Translations under genes and position numbers: made by a program
The notes under the pieces: model-generated
Told to the model about the DNA's origin: nothing
Database searches by the model: none
The model's input: the letters and a program-made list of their open reading frames with translations, nothing else
Source of the DNA: Paenibacillus sp. 453mf
GTDB lineage: Bacteria > Bacillota > Bacilli > Paenibacillales > Paenibacillaceae
Assembly (NCBI RefSeq): GCF_900116105.1
Contig: NZ_FPAC01000001.1
Span: 424,862 to 488,861, forward strand
Length of the DNA: 64,000 bases
Reading direction: 5' to 3'
In this document: positions 1 to 64,000 of the stretch, piece by piece
Layout: each line of letters starts with the position of its first letter
Numbering within the stretch: position 1 is the stretch's first letter

Positions 1-58
1 ATTTAGTCAAATTGTTAAACCCGTGGAGTTCAATACGCTGTTCTGGTGTAAGTGCCAT
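1..58 (-). CDS. speD: S-adenosylmethionine decarboxylase proenzyme, N-terminal fragment
   Basis: Only the first 19 codons lie in the window; the gene runs off the left edge. The reverse strand reads MALTPEQRIELHGFNNLTK, and HGFNNLTK is the N-terminal signature of the E. coli-type (long) SpeD rather than the short Bacillus type. The enzyme makes decarboxylated S-adenosylmethionine for spermidine synthesis and cleaves itself to form a pyruvoyl cofactor; the cleavage site is outside the window. The ATG at 56-58 is preceded on the minus strand by a purine-poor leader, so the start rests on the protein match. Confidence 0.8.
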   Translation of the reverse strand, partial: MALTPEQRIELHGFNNLTK

Positions 59-331
59 TCATGCTTGCCCCCTGTCGCAAGTATCGCTAGTAACATGTAC
101 AGTTCTGTACTTACTTTACCCAGAAGAGCATGGAATTAAAGAGACTTTAGATAATTAAATGAAAAATTAGTGCAATGAACCGCGGCTACGCATGGACGCG
201 GTTTCCATTTTATACGAAGGAATTAAGTTTACTCCGGATTACGAATAAAGTATATATTTCGGAGAGTATTATACTCCAGAGAGTCCAGAACAGTAATTAT
301 TTGAAGCCTTTGCTCGCTCGAGTATATGTAA

Positions 332-392
332 TTTGTAAAGGCTGTTCCCTGAACCAATGTGAGCATTGGGAAATGGGAACAGCCTTTACAAA
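332..392. terminator. Long perfect inverted repeat, bidirectional terminator
   Basis: TTTGTAAAGGCTGTTCCC at 332-349 is repeated in inverse orientation at 375-392, giving an 18-bp perfect stem. A second small hairpin (CCAATG/CATTGG) sits in the loop. It lies just after the 3' end of the minus-strand pseudouridine synthase gene and probably ends its transcript. No recognisable gene lies at 59-406; the ORFs there are AT-rich and have no family match. Confidence 0.75.
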
Positions 393-406
393 TAAGAACC
401 ATCCAA

Positions 407-1441
407 TTATTTAGATGGGAAAGGTCTGAGAAATGCTTTTGGAATCGGTGTCTCGAACCGCATCGGCTTACCTGTTCCCGGATGGGTGAAGGCCAGCACT
501 CTCGCATGAAGAGCGAGTCTGCCAATACCACGGCCTTTTGCACCATACTTCTTGTCCCCTGAAACCGGATGACCCAATTCCTCCATATGAACCCGGATCT
601 GATTCTTGCGCCCAGTCTCGAGCTGTATCTCAAGCAGTGAATAATCACTTCCCGTCAGCAGTGTTTTGTAGTGCGTTATTGCCTTTTGTCCATCATTTGC
701 ATAAGGAGTGGAGTACATTTTAAGTGTTTTGCTCTCTTTTAAATAAGAGGTAATTGTTCCTTGGTCCTGCTTCACTTTGCCTTCCACAAGTGCTACGTAC
801 GTTCTTTCTTCGACCGTATCGCGCCAAGCATTTTGCAAGGCTTGCTGAATTTCTTCGCTCTTCGCAAACATCATCACACCCGATGTATCTCGATCAAGAC
901 GATGAACGATGAAGATTCGGTTAGCAGGATGAGATAAACGCACGTGGGCCATCAGCTGGCGATAAGCTGTGAGCTCCTGTTCCTTATCAGAGGCAACGGA
1001 TAATAAGCCGGAATCCTTGTTCACGATAATGATATCGTCGTCCTCATGCAGAATCGTCAGTCCGATGAGAGGAGGAGCTTCTTCTTTCTTCTCTTGATCA
1101 ATCGTAACTCTCATACCTTTGGTTAAAGGATAGTTAAAGGCGGTTACTGCCTTCCCATCAACAGAAATCTGGCCGCGTGACAATAGTGCCTTGACTGCAT
1201 TACGGCTCTTATTGGACAAGATGGACAGCAGGTAGGCGAGCAGCTCGGAGTTCTCTTGAACGATGTAGGCCTGCAGGGTCGTCTGCTTTACGGAAGCTGA
1301 CTTGCCCGAAGGGGATTTGGCAGTTCTTTTGAAGCTGGAAGTATGTCCTTTGTTGGCTTTATGTGATCTGGTATTAGAGCTTGACGGCGGACGGTTGCTG
1401 TAGCCATCCTCTGTACCTTGGTAATTCGTTTTTTTTCGCAT
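407..1441 (-). CDS. RluA-family RNA pseudouridine synthase
   Basis: The product (344 aa) isomerises specific uridines in rRNA to pseudouridine. A basic, Ser/Lys-rich N-terminal tail (about residues 1-50) precedes an S4-like RNA-binding domain (about 58-115, with KALLSRGQISVDGK). The catalytic domain carries HRLDRDTSG at 180-188, with Asp183 as the expected nucleophile, followed by GRKNQIRVHMEELGHPVSGD, typical of the RluA/RluD group. The start is supported by AGGAGG seven or eight bases upstream of the ATG on the minus strand. The long polar N-terminal extension is unusual for the family. The exact rRNA target cannot be told from the sequence. Confidence 0.9.
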   Translation of the reverse strand: MRKKTNYQGTEDGYSNRPPSSSNTRSHKANKGHTSSFKRTAKSPSGKSASVKQTTLQAYIVQENSELLAYLLSILSNKSRNAVKALLSRGQISVDGKAVTAFNYPLTKGMRVTIDQEKKEEAPPLIGLTILHEDDDIIIVNKDSGLLSVASDKEQELTAYRQLMAHVRLSHPANRIFIVHRLDRDTSGVMMFAKSEEIQQALQNAWRDTVEERTYVALVEGKVKQDQGTITSYLKESKTLKMYSTPYANDGQKAITHYKTLLTGSDYSLLEIQLETGRKNQIRVHMEELGHPVSGDKKYGAKGRGIGRLALHARVLAFTHPGTGKPMRFETPIPKAFLRPFPSK

Positions 1442-1649
1442 GCCTTAAGGCCTCCTGGTTCGGTTAAAAATACGGCAAATCCATCAAGCGTTTAGTTCTT
1501 GATATCCTGGTTAATATACCACACAAGAGGTAAAGTTTGCACGGATCGCCTGAGTTCGGGGAGGTTGCTCGTGCAGACATTATTATGCATAGAATAAGCT
1601 CTAGTATGAAACCTTATTAGAGTATGAAGAAAAGGGAGAATAGGACATC

Positions 1650-2480
1650 ATGAATATGAAGAAAAAGAAGTTTCATCTATTAGCACTTCTCGCTATACTT
1701 AGCTTGCTGCTCGCCGCCTGTGGTGATCATTTGGTAGAAGAAAACAGCAATGACCTAGGCAAGGAAAGCATCGATGAGGATCAGCAAATCGTGATTGCTG
1801 GTAACAGCAAGCCATTTGTAGACAAGACAATCAAGGATCTGTTTGAGAAGCAAGGGTACACCTTGCAGGTAACGGAAATAAAGGATCCTTCTGAGGCAGC
1901 AACGAAGCTTGAAGAAGGTACAATTGATGCCTATATTAATACGTTTATGGATAATCGCAAGGAACAGCTTACGACCTTAACAAGTGTTCCGAGTGAGCCG
2001 CTTGCGCTGTATTCAAATACTTTTAAAGACGAGGATCAGATTGCAGACGGCAGTACGGTCATTATTCCAGAGGATCCACTCATGCAGGGACGAGCTCTGA
2101 TGATGCTGGAGGACGAGGATCTGATTGGCATCCGCAAAGGCGCGTCATTATCCGAGATGTCTGTGGAAACAGACGTAACAGATAATCCGAAAAATTTAAA
2201 GTTTGAGAAGGCAGCAAATGATCAGCTCGCCGATCGTATCAAGAATGAAGCACTTATTGTTGCACCGCTGCATATTGCTGTGGAGGCAGGGCTTACTGAA
2301 CAGGATGCACTTGATGTGGAGGATGTTCCGGGTCAATTCTTGGACCAGCTGGTCGTGCGCAGCAAGGATCAAGGGACAAACTTTGCTCGCAGCTTGAAGG
2401 AGCATATTCAATCCACCGAGTTTAAGAAGCTGGTGGATGAGCATTTCCCAGGCTATGACGAACCGGAATGGATGGATTGA
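1650..2480 (+). CDS. MetQ/NlpA-family substrate-binding lipoprotein
   Basis: A 276-aa secreted lipoprotein. The N-terminus is MKKKKFH followed by a hydrophobic run ending in the lipobox LLAAC, so Cys24 or so is lipidated. The body has the NlpA/Lipoprotein_9 layout: IVIAGNSKPF, then LEEGTIDAYINTF (family pattern: L..G.IDA) and FARSLKEHIQSTEFKKLVDEHFPG near the end. Such proteins deliver methionine or related ligands to a MetNI-type ABC importer. No ATPase or permease gene adjoins it, so it is either an orphan or works with a distant transporter. The RBS AAAAGGGAG lies 12 bases upstream. The D-E-rich linker after the lipobox is normal for surface lipoproteins. Confidence 0.8.
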   Translation: MNMKKKKFHLLALLAILSLLLAACGDHLVEENSNDLGKESIDEDQQIVIAGNSKPFVDKTIKDLFEKQGYTLQVTEIKDPSEAATKLEEGTIDAYINTFMDNRKEQLTTLTSVPSEPLALYSNTFKDEDQIADGSTVIIPEDPLMQGRALMMLEDEDLIGIRKGASLSEMSVETDVTDNPKNLKFEKAANDQLADRIKNEALIVAPLHIAVEAGLTEQDALDVEDVPGQFLDQLVVRSKDQGTNFARSLKEHIQSTEFKKLVDEHFPGYDEPEWMD

Positions 2481-2499
2481 TTAATATATATAATATGTT

Positions 2500-2541
2500 C
2501 AAAAAAGGAAGGAAGTCATCCCCTTGAGATGGCTTCCTTTT
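2500..2541 (+). terminator. Intrinsic terminator after the MetQ-like gene
   Basis: AAAAAAGGAAG...AAGTCATC, a short loop, then GATGGCTTCC followed by six T. The stem with A-run and T-run can work in both directions and separates the lipoprotein gene from recQ. Confidence 0.8.
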
Positions 2542-2719
2542 TTGTGTTATATGATTAATCTGAAATTGAATTGAGCAGTTTCGAAATGAAATGCATCAGG
2601 TATCTTGATGTAGAGCAGGGAAGTTCGGTACACTTAATAGATTGAGAGATGATGTTTTCTTTTTCCTTAAGCAAAGTCAAATTGGGCATATTAGGAAAAG
2701 GGTGAGGAGTTAACGGACA

Positions 2720-4600
2720 ATGAGTATACAAGAGCGGACAATGGATGAAGCGCGTGAGCTGCTTCAGACGTATTTCGGCTATCCCGACTTTCGGGAAGGA
2801 CAGAAGAAAATAGTAGAGAGTTTATTGAGAGGGCAAGACACGCTTGGTATTATGCCGACAGGTGGCGGGAAGTCGATATGTTATCAGATTCCTGCACTTC
2901 TGCATCCGGGACTGACCTTGGTGGTGTCTCCTCTTATATCACTTATGAAGGATCAAGTGGATGCGCTGCTCGCGATGGGCGTGCCTGCAGCATATATCAA
3001 CAGTACACTTACTGGACGTGAGGTGAATGACCGAATTCGGGCAGCACAGCGCGGAGAGCTGAAGCTGTTATATGTAGCGCCGGAGCGTCTTGAATTGGAT
3101 TGGTTCCGTGATGAGATGGCTGCCCTGCCGATCTCCTGCGTTGCTGTGGATGAAGCACACTGCGTATCCCAGTGGGGACACGATTTTCGGACGAGCTATT
3201 TGGCGGTAGCACCGTTCGTGGATTATTTGCCTCAGCGCCCGATCGTGGCTGCCTTCACAGCAACGGCAACACCTGCCGTTATGGACGATATTCTGGAGCT
3301 GCTTCGGCTTCGAGAGCCTGAAACATTCGTCACCGGACTTGGACGGGACAATCTGGCGATGCAGGTGCTGCGCGGTGAGAACAAGAAGGAGTATATTATG
3401 GATTACACCCGTGAGCATGCGGATGAGGCAGGGATTATCTACGCGGCAACCCGTAAGGATGTGGATGATCTGTACAGCCGGCTCACATCTGCGGGGATTG
3501 CAGCAGGGCGTTACCATGCCGGTATGACGGATGATGAACGTGCGGGGAACCAGGAGGCTTTTCTATTCGATGATATAAGAGTCGTTGTCGCTACGAATGC
3601 CTTCGGCATGGGGATCGACAAGAGTAACGTAAGGTATGTCATTCATTACAATATGCCAAAAAATATGGAAGCTTATGTACAGGAAGCAGGCCGTGCAGGA
3701 CGAGACGGCGAGCCCAGCCAGTGCATTCTTCTGTTCAGCGCGCAGGATATCATGACCCAGAAATTCCTCATTGAGCAGGGTGAATTTCAAGATGAGGATC
3801 GGAAGCGGAATGACTACCGTAAGCTCCAGCAGATGATTGATTACTGCTACACGACCAAATGCCTTCGCAGTGCACAGCTGGACTATTTCGGCGAGGTTCA
3901 CGACGGTACAGGCTGCGGCATATGCAGCTCCTGTACGGATGACCGGGAGCAAATCGACATGACCGTTGATGCGCAGAAGATCTTCTCCTGCATACACCGG
4001 ATGCGTGAAAGGTTCGGCATTACGATGGTATCTCAGGTGCTGAAGGGGTCGCGGAACAAGAAGGTGTTGGAGTATGGGTTTGACCAACTGCCTACGCATG
4101 GCGTCATGTCCAATCGCTCAGAGAAGGAAATATCGGAGATTATTAACGTCATGGTGTCAGAGGGATATCTTATGCTATCCGAAGGACAGTATCCCGTAGT
4201 AAGATTGCAGCCGCTGGCGGTAGAAGTACTCAAAGGGCAGCGTGAAGTGATGCAGCGTGTTGCCCGCGTAGTAAGTGCGTCAGCGTCCTCTCGCAGCAGC
4301 AGGGGCAGCCGTGTGAGCCGGGATACATCGCCTTCGGCAGTCAATGAAACGGTATTCGAGCAGTTAAGGCTGATTCGCAGGGAGCTGGCGGAGAAAGAGC
4401 ATGTGCCTTCTTATATTATTTTCAATGATGCGACACTACGAGAGATGAGTGTGGTATGTCCGCAAAGCGAACGTGACATGCTGAAGATAAAAGGGGTCGG
4501 GGAAGTAAAATTCCGGAAATACGGACAGCCGTTCCTGGATTTCTTCTTGAATCAGGGCGGAGTTCCTCAAGATGAGCCGTACGATGATTATGATTTCTAG
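2720..4600 (+). CDS. recQ: ATP-dependent DNA helicase RecQ
   Basis: A 626-aa superfamily 2 helicase that unwinds DNA with 3'-5' polarity during recombination and fork repair. Motif 0 (FGYPDFREGQ) is at about residues 19-28, Walker A MPTGGGKS at about 45-52 and the DEAH box near residue 141. Motif VI is QEAGRAGRDG. A four-cysteine zinc-binding region follows (YCYTTKCLR ... CGICSSC), then an RQC-type winged helix and a C-terminal HRDC domain (FEQLRLIRRELAEKE ... IKGVGEVKFRKYG). All canonical parts are present, so it should be active. The start ATG has GGTGAGGAG upstream. Confidence 0.93.
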   Translation: MSIQERTMDEARELLQTYFGYPDFREGQKKIVESLLRGQDTLGIMPTGGGKSICYQIPALLHPGLTLVVSPLISLMKDQVDALLAMGVPAAYINSTLTGREVNDRIRAAQRGELKLLYVAPERLELDWFRDEMAALPISCVAVDEAHCVSQWGHDFRTSYLAVAPFVDYLPQRPIVAAFTATATPAVMDDILELLRLREPETFVTGLGRDNLAMQVLRGENKKEYIMDYTREHADEAGIIYAATRKDVDDLYSRLTSAGIAAGRYHAGMTDDERAGNQEAFLFDDIRVVVATNAFGMGIDKSNVRYVIHYNMPKNMEAYVQEAGRAGRDGEPSQCILLFSAQDIMTQKFLIEQGEFQDEDRKRNDYRKLQQMIDYCYTTKCLRSAQLDYFGEVHDGTGCGICSSCTDDREQIDMTVDAQKIFSCIHRMRERFGITMVSQVLKGSRNKKVLEYGFDQLPTHGVMSNRSEKEISEIINVMVSEGYLMLSEGQYPVVRLQPLAVEVLKGQREVMQRVARVVSASASSRSSRGSRVSRDTSPSAVNETVFEQLRLIRRELAEKEHVPSYIIFNDATLREMSVVCPQSERDMLKIKGVGEVKFRKYGQPFLDFFLNQGGVPQDEPYDDYDF

Positions 4601-4644
4601 ACAATGATTAATTATATAACACCTCAAGGAAAAGGTTGTGCAGA

Positions 4645-6414
4645 ATGAAGGTTATTTTATCAACACTCAACGCGAAGTATATCCATACGTCACTTGCCAT
4701 TCGCTGCTTGAAGGCATACAGCGAGAAAGATTTTGAAATTGAGCTTGCCGAATATACGATCAAGGACCCGGTTATGAACATCGTGTCCGATCTATATCAG
4801 CACGGGGCGGATGTCATCGGATTCTCCTGCTATATCTGGAATATCGAAGAGACCATCAAGGTTGTTAATATATTGAAGAAGGTTATGCCCGAGGTCAAAA
4901 TTATCCTTGGCGGGCCTGAGGTGTCTTATGATGTGGAATACTGGATGGATCGTCTGACAAACGTGGATTTTATCGTTGTGGGCGAAGGGGAAGAGACTTT
5001 CCACCAACTGCTGACGGAGATTGAGACGACGCAAAAATACCATTTCGTGTATGGACTTGCCTATCGCAAGGGCGATGAAGTTATTGTCATGCCGGGCAGG
5101 CCAAAGGCCGATCTGAATGAACTGCCATCACCACATCGTTTTGCAGAGGATATCCCTGATCTGGGTAAAAGAGTCGTGTATTTCGAAACGAGCCGCGGCT
5201 GTCCGTTTAGCTGCCAGTTCTGTCTCTCCAGCATTGAGGTCGGTGTGAGGTACTTCGATATTGAGCGTACCAAGGCGGACATTCTATATCTGATCGATAA
5301 CGGCGCTAAGCTGATCAAATTCGTGGATCGGACGTTTAATATCAAGCGTGATTATGCGCTCGAAATGTTCCAGTTCCTTATTGAGAACCACAGGGGCTGT
5401 GTGTTCCAATTTGAAATCACGGCCGACATTATGCGTCCTGAGGTGCTGGATTATCTGGCTGAGCATGCCCCGCCTGGCATATTCCGGTTCGAAATCGGCG
5501 TTCAGTCCACGAATGATCCGACGAACGAGCTCGTGAAGCGCCGTCAGAACTTTACGAAGCTGAGCCGTACGGTGAGCAAGATCAAGGAGAGCGGTAAGAT
5601 CGATCAGCATCTGGATCTCATCGCCGGACTTCCACTTGAGGATTACGATACGTTCCGTAAGACCTTTAACGATGTATTTGCACTAGGTCCAGAAGAGCTT
5701 CAGCTCGGATTTCTAAAAATGCTGCGGGGGACGGGCCTCCGAATTGATGCGGACAAGTACAATTACTCGTATATGGAGCATGCGCCGTATGAGATTTTGG
5801 GAAGTGATGTGCTTCCATTCAGCGATATCGTCCGATTAAAACGACTGGAGGATGTACTGGAGAAATACTGGAACGCACACCGAATGGATCATACACTTAA
5901 GTATCTGATGGAGCAGGAGTTCTCCTCACCATTTGATTTCTTCCAAGCTTTTGGAGACTACTGGGAAGGACAGGGCTGGCAAAAGATCGGTCACCAGCTG
6001 GAGGATTTGTTCACCCGTCTGCGTGCATTCCTAGAGGATCGGGGTACGGCGAACATGGACGTCATTCTTGGTCTGATGAAGCTGGATTACTTCCTTGGAC
6101 ACAAATACAAGCCGCGCAAAATATGGTGGGATCTTACGCTGGAGAAGAGCGATTGGTCAGGGTATATCAAGCGCCTAATCGATCATCCTGAAGAGATTTC
6201 TTCGGTATACGAGAGCATGGCACTCAGTGAAAAAGAGCTGCAGAAGCATGCTGTACTGGAGATTTTACCGTTCCATCTGGACAAAGTTCTGGCTGGAGGC
6301 ACTCCGGGTGCTGCCGAAGGCAGAACATTGCTGCTGGTGGTATATCAACAAAATGAAGCGCAAAAGCCGGTTTATTTTACAATGCCGCTTGGAACGGAAG
6401 CTAAGGCTATATAG
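4645..6414 (+). CDS. B12-binding domain radical SAM protein (DUF4080 type)
   Basis: The ATG at 4645 gives MKVILSTLNAKYIHTSLA, the usual N-terminus of this family; an in-frame GTG nine bases earlier is less likely. The N-terminal half is a cobalamin-binding-like Rossmann domain (ADVIGFSCYIWN; IILGGPEVSYD). The radical SAM core carries the cluster motif SRGCPFSCQFCLSS, i.e. CxxxCxxC, at about residues 187-200. A DUF4080-type C-terminal domain follows. The B12 motif DxHxxG is not evident, so cobalamin binding is uncertain. The substrate is unknown; the family is common in Firmicutes. Confidence 0.85.
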   Translation: MKVILSTLNAKYIHTSLAIRCLKAYSEKDFEIELAEYTIKDPVMNIVSDLYQHGADVIGFSCYIWNIEETIKVVNILKKVMPEVKIILGGPEVSYDVEYWMDRLTNVDFIVVGEGEETFHQLLTEIETTQKYHFVYGLAYRKGDEVIVMPGRPKADLNELPSPHRFAEDIPDLGKRVVYFETSRGCPFSCQFCLSSIEVGVRYFDIERTKADILYLIDNGAKLIKFVDRTFNIKRDYALEMFQFLIENHRGCVFQFEITADIMRPEVLDYLAEHAPPGIFRFEIGVQSTNDPTNELVKRRQNFTKLSRTVSKIKESGKIDQHLDLIAGLPLEDYDTFRKTFNDVFALGPEELQLGFLKMLRGTGLRIDADKYNYSYMEHAPYEILGSDVLPFSDIVRLKRLEDVLEKYWNAHRMDHTLKYLMEQEFSSPFDFFQAFGDYWEGQGWQKIGHQLEDLFTRLRAFLEDRGTANMDVILGLMKLDYFLGHKYKPRKIWWDLTLEKSDWSGYIKRLIDHPEEISSVYESMALSEKELQKHAVLEILPFHLDKVLAGGTPGAAEGRTLLLVVYQQNEAQKPVYFTMPLGTEAKAI

Positions 6415-6422
6415 GCTGTTAG

Positions 6423-6471
6423 AAGACCTGCGAACGAGTTCATCTATATGACTTGTTCGCAGGTCTTTTTT
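6423..6471 (+). terminator. Intrinsic terminator after the radical SAM gene
   Basis: AAGACCTGCGAAC at 6423-6435 pairs with GTTCGCAGGTCTT at 6455-6467, followed by a run of T. Confidence 0.85.
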
Positions 6472-6646
6472 GATATGATCGGTTGTCAGATTAGTCATCA
6501 CTAAAGGAATTTAATGAAGTGCAAAAAAACGTAGTCATAACCGCGTTTCTAAAAAAAGAAACTTCCTGCCTAGCAATGTCCCAGGCATTGTTCATACTTC
6601 TTTCATAGAATAATAGAATCAAAGATTCTGGAAAGGAAGATGTACG

Positions 6647-8155
6647 ATGTTGTGCAATTCACAGGCGGTAGGAGCATGTTCCACAGCGGAAGGGACCAAC
6701 ACGGTGGCAATCGGTAGCTCGTCACATACAGAAGGGCTGGATACGATAGCAACGCAGACGGCGGCTCACACTGAAGGCTACTTAACGCAAGCGCTGGCAG
6801 ATGCCTCACATGCAGAGGGAGGAGCATCCATCGCCTCCGGGCTATACTCTCATGCCGAAGGGGAGCAGACCATAGCTGGTGCAGAAGCAGCCCATGCTGA
6901 AGGATATTTTACGTCTGCATCTGGATCGGCTTCTCATGCGGAGGGCGGCGGTACGATGGCGCGTGCGCTCTATGCGCATGCGGAAGGCCAAGCCACCATT
7001 GCAGATGGGGTCAACTCGCATGCCGAGGGATTTCTAACATCAGCGCTTGAGCAGAACTCCCATGCCGAAGGCGGACTTACGATCGCAGCTGGCATTAATG
7101 CACACGCGGAAGGTGAATTGACCATTGCGAGCGGTCTTGATTCGCATGCTGAAGGCTTGGAGACGACTGCATCTGGACAGGCAGCCCATGCTGAGGGCGA
7201 GAACAACACGGCAAGCGGCAGATCTTCTCACGCCGAAGGGAACCTGAATCTGGCCAGCGGTGCTTTTACTCATGCGGAAGGACAGCGTACGGTGGCGAGT
7301 GGTGACCAGTCTCATGCGGAGGGTAATCAGAGTGTTTCCAGCGGTCAAGCGGCGCATGCCGAAGGAGCAATCACCACAGCTGGTGGACTCGCTTCTCATT
7401 CAGAAGGCGTCAATACGGTAGCTGACAGCAACTATGCTCATGCCGAAGGGCAGAGTACTTCCACGAACGGCCTTGAAGGAGTCCACATCATGGGAAGATT
7501 CGGCGCAGCCAATGAGCTGGAGTACTCCTGGTACTTGGCGAATGGGACAAGCGCTGAAGCGCCTGGACTGGCTGCCAAGATACTAAGCAATGGAGATGTA
7601 AGAATCGACGGTACGGTGAGCAGCCCTGCTGCGGATTATGCAGAAATGTTCGAGACGGTAGATGGGCAGCACATCGAACCTGGTTATTTTATTACCCTGG
7701 AAGGGGATCGGGTTAGAATTGCCCGTCCGGGTGATCGATATATCTTGGGCGTGAGCAGTGCGGTTCCTGCTTATCTTGCGGATTCAGGCGAGATGGGCTG
7801 GCAGGGTAGATATGTAACCGATGAATGGGGTAGAACGAAATATCATGAAGTAACCATGCCTGCCCTATTGGACAAACAAGGAGCGGTCCTTGCTCCTGAG
7901 CGAACAGAGCTTCAGCCCATCCTGAACCCAGCCTGGAATCCGAAGCAAGCGTACATTCCTAGGATGCAAAGACCGGAGTGGGTTGCGGTCGGAATGCTGG
8001 GCAAGCTGCGGGTTAGAGATGATGGATCGTGCAAGCCGGGGCAGCTGTGTAATGTTGGTCAGAATGGTATCGCAACCGCTTCGACAGAAGGTTATTATGT
8101 GCTGCGGAGAACAGGAGAAGCACAGATTGTTGTGCTGATCGGAAAGACTTTTTAG
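6647..8155 (+). CDS. SHAEG-repeat (YadA-head-like) protein with C-terminal peptidase G2 domain
   Basis: A 502-aa protein. Residues of about 15-275 are 18 or so tandem 14-residue repeats of the form (S/A)HAEGxxTxASGxx, the left-handed beta-roll repeat seen in YadA-type trimeric heads. After a short stretch (GVHIMGRFGAANE) comes a domain with SPAADYAEMFE, GDRYILGVSS and MQRPEWVAVGMLGKLRVRDDG, which matches the Peptidase_G2 autoproteolytic chaperone domain known from phage tail-spike-like proteins and SPbeta-type prophages. There is no signal peptide. RBS GGAAAGGAAG precedes the ATG. It may be a surface, spore or tail-derived trimer that releases itself by self-cleavage; its location is not shown by the sequence. 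Confidence 0.8.
   Translation: MLCNSQAVGACSTAEGTNTVAIGSSSHTEGLDTIATQTAAHTEGYLTQALADASHAEGGASIASGLYSHAEGEQTIAGAEAAHAEGYFTSASGSASHAEGGGTMARALYAHAEGQATIADGVNSHAEGFLTSALEQNSHAEGGLTIAAGINAHAEGELTIASGLDSHAEGLETTASGQAAHAEGENNTASGRSSHAEGNLNLASGAFTHAEGQRTVASGDQSHAEGNQSVSSGQAAHAEGAITTAGGLASHSEGVNTVADSNYAHAEGQSTSTNGLEGVHIMGRFGAANELEYSWYLANGTSAEAPGLAAKILSNGDVRIDGTVSSPAADYAEMFETVDGQHIEPGYFITLEGDRVRIARPGDRYILGVSSAVPAYLADSGEMGWQGRYVTDEWGRTKYHEVTMPALLDKQGAVLAPERTELQPILNPAWNPKQAYIPRMQRPEWVAVGMLGKLRVRDDGSCKPGQLCNVGQNGIATASTEGYYVLRRTGEAQIVVLIGKTF
6680..7470 (+). repeat. 42-nt tandem coding repeats (SHAEG units)
   Basis: The codon block for HAEG recurs every 42 nt or so (e.g. 6730, 6766, 6808, 6850), with most synonymous sites diverged. 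The protein repeat is therefore under selection and the array is not a recent DNA amplification. Confidence 0.85.
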
Positions 8156-8348
8156 GATGATGGGGAATGTTGAAGTGATACTTAGTTTCCATCCCATCAA
8201 AACCGCAGATATGTACAGCGTCAATATTTTTACATTGTCTGCAGTAATATGTTGTTTCACCAGATTGTAACTCTGTCTGGAGGATGCAAATCTTCTACTT
8301 CTGTTATAAGCTTAAGCAAACATAATGAACCAGAAGAGGTGGCCTATA

Positions 8349-8879
8349 TTGAACGAGATGATGCAGCAATTCAAGACACTGAGCGGACCGATTCATTGGG
8401 GAGCTGTGACGGCTCATCTGAATATAGAACAGACTCCGGATGAATCGCTGATCAGCAACATCAGTATCATTCCTGTCGTTGGTGATCAGTATGTCGTCAT
8501 GCAGCTGGAGGATGGCAGATGGGAGCTGATCGGCGGTACACTCGAACCGGGTGAGCATTATATGGACGGTTTAAGACGTGAGCTGATGGAAGAGATCGGG
8601 GCGGAGCTGGTGTCCTATCAGCCGTTTGGCCATTTTCAGTGCTCCTCTATGGCCGAAGCTGCCTATCGCCCGCATATCAATCATCCGAATTTTATTCGTC
8701 TACTAGGGTATGGTGAAGTGAAGATTGTGGCCAAGCCGCTGAACCCCGAAGATGGAGAGAAGGTATCACTGGTGGAGCTCGTAGATATTGATGAGGCGGT
8801 AAGAAGATTTGAGTCGATCAAGCGGTATGATATTGCGGAAATGTATAGGCTTGCCCATATCGTAAGGACAGGGAAGTAA
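8349..8879 (+). CDS. NUDIX hydrolase
   Basis: The NUDIX box is GGTLEPGEHYMDGLRRELMEEIGAEL, read in two parts: GGTLEPGEH(x6)RRELMEEIGAEL, matching Gx5Ex7REUxEExGU. Such enzymes cleave nucleoside diphosphates linked to another moiety. The TTG at 8349 has AGAGGTGG seven bases upstream and is preferred to an in-frame ATG at 8325 that has no RBS. There is no specificity loop that would name the substrate. Confidence 0.8.
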   Translation: MNEMMQQFKTLSGPIHWGAVTAHLNIEQTPDESLISNISIIPVVGDQYVVMQLEDGRWELIGGTLEPGEHYMDGLRRELMEEIGAELVSYQPFGHFQCSSMAEAAYRPHINHPNFIRLLGYGEVKIVAKPLNPEDGEKVSLVELVDIDEAVRRFESIKRYDIAEMYRLAHIVRTGK

Positions 8880-8976
8880 GTGCCCTAAGTTAGTTAATAA
8901 GTGACTCAGTCTCACACAAAAAAGTCCAAGGCTGGGTCATCATTTTTATATACTTTTAGAGAAAGTGGGGATCTCA

Positions 8977-9221
8977 TGAAGATTGATTTTGCAACCGAAG
9001 CAGGTTATACATACATCGCAGACCGTGATAAGCATATCGCTAAGTCGCTTATAGCCAGCAAGATTAGAGATAATGAGATTTTTATTCTCAGGGATTCCTC
9101 TGAGGTCATGGGGTGGATGAGATATGGCTACTTTTGGGATAACATTCCGTTCATGAACTTGATCTGGCTTGTGCTGCTTTATTCTATTTATTGGGTTTCT
9201 TTGTATTATCAATTTGTATAA
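8977..9221 (+). pseudogene. GNAT acetyltransferase cut off in mid-domain at an island junction
   Basis: Starting at the ATG at 8977 (RBS AGAAAGTGGGGATCTC) the protein reads like the N-terminal half of a GNAT enzyme (IRDNEIFILRD..., WMRYGYFWDNIPFMNLIWL). Where the acetyl-CoA motif should begin (after NLIWL, about 9170) the reading changes to a hydrophobic sequence (LLYSIYWVSLYYQFV) and stops. From there the DNA becomes strongly AT-rich. The missing C-terminal half was not found elsewhere in the window. This marks a recombination or deletion end point. Confidence 0.7.
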
Positions 9222-9376
9222 TTGACTTAATAAACACAAGCTATTTATTTAGCAATTATAAATTTTTAATCTTAGTTATCATAGTATATTCCATCCTTGT
9301 ATTAATTGGTAATTGGCTACTCATTACTACCGAAACAAATAGTAAAAAAAAAGGAGAGGATATCAAAGATAAGTGT
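9172..9376 (+). pseudogene. C-terminal remnant of a small multi-pass membrane protein
   Basis: In the frame that starts right at the junction (ALFYLLGFFVLSICIIDL) there are two or three predicted membrane segments, the last being FLILVIIVYSILVLIGNWLLI, then TTETNSKKK. No start codon with an RBS is visible, so the 5' end was probably lost at the same junction that cut the GNAT gene. An A-run at 9345-9353 leads into the next gene. The family is not recognised. Confidence 0.4.
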
Positions 9377-9862
9377 TTTTTGTATCTTCATAATCTATAT
9401 GGTTGTATTATGTGGATCATTATTTAAATTTGGAACAGGAGTGAATTACGAATCAGCAGTGGATTATTTTATTCAAAATTCAAACGCAATACCTTTCAAA
9501 ACAATATCATTCTATATTAGTTCTTACATGAATAATAGTATGAATAAAACTATTATCGTGGAAAATTTATTAGGTAACTTATTATTGTTTATTCCTATGG
9601 GAATTTTTTTATGATATTTATTCCGAAATTAACAAAATTGGAATATCTAATTTTTGCCGTTATGATATTTTTAGTAGAAATCATTCAATTGTTAACAAGA
9701 ACAGGTTTTTTTGATATAGATGATATTATTCTTAATCTAATCGGATTCCTTATCGGAGTGTCGATAATGAAATTGAAACTTGTAAACAAGGTTATTAATG
9801 GATTATTTATTCTTAGCACGATAAAAGTGGAGGAGTATGAGAAAAACAATAAGTTTTTTTGA
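9353..9862 (+). pseudogene. VanZ-family membrane protein, frameshifted
   Basis: Two frames together make one VanZ-like protein. The first half contains IYMVVLCGSLFKF, AIPFKTISFYIS and ENLLGNLLLFIPMGIF; the second, from about 9611, contains IFAVMIFLVEIIQLL and DIDDIILNLIGFLIG, the C-terminal VanZ signature. The break is at a run of seven T at 9605-9611; one more T would fuse the frames. Either a real disruption or a read error in the homopolymer. AAGGAGAGG at 9350-9358 is a good RBS but no standard start codon follows it closely. VanZ-like proteins are associated with glycopeptide or peptide-antibiotic tolerance. Confidence 0.65.
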
Positions 9863-10847
9863 CGTTTTAATTAGGCAACTCATTAGTGATATAAAGGTAA
9901 ATGTTGTAATAGTCTGTACTTTAACAATAACATTTACTTTTATATTTTTGGTTTCTACAGAATTCATTTCAAGAATTTCAGAATACGGTAAATTAAACGA
10001 AGGATTAAGAACTTATGAGATAAGATCCTTCTCCGAAAATTCTATAAGTGCATTTGATACTATTTTAAAAGAGTTCGAGAAAAAAAATATCGAGAAAATA
10101 ACATTCATCAATCTTACAGCAAATAAAAGTGAAGTTCCTTTTTTTAATATTTTTTTTAATAGTGATGAAAAAATATATTTGAATCCTGAGAATATGGAAA
10201 CAGAAATTTTGCTCGGTAGAGACTTTAGTGAGAAGGAAATCAGCAGTGGTGATAATGTTGTAATATTGAGTGAGAATGATTACTCTTTGTATTATAAAAA
10301 TTACAACATAGGTGATAATATCAAGATTGCAGACTATGATTTCGAACTTATTGGTATTAGCAATGATAATAATGAAAAGATTAGTTCAGTAATTCCTTTC
10401 AATACCTTAGTAAAGTTATCATCTGATAACAAAAATACATTTCATATTAACGAAGCCTTTATAACACTGAATGAAAGAATAAGCAAAAAGGAAATTCGAA
10501 ACTTAATAAAAGCAGCCAAAGAAAATCTTAATAATGTTGAGTATCATATTAACACTTCATCTTCATGGATGATTCTAAGTAAAATTGAAAATGTCAGAGG
10601 GATAATTTTTGCGACAATAACAATTATTGTGTTCTGTATTTTTAACATTATAAATTTGCTGAAAATATTGCACACCAGAAACAAATCAATAATGAAAATA
10701 TATAGAAATCTTGGTTATGAAGATAAATATATCGCTCTTACATTTGCTTCGGAAGTATTCATTTTGATAAGTATCTCGTGTACCTTGGGATTCTATTTCT
10801 ATGTTTTTTTTGATCCTATTATTAATGAAGAATTATTTATTCGGTGA
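9837..10847 (+). CDS. ABC transporter permease (MacB/FtsX-like), first subunit
   Basis: A 336-aa permease with one N-terminal membrane segment (about residues 20-42), a large extracytoplasmic domain resembling MacB_PCD (LLGRDFSEKEISSGDNVVILSE, then NIGDNIKIADYDFELIGI), and two or three C-terminal segments (about 258-280 and 305-330). This is short for a four-TM FtsX-type permease. It overlaps the end of the VanZ reading frame, has AGTGGAGG upstream, and is followed without a gap by a second permease and an ATPase. The three likely form a peptide or bacteriocin exporter or immunity pump. Its base composition is much more AT-rich than the flanking chromosome. Confidence 0.7.
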   Translation: MRKTISFFDVLIRQLISDIKVNVVIVCTLTITFTFIFLVSTEFISRISEYGKLNEGLRTYEIRSFSENSISAFDTILKEFEKKNIEKITFINLTANKSEVPFFNIFFNSDEKIYLNPENMETEILLGRDFSEKEISSGDNVVILSENDYSLYYKNYNIGDNIKIADYDFELIGISNDNNEKISSVIPFNTLVKLSSDNKNTFHINEAFITLNERISKKEIRNLIKAAKENLNNVEYHINTSSSWMILSKIENVRGIIFATITIIVFCIFNIINLLKILHTRNKSIMKIYRNLGYEDKYIALTFASEVFILISISCTLGFYFYVFFDPIINEELFIR

Positions 10848-10858
10848 AGAGGGGAACG

Positions 10859-12037
10859 ATGATTAAAAAACTTGAATTTACAAAGATTTATATAAGAAAC
10901 AGCAAAAAAAAATATGTTTACCACATACTTGAACTACTCATTCTTTTTTTGATTTTCCATATTGTATTCTATCAATTTCAGGAAACTAAACAAATAAAAC
11001 AAACATTGGAAAATATAAAAGCAAGTGAACTTTACCGAGCAGTTTATAAAGTTGAAAATATAAATAGCTTAGATGTAGAGTTAGATAATCTTCAGAAGAA
11101 CCTTCCAATGGGATTAGAATTAATTTCTCCAATTAAAAACACTGCTTTTACTGATCAAACTTATAAAAGCAAACAAGTTACTTTAAATCTTCTATCGCTA
11201 AGTGAGGCTATACAATACAGTTATCCTGTTTCTATAGGTGAAGAATTTAATTTGGATTGGGCACAACAAGATCTTTATCAAGCTATCATACCTAAAGAAT
11301 TAAGTGCGAAATATCAAATTGGGAAAGAGTATGAGATAGCTATCAAAAAAAATCTAGATACTTTAACATCTATAAAGGTAAAAGTAATAGGCTATCGTCA
11401 TAGTAACTATATTCTAGATTCATCTCAAGCAAGTGACAATATCTTTAAGAGAGATACAACCATGTTAGTATTCGATAACATTGGGAAACTATCTAGAGAA
11501 TTCTACGCGGAAATGAATGGATCAATTCCTGTGATTCTAAAGAAAGATAATCTTTCGGGAGAATCTCTAAATTCTTTGTTAGACGAGAGTAATTTAAATA
11601 ATATAAAAAATCTTGAAGAAAGTATACTTGAACTAACCGAATTAAAATTCAGCGACATTGACCTATATATGACTTTATTATTTGTAATTATTCCTCTAAT
11701 TATAGTGTCATTAGCAAGTTTCTATTATCTGGAATATCAAAATAAGAAGAGAGAATATATCATTTATATAGCTACGGGATTGTCACCACAATTCTTATTT
11801 CAGTCCACATTAATTTTGAACGCAATAGTATTTATTTTCCCTGTACTTTTGCAAGAAATTGTTTGGTATATCATTTGTTTAGCTCGGGATTATGAATTTA
11901 TATGGCGACAAAGTGTCACTATAATTATCATTTCAATACTCACAACTACATTAATTACATTCATAAATACTTATTTTATTAGTAAGATAAACTACAATGT
12001 TAAAACCTTAGACAAGGAGATAACTGGTGAAGAATAG
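10859..12037 (+). CDS. ABC transporter permease (bacteriocin-associated type), second subunit
   Basis: An integral membrane protein with an N-terminal segment (about residues 18-36), an extracytoplasmic domain of about 240 aa and three C-terminal segments (LYMTLLFVIIPLIIVSLASF; LFQSTLILNAIVFIFPVLL; VTIIIISILTTTLITFI). The arrangement resembles FtsX-like permeases and the bacteriocin-associated membrane proteins of the lactococcin-972 group. The ATG at 10859 is preceded by GAAGAGGGG and is preferred to a GTG at 10844 that overlaps the upstream stop. It ends inside the start of the ATPase gene, so the genes are translationally coupled. Confidence 0.7.
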   Translation: MIKKLEFTKIYIRNSKKKYVYHILELLILFLIFHIVFYQFQETKQIKQTLENIKASELYRAVYKVENINSLDVELDNLQKNLPMGLELISPIKNTAFTDQTYKSKQVTLNLLSLSEAIQYSYPVSIGEEFNLDWAQQDLYQAIIPKELSAKYQIGKEYEIAIKKNLDTLTSIKVKVIGYRHSNYILDSSQASDNIFKRDTTMLVFDNIGKLSREFYAEMNGSIPVILKKDNLSGESLNSLLDESNLNNIKNLEESILELTELKFSDIDLYMTLLFVIIPLIIVSLASFYYLEYQNKKREYIIYIATGLSPQFLFQSTLILNAIVFIFPVLLQEIVWYIICLARDYEFIWRQSVTIIIISILTTTLITFINTYFISKINYNVKTLDKEITGEE

Positions 12038-12701
12038 TGATATTATCGTTCTTAAAAACATAACAAAAAGATATGGTGAGCATGAGCTTGCATTAGATAA
12101 TATAAATCTTTCTATTAAACACGGAGAAATGATTGCAATTGTAGGCGAGTCCGGTTCTGGTAAGTCTACATTATTAAATATCATAGCCGGAAATATAAAA
12201 AAATACTCTGGTTCCTATTTGTTCGAAGGGAAAGAATTTAATGCTTTCTCAAAAAAACAAATCGCTGAAATAAAAAATAAAGGAATAGGGTATATTTTAC
12301 AAGATTTTGGATTGATAGAAGACTTATCTGTCTTTAATAATGTCAAATTACCCTTATTGTTCAATTACAACGTTAAAATGGATCAGATTAGAAACATGGT
12401 TCTTAATGTATTGAATAGAGTTTATATACCTAAATACATTGACAAAAAAGTAAAGAATCTTTCTGGTGGTGAAAAGCAAAGAGTTGCTATAGCAAGAGCT
12501 ATAGTTAATGAACCGCTACTCATTATTGCGGATGAACCGACTGGAGCTCTTGACTCTTCGAATACTGTGAAAATCATGGAATTGATACAGAAAATAAATA
12601 AAGACGAAGGTGTTACATTTATTATTGCAACACATGATAACTATGTTGCCGATTTATGTAACAGAGTTATAGTAATTCAAGATGGTAAAATAGTTGGTTA
12701 A
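12027..12701 (+). CDS. ABC transporter ATP-binding protein (LolD/MacB-like)
   Basis: A 224-aa ATPase with Walker A GESGSGKST at about residues 38-46, Q-loop YILQDFGL, signature LSGGEKQRVAIARA, Walker B LLIIADEPTGALD and the switch histidine in ATHD. It energises the two permeases encoded just upstream; the substrate is likely a peptide or lipid-linked compound, inferred only from family. The GTG start has AAGGAGATAACTG before it and overlaps the permease stop by 11 bases. Confidence 0.88.
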   Translation: MKNSDIIVLKNITKRYGEHELALDNINLSIKHGEMIAIVGESGSGKSTLLNIIAGNIKKYSGSYLFEGKEFNAFSKKQIAEIKNKGIGYILQDFGLIEDLSVFNNVKLPLLFNYNVKMDQIRNMVLNVLNRVYIPKYIDKKVKNLSGGEKQRVAIARAIVNEPLLIIADEPTGALDSSNTVKIMELIQKINKDEGVTFIIATHDNYVADLCNRVIVIQDGKIVG

Positions 12702-12972
12702 TTTCAGAATTATTATGATAGAAACAAACCAATCTTCTTTCCTCAAGCGTTTTTTGAGATTGAAAAAGTATATGAATAACGTATTTTTTACAAATAGTCA
12801 AGAAAGTAAACACGATAGAGAGATTAAACCTTTCTTGCAGGGGACAAGAAAGATTAAGATAGTTTACTAACTGAAGTTTACAGCTATTCATTAAGTCAAC
12901 AGGCAGGATAGTTGAATAAGAATGTTCCTATCTAAGTTTCTGTCGATTTGCAGCTAGGTAATTACTACAAGG
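12702..12972. other. AT-rich gap before the cassette array; no gene seen
   Basis: No convincing ORF is present. The inverted fragments TTTCTTGCAGGGGACAAGAAA (around 12830-12850) could form a hairpin but lack a T-run. ATCTAAG at 12932-12938 may be a decayed left site, since the next 40 bases end in a recognisable right half-site. Confidence 0.4.
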
Positions 12973-13020
12973 GCTCAAGGTTCTCGGGTTCGTGAATACG
13001 AGAGACGTTATGTGAAACCT
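12973..13020 (+). repeat. Cassette-site element A (right half only)
   Basis: CTCAAGGTTCTCGGG, then TTCGTGAATACGAGAG and ACGTTATGTGAAACC match the right half of the elements downstream: L'-like CGTGAATA at 12991-12998 and R'-like GTTATGT at 13007-13013. The left half with TATTCACG is missing, so this may be the truncated first site of the array. Confidence 0.7.
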
Positions 13021-13064
13021 CCGCAAGGGATTAAGAACAAATTAGAAACAAGGAGAGACGTATA

Positions 13065-13541
13065 ATGAAAAGACTAATATTTATTACAGTTCTAATCCTT
13101 TTTATTAACGGATGCAGTAAAGAAGTGAAATTACAATTATTTGAAACGAAAGATCAAGCAATAAAACAATATATTGAGGAACAAAATGTAATGGAGTCTT
13201 TTCTCGAGTTAGATTTAGTTACAAACGAGACAATCGTTCTTATCAAACAGGAAAGGGAGATATATTCTTTAGCCGAATTAGCAAATTCAAAAGACAACAA
13301 GTACTCATTTTCTAGAATTTCCGCTTGGGTTGATATTGGGAATACAACAGGAGCAATGTGGGAATTTAAAACTAATACAGATAATGTATATACCTTAAAA
13401 ATATCAAAGAAACAAGAAGATCCTGATTCTATATATAATAATGATTTTGACATTTATATTTCAATAGTCAACGGGAAAAGGACATATAATGACTACAATG
13501 TAAGGAATATTATAACTTCAACCAAATTGATAGATATCTAG
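13065..13541 (+). CDS. Small lipoprotein of unknown function (cassette 1)
   Basis: A 158-aa protein with a short signal peptide (MKRLIFITVLILFINGC) and lipobox INGC, so it is likely lipidated at Cys17 and exported. The rest is polar, with no recognised domain. The ATG follows AAGGAGAGACGTATA. The gene sits alone between element A and element B. Confidence 0.6.
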   Translation: MKRLIFITVLILFINGCSKEVKLQLFETKDQAIKQYIEEQNVMESFLELDLVTNETIVLIKQEREIYSLAELANSKDNKYSFSRISAWVDIGNTTGAMWEFKTNTDNVYTLKISKKQEDPDSIYNNDFDIYISIVNGKRTYNDYNVRNIITSTKLIDI

Positions 13542-13555
13542 TATTGCTCTGAAGG

Positions 13556-13740
13556 CGGAGACATCTTATAACACTATATTCACGTTGCAGGCCGACTGGC
13601 GCCGTCCCTTGGTCCACCCGAGGCATTTCGAGAAGCTGAGTGAGGCGGACAACCCTGCGAACCTAACCGCAGTCGCGGCCGGCAGCTGAAACTGCCTTAA
13701 GGTTCTCGAGTTCGTGAATACGGGAACGTTATCTGAAACC
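13556..13740 (+). repeat. Cassette-site element B
   Basis: Left edge: GAGACATCTTATAAC with R''-like TTATAAC, then TATTCACG at 13579-13586. Right edge: CGTGAATA at 13713-13720 and R'-like GTTATCT at 13728-13734. Inside, GAACC at 13659-13663 can pair with GGTTC at 13701-13705, and GGCAG/CTGCC forms a terminal hairpin just before TTAAGG. Confidence 0.75.
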
Positions 13741-13770
13741 GGTGGAAATCTCTAAAAAGGAATGAAACCA

Positions 13771-14219
13771 ATGAAAAATAATGTTACTTTAATCGAACCA
13801 TCGTTTCAATACAAAGATGAATATTTAGATATGGTGTCAGAGTGGAAGAATTCAGGGGAAAAGCTTATTCCTTGGGCTTTACGATTCGATAGTACTAATT
13901 TTCAATCAATGATTGATGAACTTACTAGATTAAGAAATGATACAGATCTGGAAGAGAATAAGGTAAATAGATCGACTTTCTGGTTAGCAAATCAAGATAG
14001 AAGGTTGTTAGGCGTAGTAAATATTCGACATAGACTTAATAATAATCTATTACATATTGGTGGCCACATTGGATATGGAGTAAGACCTAGCGAAAGACGG
14101 ATAAGGACAATATTGGATCTGCAAAAACAATAATAAATAACAATGGAGTATTGGATTCAGAAGCAATCATTAATGAAATTGAAATACAAAGATATTGGAT
14201 TGAAATTAAGAACTCTTGA
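13771..14219 (+). pseudogene. GNAT acetyltransferase with internal deletion (cassette 2)
   Basis: The N-terminal part reads as a RimJ/RimL-like GNAT enzyme up to HIGYGVRPSERR, where the acetyl-CoA loop should follow (RRKGYA in relatives). Sequence then jumps, out of frame, to the C-terminal part NIGSAKTIINNNGVL ... IEIQRYWIEIK. About 30 residues including the cofactor-binding helix are missing, and the frames differ, so the gene is dead. The deletion is internal and leaves both flanking sites intact. The start at 13771 has AAGGA eight bases upstream. Confidence 0.75.
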
Positions 14220-14223
14220 TTGT

Positions 14224-14446
14224 AACTCGAAGAAGGCACAAGCATCAGATAACGCTATATTCACGCTTCGGGCCATTCGGCCCTCGGTCCGGCAGAGGTC
14301 CGATGTGGATTCGATGAGACATTGTAGCTGCAGGGAAGTATTTTTAGCCGGACACACCCGTACCACCTAACCGCATTGCGTCCGGCACCTTAGGTGCCTT
14401 AAGGTGGTGGGGCGTCGTGAATACAAGAACGTTATGTGAAATCAGC
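14224..14446 (+). repeat. Cassette-site element C
   Basis: Starts with AACTCGAAGAAGG directly after the cassette stop. R''-like CAGATAAC ends at 14252; TATTCACG follows. Inner pairs: GTCCGGC (14287-14293) with GCCGGAC (14347-14353); ACCACC (14362-14367) with GGTGGT (14403-14408); terminal hairpin GGCACC/GGTGCC. Right edge CGTGAATA and R'-like GTTATGT at 14431-14437, then GAAATCAGC. Confidence 0.8.
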
Positions 14447-14473
14447 TTAAATAAGAGAGAAAGAGTGAGATAG

Positions 14474-14971
14474 ATGATTCAAAGCAGATATTTATTTGTA
14501 TCTCGTACAGGCAAAGTTATAAAGATCGCCCGACCTAAAGATCATAAGCATAAAGCTGTTCCTCAATTAGCAGGTGAGGAAGTACTTGAAGTGATCTTAT
14601 ACTACAGGAATAAAGACAGGAAGCCGCATAAACTACTTATGGTGGAATTTGATAGATTCCATTTAGATCCGGACGGAAATTATAAACAGACAGAAGAAGA
14701 TAGAAAAAGAGCTATTCATAATTTTCTTTCTTTTGGGATGGCTGATTTGCATGAAAGAATAGAAGTAGAAGATAAGCCACTACCTATACCTGTTGCGCCG
14801 ATAATTCCGACGACTGCTGAGAAAAAATCATTATACGATTACATAAATGTGAAACTACCCAGTTTTTCAGATGATGCTCCTTATGTAGTAGAAAGTAAAA
14901 TTATAGCTGCTAAAGAGAAATATGAAGAGTTTAAAAGCATGGTAAAGAAATCAAACAAGCTGTCTAAGTAG
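14474..14971 (+). CDS. Hypothetical protein (cassette 3)
   Basis: 165 aa, charged, with no signal peptide or membrane segment. The first 100 residues look like a compact alpha/beta domain (EVLEVILYYRNKDRKPHKLL); a Pro-rich linker (KPLPIPVAPIIPTT) joins it to a C-terminal Lys/Glu-rich helix. I do not recognise the family. It is the only ORF between elements C and D. Confidence 0.6.
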   Translation: MIQSRYLFVSRTGKVIKIARPKDHKHKAVPQLAGEEVLEVILYYRNKDRKPHKLLMVEFDRFHLDPDGNYKQTEEDRKRAIHNFLSFGMADLHERIEVEDKPLPIPVAPIIPTTAEKKSLYDYINVKLPSFSDDAPYVVESKIIAAKEKYEEFKSMVKKSNKLSK

Positions 14972-15195
14972 TTCGAAGAAGAAGCAGACATCACATAACA
15001 TAATATTCACGCATCGAATCGCAAGTGATCCTTGGTCCGCCAGAAGCGTTAAGAAGCATAATCACAACAGAGTATTTTCAGTTGCAGAGTAGTTAATTCA
15101 GACGGACACATCCTGCGAGGCTAAGTCTTCGACCCGGCAGCAGAGCTGGCCTTAAGCCTCTCGGTGTCGTGAACACGGAAACGTTAGACGAAATA
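14972..15195 (+). repeat. Cassette-site element D
   Basis: Left edge: GTTCGAAGAAG, then GACATCACATAAC ending at 14999 and ATATTCACGC. Inner pairs: GTCCGCC (15035-15041) with GACGGAC (15101-15107, one mismatch); GAGGC (15117-15121) with GCCTC (15156-15160). Right edge: TCGTGAACAC and R'-like GTTAGAC at 15183-15189, which fits the integron consensus GTTRRRY exactly. Confidence 0.8.
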
Positions 15196-15226
15196 CACCT
15201 AAAACACAAGATAAGGAGAAGAAAAT

Positions 15227-16108
15227 ATGTCGGAATATCAACTAATCAAAAATTATAAAGATCAAGAGAATTACAGATTAAGTTTTAACCATTTAGCCAA
15301 TCAAATATTTGGAATTGATTTTGAGAATTGGTATCAAAAAAGCTGCTGGAATGATCGGTACATCTGTTACTCATTTCTTCATAGCGATAAGGTAATTGCA
15401 AATCTTTCTGTTAGTTTTATGGATATTATTCTTAATAACCAAGTTTACTCAGCCATTCAGATAGGTACAGTGATGACCGATCCTGAATATCGTAATCAAG
15501 GACTTTCAAGAAGATTGATGGAGATTGTCATGGAAGAATACCAGACAAGATATAGTTTTATATATTTATATGCAAATAAATCGGTATTAAACTTTTATAC
15601 GAAATTCGGTTTTAAGAAAGTTATTGAACCTAGTTATTCATTAAAACTTACTGTTACAAGTACAGATAAAACCAAGATTCGAAAAATGGATATTTCTACC
15701 AAAGAAGATTGGGAACTACTGATGGAACTGAATTCAGCGAGAAGGCCCATCTCTAATAAATGCGGAATTATGAACGCTGAAGGTATATTTTCTTGGTACT
15801 GTTTGAATATATTTTATGACGATATATATCTTATCACGGACTTAAAAACGGTCATTATTTATCAGCAAGAAGGTAATTTACTACATTTGTATGATGTAGT
15901 ATCCATCAAAGAAGTTAGATTAAATGAATTGATTGAAATGATTCCAATAGAAGGAGTAAGTAAAGTTTTGGTTCATTTTAAACCAGATGAAGAGAATGAA
16001 AAGTACATTAGTAAATTTTATGTTGAACCTGATGATACACTTTTTATCTATCCGGTAAGTGAGAGGATTCATTCAGACATGAAACTTCCAAAAATCGCTC
16101 AAGCGTAA
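15227..16108 (+). CDS. GNAT family N-acetyltransferase, two-domain (cassette 4)
   Basis: 293 aa. Residues of about 1-145 form a GNAT domain: IQIGTVMTDPEYRNQGLSRRL contains the acetyl-CoA-binding motif (R/Q-x-x-G-x-G/A; here RNQGLS), followed by LYANKSVLNFYTKFGFKK. The remaining 145 residues are a second domain with little resemblance to a GNAT fold; it may be a degenerate GNAT or sterol-carrier-like domain, as in Eis-type acetyltransferases. The substrate is unknown. RBS AAGGAGAAG is six or seven bases before the ATG. Confidence 0.8.
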   Translation: MSEYQLIKNYKDQENYRLSFNHLANQIFGIDFENWYQKSCWNDRYICYSFLHSDKVIANLSVSFMDIILNNQVYSAIQIGTVMTDPEYRNQGLSRRLMEIVMEEYQTRYSFIYLYANKSVLNFYTKFGFKKVIEPSYSLKLTVTSTDKTKIRKMDISTKEDWELLMELNSARRPISNKCGIMNAEGIFSWYCLNIFYDDIYLITDLKTVIIYQQEGNLLHLYDVVSIKEVRLNELIEMIPIEGVSKVLVHFKPDEENEKYISKFYVEPDDTLFIYPVSERIHSDMKLPKIAQA

Positions 16109-16109
16109 T

Positions 16110-16298
16110 CAAGGTAAGATATGTACTAACACCGTATTTACGCGTCGGGTCGGCATTCGCCGACCCTCGGTCCGCCCGAGGCATTTCTAGAAGTGGATTC
16201 AGGCGGACAACCCTGCGAGTCTAACTGCCAAGCGCAGCCGGCACTTTGTGCCTTAAGACAGACTCTCGGGTTACACAAACGTTATGAGAAATCAGCGG
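16110..16298 (+). repeat. Cassette-site element E
   Basis: R''-like GTACTAAC ends at 16130. Inner hairpin GGGTCGGC/GCCGACCC; GTCCGCC (16170-16176) pairs with GGCGGAC (16202-16208); GAGTC (16217-16221) with GACTC (16261-16265). The L' region is altered (GGTTACACAAAC instead of TTCGTGAATAC). R'-like GTTATGA at 16281-16287, followed by GAAATCAGC. Confidence 0.75.
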
Positions 16299-16314
16299 AC
16301 AAACAATAACAGAG

Positions 16315-16665
16315 GTGAATACAATAAAGGTCATAACACTATGTGGATCAACAAAATTTAAGAAAGAATTTGAACAAACGAATAGATACTTAACCCTTAA
16401 AGGAAATATTGTTATTAGTTTAGCTTTTTTTGAGCAAAGCGAAGGAATTGAAATTACCAAGGAACAGGCAGAATTATTTGAAGAAATCCATTTTCGTAAA
16501 ATTGATATGTCAGATGAAATATTTGTTATCGATGTTGGCGGTTACATCGGTAGGAGCACAAGAAAAGAAATTGAATATGCAATTGAAAATGGGAAGATAG
16601 TTAAGTTCTATTCAAAAAGCGAATTAGTAAAACACGACAAGACAAAAGAATTAATACTGGAATAA
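16315..16665 (+). CDS. DUF4406 / nucleoside 2-deoxyribosyltransferase-like protein (cassette 5)
   Basis: 116 aa starting at GTG (AGAGGTGAAT context). VITLCGSTKFKKEFEQ at the N-terminus, IVISLAFFEQ, and MSDEIFVIDVGGYIGRSTRKE at the middle form the Rossmann-like fold of the 2-deoxyribosyltransferase superfamily, common in phages and on mobile DNA. It may handle nucleosides or nucleotides; activity is not proven by the sequence. Confidence 0.75.
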   Translation: MNTIKVITLCGSTKFKKEFEQTNRYLTLKGNIVISLAFFEQSEGIEITKEQAELFEEIHFRKIDMSDEIFVIDVGGYIGRSTRKEIEYAIENGKIVKFYSKSELVKHDKTKELILE

Positions 16666-16676
16666 TATTGGTGGTA

Positions 16677-16871
16677 GTTCAAAGAAGTAGCTGACATCTC
16701 ATAACATCATATCTACGCTTCGGGCCGAACGGCCATAGGTTCGTAAGAAGCGGTATGCTATGAAGTGAGTTCAGCTCACAACCCTGCGAGGCTAAGTCTG
16801 CCGGACCCGGTCGCGTGCGCTCCCTTAAGCCCCTCGGGTTCGTAGATACAACAACGTTAGATGAAATGGCC
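16677..16871 (+). repeat. Cassette-site element F
   Basis: Left edge: GTTCAAAGAAG, GCTGACATCTCATAAC ending at 16705, then ATCTACGCTTCGGGCC with the GGCC/GGCC hairpin. CCCTGCGAGGCTAAG is conserved; the pairing arm before TTAAGCC is partly kept (GAGG with CCTC). The L' box has diverged (TTCGTAGATAC). R'-like GTTAGAT at 16856-16862 fits GTTRRRY and is identical to classic mobile-integron R' sites. Confidence 0.75.
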
Positions 16872-16898
16872 TAAAGACATGTAAAGGACGAAAGATCA

Positions 16899-17294
16899 AT
16901 GAAAATGTCATTTGTTATTAATGGAGATAACTTCTCCGATTATCAGGGATTTACAAGAGAATTCTCGTTACAAGTGTTATCAAATAAATATATTTGGAAT
17001 GGCAGTTTAGATGCATTAAACGACATTCTTCGAGGCGGATTTGGTGATATTGATGAAGATGATAAACTTGAGATAACTTGGAAGAATTCTGATAAGTCAA
17101 TTATTGAATTAGGTTACGAAGAGACCATAAAACGATTGAATGAAAAATATGAAAAATGCCATCCAACAAATAAGGAATTTATATTACAAGAAATTATCCA
17201 TGCTAAGAACAATAAAGGGCCAACAGTATTTGATTGGATAGTAGAAATAATAAATGAACACGAAAATAAAAACATTACATTAAAACTTGAATAA
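16899..17294 (+). CDS. Barstar-like protein (cassette 6)
   Basis: 131 aa. The stretch LDALNDILRGGFG followed by LEITWKNSDKS is typical of barstar-family ribonuclease inhibitors, where the DxLxDxL helix and the W-x-x-S strand form the RNase-binding face. It would neutralise a barnase-like RNase toxin; no such toxin gene is in the window. The last 40 residues are beyond the core barstar length. RBS AAAGGACG lies upstream of the ATG. Confidence 0.75.
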   Translation: MKMSFVINGDNFSDYQGFTREFSLQVLSNKYIWNGSLDALNDILRGGFGDIDEDDKLEITWKNSDKSIIELGYEETIKRLNEKYEKCHPTNKEFILQEIIHAKNNKGPTVFDWIVEIINEHENKNITLKLE

Positions 17295-17308
17295 ACGATA
17301 ATGATTGT

Positions 17309-17470
17309 TAACTCAAAGAAGAGTACACTTTATCTAACACCGTATCCACGCATCGTGGCATTCGCCGACCCTCGGTCCGCCAGAGGAATTTGTGGCGGAG
17401 CCACCCGGCGACTTCGTCGCCTTAAGCCTCTCGGGTTCGTGAATACAAGAACGTTATAGGAAATCAGCCT
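17309..17470 (+). repeat. Cassette-site element G (shortest complete site)
   Basis: AACTCAAAGAAG follows the ORF stop. R''-like ATCTAAC at 17332-17338 fits the integron consensus RYYYAAC exactly; then GTATCCACGC. Inside are TCCGCC/GGCGGA and the hairpin GGCGAC-TTC-GTCGCC. Right edge TTCGTGAATAC and R'-like GTTATAG at 17453-17459, then GAAATCAGCC. From R'' to R' it is 128 nt, having lost the arm that carries CCTGCGA. Confidence 0.8.
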
Positions 17471-17498
17471 AAGTTAAAATCAATTATTCGGGAGCTCA

Positions 17499-17867
17499 AT
17501 GGAGCGAAAATACCAAGAAATACGAGAATATACCGACCAAGAAATTAAAGAAATTCAAGAAAGGCAAGTAATAGATGAACTGATTTTATTGCCCCTTTCT
17601 GTGGGGATGTACCATCATAATTGGAGAATTGCTCAAAACCTATGCTTAGAACTAGCTCAACATGAAATTGCTCATGTTAGAGCAAATGCAGTATTTGGAT
17701 TGGCCCATATTGCAAGGACAAAGGGAGAACTTGAAAAAAGAGTAGTAAAACCCATTGTACTAAAGGAATTAAGGCATAATGAAGAATATAGAGGAACGAT
17801 AATAGATGCAATAAGTGATATAAACCTATTTTGGAATTGGAAGTTAGCGAAGAAGCATGATTTATAG
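17499..17867 (+). CDS. HEAT-repeat-like helical protein (cassette 7)
   Basis: 122 aa with alternating amphipathic helices: NWRIAQNLCLELAQHEIAHVRANAVFGLAHIAR resembles paired helices of HEAT repeats. Small HEAT-like proteins often act as immunity or adaptor proteins, but nothing here names a partner. The ATG at 17499 follows CGGGAGCTCA. Confidence 0.6.
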   Translation: MERKYQEIREYTDQEIKEIQERQVIDELILLPLSVGMYHHNWRIAQNLCLELAQHEIAHVRANAVFGLAHIARTKGELEKRVVKPIVLKELRHNEEYRGTIIDAISDINLFWNWKLAKKHDL

Positions 17868-17869
17868 AT

Positions 17870-18066
17870 AACTCAAAGAAGTGCTGACATCCTATAACAT
17901 TATATTCACGCTTCAGGCCTGACGGCCTTCGGTCTCGCTAGAAGCGACCGGCAGGGAAGCAGATTCAGCGGACACATTCGCACCGACTAACCGCATCGCG
18001 GCCAGTCACTTCATGACCTTAAGTCGGTGGGACGTCGTGAATACCGAAACGTTATGTGAAAGACCT
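17870..18066 (+). repeat. Cassette-site element H
   Basis: AACTCAAAGAAG then GCTGACATCCTATAAC (R''-like CTATAAC ends 17898) and TATTCACGCTTC. CACCGAC (17981-17987) pairs with GTCGGTG (18023-18029); terminal hairpin GTCA/TGAC; GTCTCGCT can pair with AGCGGAC with one bulge. Right edge GTCGTGAATAC and R'-like GTTATGT at 18051-18057. Confidence 0.8.
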
Positions 18067-18106
18067 GCCACAAAAGATTTGAAAGTAACTCAGTCGCAAC
18101 GTCCTG

Positions 18107-18729
18107 TTGCTTGATGAATATAAAATTGGTCAAAATGTCAGAAATACGTTAAGATCTTATAGCTTGGGGGATGTTCTCTTGGACAAAAAGAATAAAGAGC
18201 AAGACATTCAAAGGTTATACAAAGCACAAAAGTTGGCGTTATATTGGTTACTGGGAATTGTTTATTCAGGATTTATAGGATTGCAGCTTGGTAGGAATCA
18301 GGCTATTGCAGATTTTAATTATAATCTCCATGAATTAATGTTCATCCCTTATAATATTGCTTTATTTGTCTCACCTGTTGTGTTCCTAATCTATATTTAT
18401 TTATTGGTAAAATACCTATTTAAAAGTGGGAAACAAAAGCTAAATTTTAAAAAAGGAATTAAAGCAACCCTAATAATAACTTCTTTCGTCGTTATAATTT
18501 CTATAACAACTTACCAATCTTTTGAGGTGTCAACTTCTGGAGTATTTGAAGTAGAAGAAAAAATTCATAAGGATCGGAGATATTATTTATTACTAAACGA
18601 AAAAAATTAAGGGTATCTTTTAATGAATTTCAATTAGTTGAAGAGAAAAAACAATATTTAATTAGTTTTGTTTGGAATAAACAGACTCCAAACAAGGGAT
18701 GGCTTGAAACTATTGAACCAATAAAATAA
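18107..18729 (+). pseudogene. Two-TM membrane protein, frameshifted near its end (cassette 8)
   Basis: The frame from TTG 18107 has membrane segments at about residues 45-65 (LALYWLLGIVYSGFIGLQL), 85-110 and 125-147 (ATLIITSFVVIISITTYQ) and stops at 18610 after LLLNEKN. The other frame continues LRVSFNEFQLVEEKKQYLISF ... WLETIEPIK to 18729. The shift is at a run of A at 18600-18606, so a one-base indel (real or sequencing) splits a protein of about 207 aa. The family is not recognised. The start is uncertain: no strong RBS precedes TTG 18107. Confidence 0.55.
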
Positions 18730-18785
18730 AAATCTAAAAAACATATGAGAGCCGACGTCCTGTCTCTATTCGAGGAAGCGTGACC

Positions 18786-19001
18786 GGTCCATCAGATAAA
18801 ATAACAAAGAGCGTTCACGCTGCGGGTCGGCATGCGTCGGCCCTTGGTCGCATTAGAAGCCGAAAGCAAAGAAGCAGATTCAAGCGACAACCCCTGCGCC
18901 GCCTAAGTCTTCGACCCAGCACTACTCGAGCCTAAGATAGGAGCTATCTAAGGCTCGAGCAGCACCTTAAGGCATGGTGGGTAAGGTTATCTGAAATGAC
19001 C
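18786..19001 (+). repeat. Cassette-site element I, with an inserted terminator-like hairpin
   Basis: Left: ATAAC at 18800-18804 then GTTCACGCTGCGGGTCGGC with GCGTCGGCCC. GTCGC-TT at 18847-18854 pairs with AAGCGAC at 18882-18888. CCTGCGCCGCCTAAG is followed by the hairpin CTCGAGCCTAAGATAG / CTATCTAAGGCTCGAG (18925-18959, one mismatch). The L' box is lost (GGTGGGTAAG) but R'-like GTTATCT at 18986-18992 and GAAATGACC remain. Confidence 0.7.
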
Positions 19002-19021
19002 TACAAAGGAGTAAAAATAAT

Positions 19022-19570
19022 ATGAAAAGCCCTGATTTCAGTTTATGGAAAAGTACACTATTGAATCATTTTAGAAATAATCTCGAGGAATTTGCAACAA
19101 CAACTGAAAATAAAGAAGTGTATGCGGTGATATTGGACTGCCATGCTACATATGGGAGTGTAAATATGAAGTGGAATACCGTAGATTCGTTTAAAAAGTA
19201 TGTGGAAAAATACTATAGCTCATATACTTCTCATGAATTACTCGGATCTAGGGGAGTTGAATACAATGTAGGAGATTTTTCATACGAAGATTCGAAACAA
19301 CCAGAAGAAATAAATAAATTTGAGCACTTGTATGAAACAATACTTTCAAAATATATTGATAGAGAAGATGAAGAATCATCGAATGAATTAACTCAAAAGT
19401 TTATCAATACTCTAGTTGAAATAATCAATGAACTTACCCCGACCTTTTCCAGACTCAATAAGACTGATAACTTTATTTCATTTGTTGTAGAACATGACTC
19501 TGATTACTATGAATACATAAATAGGAATGTAACATTAGAAGACTATTATAAAGCTTTTCCTGAAGTTTAA
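19022..19570 (+). CDS. DUF4303-like protein (cassette 9)
   Basis: 182 aa. The N-terminal KEVYAVILDCHATYGSVNMKWNT pattern and the C-terminal FVVEHDSDYYEYI are like DUF4303 proteins, which often sit beside polymorphic toxins as presumed immunity proteins. No toxin gene is nearby. RBS AAAGGAG is eight bases before the ATG. Confidence 0.55.
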   Translation: MKSPDFSLWKSTLLNHFRNNLEEFATTTENKEVYAVILDCHATYGSVNMKWNTVDSFKKYVEKYYSSYTSHELLGSRGVEYNVGDFSYEDSKQPEEINKFEHLYETILSKYIDREDEESSNELTQKFINTLVEIINELTPTFSRLNKTDNFISFVVEHDSDYYEYINRNVTLEDYYKAFPEV

Positions 19571-19578
19571 GAATATGA

Positions 19579-20070
19579 TCAATATCTAAGCAATATATTT
19601 ATTTATTATCAGATGAAGAACAAGTTACCCATTGGTGTAATTTATTACGAGAACTTGTAGTTGGAAACGATACAGATGAAATAAGATCATTTAAACAAAT
19701 GAACCGAAATAAGCATGATGTGGTGGATGAAATTAAAAAATTGGGAGTAATTGCGGCAAGTAAAGTAGTTACACTTTTTGAGGTGTTTTCCGGATATATT
19801 CCATCAGTGGATGGCATATTTATTCGAAGCGAGAGTCATACTCGATGGATGTTCTTGAAAATTATAATAGATATTAAAAATGCAGATATGGAGACAATTA
19901 ATCGATTAAAGAAAATACTTATAAGAAAGTATGAAATAGATAATGAAATACAAGAATGTATAAATATTGCAAGGACTCTTCATGCTCTTGATTCATCACG
20001 TTTTCCTAAAGAGGTTCATGATGAAAATAGACTTAGATTATTAAACTTTGAAGAATACAAGAACAAGTAG
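19579..20070 (+). pseudogene. Open frame without a start codon, hypothetical (5' end lost)
   Basis: The frame is open from 19579 to 20070; protein-like sequence begins at about 19600 (LLSDEEQVTHWCNLLRELVVG) but the first ATG is at 19699. No ATG, GTG or TTG with an RBS precedes the coherent sequence, and no site element separates it from the DUF4303-like gene. The 5' end was probably removed. The conserved-looking core is EIKKLGVIAASKVVTLFEVF; the family is not recognised. Confidence 0.45.
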
Positions 20071-20637
20071 TAAATCGAAGCAGTTGGTCATCTCAGATTA
20101 TGCACTGGATCCTAGCGACTCCTTAATCCCACCAGATGAGATCGGTAGGGATGCCAAATCAGGATATTATTAAAGGATGTCGAATGATTATTAGTCCAAG
20201 ATACGAAGGCCGATGAGTTCCCTGGGAGAGAGCCATTATATCCTCATAGGGCTGAAAAGCGTTTAGGTAAAGCTAAGATAATAAAGGTATTAAATGAAGA
20301 GTGAAAAACGGTTGGGTAACTTAAGATACTTTTGTCTAATAAACATATTCCTTTTTATAGAGAAGCCCCTTGTTCCGTACTAGGATTCAATAACTAACAT
20401 TCTACAATTCAGTACTTGAAGTCGATAGAGTCTATCCATTCCACTTAGTAATTCAGTATACAAGGTTTATGTCTATAGGTAGTGGTGATCGATATGCTCT
20501 CTGCTCTCTATTCAATGAATTCACTATATAATGGGGTATAATAAGAATCATTAAATAAAAGGGATACAGACCTAAAACGTGAACTTGAAAATAAAGTCAG
20601 ATTTTCAAGTGTAGCAGAAACATATATAAATGACAGC
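20071..20637. other. 567-nt stretch without a gene; probably decayed cassettes
   Basis: Short fragments such as CATCTCAGATTATGC and CCACCAGATGAGATCGG resemble site-element pieces out of order (compare GACATCTCATAAC), and CCTGGGAGAGAGCC near 20220 may be remnant coding sequence. I see no intact ORF, RNA gene or complete site. Confidence 0.35.
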
Positions 20638-20668
20638 AGAGCCCTAGCAATAAAGTTAGGGCTCTTTC
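20638..20668 (+). terminator. Hairpin AGAGCCCTA/TAGGGCTCT
   Basis: A nine-base perfect stem with a ten-base loop followed by only three T. It lies immediately before the TTG start of the next ORF, so it either ends upstream transcription or hides that start region. Confidence 0.55.
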
Positions 20669-20670
20669 TA

Positions 20671-20907
20671 TTGAAGAGAATTATCTTTACCAACCATGCG
20701 AATATAAGATGCAAGCAGCAAGGAATTAACCCTGAATCATTAAAATATGAATTAAGAGATGTTCCAAAATTTAATGGTGAAGTAAGATGGATAACGGCTC
20801 ATGCAATTGTCAAGCTTGAGAGTAAAGGAAAGAATATTGCTATTGTCAAAACAGTGATTTCAAAAAGGAAATACAAGGATAGTAGAAAATTAAATACAGA
20901 AGCTTGA
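20671..20907 (+). CDS. Small DUF4258-like protein
   Basis: 78 aa. KRIIFTNHANIRCKQQGI resembles the N-terminus of DUF4258 proteins (phH...R..qRgi), an RNase-toxin-like fold related to RelE; the centre (AIVKLESKGKNIAIVKTVI) fits the short beta strands. The TTG start has no clear RBS because the hairpin above abuts it. Expression is doubtful; it may be a remnant. Confidence 0.45.
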   Translation: MKRIIFTNHANIRCKQQGINPESLKYELRDVPKFNGEVRWITAHAIVKLESKGKNIAIVKTVISKRKYKDSRKLNTEA

Positions 20908-20968
20908 CTAAAGCCAATACAAGCACAAAATATATTTTACTCTCACCTAAAAAAGAGGAGTGATCTAT

Positions 20969-21106
20969 GTGTCGGATGTGATTCACGCTAGATATACAGC
21001 TGTTCAACCGGGACAATATGAATGTTTTTACGGGAATATGCCTAAATTTGGTTTAGCCAAATCCGGAACGCATATACCAGCAGTCGGTAAAATGGAGACA
21101 TCGTGA
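20969..21106 (+). CDS. Possible 45-aa ORF, hypothetical
   Basis: GTG after GAGGAGTGATCTAT (good RBS) opens VSDVIHARYTAVQPGQYECF and ends at 21106. There is no recognised family; it could be a remnant of a longer protein. 21107-21269 contains no gene. Confidence 0.3.
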   Translation: MSDVIHARYTAVQPGQYECFYGNMPKFGLAKSGTHIPAVGKMETS

Positions 21107-21269
21107 CGAAGAATGGGAGGAGATAATAATCCAGCAGTCCCTACTCCTAAAAATTGATAGTATTGCCTGATTTGCAAGGGGCAGCATAGAGTGAAGTTAA
21201 TTCAACTCACAGACCTGGAAGGCTATACTCGTCTGATTCAGAATTGGAATAAAGGAGGCGTAGAAAGGT

Positions 21270-21754
21270 ATGAATTATAAATCTATTCTATTAGATCAAT
21301 TAAACGCTTGTTATAACGATAAGAGCTGGTTTATTCCTCTACATGAGATCCTAATAGACTTAAATGCAGCACAAGCTGCTTGGGAGACGGAAAGTAAACC
21401 ATCAATCTGGTCGATCGTGAATCACCTTATTTTCTGGAATGAGAAATGGCTTGAACGATATAACGCCGGACATTTTGAGTTGGAAAGCTCATTAAATAAT
21501 GATGATACGTTTTATGTTGATCCACATTCTATAGATGATCTTGCGTGGAAGAAGACCCTTCAGAGACTAGAAAACGTCTTTTATCGCTGGAATAGGCACT
21601 TGAGGAAAGCACAGATTCAAAACTTATATCTGTAATCCCATCATATTATAATGCTCCATGGTGGGGAGTGGTATCTAATCTAAGTATTCATAATGCATAT
21701 CATATTGGACAGATCATGTTACTGAAAAAACAATTGCTAAGTTCAAGGAAATGA
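21270..21754 (+). pseudogene. DinB-family protein, frameshifted
   Basis: The first frame (121 aa, to 21635) carries KPSIWSIVNHLIFWNEKWLERY, a DinB four-helix-bundle motif with the first metal histidine. Near 21597 the homology moves to another frame: LEESTDSKLISV, APWWGVVSNLSIHNAYHIGQIMLLKK, giving the C-terminal HxxxH helix. One indel therefore splits an otherwise complete gene of about 160 codons. RBS AAAGGAGG precedes the ATG. Confidence 0.75.
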
Positions 21755-21909
21755 TGGATCAAAACATGGAAACTCTGAGTATCATTCCTGCTCAACTAGG
21801 CGATCAGCAGTAGGGTATGCCTTATACTAGGAAAGAGAGGACATAAATAATAGGGAGAATAAAACCTTCTATATAAGACAGTATTATATCAGTAGGCAAT
21901 ATCGAAGTT

Positions 21910-21984
21910 AACCCGAGGGGCAGAAGGTTTTGGGAAGAGATCGGATTCAATCCATATTATACAAACATGAGGTTGAATCCGTAA
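21910..21984 (+). pseudogene. C-terminal fragment of a GNAT-like protein
   Basis: NPRGRRFWEEIGFNPYYTNMRL resembles the end of a GNAT domain (N..A..FYEK.GF). The adjoining frame to about 22057 ends DPVYNKLIMLRTE, also GNAT-tail-like. No start or cofactor motif. The rest of 21755-22076 holds nothing recognisable. Confidence 0.35.
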
Positions 21985-22076
21985 GGATATAGGATTAGCT
22001 CAAGAGATCCGGTGTATAACAAGCTAATTATGCTGCGGACCGAAAGAAGCAATTGAATGGAAAGGAAGTGAATATA

Positions 22077-22577
22077 TTGAAGGTTCTATTTTTATGTACA
22101 GACAATTATACTCGCAGCATAATAGCTGAGTTTATCTGTAAGGATTATCTGAGGAAGAATCTTATCTCGGATGTACAAGTGGCATCTGCAGGAATAAGAG
22201 CAAATAGTGATATTAGTAAATATTCGGATCTTCATTTTAAAATAATGAATAGCATGAATATCGATACATCTGAGTTTAAAAGAACACAATTCGATAATGA
22301 AGCATTTCTTAAATATGACATAATCATTGGTATGAGTGAACTACATAAGGAATTTATAAAGAATGAATATAATAAAGACATTTATCTATTCAATGAGATC
22401 TATAAAGACCAGAGTACAGCTATAAACATTGGTGCACCCGATAGTGAAGATTTTGAAGAGAAGATGAGAGAGTTAATAATATATTTTATGGATGCAATGC
22501 CAGAAGTGATATCGAATCTAAACCATATTCATCCATTCGGTACCAGCCCTTCTATAAATCGAGAGAAAGGGGACTAA
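22077..22577 (+). CDS. Low-molecular-weight protein-tyrosine-phosphatase-like protein
   Basis: Begins KVLFLCTDNYTRSIIAEF: the P-loop C-T-D-N-Y-T-R-S fits CX5R(S/T) of LMW-PTP and arsenate reductase (usual form CxGNxCRS). IGAPDSEDFEEKMREL near the end is at the place of the DPD acid loop of LMW-PTPs; here it is APDS, so the general acid may be present one residue off. The TTG at 22077 has GGAAGTGAATA upstream; an ATG at 22053 would add eight residues. Stop overlaps the RBS of the next gene, suggesting co-expression. Confidence 0.65.
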   Translation: MKVLFLCTDNYTRSIIAEFICKDYLRKNLISDVQVASAGIRANSDISKYSDLHFKIMNSMNIDTSEFKRTQFDNEAFLKYDIIIGMSELHKEFIKNEYNKDIYLFNEIYKDQSTAINIGAPDSEDFEEKMRELIIYFMDAMPEVISNLNHIHPFGTSPSINREKGD

Positions 22578-22579
22578 AG

Positions 22580-23101
22580 ATGACAAATCCAATATCAATT
22601 AGAAAACTTTCAAATGATGAAGAGGTATCCTTATTGGACATAGCATTCTCAAAGAGATATCCAAGGTATACCTCGAATGATTATTTTTTTAATTGTTTAG
22701 AAGAGAATTTGGAAGGCAAAAGAGTTACATTACTAGCCTACTATGAAGATACCTTGGCCGGTTGCTGCCACTTATTGTTCGAATCGGACTATTCATATTT
22801 TAAACGAGAAAACATACCGGAGATAAATGACCTCAATGTTTTTCAGGAGTTTAGGAGAAAGGGAATCGCAAGTGTGATGTTTGATGAGTTAGAAAGAATA
22901 GCATCAAAGAAATCCAAATCTATTGGTCTAGGAGTAGGACTATATAAAGATTACGGGAACGCTCAAATTATGTATAACAAGCGCGGATATGTAATGGATG
23001 GCAGAGGAATTGTATATAAGAATATTGAAGTTAAGCCTGGGCATCAAGTGAATGTTGATGATGATCTGCTGATGTACCTAATCAAAGAACTAAGTAAATG
23101 A
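22580..23101 (+). CDS. GNAT family N-acetyltransferase
   Basis: 173 aa. INDLNVFQEFRRKGIASVMFDELE contains the acetyl-CoA motif RRKGIA; ANxxAQIMYNKRGYVMDGRG matches the C-terminal region. It starts three bases after the LMW-PTP-like gene with AAGGGG as RBS. The substrate is unknown. Confidence 0.8.
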   Translation: MTNPISIRKLSNDEEVSLLDIAFSKRYPRYTSNDYFFNCLEENLEGKRVTLLAYYEDTLAGCCHLLFESDYSYFKRENIPEINDLNVFQEFRRKGIASVMFDELERIASKKSKSIGLGVGLYKDYGNAQIMYNKRGYVMDGRGIVYKNIEVKPGHQVNVDDDLLMYLIKELSK

Positions 23102-23143
23102 TTGATGAATGGAATATCCCAAAGTTATGAGGTGGGTCATTAA

Positions 23144-23644
23144 ATGACAGATTTACTCACTAAAGAAACAAACCTTCTTTACTATAAAAGATATAAAAAT
23201 AGGGTAACAACTACAGACTATTTGAAGTGGGCTAATTCTTTAGCAGTAGCTGATATTGATTCAATAACTTTATACAAGATCTTATCAATGGATTCTAATG
23301 AAAGTTTGTTTAGTTTCGAAGATTATTTCAACAAATTTTTATTTGAATTAGGAATTAGTATTCCTGTTTATGAGGAGTGTGCTAGAACATATTTGTATTA
23401 CCTTTGCAAGGAAATAATAAGTAATTCAAGGAATACTAATGATATTGTAAAGGATATACTTAAAGTTGTTTCTGAACTGGATTACCCAGAAGATTTGATA
23501 ACTTGGGTGAACATTGATGAAGACCTTGACCGAATCATGTATGATGATCAGTATCACAAACCAAATGAAGTAGAGGTAAGGAAGCAAATCATATTAGAAG
23601 CAAAGAAATACATAGCTAAAGTTGACGTATTAGAAGTTAACTAA
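23144..23644 (+). CDS. Hypothetical protein, possibly immunity-like
   Basis: 166 aa, helical and acidic, without signal peptide. The sequence (YLKWANSLAVADIDS ... ILKVVSELDYPEDLITWVN) loosely resembles DUF2247-type presumed immunity proteins, but I am not certain. RBS GAGGTGGG precedes the ATG; a hairpin and a site-like sequence follow the stop. Confidence 0.5.
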   Translation: MTDLLTKETNLLYYKRYKNRVTTTDYLKWANSLAVADIDSITLYKILSMDSNESLFSFEDYFNKFLFELGISIPVYEECARTYLYYLCKEIISNSRNTNDIVKDILKVVSELDYPEDLITWVNIDEDLDRIMYDDQYHKPNEVEVRKQIILEAKKYIAKVDVLEVN

Positions 23645-23652
23645 CTTACACA

Positions 23653-23710
23653 GAAACCCACCTAATGAAAGCAAAAGCAAATTAGTAGGTGGGTTTTCGG
23701 AACGTTAGAT
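23653..23710 (+). repeat. Hairpin joined to an R'-like core (possible site remnant)
   Basis: AACCCACCTAAT and ATTAGTAGGTGGGTTTT form a hairpin usable as a terminator, directly followed by CGGAACGTTAGATGATAACG. GTTAGAT at 23704-23710 is the same R'-like core as in element F, and the next ORF starts 39 nt later, as in the intact cassettes. Confidence 0.5.
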
Positions 23711-23748
23711 GATAACGCAAAAATCATATATTTTGTGAGGTGTGTACT

Positions 23749-24045
23749 GTGGGAATAGAGTATAAAAGCAATGGCTGATGAAATTATTACGGTAAGAGAT
23801 GAGGGAAGGCTTGTTGGATTCCTAAGGGCTATAACTGACTATTCTTATTGCTGCTACATATCCGATATTGCGGTAGATAAAGACAATCAGGGACAAGGAA
23901 TTGGTAAAGAACTAATAAGAATACTTTAGGAGAAGAAAATATTCAATATACTTTAACCTCAGTTCCTAGAGCGGTTGGATTTTACGAGAAGATTGGATTT
24001 GAAAGAGCAGATAAGGCATCTGTAATTAAGCGGAAGAATAATTGA
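23749..24045 (+). pseudogene. GNAT acetyltransferase, at least two frameshifts
   Basis: Pieces in different frames add up to a small GNAT protein: GIEYKSN, then ADEIITVRDEGRLVGFLRAITDYS, CYISDIAVDKDNQGQGIGKELIRIL (acetyl-CoA motif NQGQGIG), then out of frame GEENIQYTLTSVPRAVGFYEKIGFERADKAS. All parts of the fold are present but the reading frame is broken near 23790 and near 23930. Confidence 0.75.
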
Positions 24046-24092
24046 ATGCTTTGAAGGAACTTATAGAAATTCATATGTGGGGGAGATCAAGG

Positions 24093-24518
24093 ATGAAAAG
24101 AATTAATGTAGTTTATTCTCTCATTTTAGATGAGACAAAGACAAAAATATTAATGGTGAAAAATAAAGACAACAATCGGTGGTCTCTTCCTGGTGGAGCA
24201 GTTGAAGAGGGAGAATGTTTTGATGAAGCAGCAGTTCGGGAAGTAAAGGAAGAAACGGGGTTTGACATTAATATTCACGGCATTGTTGCGGTTAATGAAG
24301 CAAAAATAAGCCATAGTAACGAACATGCGTTATTTATTACGTTTAATGCAGAGATTGTTGGAGGAAATAAAAAAATCATAAGACCTGAAGAAATAACGGA
24401 TATTCAATGGATTAGTCTTGAAGAGTCTAACAGATTGATGCCGTATTATAAGGAAGGATTAAGTGGATTAGTTCAAAGAAACTCTGAAGTAACTTATTTC
24501 AATGAAGGCACTGTATAA
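24093..24518 (+). CDS. NUDIX hydrolase
   Basis: About 141 aa. The NUDIX box is GGAVEEGECFDEAAVREV and KEETGFDI (Gx5Ex7REVKEETGF). WSLPGGAVEEGE is typical of MutT/ADP-ribose-pyrophosphatase-like members. ATG 24093 follows GGGGGAGATCAAGG; an ATG at 24042 would add 17 residues unlike the family. Confidence 0.82.
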   Translation: MKRINVVYSLILDETKTKILMVKNKDNNRWSLPGGAVEEGECFDEAAVREVKEETGFDINIHGIVAVNEAKISHSNEHALFITFNAEIVGGNKKIIRPEEITDIQWISLEESNRLMPYYKEGLSGLVQRNSEVTYFNEGTV

Positions 24519-24536
24519 TCGAAGTGAGGTTAAAGA

Positions 24537-25001
24537 ATGGCAACATCTCAATGGCAAGAAATAAATAATCAAGACGACATAGCGAGATTAATGAGTTTAT
24601 TTGGTTGGTTTCACGATTCATGTATCAAAGAGCTTTATATGTGGACTGATCATTATGTAAGTAAAGACCTTTCCATGTCAATATCAGCAAACCGTGACCA
24701 TAGAGTTAGATTACTTATTCAAAGACAAAATACAAGTCCAACTGCGATTGAATTGATATTTGATGAATTGGTTCAATTGTATATTAATCCAAGTCCAGAA
24801 AATTACGATTCCATTATCTTTGGTGCGACATTTTTACATAAGGACGGCTTGTTTTATTGGGCAGACGATAGCGGTTGGGATCCTGACGAAGAAAATAAAT
24901 TTGCTAGAGTAAATTGGATGTGCTCCAAGAAAGTGAAATGGAGAGATGTAAGTGATTGGATGGGAGAGACATTGCGCTATGGGCCTAAAGATAATGAATG
25001 A
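24537..25001 (+). CDS. Conserved hypothetical protein (HDSCIKEL family), immunity-like
   Basis: 154 aa. The N-terminal block LMSLFGWFHDSCIKELYMWT and the C-terminal FYWADDSGW-DPDEENKF recur in an unnamed Firmicutes family that I recognise by pattern only; it has the size and acidity of immunity proteins. Start ATG follows GAAGTGAGG. It begins 18 nt after the NUDIX stop. Confidence 0.55.
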   Translation: MATSQWQEINNQDDIARLMSLFGWFHDSCIKELYMWTDHYVSKDLSMSISANRDHRVRLLIQRQNTSPTAIELIFDELVQLYINPSPENYDSIIFGATFLHKDGLFYWADDSGWDPDEENKFARVNWMCSKKVKWRDVSDWMGETLRYGPKDNE

Positions 25002-25092
25002 GAGTTAGAAGAAGCACGGAGAACCTCAAATTAGAAGAGAAATAAATATTTGCATGCATCAAATACAAAAGAACTTAGGAGAAGATAAAATC

Positions 25093-25638
25093 ATGTTTAA
25101 ATACGAAATTGACGACTCTTCTTTTTTATCGTTACTGGAGATTAAAGATGCCCAGCAATTGTATGATTTGATCAATAGGAATAGGGATCACATAGGGAAG
25201 TGGTTGAATTTCCCCAATATTACTTTGAGACCGGAAGATTCAAAAACCTTTATCGAAAGGACACGTTTAAGATATGCTAAGGAGGAAGGTTACTGGTTAG
25301 GAATATGGAGTAGGGATAAACTAGTGGGCTCTATTGGTTATGTATATTTAGACCAGGATAATAAAAAGACTGAAATTGGATATTGGCTAGGAAAAGAGTA
25401 TGAAGGTAAAGGTTTAATAACTAAATCTGTTAAATTACTAATAAATCATGCATTTCTTGAACTTAAACTTAACAAAATTGAAATTGGTGTAGCTACCGCT
25501 AATACGAAGAGTCGTGCTATTCCAGAGAAATTAGGGTTTAAACCTGAAGGAGAATTAAGAGATTACGAATATATCAATGGAAGATTTCTAGATAGAATAA
25601 TTTATGGACTGAGAGCCGATGAATGGAGAACGGAGTAG
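25093..25638 (+). CDS. GNAT family N-acetyltransferase (RimJ/RimL type)
   Basis: About 181 aa. INRNRDHIGKWLNFPN at the N-terminus, KTEIGYWLGKEYEGKGLITKS (cofactor motif YEGKGL) and ANTKSRAIPEKLGFKPEG near the end are typical of the ribosomal-protein-serine acetyltransferase group (YdaF-like). ATG 25093 has TTAGGAGAAGATAAAATC upstream. Confidence 0.85.
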   Translation: MFKYEIDDSSFLSLLEIKDAQQLYDLINRNRDHIGKWLNFPNITLRPEDSKTFIERTRLRYAKEEGYWLGIWSRDKLVGSIGYVYLDQDNKKTEIGYWLGKEYEGKGLITKSVKLLINHAFLELKLNKIEIGVATANTKSRAIPEKLGFKPEGELRDYEYINGRFLDRIIYGLRADEWRTE

Positions 25639-25698
25639 AATATTTCAGCAAAGAGATTTGTGATTATTTGAGTGGAAAAAGAACAGGAGAATAAAATA

Positions 25699-26052
25699 AT
25701 GGAGCCTTTTCCTCAAGAACATGAACTAATGGAACTCTTTGAATCAGAACCAACAAAACTTGATGAAGAAGTACCATTTTTTTATAACAACAATACATAT
25801 AAATTATGTAGACCCAATGGGGAATTATACTTTGAGATCGAACCTAGTCATCGCTGGAGCAGGGTCGTATGGAAACAAGGTACAGCCTCTTTAGTCGATC
25901 TAACTTTAGAGAATATTAAGGGAATAGACATTGAAAAACGGTCTGGAATGGAATTTATGAACTTCTATTTTGATGAAGAACAAGGTGTAAGAACACTACT
26001 ATTAAAGACGAAACCTGCAATATCAGTCATATGGGGAACACTGAGTGATTAA
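25699..26052 (+). CDS. Hypothetical protein
   Basis: 117 aa from ATG 25699 (RBS CAGGAGAATAAA); a GTG at 25672 would add nine residues. The middle (CRPNGELYFEIEPSHRWSRVVW) looks like a beta-rich domain. No family recognised; no signal peptide. Confidence 0.5.
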   Translation: MEPFPQEHELMELFESEPTKLDEEVPFFYNNNTYKLCRPNGELYFEIEPSHRWSRVVWKQGTASLVDLTLENIKGIDIEKRSGMEFMNFYFDEEQGVRTLLLKTKPAISVIWGTLSD

Positions 26053-26103
26053 TGAGGCTATATCAAAGAACATAATAAATCTATGAAAAGAGTGGATTGA
26101 GTT

Positions 26104-26550
26104 ATGGAACTAGAACTTAGATTATTTGATGGAAATGACATCTTACAATGTGTAGATACTTTTATAAATGTTTTTAATCAAGACCCGTGGAATGATGAAT
26201 GGTCAACAGACACTGCTTATCGATATTTGATAGATTTCACGAATACCCCTGGATTCACAGGCGTTGTTGCTGTAGATGGGGAAGAAATGATTGGTTTTAT
26301 CTTTGGTGCTTCTAAGCATTGGTGGAGTGGAAAAGAGTTTTTCATAAACGAAATGTGTGTCAGTGTGCAGAAGCAGAAAACCGGTGTAGGATCAGCACTT
26401 ATGAGATTCCTAATAGAAAAGCTTGAGTCAGATGAGATAAGTAACGTAACGTTGTTAACGGATCGAGGAATACCAGCTGAAGTTTTTTATAAAAAGAATG
26501 GATTTACGGAGATAGATAGATTGGTGTTTCTGAATAAGAACTTGAGTTAA
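26104..26550 (+). CDS. GNAT family N-acetyltransferase (AAC(6')-like size)
   Basis: 148 aa. FFINEMCVSVQKQKTGVGSALMRF contains the cofactor loop QKTGVGS; the order Q-D-P-W-N-D-E-W near the N-terminus and FYKKNGF at the end resemble small-molecule acetyltransferases related to AAC(6'). Drug modification is only a possibility. Confidence 0.8.
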   Translation: MELELRLFDGNDILQCVDTFINVFNQDPWNDEWSTDTAYRYLIDFTNTPGFTGVVAVDGEEMIGFIFGASKHWWSGKEFFINEMCVSVQKQKTGVGSALMRFLIEKLESDEISNVTLLTDRGIPAEVFYKKNGFTEIDRLVFLNKNLS

Positions 26551-26570
26551 GAGAACCAGAAGGGGATATC

Positions 26571-26625
26571 CATTGTCTAATCGGTATTCAATTCACAGTG
26601 CGTGGCTACAGGAACGTTAGTATTT
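26571..26625 (+). repeat. Minimal attC-like site (about 50 nt)
   Basis: TGTCTAA at 26574-26580, GGTATTCAATTCAC, a five-base loop, GTGGCTACAGGAACGTTAG, with R'-like GTTAGTA at 26616-26622. It keeps the outer boxes of the larger elements (compare CCGTATTCACGC ... GTGAATACAGGAACGTTA) but has lost all inner arms. The next ORF starts 23 nt later. Confidence 0.6.
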
Positions 26626-26644
26626 ATTATGAAGGGGTGTTCTA

Positions 26645-27142
26645 ATGGATATGGCATCCGAAGTAATTGAAAGTATGTTAGTCAAATTTCAGTCTGAAAG
26701 GAAATGGACCCTTCAAGCCATCGAACAACTGTCAGATGAAGATATTACGTGGTCACTGAATGCGGAAAGTAATAGTATTGCTAATCTGGTTGCTCATATT
26801 CGAGGTTGTGTTCACTCGCGAATTGAAACAATCCTTTATAATATACCTGATTCAAGGGATAGAGAGAAGGAATTTGAACGTGGACTAATAATGACTAAAG
26901 AACAGGCTTACATAATGATAAAGGAAGCATTTGATATCATCATCCAATATCTCGAACACCTCAATGAGAATCAAGAATTGTTGTTATCTCTACCCTTTAT
27001 CAATCGTCCGCCTCTCACATATAGCCAAGTAAATAATCAAACAACTGTTCTTAACCTAATGATCGCAATGTTAAGAGAGATTCATTACCATACAGGGCAA
27101 ATAATATATGCAGCAAAGATAAGGAAGGGTCAGTTAGTATAG
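26645..27142 (+). CDS. DinB superfamily protein (DUF1572 type)
   Basis: 165 aa. NSIANLVAHIRGCVHSRIETIL and SRDREKEFERG at the middle and REIHYHTGQIIYAAK at the end give the three-histidine metal site of DinB/YfiT folds; the wording matches DUF1572. Likely a metal-dependent thiol transferase-like or damage-induced protein; function unknown. RBS AAGGGGTG. Confidence 0.8.
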   Translation: MDMASEVIESMLVKFQSERKWTLQAIEQLSDEDITWSLNAESNSIANLVAHIRGCVHSRIETILYNIPDSRDREKEFERGLIMTKEQAYIMIKEAFDIIIQYLEHLNENQELLLSLPFINRPPLTYSQVNNQTTVLNLMIAMLREIHYHTGQIIYAAKIRKGQLV

Positions 27143-27178
27143 CATTAAAAGTAAATCAGCATGAAAGGAAATACGGAA

Positions 27179-27634
27179 ATGATTAAAGGATTATTCGAAA
27201 CACATCTAAATGTGAGTAACTATGAGATTTCTGCAGAATTTTATGAGAGATTGCTAAACATAACTCCACTTCATGAAGATCGGAATCGAAAGTCGAAGTT
27301 TTACTGGGTTGGCAAACCTGGAGAGTCTATGCTTGGTATCAGAGAAAATTATCCTACTAGAGACATACAGCGTCAGCATTTTGCTTTTAGAGTTGAACTA
27401 GAGGATATCATCAATGCAATGGATTATTTAAATGACCTTGGAATCGAATCCACTAATTTCTATGGCGATCGTTCAGATGATTTAATGGTATTCCCGTTTA
27501 TGCCCGCTGTTTCAATCTACTTTGATGATCCGGATGGTCACTCCGTCGAATTTATTGCTATGTTAGATGACGAGCCGAGACCTGATCTAGAAATCATGTC
27601 TTGGAAGGAATGGGATAGATTACACGAAAGATGA
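27179..27634 (+). CDS. VOC family (glyoxalase/fosfomycin-resistance fold) protein
   Basis: 151 aa from ATG 27179. Two beta-alpha-beta-beta-beta modules: GLFETHLNVSNYEISAEFYERLL and, later, SIYFDDPDGHSVEFIAML. The metal ligands His (ETHLNV), His (RQHFAF) and Glu (VEFI) are all present. Possible roles are glyoxalase, dioxygenase or drug resistance; unspecified. An ATG at 27161 is less favoured by RBS spacing. Confidence 0.8.
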   Translation: MIKGLFETHLNVSNYEISAEFYERLLNITPLHEDRNRKSKFYWVGKPGESMLGIRENYPTRDIQRQHFAFRVELEDIINAMDYLNDLGIESTNFYGDRSDDLMVFPFMPAVSIYFDDPDGHSVEFIAMLDDEPRPDLEIMSWKEWDRLHER

Positions 27635-27677
27635 TTGATTCCAAAGTTACGTACAAGATCGTTATTTCAAAACATTA

Positions 27678-27702
27678 CCAGCCGCTGAATGCGGTTTTTT
27701 TT
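27678..27702 (+). terminator. Intrinsic terminator after the VOC gene
   Basis: CCGC-TGAAT-GCGG followed by eight T. Confidence 0.7.
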
Positions 27703-27824
27703 GTTATACAGTGTCAAGTTATGTCCTAGAAATTAAAGGAAATTACTTGAAAGTATGGAATATTAGATAGTTATACAATCAAGCATAATGAAGTAAGTAA
27801 ATGAGTGAGAAAGGGTGATCGATC

Positions 27825-27982
27825 TTGCAAAAAGCCATTGTCGTTTATTTCTTAACAGAAAGAAAAATAATCTAGAAGAGTTGAATCAAATGCTATCCGA
27901 AGGCTGGAAAGTTGTTAGTCAATGTGGAATGAGTGGAAGCCAAATGAATGCTCCTTGCTCTTTAGTAATCTTGGAAAAATAG
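27825..27982 (+). pseudogene. DUF4177-like small protein, frameshifted
   Basis: TTG opens QKAIVVYFLTERK, then an A-run shifts the frame and the sequence continues NNLEELNQMLSEGWKVVSQCG ... SLVILEK. LNxLxxEGWKVVS is the DUF4177 signature. A one-base indel at 27861-27865 breaks it. Confidence 0.6.
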
Positions 27983-28027
27983 AGTAATAGAATATTCGTC
28001 CGATTTATTTGGAGAGGTGATGACGGG

Positions 28028-28178
28028 ATGTCTAAGATCTTAAAAAAGTTTGTAGTAGAAGCTTTACGGAATGTTGATTCTTATACAAAAATATTTGTAC
28101 AACATGACGAACATCAAATGAAACAAATTCAAGAAATTATGTGAGCAACAAGAAGATATGTTTGTTAGAGAGCTATAG
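28028..28178 (+). pseudogene. Small frameshifted ORF, hypothetical
   Basis: ATG 28028 (GGAGAGGTGATGACGGG upstream) opens SKILKKFVVEALRNVDSYTK and stops after 37 codons; the next frame continues LCEQQEDMFVREL. Together they would give about 49 aa. No family known. Confidence 0.35.
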
Positions 28179-28202
28179 AACGAATCGGAGGTAGTTCTGG
28201 CT

Positions 28203-28598
28203 ATGGAGGTTGGAAAAATCCTAGGCATTGCCTACAATGTGATCCCTGTTAAAGATTTAGAAAAATCAGCAAATTGGTTCGTTAAACATTTTGGTTTTAA
28301 TATTAGAAATCGGAGAGAAGGATATTTAAGTCTTTTTAGGGATAACAGACCAATACTAGACTTGATTCAGAGCGAAAATAATACACGAGCCATGTTTGAA
28401 GTGCGCAATCAAAAAAGATGGGTCATCACTTTTTTCACGAATGACATCCTATCATTACATAACTATTTAAAATCAGAGGATGTTAAAGTCGGAAATATTA
28501 GTGATGAAGGACAGTATGGGAAGTTCTTTGTATTAGAAGATATTGACGGTAATTTATTTGATGTCTGGGAGCATCATGATTGCGAGTTGATATATTGA
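28203..28598 (+). CDS. VOC family protein
   Basis: 131 aa. AYNVIPVKDLEKSANWFVKHFGF and VLEDIDGNLFDVWEH give the two half-modules of a VOC domain. The first metal ligand position is Asn in YNVIP rather than His, so metal binding may be lost. RBS CGGAGGTAG. Confidence 0.75.
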   Translation: MEVGKILGIAYNVIPVKDLEKSANWFVKHFGFNIRNRREGYLSLFRDNRPILDLIQSENNTRAMFEVRNQKRWVITFFTNDILSLHNYLKSEDVKVGNISDEGQYGKFFVLEDIDGNLFDVWEHHDCELIY

Positions 28599-28604
28599 TA
28601 ATAA

Positions 28605-28634
28605 AGGACCTTCGATAGAGAAGGTCCTGCGGTA
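28605..28634. terminator. Bidirectional terminator between convergent genes
   Basis: AGGACCTTC (28605-28613) pairs with GAAGGTCCT (28620-28628), between the VOC gene and the minus-strand Excalibur gene. Confidence 0.7.
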
Positions 28635-28892
28635 TTATTTTTCACATGCAATAAAATCTTTGTCTCGATCGCTTTTCTTGTTCGCTTCATATAATTTTTT
28701 GGATACGTAGGGCTTATATTTAGTTTTCCCGCCTTTGTTCTTAACAGAAGCAGATTTGGCTACCCCGCCTTTATAGACTTTATTTAACTCAGTGCAGTTC
28801 TTGTAAGTTACCACCTCAGGTTTGGCAGCGGCAGAACTAACGGATCCAACAAAAAGAGTGGATACCAGCAAAAAAGCGAACGTTTTTTTCAA
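28635..28892 (-). CDS. Secreted Excalibur calcium-binding domain protein
   Basis: 85 aa with a signal peptide ending near SSAAAKPEV. The mature part is one Excalibur domain: YKNCTELNKVYKGGVA, then DRDKDFIACE. The usual Ca loop is DxDxDGxxCE; here Asp-Arg-Asp-Lys-Asp-Phe keeps three Asp. It is the only minus-strand gene in 9-37 kb. RBS GGAGGG on the minus strand. Confidence 0.85.
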   Translation of the reverse strand: MKKTFAFLLVSTLFVGSVSSAAAKPEVVTYKNCTELNKVYKGGVAKSASVKNKGGKTKYKPYVSKKLYEANKKSDRDKDFIACEK

Positions 28893-28989
28893 TGGAAAAC
28901 CCTCCTGCGATATTCAAGTGTCAAACAAAAAGATATGTATAAAAATGTAATAAACAAACTTATGTGCTAATTATGCACAAACATTATCA

Positions 28990-29136
28990 GAAAGTCGAGC
29001 TAAACATTTAAACCTAAGTGAGGTTAATAATGAAACGACTAAAAACAAGCTTGCTTCGCATAGAGCCGGTAATGTTCTAGAGGTAGGTACGGGTACAGGG
29101 AGTTTTATCCCAACCCTATTAGATATATTTAATTAA
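28990..29136 (+). pseudogene. SAM-methyltransferase N-terminal fragment
   Basis: An open stretch of 48 codons ending in AGNVLEVGTGTGSFIPTLL, the SAM-binding motif I (E-x-G-x-G-x-G), then a stop. Upstream has no proper start. A remnant of a class I methyltransferase; the 28893-29216 region holds nothing else. Confidence 0.5.
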
Positions 29137-29216
29137 ATTGATCAGATGATACGCATTGATATGGACCATGTTTTAATACCCTAAGCAAATAATACATATA
29201 TAGAGGAGAATTCATA

Positions 29217-29765
29217 ATGCACATGGAGACCTCAAGATTAATGATTCGTGATTTCATCATAGATGATTGGATTGATGTACATAAGTATGCGTCCAACCCT
29301 AAAGTAACGGAATATACGCTGTGGGGGCCTAATAATGAAGATGAGACGAAGTCATATGTAAGTCAACAGATTGTATTGCAACAATCTAATGATCGAACAG
29401 ATTTTGAATTTGCTGTCATTCTAAAAGAAACAAAACAATTAATAGGTGGCTGCGGAATTTATATCAGAGAGAAAAATGCGGAGATCGGTTACTGTTTTAA
29501 TTCTGAGTATTGGGGCAGCGGCTATGCTAGTGAAGCATCCAACGCATTACTGAAACTAGCATTTGAAAATTTCAATATACATAGAGTCTATGCAACTTGT
29601 CGACCAGAGAATGTGGGATCAGAAAAGGTGTTAAGAAAAATTGGAATGAACATGGAAGGTCACTTAAGGGAGCATATATGGGATAAAGGTAAATTTCATG
29701 ACTCCTATTTATTTTCTATTTTAGAGAATGAATATAGAGAGAGGAGTGAACAGGTTGGCATCTGA
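29217..29765 (+). CDS. GNAT family N-acetyltransferase (RimJ/RimL type)
   Basis: 182 aa. MHMETSRLMIRDFIIDDW is the classical N-terminus; EIGYCFNSEYWGSGYASEA holds the cofactor loop WGSGYA; RPENVGSEKVLRKIGMNMEG ends the fold. It overlaps the next gene by 11 bases, so the two are probably co-translated. Confidence 0.88.
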   Translation: MHMETSRLMIRDFIIDDWIDVHKYASNPKVTEYTLWGPNNEDETKSYVSQQIVLQQSNDRTDFEFAVILKETKQLIGGCGIYIREKNAEIGYCFNSEYWGSGYASEASNALLKLAFENFNIHRVYATCRPENVGSEKVLRKIGMNMEGHLREHIWDKGKFHDSYLFSILENEYRERSEQVGI

Positions 29766-30273
29766 AGTAACTCATAAAATATACACGATGTGTATGATAC
29801 AGGACGGATCGAAGGTCCTATTAATAAATAGACCCGATAAGCTTGGATTTCCAGGATACATAGCTCCCGGAGGAAAGGTGGATTTTCCAGAGAGTATAGT
29901 TAATGGTGCAATTCGTGAAGTACGTGAAGAGACGGGATTAATCGTTAAAGACATTATTTATAAAGGTCTCGATGAATTTTGTGAACCGGATAAAGGCTTG
30001 AGATATATGGTATTTAATTATCTGGCGACTTCATTTGAGGGTAATCTGCTGGATCATCCTCCTGAAGGGGAATTACGTTGGGTAGAGATTGAAGATGTAC
30101 CAAAGCTGCCTATACAGGATTGGTTTAAACGAAGATTTCCTTTGTTCTTCGAACAAGGCACCTTTGAAATGAGTTTTATTTGGAATGAGAAAAGCAATGA
30201 GACATTAGATAAGACGATCAAGAACTATGGTATTGGCGCTTTTAAAAAAGTTGATTCTAGCAGCTCGCCTTAG
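29755..30273 (+). CDS. NUDIX hydrolase (8-oxo-dGTP diphosphatase-like)
   Basis: About 172 aa from TTG 29755 (GAGAGGAGTGAACAGG upstream). GGKVDFPESIVNGAIREV and REETGLIV complete the NUDIX box. The C-terminal WFKRRFPLFFEQGTFEMSF resembles the MTH1/YtkD-like group. ATG 29728 would extend it into the GNAT gene and is less likely. Confidence 0.82.
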   Translation: MASEVTHKIYTMCMIQDGSKVLLINRPDKLGFPGYIAPGGKVDFPESIVNGAIREVREETGLIVKDIIYKGLDEFCEPDKGLRYMVFNYLATSFEGNLLDHPPEGELRWVEIEDVPKLPIQDWFKRRFPLFFEQGTFEMSFIWNEKSNETLDKTIKNYGIGAFKKVDSSSSP

Positions 30274-30365
30274 TGTCTTCCTGTAGGCTGCCCTCCTAGT
30301 TCACCAAGTTGGATTCGCTGTCACAAGTACAGTCGATGAAATTTTTTAGAAGAACATTATTGATT

Positions 30366-30488
30366 CAATTAGGATATAATGCTCGAAATGAGCATTCTGA
30401 ATCCAGCGACATTGATATATTAGTTGAATTTACTCGCCCCGTGGGATCTTGCTATACTACAGAATTCATCCAATTTCATGCCAAATGA
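30366..30488 (+). pseudogene. Fragment of a MNT-type nucleotidyltransferase
   Basis: QLGYNARNEHSESSDIDILV followed by EFTRPVG matches the catalytic core of MntA-like minimal nucleotidyltransferases (GSxARG...SDxDxxV). Only about 40 codons survive and the GS motif is changed to GY. A remnant of an antitoxin-type gene; 30274-30365 has no start. Confidence 0.5.
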
Positions 30489-30574
30489 GTTGACCAGGTG
30501 TTAGAGCACTTGGTCTTTATAATATACAAGCTACGCTTTGGTTCAGAAGAGGAGTAATGAAGCGGGTTTCAACT

Positions 30575-30600
30575 TATACTTCTGCGAGGTTAAGTCCAGT
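30575..30600 (+). repeat. Remnant of a cassette-site element
   Basis: ACTTCTGCGAGGTTAAGTCC is close to ACATCCTGCGAGGCTAAGTC of elements D and F. The outer boxes are not recognisable. It lies about 70 nt before the next ORF. Confidence 0.4.
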
Positions 30601-30666
30601 CCGATTGGGGCTATACATCAGTCTTGAGGATGAAACTAAGAAAAATCAAGGACTAAGGTGAGCTGA

Positions 30667-31065
30667 ATGAGTAATCTCCAACAATTAGTTCCAAAACATA
30701 AACATGACTTAGAGGTCATTAATAAGCTGAGAGAACTTAAAAATAATGAAGTGGATATTAGTTCTATCATGGATGATCTATTTGATTGGTTGCAGGATAT
30801 AAACTGGCCTGTGGCACAAGAATTATGTAAAGTACTCCCTAGATACAAAGCGGATGATCTGCTTCCTAGAATATATATGGTATTGAATAGTGACGATGAA
30901 TGCTGGCAGTATTCATGTATTTACTTTCTTATCCCAAACCTGAATACAGATCTCCTTAATGAAGTAAAAGATGAATTATTGAGAATCATTCAGAATCCAA
31001 CACCCAATGAAGTATTAAGTGAGATAAATCAAGTGGCTAAAGAGATCTTTGAAAGTATATTCTAA
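30667..31065 (+). CDS. DUF5071 family protein
   Basis: 132 aa. LVPKHKHDLEVINKLRELKN and DLFDWLQDINWPVAQELCKVL are the DUF5071 hallmark (LxPxxKxD ... WLQDxNWPVA). Such all-helical proteins are found beside toxin loci and on mobile DNA. RBS AAGGTGAGC. The following gene begins three bases after its stop. Confidence 0.8.
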   Translation: MSNLQQLVPKHKHDLEVINKLRELKNNEVDISSIMDDLFDWLQDINWPVAQELCKVLPRYKADDLLPRIYMVLNSDDECWQYSCIYFLIPNLNTDLLNEVKDELLRIIQNPTPNEVLSEINQVAKEIFESIF

Positions 31066-31068
31066 GGA

Positions 31069-31584
31069 ATGGAGCAAAAAAGAGTTATGCAATCATTTCG
31101 TTATTACTTAATGACAGAAGAATACGCAGCGTCAATTGCTGGATGGACTTATGAAGAATCCTACTCATTCTATAACATGGATGGCACCGAGGAAACGATC
31201 TCTGAGTTAATGAATGGTGAATATTACTACGTATTAAATAGTGATAATGAGCTGTTTGGATTTATTTGTACTGGAGAATCAGCCCGTGTATCAGGAGGGT
31301 ATGAAGTAGGGATTTACAATGATGATAAGTGTGTTGACCTTGGCCTGGGATTAACTCCTTCACGCACTGGTATGGGCAATGGTGCTAATTTCGTAGTTAG
31401 TTCTATCAAGTTTATTACAGAGGAATATCAAATATCTAACATTCAACTCGTAGTCGCTGCATTTAATGAACGTGCAATTAAAGTCTATGAAAGGGTTGGA
31501 TTTGCAGAATCACAATGGTTCAAAAGTCGAGTAGGAGACGAAGAAGTTGATTTTGTAGCAATGAAATTAACAGTACGGAAATGA
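31069..31584 (+). CDS. GNAT family N-acetyltransferase
   Basis: 171 aa from ATG 31069; ATG 31087 is an alternative. The fold is seen in LGLGLTPSRTGMGNGANFV (cofactor loop RTGMGNG), VAAFNERAIKVYERVGFAES. It is likely translationally coupled to the DUF5071 gene. Confidence 0.8.
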   Translation: MEQKRVMQSFRYYLMTEEYAASIAGWTYEESYSFYNMDGTEETISELMNGEYYYVLNSDNELFGFICTGESARVSGGYEVGIYNDDKCVDLGLGLTPSRTGMGNGANFVVSSIKFITEEYQISNIQLVVAAFNERAIKVYERVGFAESQWFKSRVGDEEVDFVAMKLTVRK

Positions 31585-31612
31585 ACCGGCAGATACATTA
31601 ATCATGTGAAGT

Positions 31613-31900
31613 TTGAATAATGTCTTGAAATCCAAGGAAGTACTCGATGAGTATTTTGGAATCCATAATATTAAAAGAGTTCTCATAGTCACTACTTTTT
31701 ACCATATCAGACGTTGCTACTTAACATTGAAGACCTATATGCCGGAACACATGGAGTACTCATTATGTCCTGCTCTAGATAACAGTACGAGACCCACGAA
31801 CTGGTGGGAGAGTCGGCAAGGTACTCAAAGAGTAATGAAAGAAGTAGAAGGACTAATATATTACACGAAAACGAATAAAATCATAGATTATGAAATTTAA
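31613..31900 (+). pseudogene. YdcF/DUF218-like C-terminal half
   Basis: IKRVLIVTTFYHIRRCYLTL is the C-terminal DUF218 signature (vllVTs.yHmrRa). The N-terminal half, with the first conserved motif, is missing, and TTG 31613 lacks an RBS. About half of a normal YdcF-like protein remains. Confidence 0.6.
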
Positions 31901-31945
31901 TTCCAAAAAGGCATCTAAATAAATCGATCAAAGTGGGTGTGGAAA

Positions 31946-32357
31946 ATGATCTATCGGAGGAAGACTTACATTGTCGCTAGTTCAATTGTAGATGAGTTTA
32001 ATTCTTTAGAATCAATTTCATAATACTCCAAGTTGGTTCATTATGAAATTGATTCTATTTAATGATGCCTTGTTACCAACCCAGCTGAAGTACGGAGCAA
32101 GACTCATTGGAAGATGGCAAACCACATTGAATGAAGAAACTAGTGAAATCTTTGCTATGTGGGAATATGATTCGTTAGAACAATATGATGAAATTGAGAA
32201 GAGGATTAAATCTGATGTAGAGCATGTCAGCAAGGTTCAACAACGGTTGGATGCGATCGGAAGAGATCGACTAAAGGAAGCTTTGCAGGATATTAAACAG
32301 GAGTTCTTTACAACAACAGTCAACAGGGAACAAACCATTTTAAAAACTTTGATATAG
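31946..32357 (+). pseudogene. NIPSNAP-family protein interrupted by a 47-nt palindrome
   Basis: ATG 31946 reads IYRRKTYIVASSIVDEFNSL, then an inserted palindrome (32009-32055) brings a stop; after it the frame resumes FNDALLPTQLKYGARLIGRW. Removing the palindrome plus one TA restores SLFNDALLP exactly. NIPSNAP domains are small dimeric alpha/beta barrels of unclear role. The downstream piece could be translated from ATG 32043 but would lack the first strand. Confidence 0.8.
32009..32055. repeat. 47-nt palindromic insertion element, copy 1
   Basis: GAATCAATTTCATAAT (32009-32024), loop ACTCCAAGTTGGTTC, ATTATGAAATTGATTC (32040-32055): a perfect 16-bp inverted repeat. It is flanked by TA on both sides, consistent with a TA target duplication. 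Confidence 0.8.
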
Positions 32358-32376
32358 GTGAAGGTGGTAACGAGCG

Positions 32377-32874
32377 ATGAATTATAGTATCAGACCTATT
32401 GAAGCAGGGGACATTAGTTTTTTATGGGATATGTTATACGAATCGCTGTATGTTCCAGAAGGGCAGGTGCCGTTTAGCAAAGAAATTATCCATGATCCGT
32501 TCATTTCAAAGTATGTAGAAGGCTGGGGACGGGATGGAGATTTTGGTTTTATTGCAATCCATGAAGAAGGTAAGCCAGTTGGATCAATAACAGCTCGATA
32601 CTTTAATGAAAGTAATAAAGGATTTGGATTCGTCGATCATGACGTCCCCGAACTAGGAATGGCGATTTTGGAAGATTACAGAGGGATCGGAATTGGAAGT
32701 GCTTTGTTGAATGAACTCTTTAAAGAAGCCAGGATGAAGAACATTGGGAGAATCTCATTAAGTGTAGATCCAAACAATGAGGCAGCGATGAGACTTTATC
32801 AACGATTTTGCTTTGAGGAGGTAGGCAAAGTAGACACATCGATAACAATGGTTGCAAATGTGAATATAATCTAA
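32377..32874 (+). CDS. GNAT family N-acetyltransferase
   Basis: 165 aa. ELGMAILEDYRGIGIGSALLNEL contains the acetyl-CoA loop RGIGIG; SVDPNNEAAMRLYQRFCFEEVG closes the fold. RBS GAAGGTGG. A complete gene among many broken neighbours. Confidence 0.87.
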   Translation: MNYSIRPIEAGDISFLWDMLYESLYVPEGQVPFSKEIIHDPFISKYVEGWGRDGDFGFIAIHEEGKPVGSITARYFNESNKGFGFVDHDVPELGMAILEDYRGIGIGSALLNELFKEARMKNIGRISLSVDPNNEAAMRLYQRFCFEEVGKVDTSITMVANVNII

Positions 32875-32896
32875 ATTCCAAGTTGGTGATCTCAGG

Positions 32897-33490
32897 ATGA
32901 AAGACCCCGTAATCATAGAGCCTTATAATGATAGCTGGCCCAAATGGTATAATGAAATTCGATGTCAGATTGTAAGTGAATTGGGAAGTACCATACAAAG
33001 GATTGATCATATAGGCTCCACAGCTGTAGTGGGATTAGCAGCCAAGCCTATTATTGATGTACAAATTTCAGTGTCGGACTTGGACAATATCGAGGAAGTT
33101 ATTTCTGGACTCAAAGAGATTGGATATGAATATCGTAAAGACAATCCTGATTTAACTGAATCAATTTCATAAGCAACCAAAGGTATTATGAATTTGATTC
33201 GACCAAGAGATATTTTAGAGAAAAAAGTGATATGAGAAGGACTCATATTCATGTACGACAAAGTGGAAGTTGGTCAGAACAACTAAATTTGCTGTTTAGA
33301 GATTATTTTGAGAGAGCATGAAGATGCAAAAATGAAGTATGCTGAGGTCAAATATGAACTCGCAAATCTATATAGAGATCAACGGGGAAATTATGTAGAA
33401 GAAAAAGCGGAAATCGTATGGGACATTTTAATGAAAGCAAATCTATGGAGTCAAAAGATCGGTTGGAGACCATTCAAAAAGGATTATTAA
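32897..33490 (+). pseudogene. GrpB/UPF0157 family gene interrupted by a palindrome and a frameshift
   Basis: VIIEPYNDSWPKWYNEIRCQ and IDHIGSTAVVGLAAKPIIDV mark a GrpB nucleotidyltransferase-like protein. At NPDLT a 43-nt palindrome (33158-33200) introduces a stop; afterwards KRYFREKSDMRRTHIHVRQS continues. A second break near 33304 (one extra T) moves REHEDAKMKYAEVKYELANL to another frame, ending at 33490. An intact paralogue lies at 40052-40600. Confidence 0.85.
33158..33200. repeat. 43-nt palindromic insertion element, copy 2
   Basis: GAATCAATTTCATAA (33158-33172), loop GCAACCAAAGGTA, TTATGAATTTGATTC (33186-33200): 14 of 15 pairs match. The arms are nearly identical to copy 1; the loops differ. 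The flanks suggest a 2-bp AC duplication. Confidence 0.8.
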
Positions 33491-33554
33491 ACACGTTTCT
33501 CAGCCAACCATACATAGGTAAGATAACAAACTTAAACAAAGAAGGAGCAGAGTG

Positions 33555-33635
33555 ATGAACCCACCAAAGCATATCGTTTCGGCAGCTGCCATTGTAATCA
33601 ATGATAATAACGAAATGAAAAAGAGCAACCAATGA
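33555..33635 (+). pseudogene. NUDIX hydrolase N-terminal fragment
   Basis: ATG 33555 (GAAGGAGCAGAGTG upstream) reads NPPKHIVSAAAIVINDNNEM, the usual first strand of a NUDIX protein, then runs out at 33635 with no NUDIX box. 33636-33695 is the leader of the next gene. Confidence 0.55.
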
Positions 33636-33695
33636 CCTCGACCGATATCAAGCTATGTATAGTTAAAAGTTAGATCAGGCTGGAGGCGAAGCAGT

Positions 33696-34469
33696 ATGGA
33701 GAATAAAGAAACCTTCAATTATATCGTTAATGAATATGAGAGGTTTAGACCAGTTTATCCAAAGGAAATGTTCAATGACATTGCTGATTATTCCAGCCTG
33801 AAACAAGGCCAAAAGATCCTCGAAATTGGCTGCGGGACTGGACAGGCGACCGGAGGCTTCGTGGCTAAAGGTTTTACGGATATCACATGTGTTGAGCTTG
33901 GTGATCAATTGGCGCAGTTTACTGCAGAGAAATTCAAAGGGTATCCTTCGGTAAAAGTAATTCATACCGCATTTGAAGATTGGAATGGAGAAGGTTCACC
34001 TTTTGACCTCGCGATATCGGGAACGGCTTTTCATTTTATTGCGCCTGAATTTGGATATCGGAGAGTGTGGGAGCTGCTTAAACCTACAGGTTCAATGGCA
34101 TTCTTCTGGACGGTACACGTTCCGATGTATGATGACCTCCATCAGGAGATTCGTCTTCACTACCGTGACCTTGCTCCTCATTTGAATGACGCTGCTCTTC
34201 CTTCTCCTGAGGAAATCATTGAAGATAGAAGAAGGATTACTGACAAGTCGGGGCTTTTTAAGAATCTACTTGTAAAAGAGTATAAGGAAATACAGACACT
34301 CACCAGCTCAGATTATGTATCCTTACTCAATACAAACTCCAAGCACAGGCAGCTTCCGAAGTCAGTTAAAGATGAACTGTTCCACCGAATCCAGGAGTCC
34401 GTTGACCGAGCAGGCGGTACAATCCAAAAGGATCATAGAGTTGCCTTATATTTGGGCAAAAAAGCTTAG
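33696..34469 (+). CDS. Class I SAM-dependent methyltransferase
   Basis: 257 aa. Motif I KILEIGCGTGQATGGF at about residues 48-63, acidic residue in CVELGDQL, and FDLAISGTAFHFIAPE as motif II/III region. This arrangement matches methyltransferase type 11. Substrate unknown. RBS CTGGAGGCG. From here on the DNA regains ordinary chromosomal composition. Confidence 0.85.
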   Translation: MENKETFNYIVNEYERFRPVYPKEMFNDIADYSSLKQGQKILEIGCGTGQATGGFVAKGFTDITCVELGDQLAQFTAEKFKGYPSVKVIHTAFEDWNGEGSPFDLAISGTAFHFIAPEFGYRRVWELLKPTGSMAFFWTVHVPMYDDLHQEIRLHYRDLAPHLNDAALPSPEEIIEDRRRITDKSGLFKNLLVKEYKEIQTLTSSDYVSLLNTNSKHRQLPKSVKDELFHRIQESVDRAGGTIQKDHRVALYLGKKA

Positions 34470-34485
34470 ACGATAGGAAATATTT

Positions 34486-34527
34486 AGGTGGTTTTTCTCT
34501 ATTAAGAGAGAAAGACCATCTTTTTTA
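34486..34527 (+). terminator. Intrinsic terminator after the methyltransferase gene
   Basis: AGGTGGTTTTTCTCT pairs with AGAGAGAAAGACCATCT, followed by six T. Confidence 0.85.
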
Positions 34528-34655
34528 TACAGTCTCCAAAAATCGAAGTGTAGTTACTACGATAAGATGGGAACTTAGATCTTGATCTTGTTTCAGATTC
34601 ATTTAAGCAACCCTTTATATACTCTGCCTTAGAACATATGTAAAGGGGACTTCTT

Positions 34656-35639
34656 ATGAAAGCTTATCTGAAGCAAGGTCGAATACGGAAAAGAAAAGGG
34701 TTGATCATCTCTTTAATTATCCTGATTATCGTGGGAGCTATATTATATGGGCTTGCCAATCGCTATCTCATTGAACATGTCGAGGTTGTTGTCACGGATG
34801 AGATCGCAGATTCCAATCAAATAGCTGAAACAGTGGGAACCGAGCCTGCCGACACCGCTGCATCCACCAGTACTACTGCCGAATATGATGACTGGAACTA
34901 TACGAGTGATGATATTCAGATTCAGATCGAGCAGGTACAAACCGGATCAGGTGCGTATCAGATTACTTACTATGTAGCTGACGTCGTACTTAAAAATGCG
35001 GAGATACTACGCACGGCATTCGCGAACGATAGTTTTGGAACGAATATTATCGAGAATACCTCAAGTATCGCTTCAAGCAAAAATGCGATCTTTGCGATCA
35101 ACGGAGACTACTATGGATTCCGCAGCGACGGAGTCATTATCCGAAATGGAACGCTATATCGGGACAACCCGGTGAGAGATGCTATGGCACTGTTTACGGA
35201 TGGGTCCATGCAGACGTATAACGAGACAGAAGTTTCTTCCTCTGAGCTGCTGGCTGACGGGGCAGTCCATACGCTGTCCTTTGGACCGATTCTCATCCAG
35301 GACGGTGAAATTGCCGGGGATCTCAGTCATGTCAAGATTGACAACAATTTCGGTAATCGATCCATTCAGGCTGCGAACCCGCGGACCGCGATCGGTATGA
35401 TTGAACCGAATCATTATGTTTTTGTCGTGGTGGATGGGAGAAAAGAAGGCTACAGCCGCGGAATGACGCTGGACGAGCTTGCAGAGCTGATGGATAGTCT
35501 TGGCGTAACAGAGGCTTATAATCTGGATGGCGGCGGCTCCTCAACAATGGTATTCATGGGCAGGGTCGTGAACAATCCTCAAGGTAAAAATGAGGAACGC
35601 GGTGTCAGCGATATCCTGTATGTAGCGGAGGGAGATTGA
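34656..35639 (+). CDS. Phosphodiester glycosidase (NAGPA-like) domain protein, membrane anchored
   Basis: 327 aa. One N-terminal membrane anchor (GLIISLIILIIVGAILYGLA, about residues 15-35), a Ser/Thr linker, then a NAGPA domain: AIFAINGDYYGF, RNPRTAIGM-like ANPRTAIGMIEPNHYVFVVVDGR, AYNLDGGGSSTMVF at the end. In bacteria these proteins act at the cell surface on polysaccharides. It is followed after one base by a GT2-GtrA gene, so the pair probably modifies surface glycans together. Confidence 0.85.
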   Translation: MKAYLKQGRIRKRKGLIISLIILIIVGAILYGLANRYLIEHVEVVVTDEIADSNQIAETVGTEPADTAASTSTTAEYDDWNYTSDDIQIQIEQVQTGSGAYQITYYVADVVLKNAEILRTAFANDSFGTNIIENTSSIASSKNAIFAINGDYYGFRSDGVIIRNGTLYRDNPVRDAMALFTDGSMQTYNETEVSSSELLADGAVHTLSFGPILIQDGEIAGDLSHVKIDNNFGNRSIQAANPRTAIGMIEPNHYVFVVVDGRKEGYSRGMTLDELAELMDSLGVTEAYNLDGGGSSTMVFMGRVVNNPQGKNEERGVSDILYVAEGD

Positions 35640-35640
35640 G

Positions 35641-36654
35641 ATGACCATTCTAATTCCTGCCTATGAACCGGATAACCGTCTGCTTGAATTGATTATTCAG
35701 CTTCAGCGCTGCGAACTGGGACCGATTGTCGTTATCGACGATGGCAGCGGCCCGGCATATAGCAAGATTTTTGCATTGGTGAAATCTCTGCGATGTACCG
35801 TCCTCACCCATGAAGCCAATCTTGGCAAAGGACGCGCATTAAAAACAGGTTTTGAGCATATTCAAAAAAACGGACTCCCCGGTCCAATAATTACGGCTGA
35901 CAGTGACGGTCAGCATCTTCCGCATGATATACAGCGGATTTATGAGGCAGTACAGAAGCAGAACGCACCGGGCATTGTGCTCGGCAGCCGCCGCTTCAGC
36001 GGCAGGGTCCCTTTCCGAAGCCGTTTCGGCAACACAGTAACGAGATCGGTTTTTGCATTGACGACGGGAAATAAAGTGTACGATACGCAGACGGGACTGA
36101 GGGGATTCCCATTATCTATGCTGAGCTGGCTATCTGACATCCCCGGCGAACGATTCGAATATGAGATGAACATGCTGCTGACCGCTCACAGAGCCGGCTA
36201 TCCCATTACGGAGGAATATATTGATACGGTTTATTTGGATGAGAATAAGTCATCTCACTTTCGCCCTGTTGCTGATTCGCTGCGGATCTATTATCCGATT
36301 CTGCTGTTCAGCACTTCGTCGATGTTGTCTGCGCTTCTCGATTTTGCATTATTGTTCATCGTTCATTACTTTAGCAGCAGTCTGCTGCTATCGGTGGTCG
36401 CCGCAAGGCTGTGCAGCTCTGTGTTCAACTATTCAATGAATCGAAGATATGTGTTTACGGGAGCCCATGCAAAGAGAATTTATCAATCCCTTCCCAAGTA
36501 CTTTGCGCTTGTCCTGCTTATATTACTGCTGAATTATGGACTGCTTTACTTTTACAATGAAAAATTAATTATCCCTCTGCTCGCAGCGAAGGTGATGACG
36601 GAGGCGTCCATCTTTATGTTCAGCTATTGGGCACAACGCAGGTTCGTCTATTAA
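35641..36654 (+). CDS. Bifunctional GT2 glycosyltransferase/GtrA membrane protein
   Basis: 337 aa. Residues of about 1-210 are a GT-A domain: VVIDDGSG, LGKGRALKTGFEHI, and the DxD-like ADSDGQHLP, as in polyprenyl-phosphate sugar synthases (DPM/ArnC-like). From about 218, four membrane segments form a GtrA-like flippase domain ending AQRRFVY. It probably loads a sugar on a lipid carrier and flips it. Its ATG is one base after the stop of the glycosidase gene. Confidence 0.87.
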   Translation: MTILIPAYEPDNRLLELIIQLQRCELGPIVVIDDGSGPAYSKIFALVKSLRCTVLTHEANLGKGRALKTGFEHIQKNGLPGPIITADSDGQHLPHDIQRIYEAVQKQNAPGIVLGSRRFSGRVPFRSRFGNTVTRSVFALTTGNKVYDTQTGLRGFPLSMLSWLSDIPGERFEYEMNMLLTAHRAGYPITEEYIDTVYLDENKSSHFRPVADSLRIYYPILLFSTSSMLSALLDFALLFIVHYFSSSLLLSVVAARLCSSVFNYSMNRRYVFTGAHAKRIYQSLPKYFALVLLILLLNYGLLYFYNEKLIIPLLAAKVMTEASIFMFSYWAQRRFVY

Positions 36655-36787
36655 CCGGCTAGCTTAAATGCTTGAAGGGTAGCGGTTGTGGAAAATGAAT
36701 AAACCGTGTTTAATGAGGATGCGGGGTTAAGCATGCTGCTTGTCTTTTAGTATATAGGAGTTCGTCCTATTGAAGTCGGGAGGAATA

Positions 36788-37156
36788 ATGATGGAGGTAT
36801 CGACTGTTCATCGCAATGGAGTTGAGATTGCTGTTGTACGTGATCAGAGCTTATTGATCGAAGATGTTCAATCTGCCTTGGATCTTATGGCAACAGTGAA
36901 GTATGAGACGGGTTCCAGCCGAATTGTGCTGAATAAATCAGCTATTGCAGAGCCGTTCTTTGATCTGAAGACGAAGCTGGCCGGTGAGATCATGCAGAAA
37001 TTTGTAAACTATCAGACGGCGATCGCGATCGTGGGGGATTTTTCAATATATGAGAGCAAGAGCCTGAAGGATTTTATATATGAGAGCAATAAGGGCAGAC
37101 ATATCTTTTTCCTGGACAATGAGGAGCAGGCGGTTGAGAAATTAAGCAGGGTTTAA
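36788..37156 (+). CDS. DUF4180 family protein
   Basis: About 122 aa from ATG 36788 (GGGAGGAATA). VQSALDLMATVKYETGSSRI and KFVNYQTAIAIVGDFSIYES, then KSLKDFIYESNKGRHIFF are the DUF4180 pattern; the fold is unrelated to a named enzyme. Function unknown. Confidence 0.8.
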   Translation: MMEVSTVHRNGVEIAVVRDQSLLIEDVQSALDLMATVKYETGSSRIVLNKSAIAEPFFDLKTKLAGEIMQKFVNYQTAIAIVGDFSIYESKSLKDFIYESNKGRHIFFLDNEEQAVEKLSRV

Positions 37157-37198
37157 CAGTTCGCATAATCGAAAGTCGTGGAGGAAGGGAGCAATCTC

Positions 37199-37750
37199 TT
37201 GAGCAATGTACAAGTAATATCGGTGGCTTCGGTGGATGTCGAGAAGGTTAATTTTGTTTTTGAGAAGACCATACCGGATACGTTTGAAAAAGAAGGCATC
37301 GCCCATCTGGAGGAAGATCTTCGCGAGGAAATTGAACTTAAGAAGAAGCTTCTACAGAGGGCGCTTCAATCCGATGCTGAAGATACCCTTTTTCTTGTTG
37401 CGATGCAGGATAATACGGTCGTGGGTACCATCTCGTATTCGCCTTGTGGAGAGGATATTAAAGCATGCACCGGGCATGCACTGGATCATGTGGGTGAGTT
37501 GGGCAGTTTATATGTACTTCCTAGTCTTCAGGGGCAGGGTATAGGCTCGGCATTGATCAAGGCGCTGCTGATACTGCTGAATGAACAGGGAGTCGATCAG
37601 TTCTGTCTGGACAGCGGCTATAAGCTGGCACAGCAGAAGTGGCTGCGAAAATTCGGCAAGCCGTATGCGGTTGTAGAGGATTACTGGGGAGCAGGCTCAG
37701 CGCATATGGTATGGCTGTGTCAGGTGAAGGATTTTATAGCTAATCGTTAA
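37199..37750 (+). CDS. GNAT family N-acetyltransferase
   Basis: About 183 aa from TTG 37199 (GGAGGAAGGGAGC upstream). ELGSLYVLPSLQGQGIGSALIKA holds the acetyl-CoA motif QGQGIGS. The C-terminus (GKPYAVVEDYWGAGSAHMVW) differs from RimI types. Substrate unknown. Confidence 0.85.
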   Translation: MSNVQVISVASVDVEKVNFVFEKTIPDTFEKEGIAHLEEDLREEIELKKKLLQRALQSDAEDTLFLVAMQDNTVVGTISYSPCGEDIKACTGHALDHVGELGSLYVLPSLQGQGIGSALIKALLILLNEQGVDQFCLDSGYKLAQQKWLRKFGKPYAVVEDYWGAGSAHMVWLCQVKDFIANR

Positions 37751-37838
37751 AAAGATCACAAAAATTTTATCATGAAGTAAAGCAAATTGCATTCAATATA
37801 TTAACAATATAGTGAGAAGTTAAGTGTTAAATCTACAA

Positions 37839-37880
37839 AGAGAAAATCGGCTCTTCAATTAAGAAGAGTCGATTCTCTTT
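37839..37880. terminator. Terminator between convergent genes
   Basis: AGAGAAAATCGGCTCTTC pairs with GAAGAGTCGATTCTCT, six-base loop. Confidence 0.8.
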
Positions 37881-37888
37881 CAAGTCTT

Positions 37889-38353
37889 TTAAGCAATATC
37901 AGCTATTGAAAGATTAATTTGCTGAACAAATTGCTCTGCTTTTTCTTTTTCTAAAATTGACATCTCGATGGAAGAAGTATGTCCTGCGTTATTAGTATAA
38001 GATATAGACGCTGTATATGAATTTAATAATGGAATTAGTCCAAGTAATGTAACAATAAGGCCTCCAAAGAACGATCCCCCTAGGATCGAAAGACCAATGA
38101 GAGTTATGACCCCTCCAAAAATAAATCTTCTCAGATGAAATTTAGTTGAGACTCCAACACTTGATACATTTTTTAGAGGAAAAGTAACTTCTTTTTTCCC
38201 TATTGGAATAAGTCCAAAAAGAGTGTTAGGTTGATGGCCAGCGATTCGCTTTGAGGTTAATGTAAAATCTGTCTTTAACCAAGCTAGAATTAAATTAGTG
38301 GTAAACTGTTTCTTATCTACCAAAGATTCTTCTTTACCTAGTACAATACTCAT
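37889..38353 (-). CDS. PH-like domain membrane protein
   Basis: 154 aa. TDFTLTSKRIAG and FPLKNVSSVGVSTKFHLRRF resemble bacterial PH-domain (bPH) proteins; two adjacent membrane segments (FIFGGVITLIGLSILGG and FFGGLIVTLLGLIPLL) follow, then IEMSILEKEKAEQFVQQIN. Probably a membrane-bound stress-type protein; role unknown. 38354-38620 is AT-rich with no gene; it holds this gene's promoter region. Confidence 0.65.
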   Translation of the reverse strand: MSIVLGKEESLVDKKQFTTNLILAWLKTDFTLTSKRIAGHQPNTLFGLIPIGKKEVTFPLKNVSSVGVSTKFHLRRFIFGGVITLIGLSILGGSFFGGLIVTLLGLIPLLNSYTASISYTNNAGHTSSIEMSILEKEKAEQFVQQINLSIADIA

Positions 38354-38620
38354 AATTTCAGTGCTCCCTTATATAATAATTAGGTATTGAGTCCTAATCA
38401 TTCTACAATAAAAGTAAAATTTCTCCAACATTTTTTTTCGGATACTATTGATATCTATACTTTTATTGAATGCTAGTAAATTTACGAGTATAAAGTCATA
38501 TAGAAGTACTTATTTGTGTTTAAGGCCTTTCATATTTTTAAATTCTGTTAATCGAATAATTTTAATATAAAATTCTTTTCTTAATCACAGGCCAATTTGC
38601 TGTAAGATAATATATAACAA

Positions 38621-38655
38621 TAAGAACCAAGGCACAGAACAGCTTTGGTTCTTTA
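38621..38655. terminator. Terminator at the 3' end of msrA
   Basis: AAGAACCAA (38622-38630) pairs with TTGGTTCTT (38645-38653). Confidence 0.7.
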
Positions 38656-38678
38656 TAGAATATTAAAAGTGATATCTA

Positions 38679-39194
38679 CTACTTCCAATTTTCCGCGATA
38701 AACTCATCGCGTCCTGATTTCTCACGGTCTTCCTTGTAATGCTTTTGATTCTTCTTATGGTAGTCCTGATGATATTCTTCAGCAGGATAGAAAGTTGCGG
38801 CTGGCAGGATCTCGGTGACAATCGGTTTATCAAAACGTCCGCTTTCTACCACCTCTTTTTTGGAAGCCAGAGCAAGCTCCTTCTGATGCTCATTATGATA
38901 AAAAACAGCTGTCTTATACTGACTGCCGCGATCATGGAATTGCCCGCCTTCGTCAGTCGGATCAATTTGTGGCCAATATAACTCCAATAGCTTCTCGTAT
39001 GGAAATAGCTCTGGATCGAACGTAATTTCAACGACTTCATAGTGACCTGTCGTTCCGGTTTTGACCTGTTCATATGTAGGATTCTCTACAGAGCCCCCTG
39101 TGTAACCTGATACGATACCGTGGATGCCGGGCAGCTCCTCAAATGGAGTCACCATGCACCAGAAGCATCCGCCTGCAAATGTTGCTTTTTCCAT
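38679..39194 (-). CDS. msrA: Peptide methionine-S-sulfoxide reductase
   Basis: About 171 aa. EKATFAGGCFWCMVTPFEEL contains the active-site GCFWC. YKTAVFYHNEHQKELA and AEEYHQDYHKKN are typical for MsrA. It reduces methionine S-sulfoxide in proteins. Translation from the ATG at 39194 (GAGGTTGGACAC upstream on the minus strand) is preferred; a longer frame to 39257 has no RBS. No msrB adjoins it. Confidence 0.92.
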   Translation of the reverse strand: MEKATFAGGCFWCMVTPFEELPGIHGIVSGYTGGSVENPTYEQVKTGTTGHYEVVEITFDPELFPYEKLLELYWPQIDPTDEGGQFHDRGSQYKTAVFYHNEHQKELALASKKEVVESGRFDKPIVTEILPAATFYPAEEYHQDYHKKNQKHYKEDREKSGRDEFIAENWK

Positions 39195-39356
39195 GTGTCC
39201 AACCTCTTTCAGTAAGTCTAATAATGTATAGTTGTCATTCAGTATACCAAACTTCATCCCTCTAAGGACAGATGGAATTGATATACCGTGCTATTACTCC
39301 TGGGATTTCTTGAATAGAAAATATTTAAATATTGAACTAAAGGGGATGTTTGTTTC

Positions 39357-39992
39357 ATGAAACCCGTTGTTGGAATTCTGGGAACGATTCATAATGAGAG
39401 CTTAAGAGAGCAGTATCATTGTTCGCTTGATCTGTACCGAGAAGTGATCCATCGCTTTAAGCCTGACTTGATATGTGGTGAAGTTCATCCTAACGGCTGG
39501 CAGAAGTACTTGAATAACAAGCAGGATAGGGGCTATTGGGGCGAGCCTGCGAGCGAATACTGGGAGCTGATCTTTCCATATTGTGAGGAGCAGGGCGTCG
39601 AGTTCGTCCCCATCGACTGGTTTGAGCTGGATGTATGGAATGATTTCGATCCTTTTATGCCTTTTCCGGAAGATAATCGGCGAGAGCTGGAGAAGCAGGA
39701 TGATGAATGGTTTAAGAGGCAAATGGATACTTGGTCATACGGCCATATTCCATTTAACTCCGCTGAATTTGATCAAATAACGAAGCAGAAATATGAATGG
39801 ATGTATGAAATTAATCCGACAGCAATGAATTTTAGATGGATCGTAAGGAATCAGATTATGATTCAGCGAGCTAAGAATGCGATCAAGGCGAACCCACACC
39901 AAAAAATACTATGTGTCATTGGCGCAGACCATAATTATCTTTTTCATGAAGAGCTGAAGAGCGAGCAAATCCTTCTTCAATATCCACTATAG
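39357..39992 (+). CDS. Conserved hypothetical protein (TraB/ChaN-like fold possible)
   Basis: 211 aa. VVGILGTIHNESLR at the start and ILCVIGADHNYLFHEEL at the end (T-x-H and GADH motifs), with PDLICGEVHP between, recall the Tiki/TraB/ChaN group, where His and Glu bind metal. This is a pattern resemblance only. No signal peptide. RBS AAGGGGATG. Confidence 0.6.
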   Translation: MKPVVGILGTIHNESLREQYHCSLDLYREVIHRFKPDLICGEVHPNGWQKYLNNKQDRGYWGEPASEYWELIFPYCEEQGVEFVPIDWFELDVWNDFDPFMPFPEDNRRELEKQDDEWFKRQMDTWSYGHIPFNSAEFDQITKQKYEWMYEINPTAMNFRWIVRNQIMIQRAKNAIKANPHQKILCVIGADHNYLFHEELKSEQILLQYPL

Positions 39993-40051
39993 GAGAAATG
40001 GTCGATCCCTGGCTGAATACATACGTACGATGAAAGGAACAGGAACCACTC

Positions 40052-40600
40052 ATGGAACAAGTCATTATTACTCCATACAACGCGGAGTGGAAGCAGGATT
40101 ACGAGCATGAACAGAAGGAAATACTAGATAGCTTTGGAGGTCTTCCAGTCTTTATTGAACATATTGGCAGCACCGCTGTTCCTGGTCTGGATTCAAAACC
40201 CACCATTGATATGATGGCCGGAGTGGAGGAGCTTTGTCTGGTGAACGAGGCGGTTATTGAGCATTTGGCTGAGATCGGATATGAATATGTGCATAAGCCC
40301 GAATTTCCAGAGAGGCTCTTTTTTCGAAAAGGGAAATGGAGAGCTGGGACCCATCATTTGCACGTGTACAAGTTCAAGGGTCCGCATTGGAGCAACCAGC
40401 TGCTGTTTCGCGAGTATCTGAAATCCCATGAAGAAGTCAAGCAGGAATATGATCGGCTCAAGAAGAAGCTGCAAGCAGTGCATACATATAACCGTGTGGC
40501 CTATACCGAAGGGAAATCGGATTTTATTACTCATACGATCCAGCAGGCGAGAGAAGATAAGGGATTAACCACAAGGCTTCATAGCAAGGGCTTGATGTAG
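40052..40600 (+). CDS. GrpB/UPF0157 family protein
   Basis: 182 aa. IITPYNAEWKQDYEHEQKEI, FIEHIGSTAVPGLDSKPTID and HHLHVYKFKGPHWSNQLLFREYL cover the whole family length. GSTAVPGL(x)SKPxID is the nucleotidyltransferase-like core, so adenylyl or nucleotidyl transfer is expected. A broken paralogue is at 32897-33490. Confidence 0.88.
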   Translation: MEQVIITPYNAEWKQDYEHEQKEILDSFGGLPVFIEHIGSTAVPGLDSKPTIDMMAGVEELCLVNEAVIEHLAEIGYEYVHKPEFPERLFFRKGKWRAGTHHLHVYKFKGPHWSNQLLFREYLKSHEEVKQEYDRLKKKLQAVHTYNRVAYTEGKSDFITHTIQQAREDKGLTTRLHSKGLM

Positions 40601-40632
40601 TGATCTAGTCCATATTAAAAGGGGATGCGTAA

Positions 40633-41253
40633 ATGGAACAGCTTAAGTGGCTCGCATGGGCACAGCAGATTCAGGCCATTAGTCAAACGGGTCTTGCCTA
40701 TTCGAAGGACGTATATGATTTGGAACGTTTTGAGCAGCTCAGAGCACTCAGCATTGAAATCATGAGAGAATATGTGGATGTGGAAGTCGATCAAATCCGG
40801 GATCTATTCGCGAGCGAGACAGGATATGCAACTCCGAAGGTGGACATTCGAGCGGTTGTTTTTCAGGACAACAAGATTCTAATGGTGAAAGAAAAGATCG
40901 ATGGTGCATGGGCGCTCCCTGGCGGCTGGGCGGATATCGGTCTGTCTCCCAAAGAGGTCGTTGTTAAGGAAGTACGAGAAGAATCCGGATATGAAGTAAA
41001 GGCTGTCCGCCTGCTTGGCGTATATGATAAGAAGTTTCACGATCATCCGCCGTCCCCTTTTTATATCTACAAGTTCTTTATTCTATGTGAGCTCATTGGC
41101 GGCAAACCGCAGGAAGGTGTGGAAACGTCGGAGGTTGGATTCTTTGATGAGGATCATTTGCCGGGGCTCTCGATCGACAGAAACACCGAGAAGCAGATTA
41201 AGGAATTGTTCAATTTCTTGAGGGATCCTTCAAGGGACGTATTTTGTGATTAG
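40633..41253 (+). CDS. NUDIX hydrolase with NUDIX_4 N-terminal extension (YjhB type)
   Basis: 206 aa. The N-terminal 60 residues (WAQQIQAISQTGLAYSKDVY) are the helical Nudix_N domain seen in ADP-ribose pyrophosphatase-like proteins. The NUDIX box is GGWADIGLSPKEVVVKEV and REESGYEV. Expected substrate: nucleotide sugar or ADP-ribose. RBS AAAAGGGGATG. Confidence 0.88.
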   Translation: MEQLKWLAWAQQIQAISQTGLAYSKDVYDLERFEQLRALSIEIMREYVDVEVDQIRDLFASETGYATPKVDIRAVVFQDNKILMVKEKIDGAWALPGGWADIGLSPKEVVVKEVREESGYEVKAVRLLGVYDKKFHDHPPSPFYIYKFFILCELIGGKPQEGVETSEVGFFDEDHLPGLSIDRNTEKQIKELFNFLRDPSRDVFCD

Positions 41254-41291
41254 GGTGGAAATGTAGCATAAGCTAGAAGGGTAAATCAACA

Positions 41292-41609
41292 ATGAAGAAA
41301 TTAATTATTATTAACGGAACGATGGGTGTCGGCAAAACAACGATAAGCAAAGAGGTCCATAAATCGCTGGACAAATCCGTCTGGCTCGATGGAGACTGGT
41401 GCTGGATGATGAATCCTTGGGTGTTCAGTGAGGAGAACATTCGAATGGTCATGGACAACGTTACCTATCTGCTTCGTAATTATCTTACGAATTCCACATT
41501 TGACTACGTCATTTTGAGCTGGGTACTGCATAACGATGGAGCAGGTCGTAGAGCAGGTACGACATATCATCACTTCATGTTGAGACAAGAAGGACCGCGT
41601 TTAGCCTGA
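41292..41609 (+). pseudogene. P-loop kinase-like gene, C-terminal half degenerate
   Basis: KLIIINGTMGVGKTTISKEV is a Walker A of an AAA/shikimate-kinase-like protein, followed by WLDGDWCWMMNPWVFSEENI and YVILSWVLHND. After about residue 85 the reading frame leaves the family (AGRRAGTTYHHF...) and stops; up to about 41680 fragments in other frames could be the remnant C-terminus. Probably inactive. Confidence 0.65.
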
Positions 41610-41713
41610 AGAATGTACTATGTAAAATAGCTATAGAAGTTTACTACCAAGACGAAATAACCCTGATGAAGTATAGTAAATTACATGGATTGAAAATGAA
41701 TGGGGGATACAAT

Positions 41714-42223
41714 TTGAAGATTGCTTTACTTATCGTGGATATGCAGGAGTTATTACTGAAGAACCAGGTTAAACCGCAGGATAAGGACAATGCCTGCGAA
41801 TATATCAATTACGTAGCCGATCGGCTTCGCGTGAATGATCAGGTTGTCGTACATATCAAGGATATAGAAGGTGCAGATCATCCAGACGATGCAGCTTATG
41901 ATTTTATATCAGACATACATATAGAAGCTGGAGATATCACCGTTAACAAGGTCAATTCCAACGCCTTTTGGCAGACAGAGCTTGAATCGATCCTTAAAGA
42001 GAAAGGTGTAGAGCTTGTCATCGTTTCCGGTTTTGCGGCGGAGCACTGTGTCCTCTTCACATATAACGGAGCAATTGAAAGAGGCTTCAACACCGCGATG
42101 CTGCAAGGAGGTATTCTAAGCTCGAGAGAAGATGCGGTTTTAACTACATATCGTGACAGGCAGATTATATCTTATTCTGTCATTGAGCTATTTGCAGCCA
42201 GCCTGACCCACCCGAAGAGTTAA
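41714..42223 (+). CDS. Isochorismatase-like cysteine hydrolase
   Basis: 169 aa from TTG 41714 (TGGGGGATACAAT). IALLIVDMQELLL gives the catalytic Asp; VELVIVSGFAAEHCVLFTYNGA gives the catalytic Cys (in EHCV). A Lys is seen in VNKVNSNAFW. Family members hydrolyse amides such as nicotinamide. An earlier in-frame ATG (41666) is within the decayed kinase remnant. Confidence 0.85.
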   Translation: MKIALLIVDMQELLLKNQVKPQDKDNACEYINYVADRLRVNDQVVVHIKDIEGADHPDDAAYDFISDIHIEAGDITVNKVNSNAFWQTELESILKEKGVELVIVSGFAAEHCVLFTYNGAIERGFNTAMLQGGILSSREDAVLTTYRDRQIISYSVIELFAASLTHPKS

Positions 42224-42242
42224 CACACGGTGGGCTTTTTTA
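42205..42242 (+). terminator. Intrinsic terminator overlapping the isochorismatase stop
   Basis: CCCACC at 42207-42212 pairs with GGTGGG at 42229-42234, then six T; the stop codon lies in the loop. Confidence 0.7.
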
Positions 42243-42272
42243 TGCGGATGAAAATGAGATTGGGGGAAAACG

Positions 42273-43772
42273 ATGAGCTATATCATTCGTAAAATCAGGA
42301 CTCCAGACGATTATGCTTCGATCGCGGAGATTCTGGGCTATGTCTTCTCTGAACCAACAACTGCAGAGAATCTGGCTGATGAGGATGCTAAGATTCCTGA
42401 TACCGGATCACTATGGATCAATGAGGACGGGCTGCTTGCCGGATTCGACCGGTATCGCCTGGTAGCAGTGAATGAGAAGGGCGAGATTGTAGGCTATGGT
42501 ATATCCTGGAGAGCACCTTGGACCGAGGCAGGAGAGCTGAATCATCTTCTGGCCGTTCATCCGGATTACCGCAAGCAAGGCATTGGCCGAGCACTGTACA
42601 AAGAGCTTGAGAATTGGGCTGTCCTGAATGGAGCAAGCAAGCTGAATTATGAAGTGAACGATAATGATGCTTCCTCCATTGTATTTGCCGAACATCGTGG
42701 ATTTGAACAAGAAAGACATCTGTTTGAATCTGTCTTGGAGCTGCCGAATGATAGCTTGGGATCGATGTATTCACCACCCCAGTCCTCTATTGTTATCAAA
42801 CCTTTATCCGAGATGGAAGAGTCCGATGCGGAACGGAAGCTGTATGAGCTGTATAAAGTAACGAGCAGAGATATTCCGGGAATTAGCGGAGATTATTTTG
42901 ATTTTAGTGAATGGAAGAAGTGGACTTTGGAGCTGCCCGGCGCAAGGCCCGAGTATGTTCTGATCGCCCTGGATGAAGATCGATTCGTTGGAGTAGCGCA
43001 TATACTGCATCAGTCTTCCACGCAGAGCATGTACCACGAATATACAGGAGTAGATAAAGCGTACCGAGGCAGAGGGATTGGATTCGCATTAAAAATGAGT
43101 GCTGTAAAGCTTGCGGAGCAGTTGAACATCAAGTACTTGCGAACGAATAATGACTCTCTGAACCATCCCATGCTTCACATCAATCGAGACCTGCTGGGAT
43201 ATAAGCCGGTGCCTGGAAGATATAAGATGGTAAAGGCACTGCCTAAACAGATTGATAATCTATTGAACAAAGCAGCTAGACCCGAAACAAATGTGAAAGT
43301 AGAAGTATTACAGGCACTGACGGCAGATAAACCAGTAATAAAGAATTTAGTGCAGTTCTATATATATGATTTTACTGAGTTTACAAACGAGCAAATTAGT
43401 GAACAAGGTACTTATCCCATATTATCGGATCTCAATAAATATTGGGAGAATCATGAGGACTATAATGCTTATCTGATCAAGGCCAATGGAGAGATTGCAG
43501 GCTTTGTACTTGTAAAGCAATTGGAGGATGATCGGAGCTATAAACTTGCTCACTTTTTTATCCTTCGTAAATTTAGAAGATCCGGAATCGGAACTCAGGC
43601 AGCCAGAGCTGTCCTCTTTTCAGCTAAAGGGAAATGGGAATTGAATCAATTACAAAATAACTTTCCAGCTATACTGTTCTGGAATCGGGTACTACTCTCT
43701 GAGGCAGTAAGCGAGAGTATTACGGTCAGATACGAACAAGGCAAGAGAATTCAGAGCTTTATTATTAACTAA
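42273..43772 (+). CDS. Triple-domain GNAT acetyltransferase
   Basis: 499 aa with three GNAT modules. Cofactor loops are RKQGIGRA (about residue 107), RGRGIGFA (about 268) and RRSGIGTQ (about 434). The first two modules form the usual tandem-GNAT protein, ending near KMVKALPKQIDNLLNKAA; the third, from about residue 345, starts anew like a separate enzyme (VLQALTADKPVIKNLVQFYI) and its DNA is more AT-rich, so it looks like a later fusion. Substrates unknown. RBS TGGGGGAA. Confidence 0.85.
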   Translation: MSYIIRKIRTPDDYASIAEILGYVFSEPTTAENLADEDAKIPDTGSLWINEDGLLAGFDRYRLVAVNEKGEIVGYGISWRAPWTEAGELNHLLAVHPDYRKQGIGRALYKELENWAVLNGASKLNYEVNDNDASSIVFAEHRGFEQERHLFESVLELPNDSLGSMYSPPQSSIVIKPLSEMEESDAERKLYELYKVTSRDIPGISGDYFDFSEWKKWTLELPGARPEYVLIALDEDRFVGVAHILHQSSTQSMYHEYTGVDKAYRGRGIGFALKMSAVKLAEQLNIKYLRTNNDSLNHPMLHINRDLLGYKPVPGRYKMVKALPKQIDNLLNKAARPETNVKVEVLQALTADKPVIKNLVQFYIYDFTEFTNEQISEQGTYPILSDLNKYWENHEDYNAYLIKANGEIAGFVLVKQLEDDRSYKLAHFFILRKFRRSGIGTQAARAVLFSAKGKWELNQLQNNFPAILFWNRVLLSEAVSESITVRYEQGKRIQSFIIN

Positions 43773-43795
43773 TGCAGAAAGTGAGGATAGGGCAA

Positions 43796-44290
43796 ATGCT
43801 TGAAGTGTTCCCTGCAAGATTATCGGACAATTCAGAAATATTGGATCTGTGGAAAGGAGCTGCCAGCTGGATCCAGGCCAAAGGAATCAACCAGTGGCAT
43901 CCTGATGAATTTAACCTCGCGATGACCGAACAATTGATTATGGATCGTGAATTAGAACTATTTGTGGCAAAAAGGGAAGGTATCATCGTAGGAACACTGT
44001 ACATTTGCTGGTCTGACCCAGTTGTCTGGGGAGAGCTAGATGATTCAGAATCGTCTGGATACATCCACAAGTTTGCTGTCAGCAGATCACATGCGGGTCA
44101 AGGAATAGGCAGAGAGCTGCTGTTGTGGGCCGAGGATTACATACGGAGTAAAGGAATGAAACAGATTAGGCTGGACTGCATGGCAGAGAATGACAGGCTG
44201 AATCAGTACTATGCAGCGGCCGGATATTCACATAAGAAGCTGCTCCACTGGGACAATGGCTGGAAGATTAACTTGTATGAGAAGGAGTAA
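43796..44290 (+). CDS. GNAT family N-acetyltransferase
   Basis: 164 aa from ATG 43796 (GTGAGGATAGGGCAA); an ATG at 43772 overlaps the upstream stop. YIHKFAVSRSHAGQGIGRELLL holds the loop HAGQGIG; LDCMAENDRLNQYYAAAGYSHK ends the fold. Probably co-transcribed with the triple GNAT gene. Confidence 0.85.
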   Translation: MLEVFPARLSDNSEILDLWKGAASWIQAKGINQWHPDEFNLAMTEQLIMDRELELFVAKREGIIVGTLYICWSDPVVWGELDDSESSGYIHKFAVSRSHAGQGIGRELLLWAEDYIRSKGMKQIRLDCMAENDRLNQYYAAAGYSHKKLLHWDNGWKINLYEKE

Positions 44291-44551
44291 CTCCTCTTTC
44301 GCTAAAGTGAAATAAGCGGACAATCTATATGCATGAGTATGATTGTAAATAGCAATCTATTAATCAGGACCCCATCCGTTTAACTAAACATGATTCGACA
44401 ATCATTTATAATTTTTATCGAGATTTCAAGTGAAATATAGTCTTATAGTATTAAAAAAACAGTGAAAAAAACCGATTAGAAAAAGTGAACACTAGTTTAC
44501 TTTTAGTTGTGGTAAGCTTAGGTAGTTCTTAAGTACTATCTGTAAATTGAA

Positions 44552-44630
44552 TACGTGGCAAAGCTGTTGAAAAGCAGTGACGCAAAGCTAGAGGGACTAC
44601 TTCCGTAAGGAAATGTCAGCCAGTTGCTTG
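44552..44630 (+). ncRNA. Cyclic-di-GMP-I (GEMM) riboswitch
   Basis: GTGACGCAAAGCTAGAGGG, then CTTCCGTAAGGAA and ATGTCAGCCAGTTGC follow the GEMM-I core: ACGCAAAGC, the P2 tetraloop arm and the closing arm with CAGCCAGNUGC. It lies in the leader of the chemotaxis receptor gene and directly before a terminator hairpin, so c-di-GMP probably controls read-through into 44789-50292. 44291-44551 contains no gene. Confidence 0.9.
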
Positions 44631-44671
44631 AATGAGCCATGGCCTTATTTTGTCCATAGGTTCATTTTTTT
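44631..44671 (+). terminator. Expression-platform terminator of the riboswitch
   Basis: AATGAGCCATGG pairs with CCATAGGTTCATT, followed by seven T. It begins immediately after the aptamer, allowing a competing fold. Confidence 0.8.
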
Positions 44672-44788
44672 GTTTACTAAGCGATCCGTGCAAGAAAGGA
44701 GGAAGAATGAGCCAAGAATCAAGGATGGAAGGTTTAACATGCGATTCAAGATGAAGTAGAAACTACATATGGATGAGTAGGGAGAGAG

Positions 44789-46561
44789 ATGTCAGACATG
44801 AGTAAGTTAAAAAAGTGGAGCTTCAAAAACCTGAGCATTGTTACTAGAAATATGATATTAACAAGCTTCTATATCATTATTACAGGTGCTGTCGTCATTG
44901 GCTGTAGTCAATTTATTCAAGGCAATGTATTAACCAAACAGCTTCAATCGGATTCCGGAAAATTAATGGAGGCTCTGGGAAGCCAGATATCTGTGGAAGA
45001 TGCGGAAGCAGCGAAAAATAATCCGGATCCGAATTCTCCAATCCAACAGCAAATCACAAGTGTATTCGATGAGTTATCCAAGACACATCCAAACGTAGCA
45101 CAAGGATATATCTTTGGACCGGAGCTGGAAGGCGGCACGCAAACATCAATTATCGCCTTGCCAACCGCTGTTCTGGAGATTTTTGCTGCAGAAGATATGA
45201 ACCTGGGTGATATGTATGCTCAGCCTCAAATTCATGCAGACGGCGTGAAGGAGATGCTCGAAACCAAGGAAATAGCCTACACCGCAGCTTACAACGATGA
45301 TTACGGTACATGGATTACGGTACTGTATCCATTTGTGAATGGAGCTGGCGAAGTGTTTGCATATATGGGAATTGATGTGGACGCAAGTCTGATTGCAACG
45401 GGCAAGCAGGAGCTGCTGACTTATACACTTCTTGCACTGCTTATTACCTTAGTTGTCGTTCTGGCACTGCAATACATCACAATTAGACAGACCTTCAAGC
45501 CAATCAAAGAGCTGATGGGAGCACTAGATAAGCTGAGTAAGGGCGACTTTACCGTACAGCTGAGAACTAGTGATGATGAGCTTGGACAAGTCAACGAGAA
45601 ATTCAACACTACGGCTAGTAACATCAATAGTCTGGTTACTACAATTAAGAAAGTATCTGAGCAATCAGCGGAGCAATCCAAATTCTTGTTCAATGCCGTT
45701 GAAGTTAACAATGAAAATACCGTAGATATTACGAAAAATATTGAAGAAATGTCCGATAGTGTCGCGAAGCAAAGTGTGTCGATATCGGAGAGTGTCATTT
45801 CGCTCGAAGAGATCTCATCGGGTGTAACTACAATTGCAGGGAATACTTCCGAGCTGTCCGAGATCTCCTTGCAGATGAAGGAGCAATCCGAGGTTGGACA
45901 TCAGAATGTGGATCAGGTCATTGAGCAGATGAACTCAATTAATCGTTCGGTTAAGAACTCGGTCGATATTATTGAGAAGCTGCAGATGCGTTCCGGCGAA
46001 ATTGGCCAGATCGTTCAAGTGATTACAGAGCTTGCTTCTCAGACGAACCTGTTGTCTCTGAATGCAAGTATTGAAGCGGCAAGAGCCGGTGAAGAGGGAC
46101 GTGGATTTGCAGTTGTAGCGGATGAAGTGAAGAAGCTGTCCGAAGCATCCAAGAAATCAGCAGATCAGATTGCCGAATTGATTGGATACATTCAGGATGA
46201 GACGGCACTCGCTGTAGAGGCGATTGGTGATGGAGAACAAAATGTAGCCAGAGGAATTGAAATCGTCAAAGAAACAGGCTCGATCTTCAAAGGCATCCTG
46301 GTTTCAACCGATTCGGTCACAAGCCAAATTCAAGAAGTGTCTGCAGCTACACAGCAGATGGTAGCGGAGACCGAGCAAATTACGGCTGCGATTAAATCAC
46401 TTGCAGATATGGCTGAGAAAAATTCGGCAGTCTCCGGTCAAATTGAGCGAAGTGCTCAAGAGCAGCAGGCTGCTTTTGCCAAGATTTTTGATTCTGCGGA
46501 ACAAATGAACGAGGTCGCAAGCGAATTAGAAACACTAGTAGACAAACTTAGAGTGCAATAA
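44789..46561 (+). CDS. Methyl-accepting chemotaxis protein
   Basis: 590 aa. Membrane segments at about residues 21-41 and 210-232 enclose an extracytoplasmic sensor domain; a HAMP domain follows (KELMGALDKLSKGDFTVQL) and the signalling hairpin tip is ELASQTNLLSLNASIEAARAG with GRGFAVVADEVKKLSEASKK. It reports a stimulus to CheA. Under control of the c-di-GMP riboswitch. The NRPS-like gene starts 20 bases after its stop, suggesting one transcript. Confidence 0.92.
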   Translation: MSDMSKLKKWSFKNLSIVTRNMILTSFYIIITGAVVIGCSQFIQGNVLTKQLQSDSGKLMEALGSQISVEDAEAAKNNPDPNSPIQQQITSVFDELSKTHPNVAQGYIFGPELEGGTQTSIIALPTAVLEIFAAEDMNLGDMYAQPQIHADGVKEMLETKEIAYTAAYNDDYGTWITVLYPFVNGAGEVFAYMGIDVDASLIATGKQELLTYTLLALLITLVVVLALQYITIRQTFKPIKELMGALDKLSKGDFTVQLRTSDDELGQVNEKFNTTASNINSLVTTIKKVSEQSAEQSKFLFNAVEVNNENTVDITKNIEEMSDSVAKQSVSISESVISLEEISSGVTTIAGNTSELSEISLQMKEQSEVGHQNVDQVIEQMNSINRSVKNSVDIIEKLQMRSGEIGQIVQVITELASQTNLLSLNASIEAARAGEEGRGFAVVADEVKKLSEASKKSADQIAELIGYIQDETALAVEAIGDGEQNVARGIEIVKETGSIFKGILVSTDSVTSQIQEVSAATQQMVAETEQITAAIKSLADMAEKNSAVSGQIERSAQEQQAAFAKIFDSAEQMNEVASELETLVDKLRVQ

Positions 46562-46581
46562 ATAAAGGGAGCTGATATCTG

Positions 46582-49500
46582 TTGAATACCACCATGTTGT
46601 TAGAACAAAGCAAGCAGTATTGGTCTGACGAGCTGCAGCTGCCTTTGCCCGGATTTCATTTGTATACAGATGGGTCATTGAACTATGCAAAGCAGGCAGC
46701 AGCTCAGACAGAGCATGTACTGAACCTCGAGCCCGTAATGCTGAAGCGTTACAGTGAACTATATGATATGAAGGCATGGATGCTTGCCGGATACGCGGTA
46801 TTCCTGCACCGAATGACTCAGGACAATGATATGCTGATTGGTGTGCAAAACAGAAGAGAACAGCTTCTTCCCCTGCGTATCTCCATAAGTGGAGCAGATT
46901 CGTTTAGACGTGTTTACGAGCTGGTGCGGGATAAGCTTGAACATATGGAGTCGACAGAGCTGAGCCATGCGGACATGGAGCATATAGCAGGATATACGGT
47001 TAATTATCAAACGACATACGGTATCAATCCACGTCATGGAGCCAGCAGACTAGATTGGGATGTGCAGGAGGGACCAGATTCCTGGCTCCTTCATGTATCG
47101 TATGATTCGCGGCTGTTCAAGCAAGATACAATTCATCGATACATTCAGCACTTTGAGCGGCTAATGAGCGGAGTGCTTGAAGATATGGATACTTCCATTT
47201 CCAGTCTGCCTATTCTGACTGATGATGACTGGAATGCCTACGATGATTTGAATGACACGAAGATGGATCTCCCTGAGCAAGCGACGATCGTGTCCATGTT
47301 TTCTTCAATAGCAGCGCAGTTTCCAGACCGGACAGCCTTGTCCGCGAATGCAGATCAGCTTACGTATCAAGAGCTTGATCTGTTGTCTAGCAAAATTTCA
47401 AACATGCTCTTGGAGAAGGGAATACGTAAAGGAGAATTTGTATCCCTCTTTATGGAGCGAAGCTTAGAGACCATTATAAGCCTGCTAGGTGTAATGAAAG
47501 CTGGAGGAGCTTATATTCCGCTTGATCCGACCCATCCGGAGGAGCGAAATGCATATATCATTGAAGATACGAAATCGAAGGTGATTCTAACAGAGAGCAG
47601 CTATATTCAGAAGCTGGACTCACTGCTTGCCGGATTTGAGCATAGACCAGAGATCGTCTGCCTGGATCAGCTTGACGAGTCATACTCTGAGAAAGCTCCA
47701 GCGATCCGCATCGAAGAGGATGATCTGGCCTATGTCATTTACACTTCGGGATCAACAGGCAAGCCGAAGGGAGCACTTATTGCACATAAAGGTGTTGTCA
47801 ATTTGGCGATGGCTACCAAGCAGGATCTTGGCTTGACGGAAGAGGACGTAATACTGCAATACTCTACCTTCAGCTTCGATGCCTCCGTGTATGATATATT
47901 CGGTTCAATCGGGAGCGGTGCCAGGCTGCATTTGTTATCCGATGAAGAGCGATTCTCTATCGATGCTTTTACAGAAGCCGTCGAGCAGTTAGAAGCGACC
48001 CGTATTGCCATTTTGCCAACCGTATTCTTTAACCGGCTTGCCGCTTATCTGCCCGAAGATGCGGGAATGAAGTTTCAGAAGATTAAGAGTATTACCGTCG
48101 GTGGAGAAGCACTGACGGGTGAAACGGTAAGAATGTTCCAGAAGAAGCTGCAGATCCCTGTAACGAATCTATATGGTCCAACTGAAATTACTGTGGTTGC
48201 TACAGGACATAAGGTGGACTACCAAGTGTCTGAGGATGTCTCTACCATTGTGATCGGAACTCCGCTTGCCAACTACGAGCTGTATATTGTGGACGGCAAT
48301 AATGAACTATGTCCGATTGGAGTTACAGGAGAGCTGCTCATCAGCTCGGTTGGTGTAGCTAAAGGTTACTTGAACCAGCCGGAGAAGACGAAGGAAGCAT
48401 TCATCTCAGATCCGATCAGACCGGGTTCAGGGAAGAAATTTTATCGCTCCGGAGATTTGGTGAGGCTGCTGCCGAATGGACAGGTTGAATATAGAGGAAG
48501 ACGAGATTCGCAGATTAAGATCAGAGGATTCCGAATCGAGATTGGCGAGATTGAAGATAGTTTTGCCAAGCACGAGAATATAAAGGACATTGCTGTGATT
48601 CCTGTTACGGAGGACGGTTCGAAGATATTAGCTGCATTTTATACAACGAACGATGGTGCTGTCATACCTAAAAAGGATCTTGTTCAATATCTTAGCAAGA
48701 AGGTTCCAGGGTATATGGTTCCTACGTATATGCAGCATGTAGTGGACATGCCGTTGTCTCCTACAGGCAAGATCGACCGTAAACAACTCGCAGCCTATGA
48801 ACTCATGGCAGATGAGGATGCTGCAGTATATGTGGCACCGGAGAATGAGACTCAGCAAGCCGTTGCGGCGGCCTGGGAACAGGTGCTGGATCAGCAGAGA
48901 ATCAGCATTCATGATGATTTCTTTGAAATTGGCGGGTATTCCCTCAAGATTCTTGAGATTTTGGTTCTGCTGAAGCCAAGCTATCCATTGCTCAAGATCA
49001 ATGACTTCTTCCAGTATCCAACCATTGCGAAAATGGCCGAGCGGATTGAGGAGCTTGGCAAGGTGATTGAGAAGGAAGACAAGGATGCGGCTATCGTCAA
49101 TCGCCCGGTTGAGGATTTAGCGGAACATCCGGCGGTCATTGGTACTGCAGATCACTTCAGTACGAAGAGCTATGCACAGAAAAACATTCTGCTGACAGGA
49201 GCAACCGGATATTTGGGTTCTCATTTACTGGCAGAGCTGCTTCATCGTTCAGATGCCATCGTGTATTGTCTGGTTCGTTCTTCTTCGGGGGTGGATCCAT
49301 ATTCACGTTTGGTTCAAATCATGCAGGGCTACTTTGGCAGTGAATCTGCGGAATGGATCGAGAACCGGGTTGTCGTATTGGAAGGTGATCTGGAGAAGGA
49401 GAACCTGGGAATGAATGAGGCAGACCAAATGCTTGTGGCTAAGCAGATTGATTCTATCATCCACTGCGGTGCCGATGTGAGACACTTTGGAGATGCCGAG

Positions 49501-50292
49501 CATTTCGCCAATGTGAATGTAGAGAGCACCAATCGTCTGCTGTCTCTGGCAAGAGAAGGAAGCGGCATCCGGTTCCACTTTATTTCTACACTTGGTATTC
49601 CGGAAGAGCTCGCTGAGAATGGACAATGGGCTGACATTGTTCAAGGCACAGGCTACATGACTTCATCTGTCGAGAATGTATATACGAACAGCAAGCTTGA
49701 AGCGGAGAAGCTGGTCATTCAGGCGGGCGAAGAAGGGATACCGGTGAATGTTTATCGGGTAGGCAATTTATCCTGTCGATCGGATAATGGAGTATTCCAG
49801 AACAATATTGATAACAACGCTTTTTACCGAATGCTGAAGGCGATGCTTCTGCTCAGAAGAGCACCTCGGGTCAGATGGGAAGTGGATATGACTCCGATCG
49901 ACTACGCAGGACAAGCCGTTACGGCGCTTGCGCTTCAGGATGGGACCGTAGGAAGAGTCTTTCACATATGTAATCCGGTTACGATTCCATACGAGCGCAT
50001 GGTTGAGTACTTTACGGACGCTGGCTATGACATCACGCTAATGGACTTGAAAGAGTTTGAAGGCTGGCTGCTTAATCCAAACGAACCGAAGGATTCGGCA
50101 GGAGTTGAACTCGCGATAGCTCAGCTGGAAGGGGATGGGGCGAAGAATTCCATGTTCCGGTACACTTGTCCGCAGACGATGGAGTTCCTTGAAGGCACCG
50201 GGGTGCAGTGTGCAGAGCCAGACGCGGCGTACTTTAATAAGCTGATAGATCATGCGGTTGAGATTGGATATTTTATTAAACCTACCATTTGA
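46582..50292 (+). CDS. NRPS-like protein: partial condensation-adenylation-carrier-thioester reductase
   Basis: 1236 aa. Residues of about 1-215 resemble only the C-terminal half of a condensation domain (NYQTTYGINPRHG; no HHxxxDG). Adenylation domain about 245-745: YVIYTSGSTGKPKG, FDASVYDIFG at about 431, NLYGPTEIT, YRSGDLVRL, PLSPTGKIDRKQL. Carrier domain with DDFFEIGGYSLKILE, phosphopantetheine Ser near 786. Reductase domain from about 867: LLTGATGYLGSHLL (NADPH site). It should activate one amino acid and release it as aldehyde or alcohol. TTG 46582 or ATG 46594 start. No other NRPS module nearby. Confidence 0.88.
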   Translation: MNTTMLLEQSKQYWSDELQLPLPGFHLYTDGSLNYAKQAAAQTEHVLNLEPVMLKRYSELYDMKAWMLAGYAVFLHRMTQDNDMLIGVQNRREQLLPLRISISGADSFRRVYELVRDKLEHMESTELSHADMEHIAGYTVNYQTTYGINPRHGASRLDWDVQEGPDSWLLHVSYDSRLFKQDTIHRYIQHFERLMSGVLEDMDTSISSLPILTDDDWNAYDDLNDTKMDLPEQATIVSMFSSIAAQFPDRTALSANADQLTYQELDLLSSKISNMLLEKGIRKGEFVSLFMERSLETIISLLGVMKAGGAYIPLDPTHPEERNAYIIEDTKSKVILTESSYIQKLDSLLAGFEHRPEIVCLDQLDESYSEKAPAIRIEEDDLAYVIYTSGSTGKPKGALIAHKGVVNLAMATKQDLGLTEEDVILQYSTFSFDASVYDIFGSIGSGARLHLLSDEERFSIDAFTEAVEQLEATRIAILPTVFFNRLAAYLPEDAGMKFQKIKSITVGGEALTGETVRMFQKKLQIPVTNLYGPTEITVVATGHKVDYQVSEDVSTIVIGTPLANYELYIVDGNNELCPIGVTGELLISSVGVAKGYLNQPEKTKEAFISDPIRPGSGKKFYRSGDLVRLLPNGQVEYRGRRDSQIKIRGFRIEIGEIEDSFAKHENIKDIAVIPVTEDGSKILAAFYTTNDGAVIPKKDLVQYLSKKVPGYMVPTYMQHVVDMPLSPTGKIDRKQLAAYELMADEDAAVYVAPENETQQAVAAAWEQVLDQQRISIHDDFFEIGGYSLKILEILVLLKPSYPLLKINDFFQYPTIAKMAERIEELGKVIEKEDKDAAIVNRPVEDLAEHPAVIGTADHFSTKSYAQKNILLTGATGYLGSHLLAELLHRSDAIVYCLVRSSSGVDPYSRLVQIMQGYFGSESAEWIENRVVVLEGDLEKENLGMNEADQMLVAKQIDSIIHCGADVRHFGDAEHFANVNVESTNRLLSLAREGSGIRFHFISTLGIPEELAENGQWADIVQGTGYMTSSVENVYTNSKLEAEKLVIQAGEEGIPVNVYRVGNLSCRSDNGVFQNNIDNNAFYRMLKAMLLLRRAPRVRWEVDMTPIDYAGQAVTALALQDGTVGRVFHICNPVTIPYERMVEYFTDAGYDITLMDLKEFEGWLLNPNEPKDSAGVELAIAQLEGDGAKNSMFRYTCPQTMEFLEGTGVQCAEPDAAYFNKLIDHAVEIGYFIKPTI

Positions 50293-50420
50293 TAAGTTGT
50301 GAAATTGATTGAACTCAAAGAAATAATAGGGATATCCTGACGAGTTTAGGTTTCCAAGCCGTATTCAATAATTGTATAATAATGGAACGATGGGCTTTCA
50401 GTGAGCTCGTAATGACTTCC

Positions 50421-50467
50421 GAGGCCCGGCCCAAGATAGAAGCTATCTGAAGGCCGGGTCTTTTTTT
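50421..50467 (+). terminator. Intrinsic terminator downstream of the NRPS-like gene
   Basis: GGCCCGGCCCAAGATAG and CTATCTGAAGGCCGGGTC form a long stem followed by seven T. The apical AAGATAG-AAG-CTATCT matches the hairpin inside cassette-site element I. Confidence 0.85.
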
Positions 50468-50499
50468 ACCCATTGGAATAAAGAAGGTGAGGGATCTAT

Positions 50500-50658
50500 G
50501 TGCCGGTAAGAGCACTGAATTTTGACCTGGACGATACATTATCCGATCGACAAGCTTCCATTGAGGACTATATCTCGAAGTTCCTTACGATGTATTTTCC
50601 CGAGGCCGATGCTAACATATCGAACATAAGCCTTACAAATCTATCAGGAACCTACTAG
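50500..50658 (+). pseudogene. HAD-superfamily hydrolase, N-terminal fragment
   Basis: GTG 50500 (RBS GGTGAGGGATCT) reads PVRALNFDLDDTLSDRQASI, containing the HAD nucleophile motif FDLDDT, then stops after 52 codons. The cap and the other HAD motifs are absent; 50659-50750 does not supply them. A truncated gene. Confidence 0.65.
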
Positions 50659-50752
50659 AGTTAGTGCAGATATACGAGAACGCATTAGGACTAAATGAAA
50701 CAGCGAACGATGAATATGAACGATGAATATATAGTATAGAAGTGAGGTTATC

Positions 50753-51493
50753 ATCACGGAGAACTATTCGAAAATTATGGGCATTCCGGTTCCAAAGATC
50801 ACGATGACAGAAACGGTTCAAATCTTGAGCGAAGTCATAGAGAAGCAGAAAGAAGAGCTTTTTCACGTCGTTACCTTGAATCCGGAGATCGCAATGTCCT
50901 GTCAGCATCAGGCTGGGCTTCGTCAAATTGTAGATCGGGCAGGGCTGCTAACTGCGGATGGTGCAGGAATCGTTATGGTATCCCGGGTAAAAAGAGATCC
51001 GCTACCTGAGCGGGTAACGGGCTGTGATCTTCTCTATCATCTTCTTGCTGCGGGGGATCAGAAGAAGTGGTCCTTCTATCTCCTAGGTGCGGATGAAGAG
51101 ACCAGCCGAGCAGCGGAAACGAACATACGAACAGCCTATCCCGGTGCCATTATCAAAGGGAGACATCATGGTTTCTTCCATCCTTCTGAGGAAGGCCGTA
51201 TCTTAGAGGAGATCAGCAGCGCAAGCCCTGATGTGCTTGTTGTCGCTCTCGGAGCGCCCTATGCCGAAGAGTGGATCGATAAGCACAGAGATCAACTGAA
51301 TGCACGGATCGCGATCGGCGTTGGAGGCACGCTTGATATTATTGCCGGAAAAGTAAAAAGAGCGCCGCGCATCTGGCAGAAGCTGAATCTGGAGTGGATG
51401 TACAGACTCATGAACCAGCCTTCAAGATGGAAACGGCAGCTGATCTTGCCAAGATTTGCAGTGAAGGCTATTCTTTACAAAGATTCGAATTAA
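50753..51493 (+). CDS. WecG/TagA/CpsF family glycosyltransferase
   Basis: About 246 aa. MGIPVPKITMTETVQILSEV, VVTLNPEIAMSCQ, LTADGAGIVMVSR, VTGCDLLYHLL and IAIGVGGTLDIIAGKVKRAP cover the family; members transfer ManNAc in teichoic acid or related polymer synthesis. The first ATG (50777) has no RBS at a suitable distance; AGTGAGG lies five bases before an in-frame ATC at 50753 (then TENYSKI), so a rare ATC start is possible. Otherwise the start is 50777. Confidence 0.85.
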   Translation: MTENYSKIMGIPVPKITMTETVQILSEVIEKQKEELFHVVTLNPEIAMSCQHQAGLRQIVDRAGLLTADGAGIVMVSRVKRDPLPERVTGCDLLYHLLAAGDQKKWSFYLLGADEETSRAAETNIRTAYPGAIIKGRHHGFFHPSEEGRILEEISSASPDVLVVALGAPYAEEWIDKHRDQLNARIAIGVGGTLDIIAGKVKRAPRIWQKLNLEWMYRLMNQPSRWKRQLILPRFAVKAILYKDSN

Positions 51494-51535
51494 GACATGT
51501 GATCAGACAACAAGATAACGAATAGGAGAACAACA

Positions 51536-51967
51536 ATGTCCGAACCTGAATATCAAACGATCGACAGAATGCCGAGCGTGAAGGAGTATATAGAGCTATG
51601 CAGTTCAGTGGGCTGGGAAGAGGTGATGAATTTTGATGCAGCTGAACAATCATTGGAACATTCCTGCTATGGCGTTGTTATTGAATATAGAGGAGAGGCC
51701 GTAGGCATGGGGAGAATCGTGGGCGATGGTATTATGTATTTCTACATACAGGATATTGTCGTGAAGCCTGAGCATCAGAGCAAGGGGCTGGGCCAGCTGA
51801 TCATGAGGGCGATTCAGCAATATTTAAGTGCCCATGCGGCTGAGAAGGCATTTGTAGGTCTATTTTCAGCTCAGGGCAAAGAAAGCTTTTATCAGAAATA
51901 TGGATTAAATGTGCATCAAGGCATGACCGGCATGTTCGGCGTCATTCATGACCGAGAGATAAAGTAA
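51536..51967 (+). CDS. GNAT family N-acetyltransferase
   Basis: 143 aa. YIQDIVVKPEHQSKGLGQLIMRA includes the cofactor loop HQSKGLG; the C-terminus FYQKYGLNVHQGMTGMFGVI is typical of small GNATs of the YitH/ElaA-like size. RBS ATAGGAGAAC. Confidence 0.87.
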   Translation: MSEPEYQTIDRMPSVKEYIELCSSVGWEEVMNFDAAEQSLEHSCYGVVIEYRGEAVGMGRIVGDGIMYFYIQDIVVKPEHQSKGLGQLIMRAIQQYLSAHAAEKAFVGLFSAQGKESFYQKYGLNVHQGMTGMFGVIHDREIK

Positions 51968-51985
51968 TGTAGGAGGCAGGCGGAT

Positions 51986-52189
51986 ATGGAAAAGCTAGTA
52001 CATTCCAGCAGTGAGAAGCTAAGGGGAAACGGGGACTTGCTCACCGTACTTTATGTGCTGCTTCAGTGTATTCATTTCGTTAGCTTTCGCCGGATTCAAG
52101 TGCTGGATTCGTACATTAATCAAATCAAATTAAAGCTGGAGGAACAGCGAAGAATTCACATGCAAGTGAAGAGCAAGGGGGATAAATGA
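51986..52189 (+). CDS. Hypothetical small protein
   Basis: 67 aa, no family recognised. One hydrophobic stretch (LLTVLYVLLQCIHFVSF) and a charged helical tail. Preceded by AGGAGGCAG; its stop overlaps the start of the next gene (ATGA), so the two are coupled. Confidence 0.55.
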   Translation: MEKLVHSSSEKLRGNGDLLTVLYVLLQCIHFVSFRRIQVLDSYINQIKLKLEEQRRIHMQVKSKGDK

Positions 52190-52623
52190 GACAGAGAGGA
52201 ATAATATTTGCTCTAATTTTGTTACTACTTGGTTCAATCATTACCGGCTGTTCCTTTGCAAGTGAACAAGAGAAGGAAGGTCTTGAAGTCAGATCCTTCC
52301 TTCTTATGTTCGGCGGAGGAGCTGACGAAACCGTCGTATCCTATAATTTTCATTTATGGAACTGGAGCGAGGAGCCCGTCAATGTTTCATCTATTGAACC
52401 GGTACTGTCGAAAGCGGCAATGGATTTATTAGAAGGTCAAGGCATCCGTGTTGAGCTGAATGAAACGATAGAGTCGGAAGCTTCCGTGTATATTGAAGGT
52501 CAGTTTAATGTAAACACGGAAGGGATGAACAAGCATCAAATCATTGATGCGGACCTCGACTTTGAAAATTTTAAAATTACAACCGAGCAGGTATTACCAG
52601 TTCATTGGAAAGATGTCCCTTGA
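52186..52623 (+). CDS. Lipoprotein of unknown function
   Basis: 145 aa. Signal peptide with lipobox ITGC (RGIIFALILLLLGSIITGCS). The mature part has beta-rich pattern (VVSYNFHLWNWSEEPVNVSS) that recalls extracellular Ig-like or DUF-type domains. Surface role only inferred. Translationally coupled to the 67-aa ORF. Confidence 0.65.
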   Translation: MRQRGIIFALILLLLGSIITGCSFASEQEKEGLEVRSFLLMFGGGADETVVSYNFHLWNWSEEPVNVSSIEPVLSKAAMDLLEGQGIRVELNETIESEASVYIEGQFNVNTEGMNKHQIIDADLDFENFKITTEQVLPVHWKDVP

Positions 52624-52658
52624 AAAGTAATTTCTGTGAAGGATGGTGAGATCTCACG

Positions 52659-52850
52659 ATGTATATCCATTTCCGATTATTGAATCGATCTGCCTGGCTG
52701 ACCGTGTTATTGGTATTATTCATTCCGGGAAGACAGGCATTTGACGGTAACCAAAGAATAGAAATTGCTGCAATTTATAGCTTACTGCTAGTAATAAAGT
52801 CGATTAGGCAAAAATATAAATCCAAGATTCAGAACCGGATCAATTCATAA
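52659..52850 (+). CDS. Small membrane-associated hypothetical protein
   Basis: 63 aa with one or two hydrophobic segments (AWLTVLLVLFIPG; IAAIYSLLLVIKSI) and a basic C-terminus. RBS GGATGGTGAG before the ATG. Its end overlaps the end of the convergent gene by six bases. No family known. Confidence 0.5.
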   Translation: MYIHFRLLNRSAWLTVLLVLFIPGRQAFDGNQRIEIAAIYSLLLVIKSIRQKYKSKIQNRINS

Positions 52851-53294
52851 ACTTAAAGAGTAAAGATGATCTTGAGTTCGATAACCGATTTTGTTGAATG
52901 GTGAGATCGCTGTTATTTCAAATGCTTCAAACATATGATTATTGACTTGTCTGCTCCATGCTTCGACTACAATACCTTCTTGTATTACATTAAAATCGGA
53001 TTCTGTTCGTTTGACATCACTTATTTGTTCAAAGAACATAGTATTTTTGGTTACTGTTAGCACATCTCCGGTGTCGAGCTTTATAGAATGAAGTACTTTA
53101 TCACCATCAATTATAGAATTTTCCTTAACTATTTCAACAATAGTACCTGTGTAATATTCCTGTTGCTTAGATGGAGATGACCATCCTAGCAAAATATGAG
53201 AACTTAACACGTACCAAATACCAAGCGCCAGCACCAGAACAAGACTACTCGACAGTACAAACCACTTCTTGTTTGTCTTCAACTTATATTTCAT
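52845..53294 (-). CDS. Membrane-anchored hypothetical protein
   Basis: 149 aa: one N-terminal membrane anchor (WFVLSSSLVLVLALGIWYVL) and an extracytoplasmic beta-rich domain (YYTGTIVEIVKENSIIDGDK ... DVLTVTKNTMFFEQ) like small OB-type domains in Bacillales surface proteins. No firm family. RBS GAAAGG on the minus strand. Confidence 0.55.
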   Translation of the reverse strand: MKYKLKTNKKWFVLSSSLVLVLALGIWYVLSSHILLGWSSPSKQQEYYTGTIVEIVKENSIIDGDKVLHSIKLDTGDVLTVTKNTMFFEQISDVKRTESDFNVIQEGIVVEAWSRQVNNHMFEAFEITAISPFNKIGYRTQDHLYSLSL

Positions 53295-53375
53295 CCTTTC
53301 CTAAAGGTACTTACAGTATATAGACACATGACTTCGAAGAAAAGTTAGGAAAAGGAGTACAGGGAGGATGCAGTA

Positions 53376-54008
53376 ATGGACTCTATTCTTGAGAAGCTTA
53401 CCTTAAACATGACAATGACAGGAGATTTAAGATCAGATGTATATCAATTCCTGCTCTCCAATCATTGCCCGAAGACAGCGGAGCATTGTATGGAAGTTGG
53501 AGCAGAGTCACACCGAGTAGCCGGAATAGTTGGCGCTAACCAAGACCAGGCGGAGATTGCAGGCTGGCTGCATGACATCAGTGCGGTTTTTCCAAATAAC
53601 CAAAGAATAAATGCAGCTAGAGAGCTAGATATTAAGATTTTGTCCGAGGAAGAAGCTTTCCCGATGATTATTCATCAGAAGCTCTCTAGGTTGATGGCGG
53701 AACGTATTTTTCAAATTAATGATTTAGAAATACTGGAGGCAGTGGGTTGTCATACGACCTTGAGATCCCATTCTACACAGCTGGATCAGGTATTGTTTGT
53801 AGCAGATAAAATAGTCTGGGATCAGGTGGGCGAACCTCCATCCCTGAAGCAATTGAAGGAGGCATTGGAGATTTCTCTGCCTCAAGCGGCATTTTGCTAT
53901 ATTCAATATTTGTGGGAAAGAAAAGACTCACTTAAGGTCATTCATCCTTGGCTTCGGGAAGCCTACGAGGAACTGAATGCCTGGAATATAGCGATTCTCA
54001 GTTTTTAG
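53376..54008 (+). CDS. HD-domain hydrolase (YqeK-like)
   Basis: 210 aa. HCMEVGAESHRVAGIVG, AGWLHDISAVFP (HD pair) and VGCHTTLRSHSTQLDQVLFVADKI are the ligands of a YqeK/Ap4A-hydrolase-like HD domain. YqeK proteins cleave diadenosine tetraphosphate. Here it is apart from the usual nadD context, so a paralogue is likely. Confidence 0.75.
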   Translation: MDSILEKLTLNMTMTGDLRSDVYQFLLSNHCPKTAEHCMEVGAESHRVAGIVGANQDQAEIAGWLHDISAVFPNNQRINAARELDIKILSEEEAFPMIIHQKLSRLMAERIFQINDLEILEAVGCHTTLRSHSTQLDQVLFVADKIVWDQVGEPPSLKQLKEALEISLPQAAFCYIQYLWERKDSLKVIHPWLREAYEELNAWNIAILSF

Positions 54009-54116
54009 AAGTTGTTTTACTTAAAGAGAAGCACGTAGAAACAAGTCATACAAATCTATGAGCTAGCTTTCATTTTCAAATGAGTATTCTCCTGTTACAT
54101 TAGATACAAGGTACAT

Positions 54117-54695
54117 ATGAAAAAATTGTCGGTGGACGATCATTCAGAAGAAACAAAAGACCAAGACATAAGGGTTGTCGGAATAAGAGGTGGTAGATTG
54201 TATTCTCAAACGAAAGAGCCGCAGCAGCGATTAGCAGACAATGCGGTCAAAATATGGTGGATTAGTGCAGTGATCAGTAATGTTATAGGCTTTGTTATAT
54301 TCGGGGTGTTGTTATTTCTGAATTTTTATTTCTCCTGGTATGCCTGGATCGGCTGGGTTCTCATTGGACTCACAATAATCTTAGTATTGTTCGCCGTCTG
54401 GGATATCTTGATCCGTCCGAAGCTGCTATACGCCCACTGGCGCTATGATGTGTCGGAGCAGTTTCTACAGATGAAGTTTGGTACACTGACCGAGGTGCAT
54501 CAGCTGATTCCCATGACCAAGATTCAATCGGTTGCTACCCGACAGGGACCGCTGCTTCGCAAATACAAGTTGTATGCATTATCGGTGGATACGATGGGAT
54601 CTTCACACAGCATTCCCATACTACCTGAGCAGGTTGCACTGGACCTGAGAGATCAAATCGCTTATTACGCCAAAATAAAAGAGGTGGATGAATGA
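54117..54695 (+). CDS. PH-domain membrane protein, YdbS-like
   Basis: 192 aa. Two membrane segments (VISNVIGFVIFGVLLFLNFY; WIGWVLIGLTIILVLFAVWD) followed by a bPH2 domain: WRYDVSEQFLQMKFGTLTEV and LIPMTKIQSVATRQGPLLRK. It overlaps the next gene by four bases (ATGA), as ydbS and ydbT do in Bacillus. Those are linked to protection against bacterial antibiotics; inference for this pair. Confidence 0.82.
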   Translation: MKKLSVDDHSEETKDQDIRVVGIRGGRLYSQTKEPQQRLADNAVKIWWISAVISNVIGFVIFGVLLFLNFYFSWYAWIGWVLIGLTIILVLFAVWDILIRPKLLYAHWRYDVSEQFLQMKFGTLTEVHQLIPMTKIQSVATRQGPLLRKYKLYALSVDTMGSSHSIPILPEQVALDLRDQIAYYAKIKEVDE

Positions 54696-56302
54696 CCGAA
54701 GATCAACGCTATCATCCACTGTTAATTTTGTTTGAAGTATGGAAGCTGATCAAAAATACGTTCTCGGTCATTATCCTGTTATTCGTTATCCAAATGGGTT
54801 CCGAAGCCAAGTGGGTAATCTACGGAAGATGGATATTTTATCTTGTTATCGTTGTCTCGCTTATTACCATCGTGTGGCGATGGATCACGGAGCGTTATCG
54901 CCTCGATGATACCTCCTTTTATCTTGAACAAGGGGTATTCGTTAAATCCAAGCGAACGATTCCATTTAGAAAGATCCAGAATGTGAATCGGCATGCAACT
55001 TTGTTTCATCGGATCTTTAAGGTGACCTCCATCAGGTTCGAGACAGGGATGACGGGTGACGAAGCGGCTGTAGAGTTTCATGTGATTTCTCGTGCTGAAG
55101 CAGATCGCTTGGAGAAGTACATCGCTGACCAAGTAAATAAAGAACGTGTTGCTTCTGCTATGAACTCCAAGAACACGATGAACGAAACGGAGACTGTCCC
55201 AAGCGATGCAAGCGAGATAGATTTGGAAGCAGATCAGGCAGCAGAAGCCTCATTTGATAAGGTCGAAGACACTGCCTTTAATGGTACCTCTGAACAAACT
55301 CCTGAAGTACAGCAGCGCACGCTTCATTTCAAGCCGACCAAGAAGGAGGTATTAAAAGCTTCCTTTACCTCACTTAGCTTCCTGGTGCTTATTCCCATTG
55401 TGGGGACGCTGTATTCTAATGTGCAGGAATTTATCGATATCGAGGAGCAGGCCGAGGGTATACTGTCTACGGTGTTGTCCTCTTGGTGGATGACCACATT
55501 AGTGATCGCCGGAATCATCGTGCTGGCTGTCATGCTTGGGATCGTGACTACATTCCTCAAGTATGGAAATTTTGAGATTTCTTCAGATGAAGAGCGGATA
55601 TATATTGCCAAAGGGATTATGGAGCAAACGGCGTTTTCCATCGCAAAAGAAAAGGTACAGGCGATTGAAATCACGCAGTCCTTTATCAAGAGGCTGCTCG
55701 GACTTGCAGAGGTCAAGCTGGTCACGGCAGGCAGTGTCGGGGAAGCGGAGCATGAAGTAAACAGCCTGTATCCTTTTTTACCGGTAAGTAAAGTTCACTC
55801 CATTATCCCAGAGATGCTGCCGGCCTACGAAGTAACGCTCGAAATGCAGCGTTTGCCTCGTACATCATTAGGGCTGCGTCTTGTGAGGCCAAGCTGGATC
55901 TGGATCATTGCTACGGCGCTGCTTGTTTATTTTAGGCCGAATCTATTTGGCTGGAATGAAGCTTGGTGGGTACTATCCGCTAGCTTGCTTGTCTGTGTAG
56001 TGGTATGGAGAGTGCTGGATTATCTCAACTGCAGATACAGCATTGGAGAGCATTTCGTTCAATTCAAGAGCGGAGGATTTTCTACAAGTTTGTTTATCTC
56101 CAAAAGAGCCAAGATCATAGAAGTAAAAGTAACACAAGGCATTCTCCAGCGGCGTCTCGATCTGGCTTCGATCCAAACAACCAATCGAGCTAAGCCTGTC
56201 CTTCATCACAAAGCTCAAGATGTGCCTGTGGAAGCCGCAGATCACTTTTACATGTGGTATATGGAACGGACCCAGGATATTTCAACACTTCATGAGCGTT
56301 GA
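54692..56302 (+). CDS. PH-domain membrane protein, YdbT-like
   Basis: 536 aa. Three bPH2 repeats: YRLDDTSFYLEQGVFVKSKR with IPFRKIQNVNRHATLF; FEISSDEERIYIAKGIMEQ with IAKEKVQAIEITQSFIKRLL; and YSIGEHFVQFKSGGFSTSLF with RAKIIEVKVTQG. About five membrane segments separate them. An acidic insert (residues 160-215) is unusual. It probably works as a complex with the YdbS-like protein. Confidence 0.82.
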   Translation: MTEDQRYHPLLILFEVWKLIKNTFSVIILLFVIQMGSEAKWVIYGRWIFYLVIVVSLITIVWRWITERYRLDDTSFYLEQGVFVKSKRTIPFRKIQNVNRHATLFHRIFKVTSIRFETGMTGDEAAVEFHVISRAEADRLEKYIADQVNKERVASAMNSKNTMNETETVPSDASEIDLEADQAAEASFDKVEDTAFNGTSEQTPEVQQRTLHFKPTKKEVLKASFTSLSFLVLIPIVGTLYSNVQEFIDIEEQAEGILSTVLSSWWMTTLVIAGIIVLAVMLGIVTTFLKYGNFEISSDEERIYIAKGIMEQTAFSIAKEKVQAIEITQSFIKRLLGLAEVKLVTAGSVGEAEHEVNSLYPFLPVSKVHSIIPEMLPAYEVTLEMQRLPRTSLGLRLVRPSWIWIIATALLVYFRPNLFGWNEAWWVLSASLLVCVVVWRVLDYLNCRYSIGEHFVQFKSGGFSTSLFISKRAKIIEVKVTQGILQRRLDLASIQTTNRAKPVLHHKAQDVPVEAADHFYMWYMERTQDISTLHER

Positions 56303-56341
56303 ATAACAAGTACAATAACAATAGCGGATATTTTTAAAAAA

Positions 56342-56387
56342 TAGCTCAGCCTATATTCCACGTGGTTTACGGCTGGGTTATTTTTAT
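56342..56387 (+). terminator. Terminator after the YdbT-like gene
   Basis: CTCAGCC (56345-56351) pairs with GGCTGGG (56371-56377), followed by TTATTTTTATTT. Confidence 0.65.
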
Positions 56388-56411
56388 TTATTGAAGGGAG
56401 CTGGTGCTTTC

Positions 56412-56775
56412 ATGGATTCACTATGTTATCCTATAGGTCAATTTGTACCCACTGGGCCTGAATGCCTATATTCGTTTTAAACGCGCACTTACCGAGGATG
56501 TGCCGATCGCAAGCTCTTACAAGGAAGACCGATGGGCGGATCTTGAAGATTATAGGGGAATTGCGGTTGATGAGTCCATAACTTTGCTTGCCATCTTACA
56601 CAAGCGATTCTATGTTCTCGTAAGCAGCCTGTCAGATGAAGATTTTTGCCGGAAGCTCCGAACCGAAGTGCTGGGAACGATCACACTATACACGGCACTG
56701 CAAAGATTCATTTGGCATAATAAACATCACTCCGCTCAAATTGAAGCATTATTATCTCGCAAAGGGTGGCTGTGA
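56412..56775 (+). pseudogene. DinB-like bacillithiol transferase (YfiT type) with internal deletion
   Basis: ATG 56412 reads DSLCYPIGQFVPTGPECLYS, the N-terminal YfiT signature (RYPIGEFxPP), and soon stops. In another frame from about 56450 the C-terminal part follows: SYKEDRWADLEDYRG and RFIWHNKHHSAQIEALLSRK, with the HNxHHxxQI metal helix. The middle of the protein, including the first histidine helix, is deleted. Confidence 0.7.
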
Positions 56776-56808
56776 TTGTTAACTGGCTTAATACTGGGTA
56801 AACACTTG

Positions 56809-57435
56809 CTATGAGGACAATTCAATCTCGATCAATTCAACGCCTGCAGGAAAGGTAGACTTGATCTTCGATATATTAGAGAAGCATGGATCATTAGATA
56901 GGACAGAGAGAAAATCACCGTCGTATCCCGGCCAGAAGATCGTTTTGGCTTTCGCCATATCAATGACAATCGTATCCTGGCTCAGATTACCCCTCCGATT
57001 TGCCACAGATTTTGCCTCAATGGTAAAGGGAAACTCGTTCGTGCCAATCGACCAGACTACCAGTTCATTGCAGCTTGCCATATGTAGAAGTAGCGGCAGT
57101 GCGCTGGCAAGCTGTCCCTTGTTTGTAATATGCAATAAAGAAAACCTTGTATTAAGCACCACGTGTTCTAACGAATGCTGCGTACACAGCTGTGTGAGAT
57201 CCTCCTGCCAGATAGATGAGACATTCAGACAGAAGCAGATCGGATAAGTATTCAGGTTGTTCATCCATTCCAATAATAGCGGAGCACTGGATTCATAGAA
57301 GTAGACAGAGTCCGTACTTATGAAATCCATAATATACGGAGCATGCTCCTGATTAAATGTAAACGGGAAATAACCGTCCGGATTAGGCAGATCAGCATAA
57401 TATGTTGGGGGTAAATAAGCAAATTCAAGCTGCAT
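56809..57435 (-). CDS. Hypothetical protein
   Basis: 208 aa, soluble, acidic. No known motif. AYLPPTYYADLPNPDGYFPF at the start; FWPGYDGDFLSVLSND at the end. RBS GAAGGTGTCTCC on the minus strand is partial. Function unknown. Confidence 0.55.
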   Translation of the reverse strand: MQLEFAYLPPTYYADLPNPDGYFPFTFNQEHAPYIMDFISTDSVYFYESSAPLLLEWMNNLNTYPICFCLNVSSIWQEDLTQLCTQHSLEHVVLNTRFSLLHITNKGQLASALPLLLHMASCNELVVWSIGTNEFPFTIEAKSVANRRGNLSQDTIVIDMAKAKTIFWPGYDGDFLSVLSNDPCFSNISKIKSTFPAGVELIEIELSS

Positions 57436-57656
57436 GGAGACACCTTCTTCTATATCGTGAGTTCTAAATGTACAAGTGTAGCAAAGATGGCTGAGAAAAG
57501 AACTTTTTTTCTTACTAAACTTGAGGTGAAATGTTATACTTATTCAGTCGATGAACCAATGCAAGTATGCAATCATGAAGATTCATGCAAGCCAAGCTAA
57601 ATGAGCAGACTGTGTAAGCTCTTAACTTGTTAATACAATAAACTTCAATGAGTTGA

Positions 57657-57691
57657 ACAGCCATTTCCTTGTGGGACCTGGCTGTTTTTTT
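57657..57691 (+). terminator. Leader terminator before the MBL-fold gene
   Basis: ACAGCCA (57657-57663) pairs with TGGCTGT (57679-57685), then seven T, 73 bases before the start of the MBL gene. TATACT at 57535-57540 could be a -10 box. 57541-57656 could be a regulatory leader, but no known riboswitch is recognised. Confidence 0.6.
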
Positions 57692-57764
57692 ATCCTGCCA
57701 TTTGCAATGTGCAGGATGTTGGACGAGTGATGTTCATGTTTATTTTTTGAAGGAGGCTTCTACG

Positions 57765-58547
57765 ATGATTAAGGATGAATGGTTTACGGTACAGGGAATC
57801 GACAATCGCACCTACGCAATCAGTGAATATGGACATTGGGAGAAGGTGCATTCATTCCTATTGCTGGGGGATGAGCGGGCTGCACTAATTGATACAGGTC
57901 TCGGCATTGATAATATAAGAAGAGTGACAGACCAACTTACAGCCTTGCCTGTGGATGTCATCACGACACATGTCCATACAGATCATATTGGAAGTCATGG
58001 GGAATTTGAACGGATCTACGTCCATCCCGCAGATGAAGATTGGTTAGTCAACGGAATTCAAGGCTTAACCATCGAGCAGATCAGAAAGGATATGAGCAGA
58101 GATATTACATTGCCTACACCACAAACCTTTAGTCCGGATACATATAAACCATTTCAGGGGCGGCCGACAGGTCTGATAGAGGATGGTGATCTCATCGAAC
58201 TAGGTAACAGAAGGATTGTCATATATCATACGCCTGGGCATTCGCCAGGTCACATCTCTATATTTGACGAAAATAGCGGTTATTTGTTTACTGGTGATCT
58301 GCTCTATGATGAAACCCCGGTATATGCTTTTTATCCTTCTACGAGCCCGGTTGATCTAGTTCATTCCTTAGAGAGAATTGCGGAGATCCCTGGCGTCAAG
58401 ATGGTGTATGGTTCTCATAATACATTAGGACTTGACCCTAGTATTTTAGAGGAAGTAAAAAAAGCAGCAACGTATATGAAAGAGAATGATCTCGTTAAAT
58501 TCGGAACCGGAGTACATCAGTTTGGCAGGTTTAGTGTGCAATTTTAA
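57765..58547 (+). CDS. MBL-fold metallo-hydrolase
   Basis: 260 aa from ATG 57765 (GAAGGAGGCTTCTACG). Zn motifs: THVHTDHIGSHGEF (HxHxDH), HTPGHSPGH and FTGDLLYDE. The arrangement is that of the glyoxalase II/quorum lactonase group. ORF extension to 57669 is not protein-like. The next gene's RBS follows the stop at once. Confidence 0.87.
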   Translation: MIKDEWFTVQGIDNRTYAISEYGHWEKVHSFLLLGDERAALIDTGLGIDNIRRVTDQLTALPVDVITTHVHTDHIGSHGEFERIYVHPADEDWLVNGIQGLTIEQIRKDMSRDITLPTPQTFSPDTYKPFQGRPTGLIEDGDLIELGNRRIVIYHTPGHSPGHISIFDENSGYLFTGDLLYDETPVYAFYPSTSPVDLVHSLERIAEIPGVKMVYGSHNTLGLDPSILEEVKKAATYMKENDLVKFGTGVHQFGRFSVQF

Positions 58548-58564
58548 AAAAAGGAGGTGAAACC

Positions 58565-59041
58565 ATTTCTATTGTAAATAAAGTCAAGCAATATAAAAAA
58601 TATTTTATCTCTGCCTGCCTTGCCTTCGTTATCCTTGGTCTTGTTTGGTATCATCTCGGTACTCCGTTCGAACGAACATTTAATAGCGTAATTTATTCCA
58701 CAGAAGATTCATATGAGCAGAAGACGACGATACATATAGTAGGTGAGAGGTATAAACGGCTCTCGGGCAAACATCGAATTGTAGGCAATGTAACGGTAGA
58801 TCAGGAGTTGACTTATCGCATTGCGGCTGACTTAAATGCTCGGGAATATGTTCATCATATTGTTCGATGGGGCGAAGATAAAGTGCAACAGACGGCAGGT
58901 TCTATTCACATTTCAAAGGATTTCAGTTCAATATGGATAAAATCCGATGATTTTGATACCAGATACAGTATAATGGATGGATATGCATTGGGGCCAACTG
59001 AAGCGTGGAAGAGGTTCGAAAGTACAATACTAAGTGATTAA
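58565..59041 (+). CDS. Membrane-anchored hypothetical protein with probable ATT start
   Basis: 158 aa. The frame is open from before 58565 to 59041; the strong RBS AAGGAGGTGA (58551-58560) lies seven bases before ATT 58565, and no ATG, GTG or TTG follows until 58808. The N-terminus then reads SIVNKVKQYKKYFISACLAF, one membrane anchor (to VILGLVWYHLG), followed by an extracytoplasmic domain (RIVGNVTVDQELTYRIAADL). ATT starts are known but rare. It begins 18 bases after the MBL gene. Confidence 0.65.
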   Translation: MSIVNKVKQYKKYFISACLAFVILGLVWYHLGTPFERTFNSVIYSTEDSYEQKTTIHIVGERYKRLSGKHRIVGNVTVDQELTYRIAADLNAREYVHHIVRWGEDKVQQTAGSIHISKDFSSIWIKSDDFDTRYSIMDGYALGPTEAWKRFESTILSD

Positions 59042-59076
59042 GAATAACAACAGGCACCATGAGTAGGGGGATAGAC

Positions 59077-59262
59077 ATGAATATTATAATTACAATAATT
59101 GGGCTCTTGATTATGTACTTTATGATTAAGCTCGCAATTGATGATTCCAAGAACACCCGATATAATAAGCTGATCTTAAGAGAACTAAGAGAGATGAATG
59201 AATATCTGAGAAAAAGGGATGAAGAACTGCGTACACCGCGCCAAGACTCAATAGATCAATGA
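59077..59262 (+). CDS. Small single-pass membrane protein
   Basis: 61 aa from ATG 59077 (TAGGGGGATAGAC). One membrane segment (NIIITIIGLLIMYFMIKLAI), then a coiled-coil-like charged tail (LILRELREMNEYLRKRDEEL). Unknown family. Confidence 0.6.
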   Translation: MNIIITIIGLLIMYFMIKLAIDDSKNTRYNKLILRELREMNEYLRKRDEELRTPRQDSIDQ

Positions 59263-59404
59263 TAACAAATGCCGGGCAGATTTGTTTCGCGGCAGCTTTC
59301 TATTAAAAGCTGGTGCAAATCAGAGATAATGGAGTATCATAATAGGGATTGCCGAAGACAAGCTGTCATCGGACCGAATACTGAATAGGCAAGAGGAGTA
59401 TTAG

Positions 59405-59905
59405 ATGAAAATTAATATAGACTTTACAAAAGACGATTATTGGAAGCTCAACAAATATGTGATGTTTCATATGCCTCAGTTCAAGAATATGATCCTTCTG
59501 GTTATGATCCTATTGCCAATCCTGATGTGTACTGCACTAAAGGTGCTCGGCAGGTCTTGGGAGGTATCAATTATACTTGGACTGCTAATTGGCATACTTG
59601 CAGATTTATATCTCGTCTTTTCTGTGAAGTTTAAAGTACAGCGACATGTAAAGACAAACAAAGGCCTTATCGGTGAGCATACGATTGAAATAAATGAGCA
59701 GGGCTTTACGGAGACAACATCAATTAACCAAACGAATTACCCATGGAGCAAGGTAGCGCATCTTCGTGAAGATACTCAATACTTTTATGTTTTTGTGAAT
59801 GACACACAGGGCATTGGTGTTCCGAAACGGGGATTTGCTAACACTGCGCAGCAAACTGAATTTAGACAATTCGTGGAGAAGTACGCCAATCGTCGTTGGG
59901 GATAA
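59405..59905 (+). CDS. YcxB-like membrane protein
   Basis: 166 aa. Two membrane segments (NMILLVMILLPILMCTALKV; SIILGLLIGILADLYLVFSV), then the YcxB-like domain: HTIEINEQGFTETTSINQTN and YPWSKVAHLREDTQYFYVFV. RBS AAGAGGAG. Function unknown. Confidence 0.75.
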   Translation: MKINIDFTKDDYWKLNKYVMFHMPQFKNMILLVMILLPILMCTALKVLGRSWEVSIILGLLIGILADLYLVFSVKFKVQRHVKTNKGLIGEHTIEINEQGFTETTSINQTNYPWSKVAHLREDTQYFYVFVNDTQGIGVPKRGFANTAQQTEFRQFVEKYANRRWG

Positions 59906-60056
59906 CGGCTATGGGTTTATAATTTGAGAAAAGCTCCTCTGAATTCGGATGAAGCTTTTTTAATTCCAACGAAACTTATTCCCCTTCGTTTCGTTATATA
60001 AATATTAATCATTCTGAATACAATCTAGAAGATACACACGAAATGGAGTGAATGTC

Positions 60057-60458
60057 ATGGTAAATGAACCGGCTGGGTTTTGGATTCGTTTTGGTGCTAC
60101 TTTGCTGGATGCGATTATAATCGGTATCCCTTTGGCAATTGTGACCTCTTTCATAGTTGGGAACGTAGAGGAGAATTGGCTGAATAATACGCTTAGCTTT
60201 TTGTACACCTTGCTTATGCCTGTATTCTGGGGCGGACGTACAGTAGGCAAATACATTTGCGGTATTAAAATTCGTAAGGTATCTAACGAAGGGCCTCCCG
60301 GAATTGGCACCATGCTGCTGCGCGACGTCGTTGCCGGTCTGGTTTATGCGATCACGTTTGGAATTGGAATAATTATCAGTGCACTAATGATAGCGATCAG
60401 GGAGGATAAACGCTCAATCCATGATTTTATCGCAGGTACGGAAGTCGTACGAACATAA
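60057..60458 (+). CDS. RDD-family membrane protein
   Basis: 133 aa. GFWIRFGATLLDAIIIGIPL carries the RDD pattern (R..A..iD); FWGGRTVGKYICGIKIRK and LLRDVVAGLVYAITFGIGII complete it; EDKRSIHDFIAGTEVV is the C-terminal motif. It may transport ions or act as a chaperone; unspecified. RBS AATGGAGTGAATGTC. Confidence 0.85.
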   Translation: MVNEPAGFWIRFGATLLDAIIIGIPLAIVTSFIVGNVEENWLNNTLSFLYTLLMPVFWGGRTVGKYICGIKIRKVSNEGPPGIGTMLLRDVVAGLVYAITFGIGIIISALMIAIREDKRSIHDFIAGTEVVRT

Positions 60459-60559
60459 AAAAATGGTATGGCTGCTCAATACGCTAAGAGTATCGTATTA
60501 AGAACTCTACAGGCGGGTTGGGCTTTTTTTTCACAACTCTTTGTATATAACAAGCGTCC

Positions 60560-60758
60560 ATCTTTATATCATCATTTGGAGGACAGAATACTGCTTACGA
60601 AATTCCGGAAGATATTTATGCAGAATTAATAGCTTCATGCTGGAGCACTATCTCACCTGTCCTTCCACTCAGCACATCATGGTTGGGACGATCACCCTAA
60701 ATATGCTGGGAAAACCGTTGATGCAATGGTCAGAGCTGAAGGACCCGGTCATTTTTTA
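60560..60758 (+). pseudogene. Frameshifted remnant, unknown family
   Basis: Coherent peptides occur in three frames: AYEIPEDIYAELIASCW, EHYLTCPSTQH and HGWDDHPKYAGKTVDAMVRA followed by EGPGHFLG. They look like successive parts of one protein broken by two indels. No family recognised; no start. Between 60459 and 60540 a hairpin AATACG/CGTATT follows the RDD gene and a T-run stands at 60527-60534. Confidence 0.4.
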
Positions 60759-60785
60759 GGCTAAGCGAGGAAGGAGGAAACAGCT

Positions 60786-61196
60786 GTGAGTTCTGTAATT
60801 CCGATTCTGATCAATGATTTGATTCAAGCTCATGAGGTGCCTGATTTACGGCAGTCTGTCGGATGGGACAGGAGAGAGCAGGACTATCCGATCTTATTTG
60901 AGAGATGTTTGTTATGGGGAAGCGCACGAGATAAGAATGGTAGACTTATCGCATTTGGTTATATTGCCGGCACAGGACTTGAGCATGGCTATATGGAGGA
61001 TATTATAATCCATCCGGATTTCCAGAGACAGGGCCTGGGTAAGCAGTTAGTTCGGGCGTTGCTGAATGCGGCAGATACTGCACGAATACCCATTGTTACT
61101 GTCACTTTTGCGGATCAGCATGAATCGTTTTACATAGAGAGCGGATTTAATAGATGTAGAGGAGGCGTATGGAGATCAAGGGGAGAGGAGCATTAA
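60786..61196 (+). CDS. GNAT family N-acetyltransferase
   Basis: 136 aa starting GTG 60786 (GAAGGAGGAAACAGCT). YMEDIIIHPDFQRQGLGKQLVRA holds the loop QRQGLGK; ESFYIESGFNRCRGG ends the fold. Stop is one base before the TTG/ATG of the next gene. Confidence 0.87.
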   Translation: MSSVIPILINDLIQAHEVPDLRQSVGWDRREQDYPILFERCLLWGSARDKNGRLIAFGYIAGTGLEHGYMEDIIIHPDFQRQGLGKQLVRALLNAADTARIPIVTVTFADQHESFYIESGFNRCRGGVWRSRGEEH

Positions 61197-61197
61197 C

Positions 61198-61800
61198 TTG
61201 ATGAAAAACAGAGCGATATTAGATGGAAGGAAGAAAAAATATAAAATTGTATTGATCATAGGTTTACTGATTTTTCTAGGATATGTGCTTGCTGTCCTTG
61301 CGGGGATCTTCTCATTTCAGTCACAGACCCATGAAAGTATGGGTGAAACGACACCGAATGAAGACGTAAAAATGTATATTCTAAGCGGCAGCGGAGATCT
61401 GTGGGATGTTAAGGACTATACAATTCTGATTGGAGCAGGCCAGATTATGAGAGGGAAAGCACAGCTGTCCTACATGGGGGATTCCGAGGATCTTCAAAAA
61501 ATTCGCCACTTTGATGTGAGCTTCTACGAACAGCTGGACACGGGCAGCAGAGAAAATGTATTTGGCTGGTCAGCGAAGGCTGTAGATGAGGCTTCAATGG
61601 AAAGTATTGATATCGAAGATAATGTGAAGCAGCTTGGCACCAATACCGGGAGTTATGCGTATGATGAGCTGAAGAAGAATGCAGATACCTATGAGTCTAC
61701 AGCTGTATTAATTACATGGGAAGATATTGAAGGCCGATCATATTCAGATACAGTGGAGCTATCGATTTCCCATTCTGCTGAATTATTGGACAAGCCATAG
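61198..61800 (+). CDS. Membrane-anchored hypothetical protein
   Basis: 200 aa. One N-terminal anchor (IVLIIGLLIFLGYVLAVLAG), then an extracytoplasmic beta-rich domain (WDVKDYTILIGAGQIMRGKA ... STAVLITWEDIEGRSYSD). No family recognised. Start at TTG 61198 or ATG 61201. Coupled to the GNAT gene by a one-base gap. Confidence 0.6.
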   Translation: MMKNRAILDGRKKKYKIVLIIGLLIFLGYVLAVLAGIFSFQSQTHESMGETTPNEDVKMYILSGSGDLWDVKDYTILIGAGQIMRGKAQLSYMGDSEDLQKIRHFDVSFYEQLDTGSRENVFGWSAKAVDEASMESIDIEDNVKQLGTNTGSYAYDELKKNADTYESTAVLITWEDIEGRSYSDTVELSISHSAELLDKP

Positions 61801-61827
61801 ACATTAAATGAATGAGGGGTTGAAGGT

Positions 61828-61986
61828 TTGAAATATGTAATTTCAACATCGCATCCACATGGGGAAGCCCTATCTGCTGGTGGATATTGGTCATTAGAAG
61901 GGAAAACTCTAGAAGAGGTTCAAGCTGTATCTTATGTAGAGTGGTCAAAGGACTGGATTCACAAATATAAAAATATGAAAAGATGA
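61828..61986 (+). CDS. Small hypothetical protein (52 aa)
   Basis: TTG 61828 after GAGGGGTTGAAGG reads KYVISTSHPHGEALSAGGYW, then TLEEVQAVSYVEWSKDWIHK, stop at 61986. It has coherent amino acid use and an RBS, but no known family. Its 3' end forms the left arm of a terminator. Confidence 0.5.
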   Translation: MKYVISTSHPHGEALSAGGYWSLEGKTLEEVQAVSYVEWSKDWIHKYKNMKR

Positions 61987-62020
61987 GCGTAGAAGTTTAC
62001 GATCATCTTTTCATATTTTT
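61975..62020 (+). terminator. Intrinsic terminator
   Basis: ATGAAAAGATGA (61975-61986) pairs with TCATCTTTTCAT (62003-62014), then ATTTTT. It ends the 60786-61986 group and may also serve the minus-strand P450 gene. Confidence 0.8.
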
Positions 62021-62056
62021 CAATAACCGTATTGGTTGTAATGAAAAATGAATTCT

Positions 62057-63313
62057 CTATACCGCCTTCACATTGATCATGACTATACGACTGTGCGGCA
62101 GAGAGGGCATCTTATGGAAGCTGAAGCTCAGATCCTGCTGTGGGATGTCATACTCCATTTTGTTCGCGAGATAATCGAGACTTTCCTTCATGATTTCGAT
62201 TGTGATCCATTCTCCGGCACAGCGGTGTCCGGTGTAGTGATCTCCGCCGCCTTGCGGAATGAAATTGAACGGACTTCCGTTCCAATCCCGGAAGCGATCC
62301 GGTCTGAACTTCTCAGGATAATCCCACAGATCCGGGTGATGGTTCGTACCGTACAGATCAAGCAGAGTTAGAACACCCTTCTCAAATCTATATCCTTGCC
62401 AAGTAAAATCCTTGGTCGGACGTGCAGGCAGGAACGGGAAAAAGGGATAGAATCGGCGTACCTCCTGCACAAAATTCTGGAGAGCGCCTTCCTCGGCCTT
62501 CGTGAGCTTTTTGCGTTCCTCAGGCTGCTGAATAACCGCGAGTGCCGTGAAGCAGATATAAATGGCTATCGCGACGATCGGGCGCAGGATGTTAATGATT
62601 TCTACGGCAGCAGTTTGTGAATCGAGAAGTTCTCCCTGCAGATCACGGTGCATGGCGAACGTGTGCAGTGTGCTCTGTTCGGGTGCTTCTATTTCACCTG
62701 CGCGAACTTGCTCAACCAAGCCGCTGATCCATTTTTCCGCCTTAGTGCGGGTGTTCTTGCCCTTCATGTGCTTCATACCTATCGCAGCGGTTGCTTCAAT
62801 CATAGCACCAAACCAAGCTGCCTTTTCCTGTGCTTCATCTTCTCGCAAAGGCACACCTGCCCACTCGCAGGCAGCCCGGCACAGAAGCTCCTGTGCCTCT
62901 TCGTAGAGCTGCACCTTCGGCATGGACTCCCACCGCTGAGCTGCGAGAGCCCAGTGCTTGCGAGTGATTGTCCGCATTTGGGCAAGGGCTTCCTTTGACA
63001 TGACGGACATGAACATGTTTTTGCGATGATGATGTTCTTCTCCGTCCAAGGTTTGAACGCCGCCTTTACCAAATAGAGTGTTGATGACCCGCTTCGGCGC
63101 TGCGCCAATTCTTTCAAATTTATCGTTGTCATAGAACAGCTTGGCGGCTTCCTCTCCCCGCAGACAAATCGCGCGTTCACCAAGAAGCCTTGTTTCAAAA
63201 ATATCTGACTGAAAACCAATCGTCCGATTTGTTATGTATAGATAGCCTTCACGCAGTACACTTAGACTGTGGTCCAGGCCTTCTTCTTTAGGTATGAGCT
63301 TCTCTTCAGCCAA
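62057..63313 (-). CDS. cypC: CYP152-family fatty-acid peroxygenase (P450)
   Basis: 418 aa. The N-terminus EEKLIPKEEGLDHSLSVLRE and GGVQTLDGEEHHHRKNMFMS are as in B. subtilis P450-BSbeta (CypC). EIINILRPIVAIAIY has the Arg-Pro pair that binds the fatty-acid carboxylate. The heme region is FIPQGGGDHYTGHRCAGEW, Cys as ligand, including the insertion typical of CYP152. Such enzymes hydroxylate fatty acids with H2O2 without a reductase. RBS AAGGAGG on the minus strand. Confidence 0.9.
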   Translation of the reverse strand: MAEEKLIPKEEGLDHSLSVLREGYLYITNRTIGFQSDIFETRLLGERAICLRGEEAAKLFYDNDKFERIGAAPKRVINTLFGKGGVQTLDGEEHHHRKNMFMSVMSKEALAQMRTITRKHWALAAQRWESMPKVQLYEEAQELLCRAACEWAGVPLREDEAQEKAAWFGAMIEATAAIGMKHMKGKNTRTKAEKWISGLVEQVRAGEIEAPEQSTLHTFAMHRDLQGELLDSQTAAVEIINILRPIVAIAIYICFTALAVIQQPEERKKLTKAEEGALQNFVQEVRRFYPFFPFLPARPTKDFTWQGYRFEKGVLTLLDLYGTNHHPDLWDYPEKFRPDRFRDWNGSPFNFIPQGGGDHYTGHRCAGEWITIEIMKESLDYLANKMEYDIPQQDLSFSFHKMPSLPHSRIVMINVKAV

Positions 63314-63481
63314 TGTTTACGCCTCCTTAGTAAGGGGAATGACAAGATACATCAATAAGTACCCTTCTCCAGTAGAATTAAACAAGACAGAGAGCTTTAT
63401 GTATTATGTATACAAAATAGTTATATATAGCTACGAACTTAGAGCTTAGAGAGAACGAATCTATTATGTGCAGCGAAGCGG

Positions 63482-64000
63482 CTATTGAGGCAGCTTAGCC
63501 CCTTTGAACACTGAATAGGTCTGATATGTGCCATCCTCCGCAATTTCGAGACAGTTCAGCTGTTTACCATAAGCACATGCACCGTCAATCCCAATCTTAT
63601 CTTCCTGAAACCAAATGCTGGCCGTTTCGTGCAGATGCACAGTCGGTGTATGACCAAAAATGACCGGTTTATCCAGATTCGTTGGATGATGATGAAAAAG
63701 CTCACGTATCCATATAAAATCCTCCTCCGGCTGTTCTTTGAAATCCGCATAGAATGGATTAATGCCTGCGTGGACGAACAGATGGGTGTCGGTTTCATAG
63801 TAGTAAGGCAAGCTTTGAAGAAATTCCAGATGTTGAGGATAATGCTCCATAATATAGGCTTTGGCTTCTTTATAGGCATTTTTATTAAAATGGTGATCCT
63901 CGAAGTAGGAAACTCCCATATAGCTCTCGATCGTTTGGTAGCCGCCGTTTTTTAGCCAGCGATCATCCTCCTGCAGCAGCATCGCATCCAGGAACAGCTG
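63482..64000 (-). CDS. Metallophosphoesterase (PrpE/ApaH-like), C-terminal part
   Basis: The gene runs off the right edge; at least 172 codons are present. YESDTHLFVHAGI-like YETDTHLFVHAGINPFYADF, EEDFIWIRELFHH, VIFGHTPTVHLHE and IGIDGACAYGKQLNCLEI give the C-terminal metal-binding part of a Ser/Thr phosphatase or diadenosine tetraphosphatase. The N-terminal GDxHG and GNH(D/E) motifs are outside the window. 63314-63481 contains the P450 promoter region and no gene. Confidence 0.85.
   Translation of the reverse strand, partial: QLFLDAMLLQEDDRWLKNGGYQTIESYMGVSYFEDHHFNKNAYKEAKAYIMEHYPQHLEFLQSLPYYYETDTHLFVHAGINPFYADFKEQPEEDFIWIRELFHHHPTNLDKPVIFGHTPTVHLHETASIWFQEDKIGIDGACAYGKQLNCLEIAEDGTYQTYSVFKGAKLPQ

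Follow-up and report, generated by a model that had tools for sequence, protein, structure and literature searches.

Within the window, by which we mean the whole 64,000-nt stretch of Paenibacillus DNA analysed here, single genes on one strand alternate with copies of a structured element whose edges resemble the attC sites of integrons. We asked whether this run is a gene-cassette array and what kind of enzyme could have assembled it. Integrons are regarded as rare in Firmicutes; one survey records in this phylum a single complete integron, that of Limnochorda pilosa, plus a few CALINs, attC clusters without a nearby integrase (PMC9024848). PMC9668308 presents the IntI-specific domain as a defining characteristic that integron recombination requires, and PMC4792948 as the part that recognizes the extrahelical bases of attC. 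Our literature search found no paper describing a system such as the one reported below. Judged from comparative sequence analysis, the window contains, with a probability of about 0.92, a chromosomal gene-cassette array of integron type whose recombinase lacks the IntI-specific domain.

The array in the window and the predicted fold of its sites

The elements lie where the original prediction had placed them, and the right-site spacings calculated from their R' cores, 575-1098 nt, were as it had said (Table 1). It had counted eight complete elements; we found seven (137-206 nt), since the ninth is degenerate and of the first just the right half is present. The complete elements scored 97-165 bits with the covariance model; the scores of the first and ninth were 12.7 and 41 bits. 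The array, predicted at 12973..19001, was present there but continues further, and we delimit it from 13007 to ~20101. Beyond the ninth R', the sequence up to 20072-20098 occurs as a unit in at least five other genomes (G006, G010, G011, G021 and G067; 79-86% identity), a lower bound in a cassette-unit search that scored the best four candidates per genome. A decayed R'' ending at 20101 fits the ninth R' at 11/12 positions; since shuffled R' also reached 11 (mean 8.5, 300 tries), this remnant, taken alone, is modest evidence. The junction of cassette 4 is out of register. For cassette 8, a candidate R'' ending at 18800 matches the R' of e8 at 9/12 positions, the best position within 18740-18830. 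Defence genes among the window cassettes were limited to two weak matches. A badly spaced DNA pattern that we first used to search for right edges was discarded; it found e1 and two places with 2 mismatches versus five in the reversed control.

Table 1. Features of the cassette array. Model score, bits in the covariance model derived from the seven complete window elements; register, fit of R'' to the R' of the preceding site over 12 positions, followed by its fit to the R' of its own site.
Feature	Position	Strand	R' core (GTTA)	Model score	Register	Description
e1	12973..13016	+	13007	12.7		right half of attC-like site (L' + R'), left end of array; R' fits cassette 1 R'' at 9/12
Cassette 1	13008..13728	+			9/12; 5	between R' of e1 and e2; ORF 13065-13541, no Pfam match
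e2	13561..13738	+	13728	159.3		attC-like site
Cassette 2	13729..14431	+			9/12; 5	ORF 13762-14133, no Pfam match
e3	14242..14441	+	14431	163.9		attC-like site
Cassette 3	14432..15183	+			11/12; 5	ORF 14474-14971
e4	14988..15193	+	15183	151.7		attC-like site, long branched form
Cassette 4	15184..16281	+			4/12; 4	ORF 15227-16108, GNAT acetyltransferase (Pfam Acetyltransf_9, E 1e-12)
e5	16119..16291	+	16281	131.8		attC-like site
Cassette 5	16282..16856	+			10/12; 6	ORF 16315-16665, no Pfam match
e6	16694..16866	+	16856	161.8		attC-like site
Cassette 6	16857..17453	+			8/12; 4	ORF 16899-17294, barstar-like (PF01337, E 1e-4, 22.6 bits, slightly below the 23.4-bit Pfam cut-off)
e7	17327..17463	+	17453	97.1		attC-like site
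Cassette 7	17454..18051	+			10/12; 4	ORF 17499-17867, weak HEAT-repeat match
e8	17887..18061	+	18051	165		attC-like site
Cassette 8	18052..18986	+				ORF 18107-18610 (or start at 18179), no Pfam match
e9	18794..18996	+	18986	41.3		degenerate attC-like site; internal 19-nt inverted repeat at 18922-18962
Cassette 9	18987..20101	+				ORFs 19022-19570 (DUF4303) and 19699-20070; right-hand site decayed

The sites have the box order R''-L''-L'-R'. In the seven complete elements, 16 of 35 consensus pairs carried a double compensatory change. When 150 elements of the window genome and related genomes were compared, 638 cells had both sides changed, compared with 195.5 after shuffling, and none of 500 shuffles was as high. 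The L boxes were complementary at 7 or more of 8 positions in 418 of 466 elements with both cores, and 369 of these 418 had spacers of (4,7), (3,6) or (2,5) nt, the right one being 3 nt longer than the left. Bigger, branched sites had been predicted. The large branched form exists, but size varies; inner lengths of the 466 elements fell into several clusters (80-89, 100-109, 140-159 and 170-189 nt), so that the large form is one of several, and the longest site, at locus L197, measures 227 nt. Rfam gave no match to the elements at gathering scores, and the only two matches at E 10 lay outside them.

Each unit comprises one main gene and ends in an attC-like site predicted to fold. The units were likely excised as circles and inserted at G/TT by a tyrosine recombinase that has no IntI-specific domain. 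Once the predicted circle is closed, its two R boxes, left and right, would pair over 9 bp, followed after a fixed 2-nt mismatch by 7 further cassette-specific pairs, and the L boxes would pair over 8 bp. The asymmetric spacer could be a polarity signal, the longer right-hand spacer marking strand identity in place of the bulged bases that IntI reads.

Register between neighbouring sites and exchange of cassettes

A covariance-model search, proposed in the original prediction, found the element throughout the genus and the family Paenibacillaceae (best nine candidates per genome scored in the family, so that counts are lower bounds), with matching sites in at least 74 of 75 congeneric genomes (best 37 candidates scored). 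Such abundance, together with the covarying, branched and intergenic nature of the element, would also be expected of structured repeats in RNA or DNA (regulatory leaders, for instance, or mobile intergenic repeats) that spread between genes without any part in gene movement. An independent repeat, however, would carry both of its own edges, whereas the match found here is between an element's right edge and the left edge of the element that follows. All three variable letters of the left edge complemented the right edge of the previous site at 320 of 403 junctions, a count that includes several loci per genome (e.g., L094 and L207) and is therefore, like the pair counts below, not one of independent cases; the same complementarity to the element's own right edge was seen in 45 of 465. 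Shuffling gave a mean of 22.8 and a maximum of 40 (1000 shuffles). The complementarity between neighbouring sites extended through positions 12-18 (0.51-0.88 versus ~0.3), and 83 of the 403 junctions were out of fit in the three-letter test. This register is the one that cassettes would show had they formerly been circles cut at G/TT.

Comparison of related genomes indicated that whole units differ between species and end at G/TT. Across loci, 105 full-length cassette pairs were found, 96 of them below 99.5% identity; pairs at or above this value were left out of the exchange and boundary comparisons. Among the 96, both neighbours differed in 38 and one was shared in 6. At the left boundary, ungapped identity over 66 pairs was 0.31 upstream of G/TT but 0.87 within the cassette's first 40 nt; at the right boundary it was 0.72 across the final 40 nt of the cassette and 0.34 beyond them. 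Cassettes common to different species thus mostly retain their G/TT ends while their neighbours change. Cassette 3 is 98% identical to its relatives in two genomes (G026 and G063) over the gene and the left site edge, and in a third (G020) a match to it continues into site e3, which counts against the cassette reading.

Two observations had been named in advance as speaking against a cassette system, a gene order fixed across species and elements moving apart from the genes. The order varied in the arrays compared, and the site edges travelled with the ORFs, though cassette 3 and its 98% relative, two copies of one cassette, differ in the interior of their sites. Such a difference suits the repeat explanation; the shared edges and the travelling genes count against it, and we regard it as extremely improbable.

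The contents of the cassettes were mixed. In a scan of 139 cassette proteins, 13 matched the GNAT family PF00583, 8 NUDIX, 2 SMI1_KNR4 and 2 barstar, with GNAT and NUDIX foremost among the first 25 of 112 families tallied. Phosphotransferases and immunity-like proteins also occur among the cassette proteins. These contents bear on whether the arrays are of the rAID kind known from Bacteroidales, in which a recombinase heads a series of orphan immunity genes; they would then serve here as protection against competitors. The plan is the same, namely a predicted tyrosine recombinase, co-oriented short genes and conserved intergenic motifs (PMC12247911); barstar-like and SMI1/KNR4 cassettes are present, and the recombinase described below has relatives in Bacteroidia among the best 80 of 437 matches. 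The mixed contents, with two SMI1_KNR4 and two barstar proteins in 139, speak against this assignment, which appears unlikely and would in any case be compatible with an integron-type mechanism.

The recombinase of related arrays and its attI-like site

As the original prediction had noted, no integrase is in sight; the window gave no recombinase match at E 1. The window genome carries two further arrays, and all three have sites with no integrase adjoining, its recombinases being located elsewhere. Of 20 array stretches examined, a recombinase was seen in 12 and not in the other 8. All 12 lay upstream of the sites and on their strand, and their genes were full length in 3, shortened in 1 and broken in 8. 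Among named genomes, sites were found downstream at 50 of 57 Paenibacillaceae integrase loci, the other 7 having less than 750 nt of contig left. At the Paenibacillaceae integrase loci, 354 elements lay downstream of the recombinase in its own orientation, 9 were upstream of it and 2 on the opposite strand, and the run of sites starts at an attI-like site; both features argue again against free-standing repeats. Outside Paenibacillaceae the linked-site test was insensitive, as illustrated by locus L217, where 1 of 10 profile elements was linked.

The original prediction had proposed to look for a tyrosine recombinase with an IntI-like patch near other arrays. A tyrosine recombinase does adjoin other arrays, but it has no IntI patch. 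Residues R224, K249, H314, R317, H340 and Y349, which we take to be catalytic, were invariant in 41 proteins. The best solved relative by both sequence and Foldseek E-value was V. cholerae IntI (2a3v), with a narrow lead (9.1e-37 versus 1.1e-35 for the XerC-like 4a8e) and TM-scores of ~0.5 for several families. The recombinase is without ~40 residues that include the IntI patch. The spacing between two motifs was 63 residues in 69 of 81 rows and 103-104 in 15/15 IntI; in the remaining rows it was 64 (four), 59, 65 or 26 (one each) or not measurable (five). In the alignment with IntI4, 18 residues remain versus 60. An extra stretch of ~95 residues at the N-terminus had no Pfam match. The patchless group had a modest support of 87/87 in a tree with long Xer branches and only 15 IntI, which came from a search with a Shewanella-phage IntI. 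Having no IntI patch in its sequence, the recombinase falls outside the published definition of an integron integrase.

An attI-like site follows the recombinase gene and precedes the first cassette in relatives. In 45 of 50 loci its right half agreed with the first cassette at no fewer than 9 of 12 positions, whereas the R'' of other cassettes averaged 4.9-6.8; the 45 include L217, which has an attC right half instead of attI. At the large array of the window genome the attI-like right half fits the first cassette at 12/12; the window array begins with a half site, not attI. Dyad repeats 36 nt apart were seen in 19 of 45 attI sites. A conserved SOS/LexA box was not found upstream of the integrase: a box match with at most 2 mismatches occurred in 9 of 70 loci, and 6 of the 9 overlapped an apparent ribosome-binding site; for the loci L169 and L224 the stretch scanned was misplaced.

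These loci also bear on whether the window holds part of an ordinary integron, its canonical IntI being missing from the assembly or located elsewhere. The attC box order of the sites would agree with this, as would the few CALINs that IntegronFinder 2.0 reported in Firmicutes (PMC9024848) and the inclusion of Firmicutes among the phyla with integrons in a list given in PMC8618304. Canonical IntI (TIGR02249), however, was above cut-off in 0 of 290 Paenibacillaceae genomes (best seven candidates per genome scored), a non-IntI recombinase occupies the expected place in relatives, and the attI there shares the L box of these attC-like sites. We consider an ordinary integron very unlikely.

Other candidates were set aside. 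The window genome gave 19 matches to TIGR02249, none above cut-off; none of its recombinases adjoins an array, and the two examined scored best as XerC, below the XerC cut-off. Among the TIGR02249 matches listed for the family a single one was continuous; this match, L239, is XerD-like and adjoins an apparent phosphopentomutase gene. As for carriage, 525 plasmid records matched, none at 60% identity or above (best-ranked 40.5%), as did 18 phage records, none at 60% identity, and 26 viral contigs (best-ranked 40%).

Covarying-site arrays with an adjoining tyrosine recombinase gene in related species make it likely that a gene-capture system working like an integron, with a non-IntI integrase, is widespread in Paenibacillaceae, recombination being inferred. 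The array-head recombinase would act on these sites, probably as a folded single strand. At E 1e-40, an integrase match was missing in the window genome and in 22 of 75 genus genomes, though 74 carry sites; the window array may have been filled by an enzyme in trans, or the enzyme may since have been lost. We lean slightly toward a second integron lineage in Firmicutes, one that would predate the IntI lineage or stand apart from it, with a patchless integrase, large folded sites and polarity from the asymmetric spacer and an 18-position interrupted stem, and with an exchange network across Paenibacillaceae, into Clostridia and perhaps Bacteroidota. A working cassette system without the IntI domain would make an origin of integrons from Xer-type enzymes testable, would offer a recombination tool with new sites, and would imply a large unrecorded mobile gene pool in Paenibacillaceae, including acetyltransferases, phosphotransferases and immunity-like proteins; patch-based integron searches would miss such an exchange network.

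Comparison with known systems

The arrays resemble integrons, especially sedentary chromosomal ones, in co-directional cassettes with one main gene, in the R''-L''-L'-R' order and G/TT boundary, in the pairing of R'' with the R' that opens the same cassette, in an attI that precedes the first cassette and follows the integrase gene (in relatives), in GNAT and NUDIX cassettes, and, narrowly, in the nearest solved structure. Among the features that mark an integron, we found a cassette array with attC-type sites and complementary R''/R' in the circular form, gain, loss and reordering of whole units at G/TT (from comparison of genomes), and an attI beside the integrase gene in relatives and at the large array of the window genome; the IntI-specific additional domain is absent. 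Classical integrons have an integrase gene that diverges from the array, whereas in Paenibacillaceae both run in the same direction. The Paenibacillaceae integrase differs further in the missing ~40 residues and the N-terminal extra stretch, the sites in being branched with an outer 7-bp cassette-specific stem, and the loci in the attI dyad repeats and perhaps in the lack of a conserved SOS box. The original prediction, a cassette system like that of integrons but new or divergent, with units bounded at G/TT, is supported by the occurrence of the element throughout genus and family, by whole units that differ between species and end at G/TT, and by the tyrosine recombinase beside other arrays.

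Some homologs of the recombinase bear the name XerA or that of NF040815, 'site-specific tyrosine recombinase/integron integrase'; two recombinases scanned fell just under its cut-off (214.6 and 217.8 bits versus 220), and the homolog names are silent on cassette arrays. The rAID arrays, compared here by their published description, share with the relatives a recombinase, co-oriented short genes and conserved intergenic motifs; they differ in host phylum (Bacteroidales versus Paenibacillaceae) and in being arrays of orphan immunity genes, which the Paenibacillaceae cassettes mainly are not. Like CALINs, all three arrays of the window genome, that in the window included, consist of clustered attC-like sites with no adjoining integrase; Rfam gives no match on the sites.

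Site element and arrays in the source genome

The original prediction had counted nine copies of one element between same-strand open reading frames, eight of them complete. The nine copies were recovered in that arrangement, all on one strand, and the number of complete ones was corrected to seven, the first being a right half and the ninth (e9) degenerate. The complete elements folded into a branched structure with double compensatory changes in 16 of 35 consensus pairs, and no Rfam family matched the window elements. R1, a covariance model built from the seven complete elements, located 29 sites in the source genome. At the head of the window array stands a half site in place of an attI.

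Coordinates of the arrays and of other features of the source genome (contig C9 where named, otherwise window positions)
Feature	Position	Observation
Two long ORFs	9837-12037	
ORF, left neighbour of the array	12027-12701	ABC-transporter-like ATP-binding (by eye)
Nine elements, + strand	12973-19001	8 R1 sites in the window
Cassette 3	14432-15183	
Left edge of e5	16119-16130	
Inverted repeat, 19 nt, in e9	18922-18962	89% complementary
c-di-GMP-I riboswitch aptamer	44547-44631	64.8 bits
Large array	C9:1877487-1891501	18 R1 sites
Small array	C9:1679425-1680818	3 R1 sites

Among the 139 of 317 distinct cassette proteins that were scanned (first 25 of 112 matching families considered), GNAT (PF00583, 13) and NUDIX (8) domains were followed by glyoxalase (3), APH (2), SMI1_KNR4 (2) and barstar (2). 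The window cassettes encode one GNAT, one barstar-like protein, a weak HEAT match and a DUF4303 protein (cassette 9); the remaining window cassette proteins matched no family.

The covariance-model search of the genus that had been proposed found R1 sites in at least 74 of 75 genomes. A second model, R2, detected sites in at least 217 of 295 genomes of the family (17 of 19 genera); at the level of the class, 398 sampled genomes yielded sites in at least 45, from 18 of 145 genera. Beyond the family, 23 more remote integrase loci were searched and 7 of them had rule-linked sites, one or two at each (a Bacillota MAG, a Clostridiales MAG, Acididesulfobacillus, Natronincola, two Fusibacter and one Bacteroidia MAG); no such site appeared in the reversed-sequence controls of 25 loci. 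The sites of Fusibacter bizertensis are short and classical in look. In the Bacteroidia MAG (L225), one rule-linked site lies downstream of a patchless recombinase, that is, a tyrosine recombinase without the IntI-specific domain; this locus is a possible link to rAID, the immunity-gene arrays of Bacteroidales.

Register between neighbouring sites and exchange of units

In integrons, the terminal bases of a site are part of the next cassette. The left box R'' of a site is therefore complementary to the R' box that opens the same cassette, and in an array this R' box forms the right edge of the site before. Compared letter by letter in the window, left edges agreed with the right edge of the preceding site at 64 of 72 positions and with their own right edge at 54 of 72; 24 of 40,320 permutations reached 64. 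A 150-site profile was then applied to 80 integrase loci, 20 fetched stretches and the source-genome arrays, giving 568 hits that merged into 556 elements. All three variable letters matched the previous site at 320 of 403 usable junctions and the own site in 45 of 465 cases (shuffles: mean 22.8, maximum 40). Further outward, positions 12-18 agreed in 0.51-0.88 of junctions, own and shuffled edges reaching about 0.3, and positions 10-11 formed a constant mismatch. Register and outward complementarity together imply two mutually pairing ends per unit, the arrangement that opening a circle at G/TT would leave.

Window cassettes 1, 2, 3, 5, 6 and 7 fit the register at 8-11 of 12 positions (own site, 4-6). 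Cassette 4 did not: the left edge of e5 agreed at 4 of 12 positions with the previous right edge and at 4 of 12 with its own. This cassette, one of the longest units, may have arisen by fusion of two once a site had been lost.

From the arrays, 441 cassettes were cut, 376 of them with the longest frame in array orientation and 65 with it on the opposite strand; the 364 kept had a median length of 788 nt and a median ORF of 185 residues. Full-length matches across different loci numbered 105. Among the 96 cross-locus pairs below 99.5% identity, both neighbours differed in 38, a neighbour was shared in 6, one known neighbour differed with the other unknown in 42, and neither was known in 10. In 66 such pairs that were at least 85% identical, ungapped comparison gave an identity of 0.87 in the first 40 nt versus 0.31 upstream of the G, and 0.72 in the last 40 nt versus 0.34 downstream; a similar neighbour was found in 10. 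Identity thus falls at both cassette borders and neighbours mostly change, which bears out the expectation that relatives would differ by units ending at G/TT.

As a block, the window array was absent elsewhere in the 75 genus genomes (four best candidate stretches scored per genome). Pieces of it were matched in at least 54 of the 75, source genome included, and the matches listed outside the source genome covered no more than about 1.1 kb, one cassette or site. Cassette 3 is 98% identical in G026 and G063 across the gene and the left edge of its site. Its identity is 87-92% in G020, with the match extending into site e3, and 75% in G060; cassette 9 shares 79-86% with G006, G010, G011, G021 and G067. 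Between cassette 3 and its 98% relative in G026 (locus L100), the site interiors differ, long and branched versus short, as if the interior of one or the other had been exchanged.

Recombinase and attI-like site at array heads

No recombinase match was found within the window, as had been noted from the sequence, or beside the other two arrays of the source genome, and the patchless recombinase was not found in that genome at E 1e-40. At this threshold it was present in 53 of 75 genus genomes. Twenty array stretches were fetched from 19 genus genomes; 12 carried a tyrosine recombinase upstream of the sites on the same strand, and 8 had no recombinase match at E 1e-3. Three of the 12 genes were full length (371 residues, 371 inside a longer frame, and 379), one was shortened and eight were broken. 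In the named genomes (best 80 of 437), 57 of the 80 loci were assigned to Paenibacillaceae from their titles; sites lay downstream at 50 of these, and the other 7 contigs end less than 750 nt past the gene. These sites were located downstream on the same strand (354), upstream (9) or on the other strand (2). The contig ends inside the integrase gene in L164 and at most about 180 nt after it in L170, L171, L180 and L199, perhaps because of repetitive arrays downstream. By eye, the integrase recurs in two chromosomal settings, preceded either by a gene of radical-SAM/B12 type or by one for a chemotaxis receptor, the two groups being L098, L095, L107 and L102 versus L093, L088, L100, L094, L091 and L090.

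After the integrase stop and ahead of the first cassette comes TATTTACGAAGTTCGTAAATAAGACGTTA or a related form. For 45 of 50 loci, the right half of this attI-like site agreed with the first-cassette R'' in at least 9 of 12 positions, and the remaining five scored 4, 4, 5, 8 and 8; R'' from other loci averaged 4.9-6.8 of 12 at the same places. One of the 45 fitting loci, L217, has an attC right half in place of the attI-like site. A 20-nt dyad lies at -24 in 31 of the 45, and 19 of these have it at -60 as well. These dyads are reminiscent of the DR repeats of attI1 (PMC8946536). The large array of the source genome starts with the same attI-like site (12 of 12 positions).

The expectation of a recombinase with an IntI-like patch near other arrays held for the recombinase, in relatives, and failed for the patch. 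The GKG to HxxRHSF spacing is 63 residues in 69 of 81 patchless rows (64 in four; 59, 65 and 26 once each; five not measurable owing to a broken frame or differing motif), and 103-104 in 15 of 15 IntI sampled. Scores were 197.8 and 202.5 bits with the NCBIfam integron integrase model (cut-off 265) and 214.6 and 217.8 with NF040815 (cut-off 220). By sequence, the closest solved structure was V. cholerae IntI4 (E 9.1e-37), with a XerC-like protein near behind (1.1e-35); the IntI4 alignment forms two blocks, 18 residues apart versus 60 in IntI4. With a structure model of mean pLDDT 82 and pTM 0.52, the Foldseek E-value also ranked IntI4 first (1.3e-15), at TM-scores of about 0.5 common to several families. 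A tree of 64 proteins gathered IntI into one clade (100/100), with the patchless proteins on the other side (87/87). None of 290 Paenibacillaceae genomes had a canonical IntI over its cut-off (seven best candidates scored per genome). Six residues that we expect to be catalytic were invariant across 41 proteins.

Proposed mechanism and comparison with known systems

The sequence evidence covers the site, the register, the unit ends, the exchange and the gene order at array heads; the steps that follow are our inference. The recombinase would bind a folded strand at its L and R boxes, cut the R box at G/TT, and join cassettes to attI or release them as circles. The right spacer is 3 nt longer than the left in 369 of 418 elements, and this excess, with the fixed mismatch, would provide polarity. 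Arrays without a recombinase gene, the window array included, would be filled in trans or have lost the gene.

Our literature search, with most subscription papers outside it, returned nothing on Paenibacillus integrons or a patchless integron, which does not prove priority. In earlier work, Firmicutes (103 complete genomes then) are missing from an older survey's table of integron carriers (PMC2426708), a review counts them among integron-bearing phyla (PMC8618304), and IntegronFinder 2.0 reports for this phylum a single complete integron along with a few CALINs (PMC9024848), which may include some Paenibacillus-type sites. By the criterion of the IntI domain, the Paenibacillus system is not a member of the integrons; it would nevertheless work like one, if recombination proceeds as inferred. 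The system nearest in plan is the rAID of Bacteroidales (PMC12247911).
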